This document shows positions 1-18,714 of a stretch of DNA of 18,714 bases, piece after piece. Location of the stretch: positions 1 to 18,714 of the forward strand of contig URIN01000001.1 in NCBI GenBank assembly GCA_900547915.1, in the 5' to 3' direction. Position 1 is the first letter of the stretch. Every line of letters begins with the position of its first letter. The notes beneath the pieces were generated by a model, which worked only from the letters and a program-made list of their open reading frames with translations, ran no database searches and was not told the origin of the DNA. This DNA is from an uncultured Clostridium sp. Its GTDB lineage: Bacteria; Bacillota; Clostridia; Oscillospirales; Acutalibacteraceae. Made by a program: the position numbers and the translations under genes.

Positions 1-137
1 CATATAGCAGCAAATGAATCCATAAATATCCATTATGTAAAGCAAACAATATAGTAATACAAAATTAAAAGAGTGAGCCCATAATAGTCTTGAAAATATA
101 ATCTTTTTTCCATTTCTTTTGAATTGAGATTGCCCTT

Positions 138-761
138 TCAAGTATTGTTTTGCTCACCATATAATTTTTCCTCTGGAAAGTGCGGCAAATTAACACACTT
201 TTCTATGATATCAATGATACTTTCAATAGAATCCCTACAATCATCGGCTATCCATTCCTTAACGATTGCTATAATGCCCTCTATGTAATAAGCAATATAA
301 TATTTCTGAATTTCATCAGGCACGTTGAATCTTTTTAGGATCGGTTCCAAAATATATTTTTTGAAATCCTTATATTGTATATGCACCTGCATACCATCAG
401 GATTTCTGAAAGCGGCGCGATAAATCTTTTTATTGTCCCTAATAAATTGAAGGTACGGTTGCAAATATTCCTTGTTGATAAAAACAAGGTCTTTCAATTG
501 CATATCATCTATATGATCAATCAGATCCTCTGCTTTTTGCTCAAAATATGACTGAAAGCGTTTATTTACAACTTCCATCGCTTCATTTGCTAAATCTGAA
601 AGCGTTTCATAATGCAAATAAAAGGTAGACCTGTTTACTCCCGCTTTTTGGCAAATTTCTTTTATGGTAATATATTCTAAATCCTTTACTTCAAGTAAAG
701 CGATAAGCGCCTCATCCATGAGGAGGGCGGTATTGAAATATTTACTTTCTGATTTGTTCAT
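138..761 (-). CDS. TetR/AcrR-family transcriptional regulator
   Basis: This 207-aa protein has the TetR layout. An N-terminal helix-turn-helix lies at about residues 30-57 (ITIKEICQKAGVNRSTFYLHY, broken here only by the normal recognition-helix pattern), followed by an all-helical ligand and dimer domain. The C-terminal part (YYIEGIIAIVKEWI near residue 155) resembles TetR_C_8/DhaS-type regulators. That subfamily placement is from memory and less certain than the TetR call. The ATG at 759-761 follows a GAGGG ribosome site. It lies 20 bp downstream of the small membrane protein gene on the same strand, so the two are probably one transcript. The natural inference is that it represses this operon through the inverted repeat at 1156-1186. 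The ligand is unknown. No terminator is visible after the stop codon. Confidence 0.9.
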   Translation of the reverse strand: MNKSESKYFNTALLMDEALIALLEVKDLEYITIKEICQKAGVNRSTFYLHYETLSDLANEAMEVVNKRFQSYFEQKAEDLIDHIDDMQLKDLVFINKEYLQPYLQFIRDNKKIYRAAFRNPDGMQVHIQYKDFKKYILEPILKRFNVPDEIQKYYIAYYIEGIIAIVKEWIADDCRDSIESIIDIIEKCVNLPHFPEEKLYGEQNNT

Positions 762-781
762 ATGCCGCCCTCTGCACTTTC

Positions 782-1138
782 TTATTCTTCTTCACTGATT
801 TCTTTCGCAAGCTGCATAATTTCAAACGCGTACTTTTGTTTTCCGCTGGCAAGTAACTTTTTGTAAATAGGATAATTTATGCAAACGCCGATAATCCCAA
901 TAATCCCAATTACAATTCCAACAGCCATAATAAAGCTGCTCCCGTCCCCGATTACTTTCATTGAAAGGCACAATCCGAGACCAAGCACAAGCGCCGTAAC
1001 AACACCAAAGGTATAGGCGAAAATATTCGCCTTGCTCTTTGCTTTTCTGTCCAGCTTTTTCAAAGCGACAACCTTCGAAGTATCCTTCGGTGCATATTCG
1101 TTTGCAATTGCCTCTGCATAAATTCTATCTGTGTTCAT
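782..1138 (-). CDS. small two-helix membrane protein, co-transcribed with TetR regulator
   Basis: This 118-aa protein has a charged N-terminus (residues 1-37, rich in Lys/Asp), two hydrophobic segments at about 38-60 and 68-91, and a charged C-terminus ending in EEE. The open frame extends 27 codons further upstream, but the ATG at 1136-1138 has a strong AAAGGAG site just before it and gives a family-like start (MNTDRIYAEAIANEYAP). I recognise it as a recurring small membrane protein of Clostridia found beside TetR regulators. I know of no established function, and enzyme names attached to relatives by automatic annotation look unsupported because there is no catalytic domain. By position it is the probable target of the neighbouring regulator. 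Confidence 0.8.
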   Translation of the reverse strand: MNTDRIYAEAIANEYAPKDTSKVVALKKLDRKAKSKANIFAYTFGVVTALVLGLGLCLSMKVIGDGSSFIMAVGIVIGIIGIIGVCINYPIYKKLLASGKQKYAFEIMQLAKEISEEE

Positions 1139-1155
1139 AGTAATTTCTCCTTTGA

Positions 1156-1186
1156 ATTGTATTTCAGCCTCAGCTGATAATACAAT
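1156..1186. promoter_or_regulatory. candidate TetR operator: 13-bp-arm inverted repeat
   Basis: On the minus strand ATTGTATT and TCAGC (split by one extra A) are matched by GCTGA and AATACAAT after a 4-nt centre TGAG, giving 13 paired positions. The element begins 18 bp upstream of the start codon at 1138. It overlaps a plausible -10 hexamer TATTAT at 1185-1190; the -35 is weak. This is where a repressor site would sit for autoregulation of the 1138-138 operon. It could alternatively act as a leader hairpin. Basis: repeat seen, function inferred. Confidence 0.5.
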
Positions 1187-1735
1187 AATAGCTGATTTTG
1201 TTTTAAAACTGAACAACACGTTTTTTGTTTTGTGTCGATTTCAAAACGTTTTGGCTTCAGCCAAATTTTTCCTATAAACACTTGAGGCAATTTCATTATA
1301 CCTTATTTGGCGGGATAATTATAGTTCTGTTTTAAAAATAAAAGTCTGCCGAAAGTATAATTCCTGTCATACTGCTCGTTTTAACGATAAAGTCAGGTAT
1401 TTTTTGCGCAGTTTACAAAGCTTACGCTAACTGCGTAATCAATGGCAATCCACATAAGATTATACTTTTCCGGTGCGTTCCTCTTTTGCGAAATATATAC
1501 TCCGTATAGGATTCCTTTTGGATTTTATAATGCAGTAAGGTGTTTTTTCACGCAATGTATCAGATAATTTCCTAAGTTGATAGTACTTTTTTCTTGCAGT
1601 AAAACTATTTACTCTACATATTTAAAAATTTGATAGCAAAATCATTCGATAAGTGTATGTGTTAAAGTAACCCCACGCAAACACCCCGTTACATGAATTT
1701 GGTTGCACTAAAAATGCAATTGCGGACAAAAAAAG
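1187..1735. other. intergenic region without a supported gene
   Basis: About 550 bases with no ORF I can support. Short symmetric sequences are present. GTTTTAAAAC lies at 1200-1209, probably inside the promoter of the upstream membrane protein gene. ACGTTTT (1218-1224) is repeated inverted as AAAACGT (1243-1249). TTTGGCT/AGCCAAA at 1250-1265 is a perfect palindrome with a 2-nt centre. CGCAGTT/AACTGCG at 1407-1435 is a stem-loop with a 15-nt loop and no T-run. These could be regulator sites or relics. The minus-strand open frame running out of guaA into this region is a shadow. Confidence 0.5.
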
Positions 1736-1774
1736 AACCCCGAAAGCCCTGTATCTATCAGGGTTTCGGGGGTT
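1728..1774 (-). terminator. intrinsic terminator of guaA
   Basis: The arms CCCCGAAA-CCCTG (1738-1751, one bulged G) and CAGGGTTTCGGGG (1759-1771) form a strong stem. Read on the minus strand it is followed by a run of seven T (1728-1734). It starts 11 bases after the guaA stop codon. The plus-strand tail TTTTG could give weak termination in the other direction too. Confidence 0.93.
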
Positions 1775-1781
1775 TTGTATA

Positions 1782-3308
1782 TCATTCCCACTCCACGGTT
1801 CCGGGAGGTTTGGAAGTGATGTCGTAGACAACGCGGTTAACGTGCTCGACCTCGTTTGTAATGCGGTTTGAGACTTTTGCAAGGATATCATAAGGTATCT
1901 TTGCCCAATCGGCAGTCATAAAATCATCCGTAGTTACGGCTCTGATAGCTATTAGGTGGTCATAAGTTCTATGATCGCCCATTACACCGACTGTCTGAAC
2001 ATTAGGAAGAACGCAGAAGAACTGCGCAAGATTTTTTTCATAACCGTTTTTAGCCATTTCATCACGAAGCACCCAGTCTGCTTCCTGAAGAACTTTTATC
2101 TTATCAGCGGTAAGTTCGCCGATAACACGCACGCCGAGACCTGGACCTGGGAACGGCTGACGCCATACAAGTTCCTTTGGAATACCGAGTTTTTCGCCGA
2201 CGCGGCGAACCTCATCCTTGAAGAGGTCACAAAGCGGTTCAATAACGCCGAGAAATTCAACGTCCTTAGGCATTTCAACACGGTTGTGATGTGTTTTGAT
2301 AACAGCCGCATCGCCTTTGCCGCTTTCGATACAATCGGGATAAATCGTACCCTGTGCAAAAAAGCCCTTATCTTTTTGCTTTCTTATCTCATCCCAGAAA
2401 ACATTGAAAAATTCAGCGCCGATTATCTTCCTTTTCTGCTCAGGATCTGTAACGCCTTTAAGCGCTGCAAGGAATCTGTCTCCGCAATTTACACGAACGA
2501 AATTCATATCAAAAAGGCTTGTAAAAGTCTTTTCAACAAAATCGCCCTCATCTTTTCTCATAAGACCCTGATCAACAAAAACGCAGGTTAGTTGTTTGCC
2601 GACAGCTCTTGAAAGCAGACCTGCTGCAACTGAAGAATCAACGCCGCCCGAAAGGCCGAGAATTACGTTTTTATCACCTATCTGGGCACGAAGCTTTTCA
2701 ACGGTAGTTTCAATAAAATTATCCATAACCCAGTCGCCGCTGCATTCACAAACCTCATAAAGGAAATTACGAAGCATCTGCATACCGTACTCACTATGAG
2801 TAACCTCCGGGTGGAACTGCACGGCATAAATCTTTTTCTGAGTATTCTGCATGGCGGCGCAGGGGCAATCATTTGTAAATCCTACAACTTCAAAGCCCTG
2901 AGGAGCCTCTGAAATATAATCTGTATGGCTCATCCACACAGTGCTGCTTTCAGGTACATCTTTAAACAGCGGAGATTTTTTTGCATGGAGTTCAATCTTG
3001 CCGTATTCGGAAACAGGTGCTGTTTCTACCTTTCCGCCCAACATCCAAGCAATTAGCTGGCAGCCATAGCAGATACCGAGCACCGGCACACCAAGTTCAA
3101 GTATTTCCTTTGTATAATGCGGAGAGCTCATATCATAAACGGAATTTGGCCCGCCTGTAAAAATTATACCCTTGTAGCCATTCTTTTTTATATCTTCAAG
3201 CGGCGTAGTATAGGGCAGGATTTCAGCGTAAACATTGTTATCACGCACACGGCGCGCAATAAGCTGGTTATACTGCCCACCGAAATCAAGAACAAGAATC
3301 TTTTCCAT
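1782..3308 (-). CDS. guaA: GMP synthase (glutamine-hydrolysing)
   Basis: Converts XMP to GMP with ATP and glutamine-derived ammonia, the last step of de novo guanylate synthesis in the cytoplasm. The 508-aa product has the standard order. The class I glutamine amidotransferase comes first, with GGP at 52-54, nucleophile Cys80 in GICYGCQ, and His166/Glu168 in FHPE. The ATP-pyrophosphatase domain follows with the PP-loop SGGVDSS at about 220-226. The C-terminal dimerisation domain ends in KPPGTVEWE. The length is normal. The frame opens seven codons earlier, but the ATG at 3306-3308 has GGGAGG five bases upstream and gives the family start [12 protein letters not shown]. It has its own promoter (3348-3376) and terminator and is monocistronic. 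No guanine riboswitch or PurBox was recognised in its short leader. purA lies about 1.6 kb away on the same strand. Confidence 0.98.
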
Positions 3309-3347
3309 AAAAACCTCCCTGAGCAACAAATTATTTTTAGGAATATT

Positions 3348-3376
3348 ATTATATACAATTTATGCGGTTATTTCAA
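3348..3376 (-). promoter_or_regulatory. sigma-A promoter of guaA
   Basis: On the minus strand the -35 TTGAAA (3371-3376), a 17-bp spacer and a perfect -10 TATAAT (3348-3353) are seen. Transcription should start near 3341, giving a leader of only about 30 nt before the guaA start codon. It is divergent from the plus-strand promoter at 3441-3469. Confidence 0.85.
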
Positions 3377-3440
3377 GACAGTAACCGAGTTAAAACAAAA
3401 ATGCAAATAGATTTTGGCGTACTTAATGACTCTTTCAATG

Positions 3441-3469
3441 TTGACAGAGCAAAAAGCAGATGATATACT
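3441..3469 (+). promoter_or_regulatory. strong sigma-A promoter for the structured RNA / plus-strand operon
   Basis: A perfect -35 TTGACA (3441-3446), a 17-bp spacer and an extended -10 TGATATACT (TATACT at 3464-3469) make this one of the best promoters in the window. The expected start, about seven bases past the -10, is 3475-3477, which coincides with the first bases of the long inverted repeat at 3474-3588. Confidence 0.8.
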
Positions 3470-3473
3470 GAAA

Positions 3474-3588
3474 CTGCGACACAAAAAGTTAACAGGCATA
3501 TAGTTGAGGTATGTTTTTTTTATTTCGGTAAAAACGCATGCCGTTTTAGCATACTTGATTATATGCTTTTGGATTTTTTGTGTCGCAG
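3474..3588 (+). ncRNA. candidate structured RNA: 115-nt imperfect hairpin
   Basis: The ends are a perfect 14-bp inverted repeat, CTGCGACACAAAAA (3474-3487) and TTTTTGTGTCGCAG (3575-3588). Inside, in the same register, GCATATA (3496-3502) pairs with TATATGC (3560-3566). GTATG (3509-3513) pairs with CATAC (3550-3554), and AAAACG (3531-3536) pairs with CGTTTT (3542-3547) around a 5-nt loop. The segments between the stems are of equal or nearly equal length, so the whole stretch folds as one long stem. A near-consensus promoter fires at its first base and an intrinsic terminator follows 25 nt after its last. It may be a small RNA of about 160 nt, a 5' leader/attenuator for the genes at 3563-4770, or a MITE-like palindromic insertion that happens to be transcribed. 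I recognise no known RNA family. Confidence 0.55.
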
Positions 3589-3976
3589 CAAAGTGGGGCA
3601 ATGCGTTTTTCGTGCGCAGCTCCGGCTGCGCATTTTTTATTGCCTAATTTTAGGGGGTAGCAACAAAACGGAACTTAATGAAATTGAACTTTATGACTAT
3701 GAGCTTGAAAGGAAATTACCAATAAAAGAGTTTTTGGCAGATGAAACTGATGAAGAAATCGAATATTATATTGATTTAAAGGCTCATCAAATAATTGAGG
3801 AACTCCGCTCAAACTCTCCTTATCAAACTGTAAAAGACACAATTTTAGACAGCAAATTATTTATATCAGAAGATTTTTACAATCAATTACTCTTCCACAA
3901 AATGGAGAAGTCAGAATATCTAAAAGAAATGATTTTTAAAAGGGAAGAGACTAAACTAAACGAAAAGAGGCTTTAA
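3563..3976 (+). CDS. hypothetical acidic protein; start codon unresolved
   Basis: I do not recognise this family. The credible coding part begins near 3659 (frame reading SNKTELNEIELYDYELERK) and runs to TAA at 3974-3976. It encodes a roughly 106-aa, Glu/Lys-rich, helical-looking cytoplasmic protein with no signal peptide or Cys motif. The coordinates given start at the only in-frame ATG, which lies inside the long hairpin, has no ribosome site and precedes the terminator at 3613-3638, so it is unlikely to be the real start. A good AGGGGG site lies at 3652-3657, but no ATG, GTG or TTG follows in frame until a TTG at 3734. The ATG at 3678 is out of frame and stops after 15 codons. The gene is therefore either 5'-damaged or uses a non-standard start. 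It ends two bases before the next gene, so the two are co-transcribed and probably coupled. Confidence 0.5.
   Translation: MLLDFLCRSKVGQCVFRAQLRLRIFYCLILGGSNKTELNEIELYDYELERKLPIKEFLADETDEEIEYYIDLKAHQIIEELRSNSPYQTVKDTILDSKLFISEDFYNQLLFHKMEKSEYLKEMIFKREETKLNEKRL
3613..3638 (+). terminator. intrinsic terminator between structured RNA and downstream genes
   Basis: TGCGCAGC (3613-3620), loop TCCG and GCTGCGCA (3625-3632) form a perfect 8-bp GC-rich stem followed by TTTTTT (3633-3638). It lies after the long hairpin and before the AGGGGG site of the downstream gene. It could be the end of a small RNA or an attenuator. Its 3' arm GCTGCG is also complementary to CGCAGC (3584-3589) in the right arm of the long hairpin. 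Confidence 0.8.
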
Positions 3977-3978
3977 TT

Positions 3979-4770
3979 ATGAAGAAAAAAGTTATAATTA
4001 TTTCTGTTGTGGCAATAGTTGTTATAATAGCAGCAATTTGCGTTGGCGTTGCAACTACTTCAAAAAAAGACAACAAAGAGACAACAACAGAAAACAGCAC
4101 TGTTTTTGAAACGGTAACAGACGAAAATGGGGAGGCTGTCACCAATGAAAGCGGTGAAGCTGTAACTGAAGTATACGAGAAAGTTCCTGTTGTTGATGAA
4201 AACGGTAATGTGGTAAAAGATGAGAACGGTCAAACTGTTACAAAGAAAGTATCGGCGGCAAGTAGTTCTTTAGGCAACAACTCAAACGGAACTGCAAAAA
4301 GCCCAAATTCAAACAGTGGCAGTTCAAGCAGTAACACAACAAAGCCAAGTTCCGGTAATTCTTCAACATCCTCAAAACCGGCAACAACTGCAAAGCCTGA
4401 GACCACGACCTCTAAGCCAACAACAAAACCCGAAACAACAACCTCAAAACCGACGACAACAAAACCGGCAGTATCTTATGATATAGATTATTTCGTAAAT
4501 TATGCAATTAGCTATGGCAAATCAATCGGTCTGAAATATGATAGCAGTATAACTCCCGAAACTGGAAGCTGGGATATGCCGATGTCTGGAAACTTTCCAC
4601 AAATTACAGAAAAAGACAGAGAATACTATGAAAGCGGCATTCAAACCAGATGTAATAGAATTAAAAGAGAAATAGGAGACGGCGCGATTTTTTGGGTATA
4701 TGCAAGTAATCTCGATTTTGACGGCAATCCAATGGCAAAAGGAAGATATTATTTATACATTGGATACTAA
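3979..4770 (+). CDS. membrane-anchored extracellular protein with Thr/Ser/Pro-rich stalk
   Basis: The function is unknown. The 263-aa protein starts with MKKK and an uncleaved-looking hydrophobic anchor (residues 4-24). Low-complexity DENG repeats follow at about 48-85 (DENGEAVT, DENGNVVK, DENGQTVT). A long Ser/Asn then Thr/Lys/Pro linker covers about 93-165 and contains the tandem repeat ETTTSKPTT (141 and 152). A compact C-terminal domain (166-263) is rich in Tyr/Trp/Gly and ends in GRYYLYIGY. This layout is typical of Gram-positive surface proteins that hold a small domain outside the membrane. A similar C-terminal domain recurs, as I recall, in Clostridia secreted proteins of unknown role. 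A lipobox is possible at Cys21 but poor. The start is the ATG two bases after the upstream stop, with AAGAGG as ribosome site. It is the last gene of the plus-strand unit, ending in the terminator at 4870-4891. Confidence 0.8.
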   Translation: MKKKVIIISVVAIVVIIAAICVGVATTSKKDNKETTTENSTVFETVTDENGEAVTNESGEAVTEVYEKVPVVDENGNVVKDENGQTVTKKVSAASSSLGNNSNGTAKSPNSNSGSSSSNTTKPSSGNSSTSSKPATTAKPETTTSKPTTKPETTTSKPTTTKPAVSYDIDYFVNYAISYGKSIGLKYDSSITPETGSWDMPMSGNFPQITEKDREYYESGIQTRCNRIKREIGDGAIFWVYASNLDFDGNPMAKGRYYLYIGY

Positions 4771-4869
4771 AAATCACATTGAAGAAGAGCTCAGGCTGAG
4801 TTATACGGACATATAAATGACAATAAAACAAAAAAACATACAACTGCAATACTTTTCAAAGCACAAAAA

Positions 4870-4891
4870 CCTCCGCTGAAAACAGCGGAGG
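4870..4891. terminator. bidirectional terminator between convergent genes
   Basis: CCTCCGCTG, loop AAAA and CAGCGGAGG form a perfect 9-bp stem. The plus strand continues CTTTTAT and the minus strand TTTTTGTG, so the element can end both the plus-strand 3979-4770 gene and minus-strand purA, whose stop codon is 11 bases away. Confidence 0.93.
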
Positions 4892-4902
4892 CTTTTATAT
4901 TA

Positions 4903-6183
4903 TTACTTATTTCTGTAAATGATTGCTTCTCTTTCAGGACCGTTTGATACCATAGTTATCGGGTGACCGATCTCTTTTTCAATAAACTCAACATAATCCC
5001 TTGTTTCCTGAGGAAGTTCATCATAATTTCTGATACCCTTAATATCACAGTGCCAGCCCTTTAATGTTTTATAAACAGGCTTGCATTTTTTGAGAGACGG
5101 AGTTGTTGGGAAGTATTTAATTACTTCGCCGTTAAGCTCATAACCTACGCACACCTTGATCTCCTCAAGATATGAAAGGCAGTCAAGGGCGGTCATAACT
5201 ACCTGTGTTGCGCCCTGACACTCAACACCATAGCGTGTTGCAACGCAGTCAAACCAGCCTACGCGGCGCGGACGACCTGTTGTGGCACCGAATTCGCCTT
5301 TATCACCGCCGTGGATACGAAGTTCCTGAGCTTCATCTTCATCAAGAATTTCTGAAACGAACTCGCCTGCGCCGACAGCGCTTGAATATGCCTTTGTAAC
5401 TGTTACGATATCTTTTATCTGGTTTGCAGGAATACCTGCGCCCACACAGCCGTAACCGGCAAGTGTTGAAGAAGAAGTTACCATCGGGTAAATACCGAAA
5501 TCGGGGTCTTTAAGAGTGCCGAGCTGACCCTCAAGAAGGATCTCCTTGCCCTCTTTGAGAGCATTCTGAATATATGTATGTGTATCGCATACAAAAGGCT
5601 CGATTTCCTTTTTGTATTCCATACAGATATTATAAAGCTCCTCTTCATCAAGCAGAGGTTTATTGTAAACATACTTCAGTGTAAGATTTTTGAGAGTACA
5701 GATATTTTTAAGTTTTGCTTTGAGCACTTCATCATCAAAAAGTTCATTTACCTGAATACCGATTTTAGAATATTTATCGGAAAAGAACGGGGCAATACCG
5801 CTTTTTGTTGAACCGAAAGCTGCTTTACCAAGGCGCTCTTCCTCGTACTCATCAAATTTAATATGATAGGGCATAAGAATTTGGCAACGCTCTGAAACAA
5901 GAAGTTTTGGATTAAGACCCGCTTTTTTAATCTCGTTAAGCTCATTAATGAACTTATCAATATCGAGCGCAACGCCGTTTCCTATGATGCAGACGGTGTT
6001 TTCACTGCAAACGCCGCTTGGCATAAGGTGAAGCGCAAATCTGCCGTGTTCATTTATAATTGTGTGGCCCGCATTGGCGCCGCCCTGAAAACGGATTACT
6101 ATATCCGCTTGCTGCGCGAACATATCGGTAATTTTGCCTTTACCCTCATCGCCCCAGTTGGCACCTACTATTGCTCTAACCAT
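4903..6183 (-). CDS. purA: adenylosuccinate synthetase
   Basis: Joins IMP and aspartate using GTP to form adenylosuccinate, the first committed step from IMP to AMP. The 426-aa product has the normal family length. It shows the GTP/IMP loop GDEGKGK (residues 11-17, catalytic Asp12), catalytic His40 in GGANAGHT, and the conserved blocks SSTLAGYG and GATTGRPRRVGWFD. Asn9 replaces the more usual Gln in the N-terminal motif, probably a harmless lineage variant. The ATG at 6181-6183 is preceded by AGGAGA. Transcription comes from the promoter at 6281-6309, immediately after the stop of the SecB-like gene, through a leader of about 90 nt that opens with a hairpin. There is no terminator between the upstream operon and this promoter, so some read-through transcription is likely. 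Together with guaA it controls both exits from IMP. Confidence 0.98.
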   Translation of the reverse strand: MVRAIVGANWGDEGKGKITDMFAQQADIVIRFQGGANAGHTIINEHGRFALHLMPSGVCSENTVCIIGNGVALDIDKFINELNEIKKAGLNPKLLVSERCQILMPYHIKFDEYEEERLGKAAFGSTKSGIAPFFSDKYSKIGIQVNELFDDEVLKAKLKNICTLKNLTLKYVYNKPLLDEEELYNICMEYKKEIEPFVCDTHTYIQNALKEGKEILLEGQLGTLKDPDFGIYPMVTSSSTLAGYGCVGAGIPANQIKDIVTVTKAYSSAVGAGEFVSEILDEDEAQELRIHGGDKGEFGATTGRPRRVGWFDCVATRYGVECQGATQVVMTALDCLSYLEEIKVCVGYELNGEVIKYFPTTPSLKKCKPVYKTLKGWHCDIKGIRNYDELPQETRDYVEFIEKEIGHPITMVSNGPEREAIIYRNK

Positions 6184-6243
6184 AATTCAAATTCTCCTAT
6201 CACTAAAATACGAAAGCATCAGCTTTTCGTTTATTACGCACAA

Positions 6244-6278
6244 AACGGGAACGGGGCTGTCAGGCTCCATTCCCTGTT
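6244..6278 (-). other. purA leader hairpin at the predicted 5' end
   Basis: On the minus strand GGGAATGG and the facing CCGTTCCC pair, extended by a flanking AAC/GTT and an inner G-C, with single-base bulges. This gives about 12 pairs closing the loop CCTGACAGC. The predicted start from the promoter at 6281-6309 is about 6274-6275, so the mRNA would begin with the GGGAA strand itself. It may protect the 5' end or bind a regulator. No T-run follows, so it is not a terminator. Confidence 0.5.
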
Positions 6279-6280
6279 TG

Positions 6281-6309
6281 ATTATATCCCATATCAAAAA
6301 TCAAGTCAA
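6281..6309 (-). promoter_or_regulatory. sigma-A promoter of purA
   Basis: The -35 TTGACT (6304-6309), a 17-bp spacer and a perfect -10 TATAAT (6281-6286) are read on the minus strand. The -35 starts 11 bases after the stop codon of the SecB-like gene. Confidence 0.88.
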
Positions 6310-6319
6310 TAAATAAGAC

Positions 6320-6724
6320 TTAATTAAGTGGACTTTTTTCCTGCTCCTGCGGTTTTCCGACAGTTACGGTATCCTTATTAAGACGCATTATAGGTATCAT
6401 AAGACCCGGAAGACCCGTCATAGACGCAACGGTGTTGACAGTCATTCTCACAAACGGAAAAAGCTGATCAAATGACTGAGTGTGAATATCCGGCTTTTCA
6501 TCGCCCTCTTCAAAAGTAAATTCTGCAACCATTTCAAGGCGCATTTCAAATGGGTTCAGGTCAGAATCAGTAATTCTGAATTCAACTATGCCGACACATT
6601 TTTTAGCGTCATCCATATAATTGACATTGTATTTCACCTGATTCTGAAGCTTAAGCTGAACGCCGGGTTTTACCCTGTTTTCAATCTCAAGTTTATTTAC
6701 TTTATAACCTTTCAGCTGTACCAA
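6320..6724 (-). CDS. SecB-like export chaperone
   Basis: The 134-aa protein resembles the SecB fold family. It opens VQLKGYKVNKLEIEN, has a central beta-rich segment with alternating hydrophobics, and carries the signature C-terminal stretch LFPFVRMTVNTVASMTGLPG, which parallels LFPYARECITSMVSRGTFP of E. coli SecB. Classical SecB keeps preproteins unfolded and hands them to SecA; SecB-like proteins in Gram-positives are less studied and some belong to toxin-antitoxin systems, which I do not see here. A GTG five codons upstream would place the ribosome site inside the gene. GGGAGG at 6733-6738 fits a TTG start at 6722-6724, seven bases on. It is the last gene of the operon, 20 bases after the secreted deacetylase, suggesting it serves export of that protein. 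The tail EQEKSPLN is polar. Confidence 0.7.
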   Translation of the reverse strand: MVQLKGYKVNKLEIENRVKPGVQLKLQNQVKYNVNYMDDAKKCVGIVEFRITDSDLNPFEMRLEMVAEFTFEEGDEKPDIHTQSFDQLFPFVRMTVNTVASMTGLPGLMIPIMRLNKDTVTVGKPQEQEKSPLN

Positions 6725-6744
6725 AGCAATACCTCCCACAATTT

Positions 6745-8178
6745 TTATCTGAACGAGCTGTATATCTGCCCGTTGCTCATATCCACGTCTTTATAATACG
6801 CCAATTCTGCAATATTTACAATTTGATATCCTCGCGAAACGAGTTCCGGCACGAACATTTGCACTGCCTCTGCGCTTGTTTTGTAAATATCGTGCATAAG
6901 CACAACATCCCCGTCATCAGCAGCATACAAAACATAGTTTTTTACCTTTTCGGCATTCTTATACTTCCAGTCGTTTGTATCAACATTCCAAAGGCATATA
7001 GGAGCATCTGCGTTCTGCTTTATAGTATCAGAAAGATAACCGCCCGTAGGTCTGAATGCCGACGGATAATAACCGGTAGCGTCCTTTATTGCGTTTATTC
7101 CGTTTTTGATATCTTCCGCCGTTACATCATTACCGTAATGGCTGTGGTCATATGTATGATTTCCCAGCTGACAACCAAGCTGAACCATTCTTTTTGCACA
7201 GTCAGCATTGCCCTGATGAGAAAGGCGGTTTGCAACCATAAAGAATGTTGCGGAACCGTTATTTTGCTCAAGAGTATCAAGTATTACAGAAGTAGTTCTG
7301 CTGTTTGGGCCGTCATCAAATGAAAGTGCTATCATCGGCTTGGAAGGGTCAAGATCCGTTCTTATGTAAAACGGCGCGTTCAAAACAGTTACCTTGCATG
7401 TTGCCGTTTTGCCGTTGTAAGTTTTCGCAGTAACGTTTGCAACACCCTCAGAAACCGGTATCAGCTTTGAACCCTCAGTCTTGAGCACCTGCGTATTATC
7501 AGAATCTATATATATCATTTTTGACGCACTGCCGGTCGGAACGGTTGGTTTTAAATATTTTTCAGTGCCGATATAAATTGTTTTCTCATTTGAAGGAAGC
7601 TGAATCGTTTCAGGTGCAGCAAGAACGCTGACTTTTGTGTTTGCTGAAAGTCCGTTATAGCTTTTTACACTCAGATCAGCTGTTCCTTGGGCAACTCCGA
7701 TAACATTTCCGGCACTGTCTACGCCCAGAACATTGGGGTCTGACGAGGTAAATTCAAAACCTGTATTGAGTTCGCTGCCTTCAACGTTAATAACAGGCAT
7801 GTATTTTTCTCCGATTCCGATAGAAAAATCGCTTTCTGAGAATGAAAGTGCTGTAGGAGCATCTTCAACACAGACTGTAAATTTTGATGTTCCGACTTTA
7901 ACGAGCGCAGTTCCTTTTGCAACGGCCTTGAAAACGCCGTTAGAATCAACAGTTACAACATCTTTGTTATAACTTTTGAAATGAACTATATTCTCGCTTT
8001 GAACAGGATATTCGTATTCCTGACCGACTCCGAGCACCATTGTTCTGCCGTTTACGTAAACAGTATTTGCATTGACATTACGGTCTACGATTACAGCCAC
8101 AAACGATATTAAGAGCAGAACCGCCAAAAAAACGGCAGCGCATTTTATGCTTACTGATTTTTTCCGCGTAGCAAACAT
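6745..8178 (-). CDS. membrane-anchored polysaccharide deacetylase with Ig-like (BIG2) repeats
   Basis: The 477-aa protein has a short basic cytoplasmic end and a hydrophobic anchor at about 13-31. Three Ig-like repeats of BIG2 type follow at about 40-105, 110-187 and 190-267, with ends such as NGVFKAVAKGTALVKV and AGNVIGVAQGTADLSV. A C-terminal NodB deacetylase covers about 280-465. The catalytic set is complete: FDD at 287-289, metal-binding HxxxH at 341-345 (HTYDH), RPTGG at 376-380, Asp400/Trp404, and LMHD with His429. The enzyme should remove acetyl groups from peptidoglycan or another N-acetylated glycan outside the membrane; the exact substrate cannot be read from sequence. The start is the ATG at 8176-8178 behind AGGAGG. 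It lies three bases after the DUF6472-like gene and just before the SecB-like gene, all one operon from the promoter at 8419-8447. Confidence 0.93.
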   Translation of the reverse strand: MFATRKKSVSIKCAAVFLAVLLLISFVAVIVDRNVNANTVYVNGRTMVLGVGQEYEYPVQSENIVHFKSYNKDVVTVDSNGVFKAVAKGTALVKVGTSKFTVCVEDAPTALSFSESDFSIGIGEKYMPVINVEGSELNTGFEFTSSDPNVLGVDSAGNVIGVAQGTADLSVKSYNGLSANTKVSVLAAPETIQLPSNEKTIYIGTEKYLKPTVPTGSASKMIYIDSDNTQVLKTEGSKLIPVSEGVANVTAKTYNGKTATCKVTVLNAPFYIRTDLDPSKPMIALSFDDGPNSRTTSVILDTLEQNNGSATFFMVANRLSHQGNADCAKRMVQLGCQLGNHTYDHSHYGNDVTAEDIKNGINAIKDATGYYPSAFRPTGGYLSDTIKQNADAPICLWNVDTNDWKYKNAEKVKNYVLYAADDGDVVLMHDIYKTSAEAVQMFVPELVSRGYQIVNIAELAYYKDVDMSNGQIYSSFR

Positions 8179-8181
8179 AAA

Positions 8182-8364
8182 TCAATTCTGCCTCCTGACA
8201 ATCTCATACTCGCCGCCGTCGGGGCAGAAATACCTGCACTTTCCTCTGCTTAGGCTCTGAGTAACCTCTGCATACTCATCCTCATCCAAAAGGGCATTGC
8301 AATATTCCTCTCCGCTTTCTTCATCACATATATACCAGCGGCAATTCTCGCATAAAAAATCCAC
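8182..8364 (-). CDS. six-cysteine mini-protein, DUF6472-like
   Basis: The 60-aa acidic protein has cysteines at 5, 8, 13, 22, 43 and 47, arranged CENC, YIC, YC and KCRYFC, a likely small metal-binding (zinc-ribbon-like) unit. I recognise it as a DUF6472-type protein of Clostridia; no function is established to my knowledge. It starts with GTG at 8362-8364, eight or nine bases after GGAGA; an ATG overlapping the ribosome site is in another frame. It is the first gene of the operon and stops three bases before the deacetylase start, so translation of the two is probably coupled. There is no signal peptide, so it should act in the cytoplasm. Confidence 0.75.
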   Translation of the reverse strand: MDFLCENCRWYICDEESGEEYCNALLDEDEYAEVTQSLSRGKCRYFCPDGGEYEIVRRQN

Positions 8365-8386
8365 TTTTATTCATCTCCGTAAAAAA

Positions 8387-8411
8387 GCGGATAATAAATT
8401 ATATTATCTGC
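8387..8411 (-). other. leader hairpin at the predicted 5' end of the DUF6472-deacetylase-SecB-like operon
   Basis: On the minus strand GATAATA and TATTATC pair around TAATT, extended outward past an A-C mismatch by GC/GC. The predicted start from the promoter at 8419-8447 is 8411-8413, so the RNA would start with this hairpin. It is AT-rich and weaker than those of purA and pckG. Confidence 0.4.
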
Positions 8412-8418
8412 AATGATT

Positions 8419-8447
8419 ATTATACATTGATGATTTCACAATATCAA
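8419..8447 (-). promoter_or_regulatory. sigma-A promoter of the DUF6472-deacetylase-SecB-like operon
   Basis: The -35 TTGATA (8442-8447), a 17-bp spacer and a perfect -10 TATAAT (8419-8424) are seen on the minus strand, about 55 bases upstream of the first start codon. The AT-rich stretch from 8448 to 8576, between this promoter and the pckG terminator, shows nothing else I can support. Confidence 0.85.
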
Positions 8448-8576
8448 TAAGCATTTATGTCATATTTTTAACAAATCCGTTAATATTTTTGTGTATTTTT
8501 AAAATTAGGAAATTAATGGCAAAAAAATACAAATATAAGTTGTAACAAGCAGAAAAAAGCAATAATAAATCGAACC

Positions 8577-8621
8577 AAAAAGAAAATCGCGCTGCATAAG
8601 GGGAAACCCTTATACAGCGCG
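8577..8621 (-). terminator. intrinsic terminator of pckG
   Basis: CGCGCTG and ATAAGGG (8588-8602) pair with CCCTTAT and CAGCGCG (8607-8621) around GAAA with one C-A mismatch. On the minus strand the stem is followed by ATTTTCTTTTTGG. It begins ten bases after the pckG stop codon. Confidence 0.92.
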
Positions 8622-8631
8622 TGTAATTTAA

Positions 8632-10413
8632 TTATTTGTCAAGGTTTGACTTAACAGTATTGAGTTCATCCGCAAGCTCTTTCGGAAGTGTGTCGCCGAA
8701 TTTAGCATAAAGCTCTTCAACGCCCTTGAGTTCTTCTTTCCAAGCATCCTTATCAACGTCAAGGATGTTTTCAAGATCTTCCTTAGTCATATCAAGACCT
8801 TCAAGGTTGATATCCTCAGCCTTAGGAAGGTAACCGATAGCTGTTTCAACAGCGTCTACCTTGCCCTCGCAACGGTCGATAATCCAGTCAAGAACACGAA
8901 GGTTATCGCCGAAACCGGGCCACAGGAAGTGACCTTCGTCATCCTTACGGAACCAGTTAACATTAAAGATCTTAGGAGCCTTATCCTCATCAAGAGTCTC
9001 GCCGATCTCAATCCAGTGCTTCCAATAATCGCCCATGTTGTAGCCGCAGAACGGAAGCATAGCCATCGGGTCACGACGAACAACGCCTACTGCGCCTGTA
9101 GCTGCAGCAGTTGTTTCAGAACCCATGATTGAACCTACGAATACACCGTGATTCCAGCTCTTTGACTGATATACCAGCGGAGTGAGCTTAGCACGACGGC
9201 CGCCGAATACAAATGCTGAAATCGGAACACCCTGCGGATTTTCAAATTCTGAAGAGATGCAGGGACAGTTAACTGCAGGAGCAGTAAATCTTGAGTTGGG
9301 ATGAGCACCCTTTTCGTCTGACTCTTTGCCGTTCCAGGGTTCGCCCTTCCAGTTGATTGCGTTGGTTGGCGGGTTATCATCAAGGCCTTCCCACCAAACT
9401 GAGTTGTTGTCAAGATCATGGCAAACGTTGGTGAAGATTGTGCCCTTCTTAGTAGCAGCAAGAGCGTTCGGGTTTGATTTCTCATTTGTGCCGGGAGCAA
9501 CGCCGAAGAAACCGTTTTCAGGGTTGATAGCATAAAGTCTGCCGTCAGGACCTTTTCTTATCCAAGCGATATCATCGCCTACGCACCAAACTTTATAGCC
9601 CTTCTTCTTATATCCCTCGGGAGGAATAAGCATTGCAAGGTTTGTTTTACCGCAAGCACTCGGGAAAGCAGCGCAGATGTATTTGATATCGCCGTCCGGC
9701 TTCTCAACGCCGAGAATGAGCATATGCTCTGCCTGCCACATCTCGTTTTTACCGAGATAAGAAGCTATACGAAGAGCAAAGCACTTTTTACCAAGAAGAA
9801 CGTTTCCGCCGTAAGCTGAGTTAACAGAGATAATGGTGTTATCCTCAGGGAACTGGCAGATCCATCTCTTTTCGGGATCAACATTACACTTGCAGTGCAT
9901 GCCGCGTACCCAGTCATTTGAATCTCCGAGAGCATCAAGAACTTTCTTGCCTACTCTTGTCATAATATTCATGTTGAGAACAACATAGATAGAATCTGTG
10001 ATCTCGATACCGATCTTTGAAAACGGTGAACCAACAGGACCCATTGAATAAGGGATGATATACATTGTTCTGCCCTGATATGAATCCTTTGCAATGTCAT
10101 AAAGCATTTCATAAGCCTTAACGGGATCCATCCAGTGGTTTGTGGGGCCTGCATCTTTTTCTTCACGTGAGCAGATAAGAGTTCTGTCCTCTACACGGGC
10201 AACGTCGTTAACCGCTGTTCTGTGAAGATAGCAGTCAGGAAGCAAATCCTCGTTGAGCTTAATCATTTCGCCTGTTTCAACAGCTTCTGCCTTAAGGGCG
10301 TCAATCTGCTCTTTTGAGCCGTCAATCCACATAATCTTGGAGGGCTTGAGAAGTTCTACTTTCTCGTCAAGCCACGCAAGGAGTGATGGATTTTTTGTAA
10401 GATTAGTTTCCAT
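8632..10413 (-). CDS. pckG: phosphoenolpyruvate carboxykinase (GTP)
   Basis: Interconverts oxaloacetate + GTP and phosphoenolpyruvate + CO2 + GDP. In fermenting gut bacteria the enzyme often runs toward oxaloacetate, a family-level point not visible here. The 593-aa length and motifs are of the GTP class, not the ATP class. They include SREEKDAGPTNHW at 82-94 (substrate Arg), YGGNVLLGKKCFALRIAS at about 201-218 with Mn ligand Lys, His230, the P-loop FPSACGKTN at 250-258 with its reactive Cys254, GDDIAW at 279-284 (Mn/nucleotide Asp), and INPENGFFGVAPGT at 296-309. The ATG at 10411-10413 has AAAGGAG upstream. It is monocistronic, with its own promoter (10481-10508), a leader that opens in a hairpin (10449-10474), and a strong terminator. 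Confidence 0.97.
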   Translation of the reverse strand: METNLTKNPSLLAWLDEKVELLKPSKIMWIDGSKEQIDALKAEAVETGEMIKLNEDLLPDCYLHRTAVNDVARVEDRTLICSREEKDAGPTNHWMDPVKAYEMLYDIAKDSYQGRTMYIIPYSMGPVGSPFSKIGIEITDSIYVVLNMNIMTRVGKKVLDALGDSNDWVRGMHCKCNVDPEKRWICQFPEDNTIISVNSAYGGNVLLGKKCFALRIASYLGKNEMWQAEHMLILGVEKPDGDIKYICAAFPSACGKTNLAMLIPPEGYKKKGYKVWCVGDDIAWIRKGPDGRLYAINPENGFFGVAPGTNEKSNPNALAATKKGTIFTNVCHDLDNNSVWWEGLDDNPPTNAINWKGEPWNGKESDEKGAHPNSRFTAPAVNCPCISSEFENPQGVPISAFVFGGRRAKLTPLVYQSKSWNHGVFVGSIMGSETTAAATGAVGVVRRDPMAMLPFCGYNMGDYWKHWIEIGETLDEDKAPKIFNVNWFRKDDEGHFLWPGFGDNLRVLDWIIDRCEGKVDAVETAIGYLPKAEDINLEGLDMTKEDLENILDVDKDAWKEELKGVEELYAKFGDTLPKELADELNTVKSNLDK

Positions 10414-10448
10414 ATTTATTCTCCTTTATTAATTATTAACAATTTCAG

Positions 10449-10474
10449 GACAAAGAGCCCCAGGCTCATTTGTC
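10449..10474 (-). other. pckG leader hairpin at the predicted 5' end
   Basis: On the minus strand GACAAA and GAGCC pair with GGCTC and TTTGTC around a TGG loop, with one bulged T: 11 base pairs. The predicted start from the promoter at 10481-10508 is about 10474, the first base of the stem. There is no T-run after it. The left strand shares AATGAGCCTG with the purA leader (AATGGAGCCTG). Confidence 0.55.
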
Positions 10475-10480
10475 ATTAAT

Positions 10481-10508
10481 ATTATACCAACTATTTTTTG
10501 AAATTCAA
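10481..10508 (-). promoter_or_regulatory. sigma-A promoter of pckG
   Basis: The -35 TTGAAT (10503-10508), a 16-bp spacer and a perfect -10 TATAAT (10481-10486) are read on the minus strand. It lies 22 bases beyond the tsaD stop codon, with no terminator between, so tsaD transcripts may continue into pckG. Confidence 0.82.
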
Positions 10509-10529
10509 TAGTGATACTATACTAATTCA

Positions 10530-11543
10530 CTAAAATTTAACGATATCTATTGGCATATTTGCATAAGCATTTAGATTTGAAGATGCACGCACACCGCTTT
10601 TATACTCATAAAAACCCTGTGCCGCAACCATTGCTCCGTTATCACCGCAATAATTGAGTTCAGGCTTATAAAGCTTTATTCCGCGCTTTTTGCAAAACTT
10701 TTCACACTCGCTTCTAAGCAAAGAATTTGCCGAAACGCCGCCCGCAAGCACAATCTTTTTATAACCAAAATCCAAAGCCGCTTTTTCAAGATTACCTGCA
10801 AGGCAGTCCACAACCGCTTTTTGATATGAAGCGGCAAGGTCTGCGGTATTAATCTCAATACCTTTCTGAGCCGAATTGTGGATAGTGTTTATTACTGACG
10901 TCTTAAGACCGCTGAAAGAAAAGTCATAAGGCGCCCCGTCAACTCTGGGGTGAGGAAAATGATAAGCCTCCGGATTGCCCTGCGGACTTATCTTATCTAT
11001 ACTGACGCCGCCGGGATACGGCAGACCCATAGCTCTGCCCGCTTTGTCTAGCGCCTCGCCCGCCGCGTCATCACGGGTCTTTCCGATTATTTTATAATCT
11101 GTATAACTGTTTACAGCAACTATGTGTGAATGGCCGCCGCTGACAACAAGGCTTAAAAACGGCGGTTCCACATCACTTGTGAGATAATTTGACGCAATAT
11201 GTGAACGAAGATGATGAACGGGCACAAGCGGCTTATCTGCCGAAACGGCAAGGCCCTTTGCAAAGCTTACGCCTACAAGAAGGGCGCCGATAAGACCGGG
11301 GGCAAATGTTACCGCCACGGCTTCTATATCATCAAGAGAGCAGCCTGCATCCTCAAGCGCCTGAGCAACAACACCGCTGATTGCCTCTGCATGGCGGCGT
11401 GAAGCTATCTCAGGCACAACGCCTCCGTAAAGTTTATGCTCCTCCAAAGAGGAAGCTATAACATTAGATTTTACAATTCTTCCGTTTTCAACAACGGCGG
11501 CCGCTGTTTCATCACAAGAGGATTCAATTCCCAGTATCAGCAA
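10530..11543 (-). CDS. tsaD: tRNA N6-threonylcarbamoyladenosine transferase subunit TsaD
   Basis: TsaD, with TsaB and TsaE, transfers the threonylcarbamoyl group made by TsaC onto A37 of ANN-decoding tRNAs. The 337-aa product starts LILGIESSCDETAAAVV and has the metal-binding His111 and His115 in HHLRSHIASN. It also has the nucleotide-binding blocks SGGHSHI, GEALDKAGR and PYPGG, and the C-terminal GDNGAMVAAQG. It is full length. The start is TTG at 11541-11543, eight bases after AAGGAGG inside the end of rimI; it overlaps rimI by 20 bases. tsaB and tsaE are not in the window, although rimI is often their neighbour in other genomes. The downstream gene pckG has its own promoter. Confidence 0.97.
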   Translation of the reverse strand: MLILGIESSCDETAAAVVENGRIVKSNVIASSLEEHKLYGGVVPEIASRRHAEAISGVVAQALEDAGCSLDDIEAVAVTFAPGLIGALLVGVSFAKGLAVSADKPLVPVHHLRSHIASNYLTSDVEPPFLSLVVSGGHSHIVAVNSYTDYKIIGKTRDDAAGEALDKAGRAMGLPYPGGVSIDKISPQGNPEAYHFPHPRVDGAPYDFSFSGLKTSVINTIHNSAQKGIEINTADLAASYQKAVVDCLAGNLEKAALDFGYKKIVLAGGVSANSLLRSECEKFCKKRGIKLYKPELNYCGDNGAMVAAQGFYEYKSGVRASSNLNAYANMPIDIVKF

Positions 11544-11982
11544 TGTTATTACCTCCTTTTACAGCGTCTCTTTTCATAAGCACTGCATTTTCCTCGGGGT
11601 CTGAATAATAGTCTTTGCGAACGCCGGTATCATAAAACCCCATTGAGCGGTAAAGTGATATGGCAGGGGCATTGCTCTCCCTGACATCAAGGAAAACATC
11701 GCCGTCAACATTCTCAAGGCTCTTACTCAGAACTGCGCGGGCTATTCCTCTGTTTCTGTACTGTGGCAGAACGCCAACACGCACGATGTCTGCTTCACCT
11801 GTGAGAGCATAGAGCCCCACAAAGCCAACAGCCGTACCGTTTTCAACAGCTATATAAAACTGAGAAAATTCATTTTTTAATTCGGCGGCAATAGATATCT
11901 CATTCCATGGCTTTGAAAAACAAGCCTTTTCTATTTCCGCAACATCTTTTATATATTTTTCAGATAATTTTACAATTTCCAT
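11524..11982 (-). CDS. rimI: ribosomal-protein-alanine N-acetyltransferase-like GNAT enzyme
   Basis: This 152-aa GNAT acetyltransferase uses acetyl-CoA; RimI acetylates the N-terminal alanine of ribosomal protein S18 in E. coli and may have wider targets in Gram-positives. The CoA-binding motif A is clear, VRVGVLPQYRNRGIAR at about 67-82, followed by the typical LDVRESNAPAISLYRSMGF at about 98-116. The name rests on similarity plus the position next to tsaD, a common pairing. The ATG at 11980-11982 is seven bases after the polA stop and has no visible Shine-Dalgarno, so translation is probably by reinitiation from polA. The last 20 bases overlap tsaD and hold the tsaD ribosome site. Confidence 0.9.
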   Translation of the reverse strand: MEIVKLSEKYIKDVAEIEKACFSKPWNEISIAAELKNEFSQFYIAVENGTAVGFVGLYALTGEADIVRVGVLPQYRNRGIARAVLSKSLENVDGDVFLDVRESNAPAISLYRSMGFYDTGVRKDYYSDPEENAVLMKRDAVKGGNNIADTGN

Positions 11983-11989
11983 AATCTTA

Positions 11990-14557
11990 TTAATGTGAAT
12001 CGTACCAGGTTTTTCCTATCTTTCCGTCCGCAACAAGACGCACGCTTAGTTTGCAGGCGTTTTCCATTTCTCTTGTTACTATCTTCAGCGCCTTATCCGC
12101 TTCATCTGCAGGAGACTCAACAATGAGTTCATCGTGCACCTGAAGTATCAGACGTGATTTCATATTTTCCTTTTCAAGGCTGTCACAGACACGTATCATT
12201 GCAATTTTAATAATGTCCGCTGCCGTACCCTGAATCGGCATATTTCTTGCTACTCTTTCACCGAAAGCTCTCATCATATGATTTGATGACGCCAGTTCCG
12301 GCAAGTAACGTCTGCGGTGGAAAAGAGTTTCTGCATAGCCGTTATCCTTGGCAGTTTCTATCATTTTATCCATATAATCCGCAACGCCGCTGAAATGGTG
12401 AAGATAGCCGTTTATATAATCTTTTGCCTCTTTTACCGAAACGCCGATATCCTTTGCAAGACTGAAAGCGCCGATGCCGTAAACAATACCGAAATTTACC
12501 GCCTTGGCACGTGAGCGCAGGAGCGGAGTTACCATTTCGGGCGGCAGATTAAACACCTGAGCCGCTGTTGTCTTATGAATATCCTCGCCGTTATTGAAGG
12601 CATTTATCATATTTTCGTCATTAGCAAGGGCGGCAAGAACCCTGAGTTCAATTTGACTGTAATCGGCGTCAATAAGAGTTGAACCGCTTTCAGCAACGAA
12701 AAAGCGGCGCATTTCTCTGCCGAGTTCCGTTCTGATAGGTATATTCTGAAGATTGGGTTCAAGTGACGAAATTCTGCCCGTGCGTGTTTCTACCTGATTA
12801 AACGAAGTGTGTATCCTGCCGTCTGCCTGAATAACTTTGAGCAATCCGTCACAATAAGTTGATTTCAGCTTTGCAAGACTTCTGTATTCAAGTATAAGCT
12901 TAACGATGGGGTAATCGGGAGCAAGTTCCTCGAGTACCTCCGCTTTTGTGGAATAACCGCTTTTCGTCTTTTTCTTACACGGTATCTTCATATCCTCAAA
13001 CAGCACAATGCCGAGCTGTTTAGGCGAATTAACATTGAATTCTTTGCCCGCCTCGCTGTAAATCTGAGCAATCAGCTCATCTATTCTGCTTCCAAGACGG
13101 TTTCCGAAATCCTCGATACCTTTTTTGTCAACGGCGAAACCTGCAATCTCCATTTTTGCAAGAACACGGGCAAGCGGAAGTTCGATATTATTAAGAAGTT
13201 CTGTCTGATCAGCCTCTTTTAGAAGAACATCCGTCTTTTCGAAAAGTCTTTTCAGCACAGCCGCATAAAGAGCGTTCTTATTTTCATCACCGCCCTCAGG
13301 CAACGAGATACCATATTCAAGGCAGAGGTGGTCTATATCGTAATTGCTGTCTGACGGGCGCAGCAGATATGCGGAGAGCATAAGATCACCGCAGACATTT
13401 TTGCAGTCTGTGCCGAGAGTTGCGGCAAGGCGGTGAAGATATTTTGAGTTATATGAATATTTGCGGCAATCGCTTTCACACAGTTTTTTTACGAAATCCT
13501 CAAAGCCGTCATCTGACGCCGCAATTGTGCTTACAGTATCGCCATTTGCGAAATACATACGTGAAACTTCGTTATTCTCAATATCGAAAGTAAAATAGAT
13601 ATCATCATCTAAAGTGAAATTACCCGGATTTTCTATCTCTTTTACCGTAACAGTGATTTTTTCTTCCTGATATTCGGGCTCAACAGCCTGCTGTGTATTC
13701 AGATTGAATTTATCTATAAGACTGTAAAGTTCATACTTTGCAAGAAGCATTGCCGCGCCGGAATTATCACCGGGTATATACGAATTTATATCCGTATCAA
13801 CGGGCGCGTTTGTGCGGATAGTGCCAAGATCAAGAGAAAGATATGCCTTGTCCTTGTCTCTGGCGAGTTTTTCACGCACACCTCTTTTAATATCTATTTC
13901 TTCGAGATTTTCATAAATATAATCAATATTATGAAATCTCTGAATAAGATCAAGGGCTGTTTTTGCTCCAACACCCGCAACACCGGGAATATTATCGCTC
14001 GAATCTCCTTGCAGCGCTTTGACCTGAATAAGTTCTGCAGGTGTTACTCCGTACTCTTCCATAATGACATTCTCATCATAGATATCAGTTACAGGTCTGC
14101 CGGCCTTTGTATGGGCAAGCAAAACCTTTACTCCGCCGTGGGCAAGCTGGAGAGAGTCTCTGTCGCCAGTAGCAATAAAACACTCATTGCCTGCCGCTCT
14201 GCATGCTTCAGCCAGAGTTCCGAGTATATCATCTGCTTCCCAGCCTTCACACTCAACGGTCTTTATCCCTAACGACTTAAGAATATCCTTTAAAATCGGC
14301 ATCTGCATTCTAAGTTCATCCGGCATTGCGTGCCTGCCTGCTTTATATTCAGAAAACTTTTCATGTCTAAACGTAGGTGCATGAACATCAAAAGCCACGC
14401 CGATTGCATCCGGCTGAGAAATTTCCTTTAATTTCAGAAGAATATTAAGAAAGCCATACACTGCGTTTGTATAAATACCGCTTTTAGTGGAAAGAAGTTT
14501 AATACCGTAAAATGCTCTGTTTATGATGCTGTTTCCATCCAGTACAAGAAGTTTCAA
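11990..14557 (-). CDS. polA: DNA polymerase I
   Basis: The 855-aa family A polymerase handles Okazaki fragment processing and repair synthesis. The N-terminal 5'-3' nuclease (about 1-290) begins LLVLDGNSIINRAFYGI and carries EGWEADDILG and the DRDSLQL/GDSSDNIPG blocks. The middle 3'-5' exonuclease-like domain keeps FDIEN, but the second motif reads NSKYLHRLA (Leu where the catalytic Asp is expected) and the third lacks its Asp, so proofreading is probably absent, as in Bacillus Pol I. The polymerase motifs are intact: A at DADYSQIELR (Asp630), B RSRAKAVNFGIVYG (about 681), and C VHDE (His808). The open frame extends to a GTG at 14566, but a TTG at 14555-14557 after GCAGGTGA gives the family-type start. 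It leads the polA-rimI-tsaD cluster, just after the M28 peptidase terminator. I found no strong promoter for it. Confidence 0.97.
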   Translation of the reverse strand: MKLLVLDGNSIINRAFYGIKLLSTKSGIYTNAVYGFLNILLKLKEISQPDAIGVAFDVHAPTFRHEKFSEYKAGRHAMPDELRMQMPILKDILKSLGIKTVECEGWEADDILGTLAEACRAAGNECFIATGDRDSLQLAHGGVKVLLAHTKAGRPVTDIYDENVIMEEYGVTPAELIQVKALQGDSSDNIPGVAGVGAKTALDLIQRFHNIDYIYENLEEIDIKRGVREKLARDKDKAYLSLDLGTIRTNAPVDTDINSYIPGDNSGAAMLLAKYELYSLIDKFNLNTQQAVEPEYQEEKITVTVKEIENPGNFTLDDDIYFTFDIENNEVSRMYFANGDTVSTIAASDDGFEDFVKKLCESDCRKYSYNSKYLHRLAATLGTDCKNVCGDLMLSAYLLRPSDSNYDIDHLCLEYGISLPEGGDENKNALYAAVLKRLFEKTDVLLKEADQTELLNNIELPLARVLAKMEIAGFAVDKKGIEDFGNRLGSRIDELIAQIYSEAGKEFNVNSPKQLGIVLFEDMKIPCKKKTKSGYSTKAEVLEELAPDYPIVKLILEYRSLAKLKSTYCDGLLKVIQADGRIHTSFNQVETRTGRISSLEPNLQNIPIRTELGREMRRFFVAESGSTLIDADYSQIELRVLAALANDENMINAFNNGEDIHKTTAAQVFNLPPEMVTPLLRSRAKAVNFGIVYGIGAFSLAKDIGVSVKEAKDYINGYLHHFSGVADYMDKMIETAKDNGYAETLFHRRRYLPELASSNHMMRAFGERVARNMPIQGTAADIIKIAMIRVCDSLEKENMKSRLILQVHDELIVESPADEADKALKIVTREMENACKLSVRLVADGKIGKTWYDSH

Positions 14558-14596
14558 TAAAATCACCTGCCAGAAAATCTATTGTTTTCAGCCTTT

Positions 14597-14635
14597 AAAA
14601 AACCGGCTTTCATTAGGATACCCAGTGAAAGCCGG
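14597..14635 (-). terminator. intrinsic terminator of the M28 peptidase gene
   Basis: CCGGCTTTCA (14603-14612) and TGAAAGCCGG (14626-14635) form a perfect 10-bp stem with a 13-nt loop. On the minus strand it is followed by TTTTTT (14597-14602). It lies about 15 bases after the peptidase stop and about 40 before the polA start. Confidence 0.93.
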
Positions 14636-14649
14636 CAATGCAATAATAA

Positions 14650-15912
14650 TCAGTCTGTAATGCCCTTGGCGCCGTCTTTATCAAACATACAGCACGCCTC
14701 AACCATAATTGAAATACCCGCTTCAATTGCTTCCGGTCTAAGATTTTCCGGAGTATCAAGACGAGTGTGGTAATATCTCGGCGGGGCAGGATCCATAGCT
14801 GCAAATCCCGTTGCGGGAATTCCGCGCTGAGTAAATGCCGCAGCGTCCGAACCGCCTATGTAAATAGATTCATACTTAACATCGAATCCGCAGTTTGCAC
14901 TTGCATCATGCATAAGCACTTTTGCGCCCTCATGGTGCTGAAGGGTGCCAGAAAGGTCTTTATGATAAACTGCCATAGTTTCAAGATCTCTGAACGTATC
15001 TATTGCAACAACACATGTCGGAATATCTTTAAGTTCTTTCTCATGAGCCTTTGCAAATGCTTTTGCTCCGCGCAGACCAGCTTCTTCAGAACCTGAGCAA
15101 ACAAGCATTACTTCAGTGTTTTCGAAGCGGATACCTGCCTCGGCAAGCGCTTTGATTGTAGCCATACCTACATAACAGCCCGAAAGGTTGTCAGAAGCGC
15201 CGGGAACGGATTTAGTCCAGCTCTGGAAGAAAAGGAACGCAAACTCAAACGGAATGAAAACACAGGAAACAACAAAAAATGTTATAAAGAACCATTTAGC
15301 GCTTTCAATACTCATTGCCGCGCTGCCCTTGCCTGCGATTATGCAGATAAGTGCGAAAACAGTGTCAATAACGAGACCTACAACAGCAGGAATCTCTACA
15401 AAGAGTTTTGCCTGAAGGCCACCTATAAGATAGTTAAGAGTCCATTCAAACTGTGAATCGGAATGACCTATCATCACAAATCTTTTCTTTACTTCCCCTG
15501 ACGGTTTTCTTACCGCAACCATATTGTGTGAAGTTTGCTTGGGGAAAAGGAAATCATCAAACTGCTTATACATAAGAAACTCGAAAACGAGAGGAATAAA
15601 CGCAAGAATGCAGAGAATAAACGCCGCTATTGGGCTTGCAAACCAGTTTACGAACACGCTTGCGATACCGCAGGCAACCGTAAACGGAATAAATCCCATA
15701 AATCCCTGACGGTGAAGAGTGAAATCTTCAATTCTTGTTTCTTCGCAGTAGTTTTTCATATCTTTCTGGAACCACTGCTGAGCACGGTACTCTTCAGGTG
15801 AGCCGGGCTTTCTGGGGCCGATTTTGTTACAAATTTTTGTAATTCCTTTTACGGCATATTCGGTCTGACGTTTTATATCAAAATCCTTGCCGTATTCGAG
15901 TGCGATTTTCAT
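14650..15912 (-). CDS. multi-pass membrane M28-family zinc metallopeptidase
   Basis: The 420-aa protein carries the M28 metal set split by membrane segments. His150 is in IGHSDSQFEW, Asp241 in GASDNLSG, the Glu276-Glu277 pair in SGSEEAGL, Asp305 in VAIDTF, and His382 in YYHTRLDTPENL, which covers the usual five zinc ligands and the general base. Hydrophobic segments occur at about 73-91, 94-113, 170-193 and 206-230, between the N-terminal part and the catalytic core. Family members are aminopeptidases, carboxypeptidases or glutaminyl cyclases; the substrate here is not readable. The ATG at 15910-15912 is nine bases after AGGAG; an in-frame TTG two codons earlier is too close to the site. The gene stands alone, with one or two candidate promoters upstream and a strong terminator. 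Confidence 0.88.
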   Translation of the reverse strand: MKIALEYGKDFDIKRQTEYAVKGITKICNKIGPRKPGSPEEYRAQQWFQKDMKNYCEETRIEDFTLHRQGFMGFIPFTVACGIASVFVNWFASPIAAFILCILAFIPLVFEFLMYKQFDDFLFPKQTSHNMVAVRKPSGEVKKRFVMIGHSDSQFEWTLNYLIGGLQAKLFVEIPAVVGLVIDTVFALICIIAGKGSAAMSIESAKWFFITFFVVSCVFIPFEFAFLFFQSWTKSVPGASDNLSGCYVGMATIKALAEAGIRFENTEVMLVCSGSEEAGLRGAKAFAKAHEKELKDIPTCVVAIDTFRDLETMAVYHKDLSGTLQHHEGAKVLMHDASANCGFDVKYESIYIGGSDAAAFTQRGIPATGFAAMDPAPPRYYHTRLDTPENLRPEAIEAGISIMVEACCMFDKDGAKGITD

Positions 15913-15943
15913 ACTCAAATGCTCCTAAATATTATGATGTACT

Positions 15944-15972
15944 ATTTTAACATATTAAGCACCGTTTTACAA
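15944..15972 (-). promoter_or_regulatory. proximal promoter candidate of the M28 peptidase
   Basis: The -35 TTGTAA (15967-15972), a 17-bp spacer and an extended -10 TGTTAAAAT (TAAAAT at 15944-15949) are read on the minus strand, ending about 32 bases before the start codon. Confidence 0.55.
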
Positions 15973-15977
15973 CTCAG

Positions 15978-16005
15978 ATTATAAACAAATTATAAACCGA
16001 TACAA
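15978..16005 (-). promoter_or_regulatory. distal promoter candidate of the M28 peptidase
   Basis: The -35 TTGTAT (16000-16005), a 16-bp spacer and a perfect -10 TATAAT (15978-15983) are read on the minus strand just past the DUF1015 stop codon. With the proximal candidate this gives possible tandem promoters; the AT-rich context makes one of them possibly fortuitous. Confidence 0.55.
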
Positions 16006-16014
16006 AATTTGTGC

Positions 16015-17253
16015 TTATGATAGATGATGAATAAATATGCCCGAAAGCAATTTAGGCTCGAACCAAGTAGATTTCGGCGGCATTATTTCACCTGCATCGG
16101 CTATTGCCATAAGTTCCTCAACCGTTGTGGGATACATTGAAAAAGCAAGTTTCATATCTGTATTTGCCCTTTTTTCAAGTTCGCCAAGGCCTCTTATTCC
16201 GCCTATGAAATCAATTCTTTCATCATTTTTCGGGTCTTTTATACCGAGAACCGGATCAAGCAGATTATTCTGCAACACTGAAACATCAAGAGCTTCAACC
16301 GGGTTGAAATCATTTATTATCTTTTCATTTGCTTTAAGTGAATACCACTGCCCGTCAAGATACATTCCGAAAGTATGCTTTTCAGACGGAGAATAGGGTT
16401 TATCCTGCTTTTTTACTTCAAATGAATCCGATATTCTTCCGATAAATTCAGAGGGTGAAAAACCATTTAAATCCTTTACAACTCTGTTGTAATCCATAAT
16501 ACGCAGATCGGAATCGGCAAAAGCCACAGCAAGGAAAAAGTTGAACTCCTCATCCCCCGTATAATTGCTGTTTTCGTATCTCTTCATCTGACCAACACGC
16601 ACGGCGGATTCGCACCTGTGATGACCGTCCGCTATATAAAACGCTTTTACAGATCCAAAAAGTTCATTCAAGCGGGAATTAATATCATCATTGTCAATGA
16701 CCCACACCGTCTGAAGGGCGCCTGCCGCTTCAAAATTATATACAGGTTTGTTTTTCCTGGCGAAATCATTTATTATCTGCGTTATTTCATCATTTTTTCT
16801 GTAAGTCAGAAAAATCGGACCGGTATTCGCATTTGTTACACTAACATGGCGAATTCTGTCTGCTTCTTTTTTAGCAAGTGTTTTTTCGTGCTTTTTGATT
16901 ACGTTATTCATATAATCATCTATTGAAGCACAGCCAGCAATACCCGTCTGCACTCTGCCGTTCATTTCCTGGCGGTAAATATAAAAGCACGGCTTTTCAT
17001 CCTGAACAAGTGCGCCGGTATTTTCAAGATTTAAAAGGTTTTCCCTAGCCTTTTCATACACATCTTTTTCGTATGGACTTTTTCCCGGGGGAAAATCTAT
17101 TTCCGCTCTGTCCACATGCAAAAACGACAGAGGGTTTGAGCGCACAGCCTCACGTGCCTCATCACTGCTCATAACATCATAGGGCAGTGCGGGAATAAGG
17201 CGCTGGTATTTTTCAGCAGGTCTAAACGCTCTGAAAGGTCTAAATACAGCCAA
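16015..17253 (-). CDS. DUF1015 family protein
   Basis: This 412-aa cytoplasmic protein of the DUF1015 family has a full-length layout. The N-terminus reads FRPFRAFRP and PALPYDVMS. Two conserved polar blocks follow, HEKTLAKKEADRIRH at 122-136 and YIADGHHRCESA at 206-217, and these His/Asp/Arg-rich motifs look catalytic. The biochemical role is not settled as far as I know. In other Clostridia I recall the family beside serine biosynthesis genes (serA/serC), which would point to phosphoserine or serine metabolism, but here the partner is coaX. The start is TTG at 17251-17253, eight bases after GGGAGG, and lies 15 bases after the coaX stop, so the two form an operon. No terminator is visible after it. 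Confidence 0.88.
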   Translation of the reverse strand: MAVFRPFRAFRPAEKYQRLIPALPYDVMSSDEAREAVRSNPLSFLHVDRAEIDFPPGKSPYEKDVYEKARENLLNLENTGALVQDEKPCFYIYRQEMNGRVQTGIAGCASIDDYMNNVIKKHEKTLAKKEADRIRHVSVTNANTGPIFLTYRKNDEITQIINDFARKNKPVYNFEAAGALQTVWVIDNDDINSRLNELFGSVKAFYIADGHHRCESAVRVGQMKRYENSNYTGDEEFNFFLAVAFADSDLRIMDYNRVVKDLNGFSPSEFIGRISDSFEVKKQDKPYSPSEKHTFGMYLDGQWYSLKANEKIINDFNPVEALDVSVLQNNLLDPVLGIKDPKNDERIDFIGGIRGLGELEKRANTDMKLAFSMYPTTVEELMAIADAGEIMPPKSTWFEPKLLSGIFIHHLS

Positions 17254-17268
17254 AATATTGCCTCCCGA

Positions 17269-18030
17269 TTATTTCTGGTTTTTTTCGTATATTATTCTGA
17301 GTCCCTCAAGCAGCAGATTATCATCCACTGTTACGGGAATTCTGAGTTCTTTTGCAATAGCGCCTCCAAGGCCTCCGGTTATAACAACAGTTGCTTTCTC
17401 TCCAAGTTCTTCTTCAAAGCGCAACACCATACCTTCAATAAGTGCAGCAGTTCCTATTACAGATCCGCACTTCATAGCATCAATAGTGTTTGCGCCTATA
17501 ATTTTTGACGGCGCGGATATATCTATCTGCGGAAGTTGCGCAGTACCGCTTGACAAAGCGTTTATGGCTGTTTTAACTCCGCACATGATGGCACCGCCGA
17601 GGTGTGCGCCTGTTTTGTCTATTACAGATGCAGTGGTTGCCGTGCCGATATCAAAAAGAATTGCAGGGAGTTTATATTTATTTATTACTGCTACATCGCC
17701 TGCAACAAGATCAGCACCCATTTCAGCGGGATTGTCAAGCTTAATGTTAAGGCCTGTTTTTATTCCCGGACCTACAACGATAAGCTCAGCGCCGCATATC
17801 ATTTCAACTGCTCTTTTAATAGTGCGCACGAGAGCGGGAACAACGCTTGATATTACGCCGCCCGTAATTTCACACACACCGTTCAAATCAAGGAATGTTC
17901 TGAGTTTCATTGAGAACTCAATGTCCGTTTCTCCCGTATTTGTTGAAAGCCTGCCGCTGCAGACAAGTTTATCGCCGTCCCACACGCCTAAAACCGTGTT
18001 TGTATTTCCGACATCCACAACAAGAATCAT
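17269..18030 (-). CDS. coaX: type III pantothenate kinase
   Basis: Phosphorylates pantothenate in the first step of CoA synthesis; the type III enzyme is not feedback-inhibited by CoA and has a high Km for ATP (family knowledge). The 253-aa product begins ILVVDVGNTNTVLGV with the phosphate loop DVGNTNT at 6-12. It continues with VGPGIKTGLNIK, the catalytic/K+-binding Asp region AEMGADLVA, FDIGTATTASV, and the C-terminal ITGGLGG. In the usual GxIxPG block it reads GAIMCGVKTAINAL, with Cys replacing Pro. The frame opens three codons upstream at a TTG without spacing from AGGCGG, so the ATG at 18028-18030, ten bases after that site, is preferred. It is first in an operon with DUF1015, driven from 18085-18113. 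A 273-aa open frame on the opposite strand is only a shadow. Confidence 0.96.
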   Translation of the reverse strand: MILVVDVGNTNTVLGVWDGDKLVCSGRLSTNTGETDIEFSMKLRTFLDLNGVCEITGGVISSVVPALVRTIKRAVEMICGAELIVVGPGIKTGLNIKLDNPAEMGADLVAGDVAVINKYKLPAILFDIGTATTASVIDKTGAHLGGAIMCGVKTAINALSSGTAQLPQIDISAPSKIIGANTIDAMKCGSVIGTAALIEGMVLRFEEELGEKATVVITGGLGGAIAKELRIPVTVDDNLLLEGLRIIYEKNQK

Positions 18031-18050
18031 AATAAACAAACCGCCTTTCA

Positions 18051-18068
18051 GCAGCGCCCAAGCGCCGC
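18051..18068 (-). other. GC-rich leader hairpin of coaX
   Basis: On the minus strand GCGGCGC and GCGCTGC pair (seven pairs, one G-U) around TTGG. It begins about ten nucleotides after the predicted transcription start and ends a few bases before the AGGCGG ribosome site at 18040-18046, close enough to influence translation initiation. There is no T-run, so it is not a terminator. Confidence 0.45.
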
Positions 18069-18084
18069 AGCATCAATAAAAACT

Positions 18085-18113
18085 ATTATATTATACTTTT
18101 ATCACAAAGTAAA
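18085..18113 (-). promoter_or_regulatory. sigma-A promoter of coaX-DUF1015
   Basis: The -35 TTTACT (18108-18113), a 17-bp spacer and a -10 TATAAT (18085-18090) are read on the minus strand. A second overlapping TATAAT lies at 18090-18095. The -35 abuts the T-run of the upstream terminator. Confidence 0.7.
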
Positions 18114-18144
18114 GAAAAAAGCGGTTCGGTAATACCGAACCGCT
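18113..18144 (-). terminator. intrinsic terminator of the phage-tail-like gene
   Basis: AGCGGTTCGGT (18120-18130) and ACCGAACCGCT (18134-18144) form a perfect 11-bp stem with a 3-nt loop, followed on the minus strand by TTTTTTCTTT. It lies about 45 bases after the stop codon of the gene at 18665-18189. Confidence 0.93.
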
Positions 18145-18188
18145 CAAAATAAAAAAGAATATTTATCGATTGTTGCAAAAATCACTGT

Positions 18189-18665
18189 TTATCTGAAAAG
18201 CACGTAAAAATATGTGCGCCCGTTTGAATTCATATTTGAGTACTCCGTGCCTGAAACAGCCGTAATAGTATTTGACACCACAAGATCACTGCCTGAAATA
18301 CTTATGCCTGGCATACTGCCCCTTGTTGCCATAAATGCGGCATAGCTGTAACTTGCTTTATTTGTAAAATCCGTTTCCTGCCACGGTTTATTGAGGCAAT
18401 AAGCAAATCCGAAACTCGGTTTGAACGGGCAGTTTGTTACTATTGTTTGGTTCTCTTTGCCGTTACCGAAATACACACCCATAAAATATGGCTGATCAAA
18501 CTTTTCTCTGTCCTCTGCTGAAAGATGGCTTTTAAGGTCGGCAGTGTGTTCCGAAGCAAAATTATCTATCTTTTCATTATCCGAGTTAAAATCAGTTCTC
18601 TGCGGTTTATCTGTTCCGAGCCAGCTTGACAATCCTAAAAAAGAGGTTTGGTTTGTAGCGCTCAA
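18189..18665 (-). CDS. phage-tail/fibre-like protein
   Basis: The 158-aa protein has an N-terminal segment (LSSWLGTDKPQRTDFNSDNEKIDNF, interrupted here only as a description) of the kind that begins many Firmicute phage tail or baseplate-associated proteins. A short helical stretch (about 40-60) is followed by a beta-rich Gly/Tyr/Ser C-terminal domain ending in GRTYFYVLFR, the usual end of small tail-fibre tip or receptor-binding domains. The frame extends nine codons upstream, but TTG at 18663-18665 is six bases after AAGGAG and is the better start. It is followed by a strong terminator, so it is the last gene of its unit. The 49 bases before it are too short to identify the upstream gene. 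It could be the end of a prophage or tail-like cluster, or a stand-alone captured surface protein. Confidence 0.65.
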   Translation of the reverse strand: MSATNQTSFLGLSSWLGTDKPQRTDFNSDNEKIDNFASEHTADLKSHLSAEDREKFDQPYFMGVYFGNGKENQTIVTNCPFKPSFGFAYCLNKPWQETDFTNKASYSYAAFMATRGSMPGISISGSDLVVSNTITAVSGTEYSNMNSNGRTYFYVLFR

Positions 18666-18714
18666 TATTAACTCCTTGCCTTTCTCCCACAAAAATCATT
18701 TCAGCACGCAGGTG

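Follow-up and report, generated by a model that had tools for sequence, protein, structure and literature searches.

What kind of RNA would be made from the gap between purA and guaA in the 18,714-nucleotide stretch of DNA analysed here (the window), and would it act as a free transcript or on the gene that follows it? On the forward strand of this gap lies a consensus promoter (3441-3469), with a TTGACA -35 box at 3441-3446, a 17-nt spacer and an extended -10 TATACT at 3464-3469, the TG of which occupies 3461-3462; it would place the transcription start at 3475-3477. A 14-bp perfect repeat (3474-3487 with 3575-3588) forms the base of a long hairpin, and a putative intrinsic terminator (3612-3638) follows. 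Folding of 3465-3645 yields -77.8 kcal/mol against -44.1 ± 3.9 kcal/mol in 200 dinucleotide shuffles, none of which reaches the native value (z = -8.7). In the minimum free energy structure, 3474-3490 pairs with 3572-3588, forming the 5' and 3' arms of the outer stem P1, while 3494-3505 and 3507-3515 pair with 3548-3568. A preliminary description of this DNA had placed the promoter, the repeat and the terminator (3613-3632, then six T at 3633-3638) at these same positions, and its proposal of a structured RNA served by a promoter and a terminator of its own is borne out by sequence and folding. So is its view that the RNA belongs to no known family, in that the window gave no match at gathering score to any of the 4227 families of Rfam 15, the best weak local match being mir-559 at 23.6 bits against a gathering score of 95.

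The gap itself (3309-4902) spans 1594 bp, occupied by the leader and by two genes in opposite orientation. Among the 16 guaA relatives whose flank includes purA, 10 have purA and guaA 17-172 bp apart; in the other six the distance is 658-3408 bp, three of these being measured to a purA-like match of just 41-50% identity. No element was found beside guaA in the loci of 80 guaA relatives, within reach of their flanks, nor did either window gene have a match in any of these loci. In two of them (L001 and L005) a different sequence, judged by eye, occupies the purA-guaA gap, which seems to accommodate accessory genes. The first gene under the leader (3668-3976, forward strand), a frame that the preliminary description had missed, had its start assigned by eye against homologues; it has a Shine-Dalgarno-like AGGGGG at 3652-3657 and an expected start codon of ACG instead of ATG. 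Six homologues (P0002-P0004 and P0006-P0008) have methionine at the position matching 3668, and threonine is also found at the site of 3668-3670 in a relative of 97% identity (P0001), whose predicted frame extends back into the leader. The start may be non-canonical, or the gene may be weakened. The second gene (3979-4770, forward strand), which had no Pfam match, appears by eye to encode a membrane anchor or signal and, after it, a stretch rich in Thr and Ser.

Relatives of the element were found elsewhere. A distant BLAST search recovered two, on contigs from human faeces that were deposited as 'Bacteriophage sp.'; in a record so deposited (MT835845.1) ordinary chromosomal genes, judged by eye, seem to surround the element. 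A whole-genome search found matches at the DNA level in 22 of 40 guaA-relative genomes, although in two of these the matches are short and do not represent the element. A covariance model of 169 positions, built from 29 aligned copies, matched at least 89 of the 250 genomes in the family of genome G003, 28 of 50 guaA-relative genomes, at least 103 of 295 genomes of the order (about a third) and, among 398 genomes of the phylum set, G003 only, these genome sets overlapping one another. Because only the best 11 (family), 9 (order) or 7 (phylum) candidates were scored per genome, under strict filters, the genome and copy counts are lower bounds. Two genomes carry at least 11 copies each, with 11 scored per genome. 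The one cultured strain with a match is Eubacterium coprostanoligenes ATCC 51222, in the guaA-relative set, where none of five Ruminococcus flavefaciens genomes matched the model. Copies also occur in tandem: one contig (G013:C60) has an array of four units at a spacing of about 266 bp, and at L267:501-1474 four full promoter-leader-terminator units precede a single PIN-domain gene.

The anatomy of the family was analysed in 124 distinct copies, mostly best-scoring matches. The best -10 box ends 4-5 nt 5' of the stem in 101 of the 124, and the promoter scores at least 10 of 12 in 60 copies, compared with 3 of 124 base-shuffled upstream sequences. The arms of the stem vary widely in sequence while retaining their pairing: P1 shows strong cis-specific pairing (z = -25.9), and the compensatory changes that the preliminary description had suggested looking for were present in 11 of 15 outer-stem pairs in the 29 aligned copies. 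The parts conserved in sequence are the stem foot (UGC.A), an AAUA in the 5' arm, the apical UUUUUA and UAAAAA..C, a GC..CA linker, a U-tract after segment M (below) and the terminator. The AAUA site (A 86%, A 99%, U 97%, A 93%), which is often a bulge and for which the predicted structural context differs between copies, reads AACA in the window copy (3491-3494).

Pairing statistics point to further partners within and beyond the hairpin, all missed by the preliminary description. In the window, segment L (AAAAACGCAUGCC, 3530-3542) lies inside the hairpin and is complementary, with one bulge, to segment M (GGGGCAAUGCGUUUUU, 3595-3610) in the interval between hairpin and terminator; the duplex has a predicted energy of -16.8 kcal/mol and would be a potential pseudoknot. 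Across the family, L:M pairing has a z of -14.1 over its full length and of -10.5 in its core, with double changes in 5 of 14 pairs. L can alternatively pair with segment Z, for which segment Z' (3549-3557) is a predicted rival. Segment M in turn has a second possible partner in T1 (3612-3623), the 5' part of the terminator, which also pairs with T2 (3624-3632; z = -16.6) ahead of the U-tract (3633-3638). Both M:T1 and T1:T2 are cis-specific and share T1, so that a candidate antiterminator and a terminator would be mutually exclusive. By other measures M:T1 is weaker, and it is the weakest link of the switch model: double changes occur in just 3 of 10 pairs, a number equalled by 157 of 500 shuffles; its number of pair types is equalled by 377 of 500; a pointed test of one pair gave p = 0.06, rising to 0.12 when distinct sequences were used (88 of the 124 copies parsed); and in the window copy the pairing has two mismatches.

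These data are best accommodated, with a probability that we would put at roughly three in four, by a model in which the hairpin is one copy of a family of RNA switches, each placed between a promoter and a gene, which would decide whether transcription stops by exchanging pairings; the family is repeated around some genomes of gut-type Clostridia. In this model Z' would compete with L for Z, and L would pair either with Z or, as a pseudoknot, with M. When freed from L, M would pair with T1 to form the antiterminator; otherwise T1 would pair with T2 to form the terminator. Through such a chain, transcription would either end before the gene or continue into it. Energy-model predictions of folding order and balance, with the pseudoknot left out, suggest that L has on average only about an even chance (0.49) of being unpaired at the end of the stem, the L-free state being the lower one in 87 of the 124 copies.

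The arrangement of the copies is that of an attenuator, with a promoter, a structured leader, an intrinsic terminator and then a gene on the same strand. Of the 111 copies whose flank is long enough, 79 are followed by a same-strand gene that has a ribosome site and starts no more than 80 nt past the terminator. The promoter side, examined as a divergent control, gave 17 of 111, and this difference makes a cis-acting leader more likely than a free transcript. The median distance from element to gene is 15 nt in these 79 copies (10th-90th percentile, 12-30 nt) and 17 nt in a count of 110; because the gene is so near, there is usually too little room for a separate promoter, unless one lies inside the leader. 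Hence, of the single transcript of about 160 nt that the preliminary description had proposed, the promoter, fold and terminator stand, but its existence as a free RNA is disfavoured by the family. A family of stand-alone small RNAs, in which the terminator is unconditional, L or M could have other RNAs as partners in trans and gene adjacency is incidental, would suit the well-kept promoter and terminator and the tandem arrays, which resemble multi-copy small RNA genes in placing as many as four complete units ahead of a single gene. It would also suit the 32 of 111 copies for which no gene start was scored in the next 80 nt, some of which are upstream members of such arrays. We consider it improbable, however, given the short same-strand distances and the covariation of the alternative M:T1 pairing, for which an unconditional terminator has no need.

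Other nascent RNAs influence termination through their structure, among them EAR, LoaP-dependent hairpins and the promoter-proximal put RNA of phage HK022. The last of these acts on polymerase as nascent RNA, according to the consulted portion of PMC9378689, and the hairpin described here might similarly offer a binding surface through which polymerase is made to ignore terminators. That it begins at the predicted transcription start and conserves the sequence of its stem foot and AAUA segment would fit such a role, yet the sole terminator seen is inside the element, is predicted to be conditional and appears to exchange partners with it, and none of 19 element-bearing genomes has a LoaP above NCBI's curated cut-off; we therefore think this quite unlikely. 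Weaker matches to the LoaP model, at 52-96 bits against a cut-off of 125, occur in 18 of the 19 genomes, and 11 of 14 control genomes likewise have matches below the cut-off; these are probably NusG, though a distant LoaP paralogue may be present in element-bearing genomes.

A mobile hairpin repeat of the MITE, REP or integron attC kind, with arms that serve as DNA recombination signals, would explain the many copies per genome, the long inverted repeat, the adjoining accessory genes and the filling, by the window copy and its two genes, of what in 10 of 16 relatives is a short gap, but is very improbable, since the arms differ between copies with pairing kept, most copies, each bringing its own promoter, are found 5' of genes in one orientation, and DNA recombination leaves the covariation of L, M and T1 unexplained. 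MITE and REP copies are expected to be similar and blind to orientation, whereas thinning to under 70% alignment identity leaves 78 of the 124 copies here, with the orientation bias given above (79 versus 17 of 111); attC, a recombination site that goes with an integron integrase, sits at the 3' end of its cassette. The preliminary description had named a scattered repeat family as an outcome that would count against a conserved RNA, and many copies per genome are literally what was found, but not in the sense intended, because the arms differ, pairing and promoter are kept, and the place before genes is consistent.

As a proposed attenuator, the switch would be of a known kind. Riboswitches and T-box leaders act by transcription attenuation, and the element resembles them as a 5' leader in which exclusive pairings set an antiterminator against an intrinsic terminator, with several copies per genome. 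It differs in that the window copy has no Rfam match, no compact conserved core was seen (the conserved patches amount to a candidate aptamer only), the downstream genes share no common metabolite and the promoter is inside the conserved unit. In preQ1-type riboswitches the expression platform is gated by a pseudoknot in which a hairpin pairs with sequence downstream of it, and the predicted L:M pseudoknot would likewise join the hairpin to downstream sequence. The SLH motif, in the consulted portion of Stav et al. 2019 (PMC6429828), has 80 examples, about 60% of them before S-layer-homology genes; it too is an orphan cis element found ahead of genes for surface proteins in some Clostridia, and is set apart here by its description rather than by a comparison of structures. 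A survey of structured RNAs in the human microbiome lists 3161 automatic candidates, 508 of them directly upstream of genes, in the portion consulted (Fremin and Bhatt 2021, PMC8040213), and these could include a fragment of the family. The element is not described in the consulted portions of PMC11109978, PMC6429828, PMC9378689 and PMC8040213, and a word search of PMC8632094 gave no match. The family is apparently undescribed and without a name, although it could be hidden among unlabelled candidate lists.

Such an apparently unnamed regulatory RNA, present in at least 103 of 295 sampled genomes of one order and in at least 11 copies in some, would mark out a regulon of surface and accessory genes in bacteria in which gene regulation has hardly been studied. 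It would also offer an orphan signal, and a natural multi-step strand-displacement switch with its steps recorded in covariation. Among 91 downstream proteins, Pfam matches (tallied for 25 of 55 families) include BspA-type LRR_5 (15), EcoRI-type methylase (4), Listeria-Bacteroides repeats (4), CHAP, dockerin, HTH_3 and MazE/AbrB-like domains (3 each), and AMP-binding and YspA SLOG (2 each). Among the downstream genes PADLOC reported four type II methyltransferases; most of its other names are of regulator type, with one viperin-type hit and one to PDC-S61. No pathway is common to the downstream genes. It is conceivable, and offered tentatively, that promoter and switch move together with accessory genes which are silent by default and released together by one common signal. 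On this reading the switch would be a general gatekeeper of newly acquired genes, for surface proteins, orphan methylases, small regulators and defence-type functions, in one order of gut Clostridia. Orphan EcoRI-type adenine methylase genes follow the copies at four loci, one shown singly (L260) and three assigned by eye (L276, L280 and L298). In E. coprostanoligenes, the sole copy found (L339:881-1062, minus strand) precedes, within L339:380-1062, a YspA SLOG-family gene, next to which lies a large frame that we take to resemble a type I restriction subunit.
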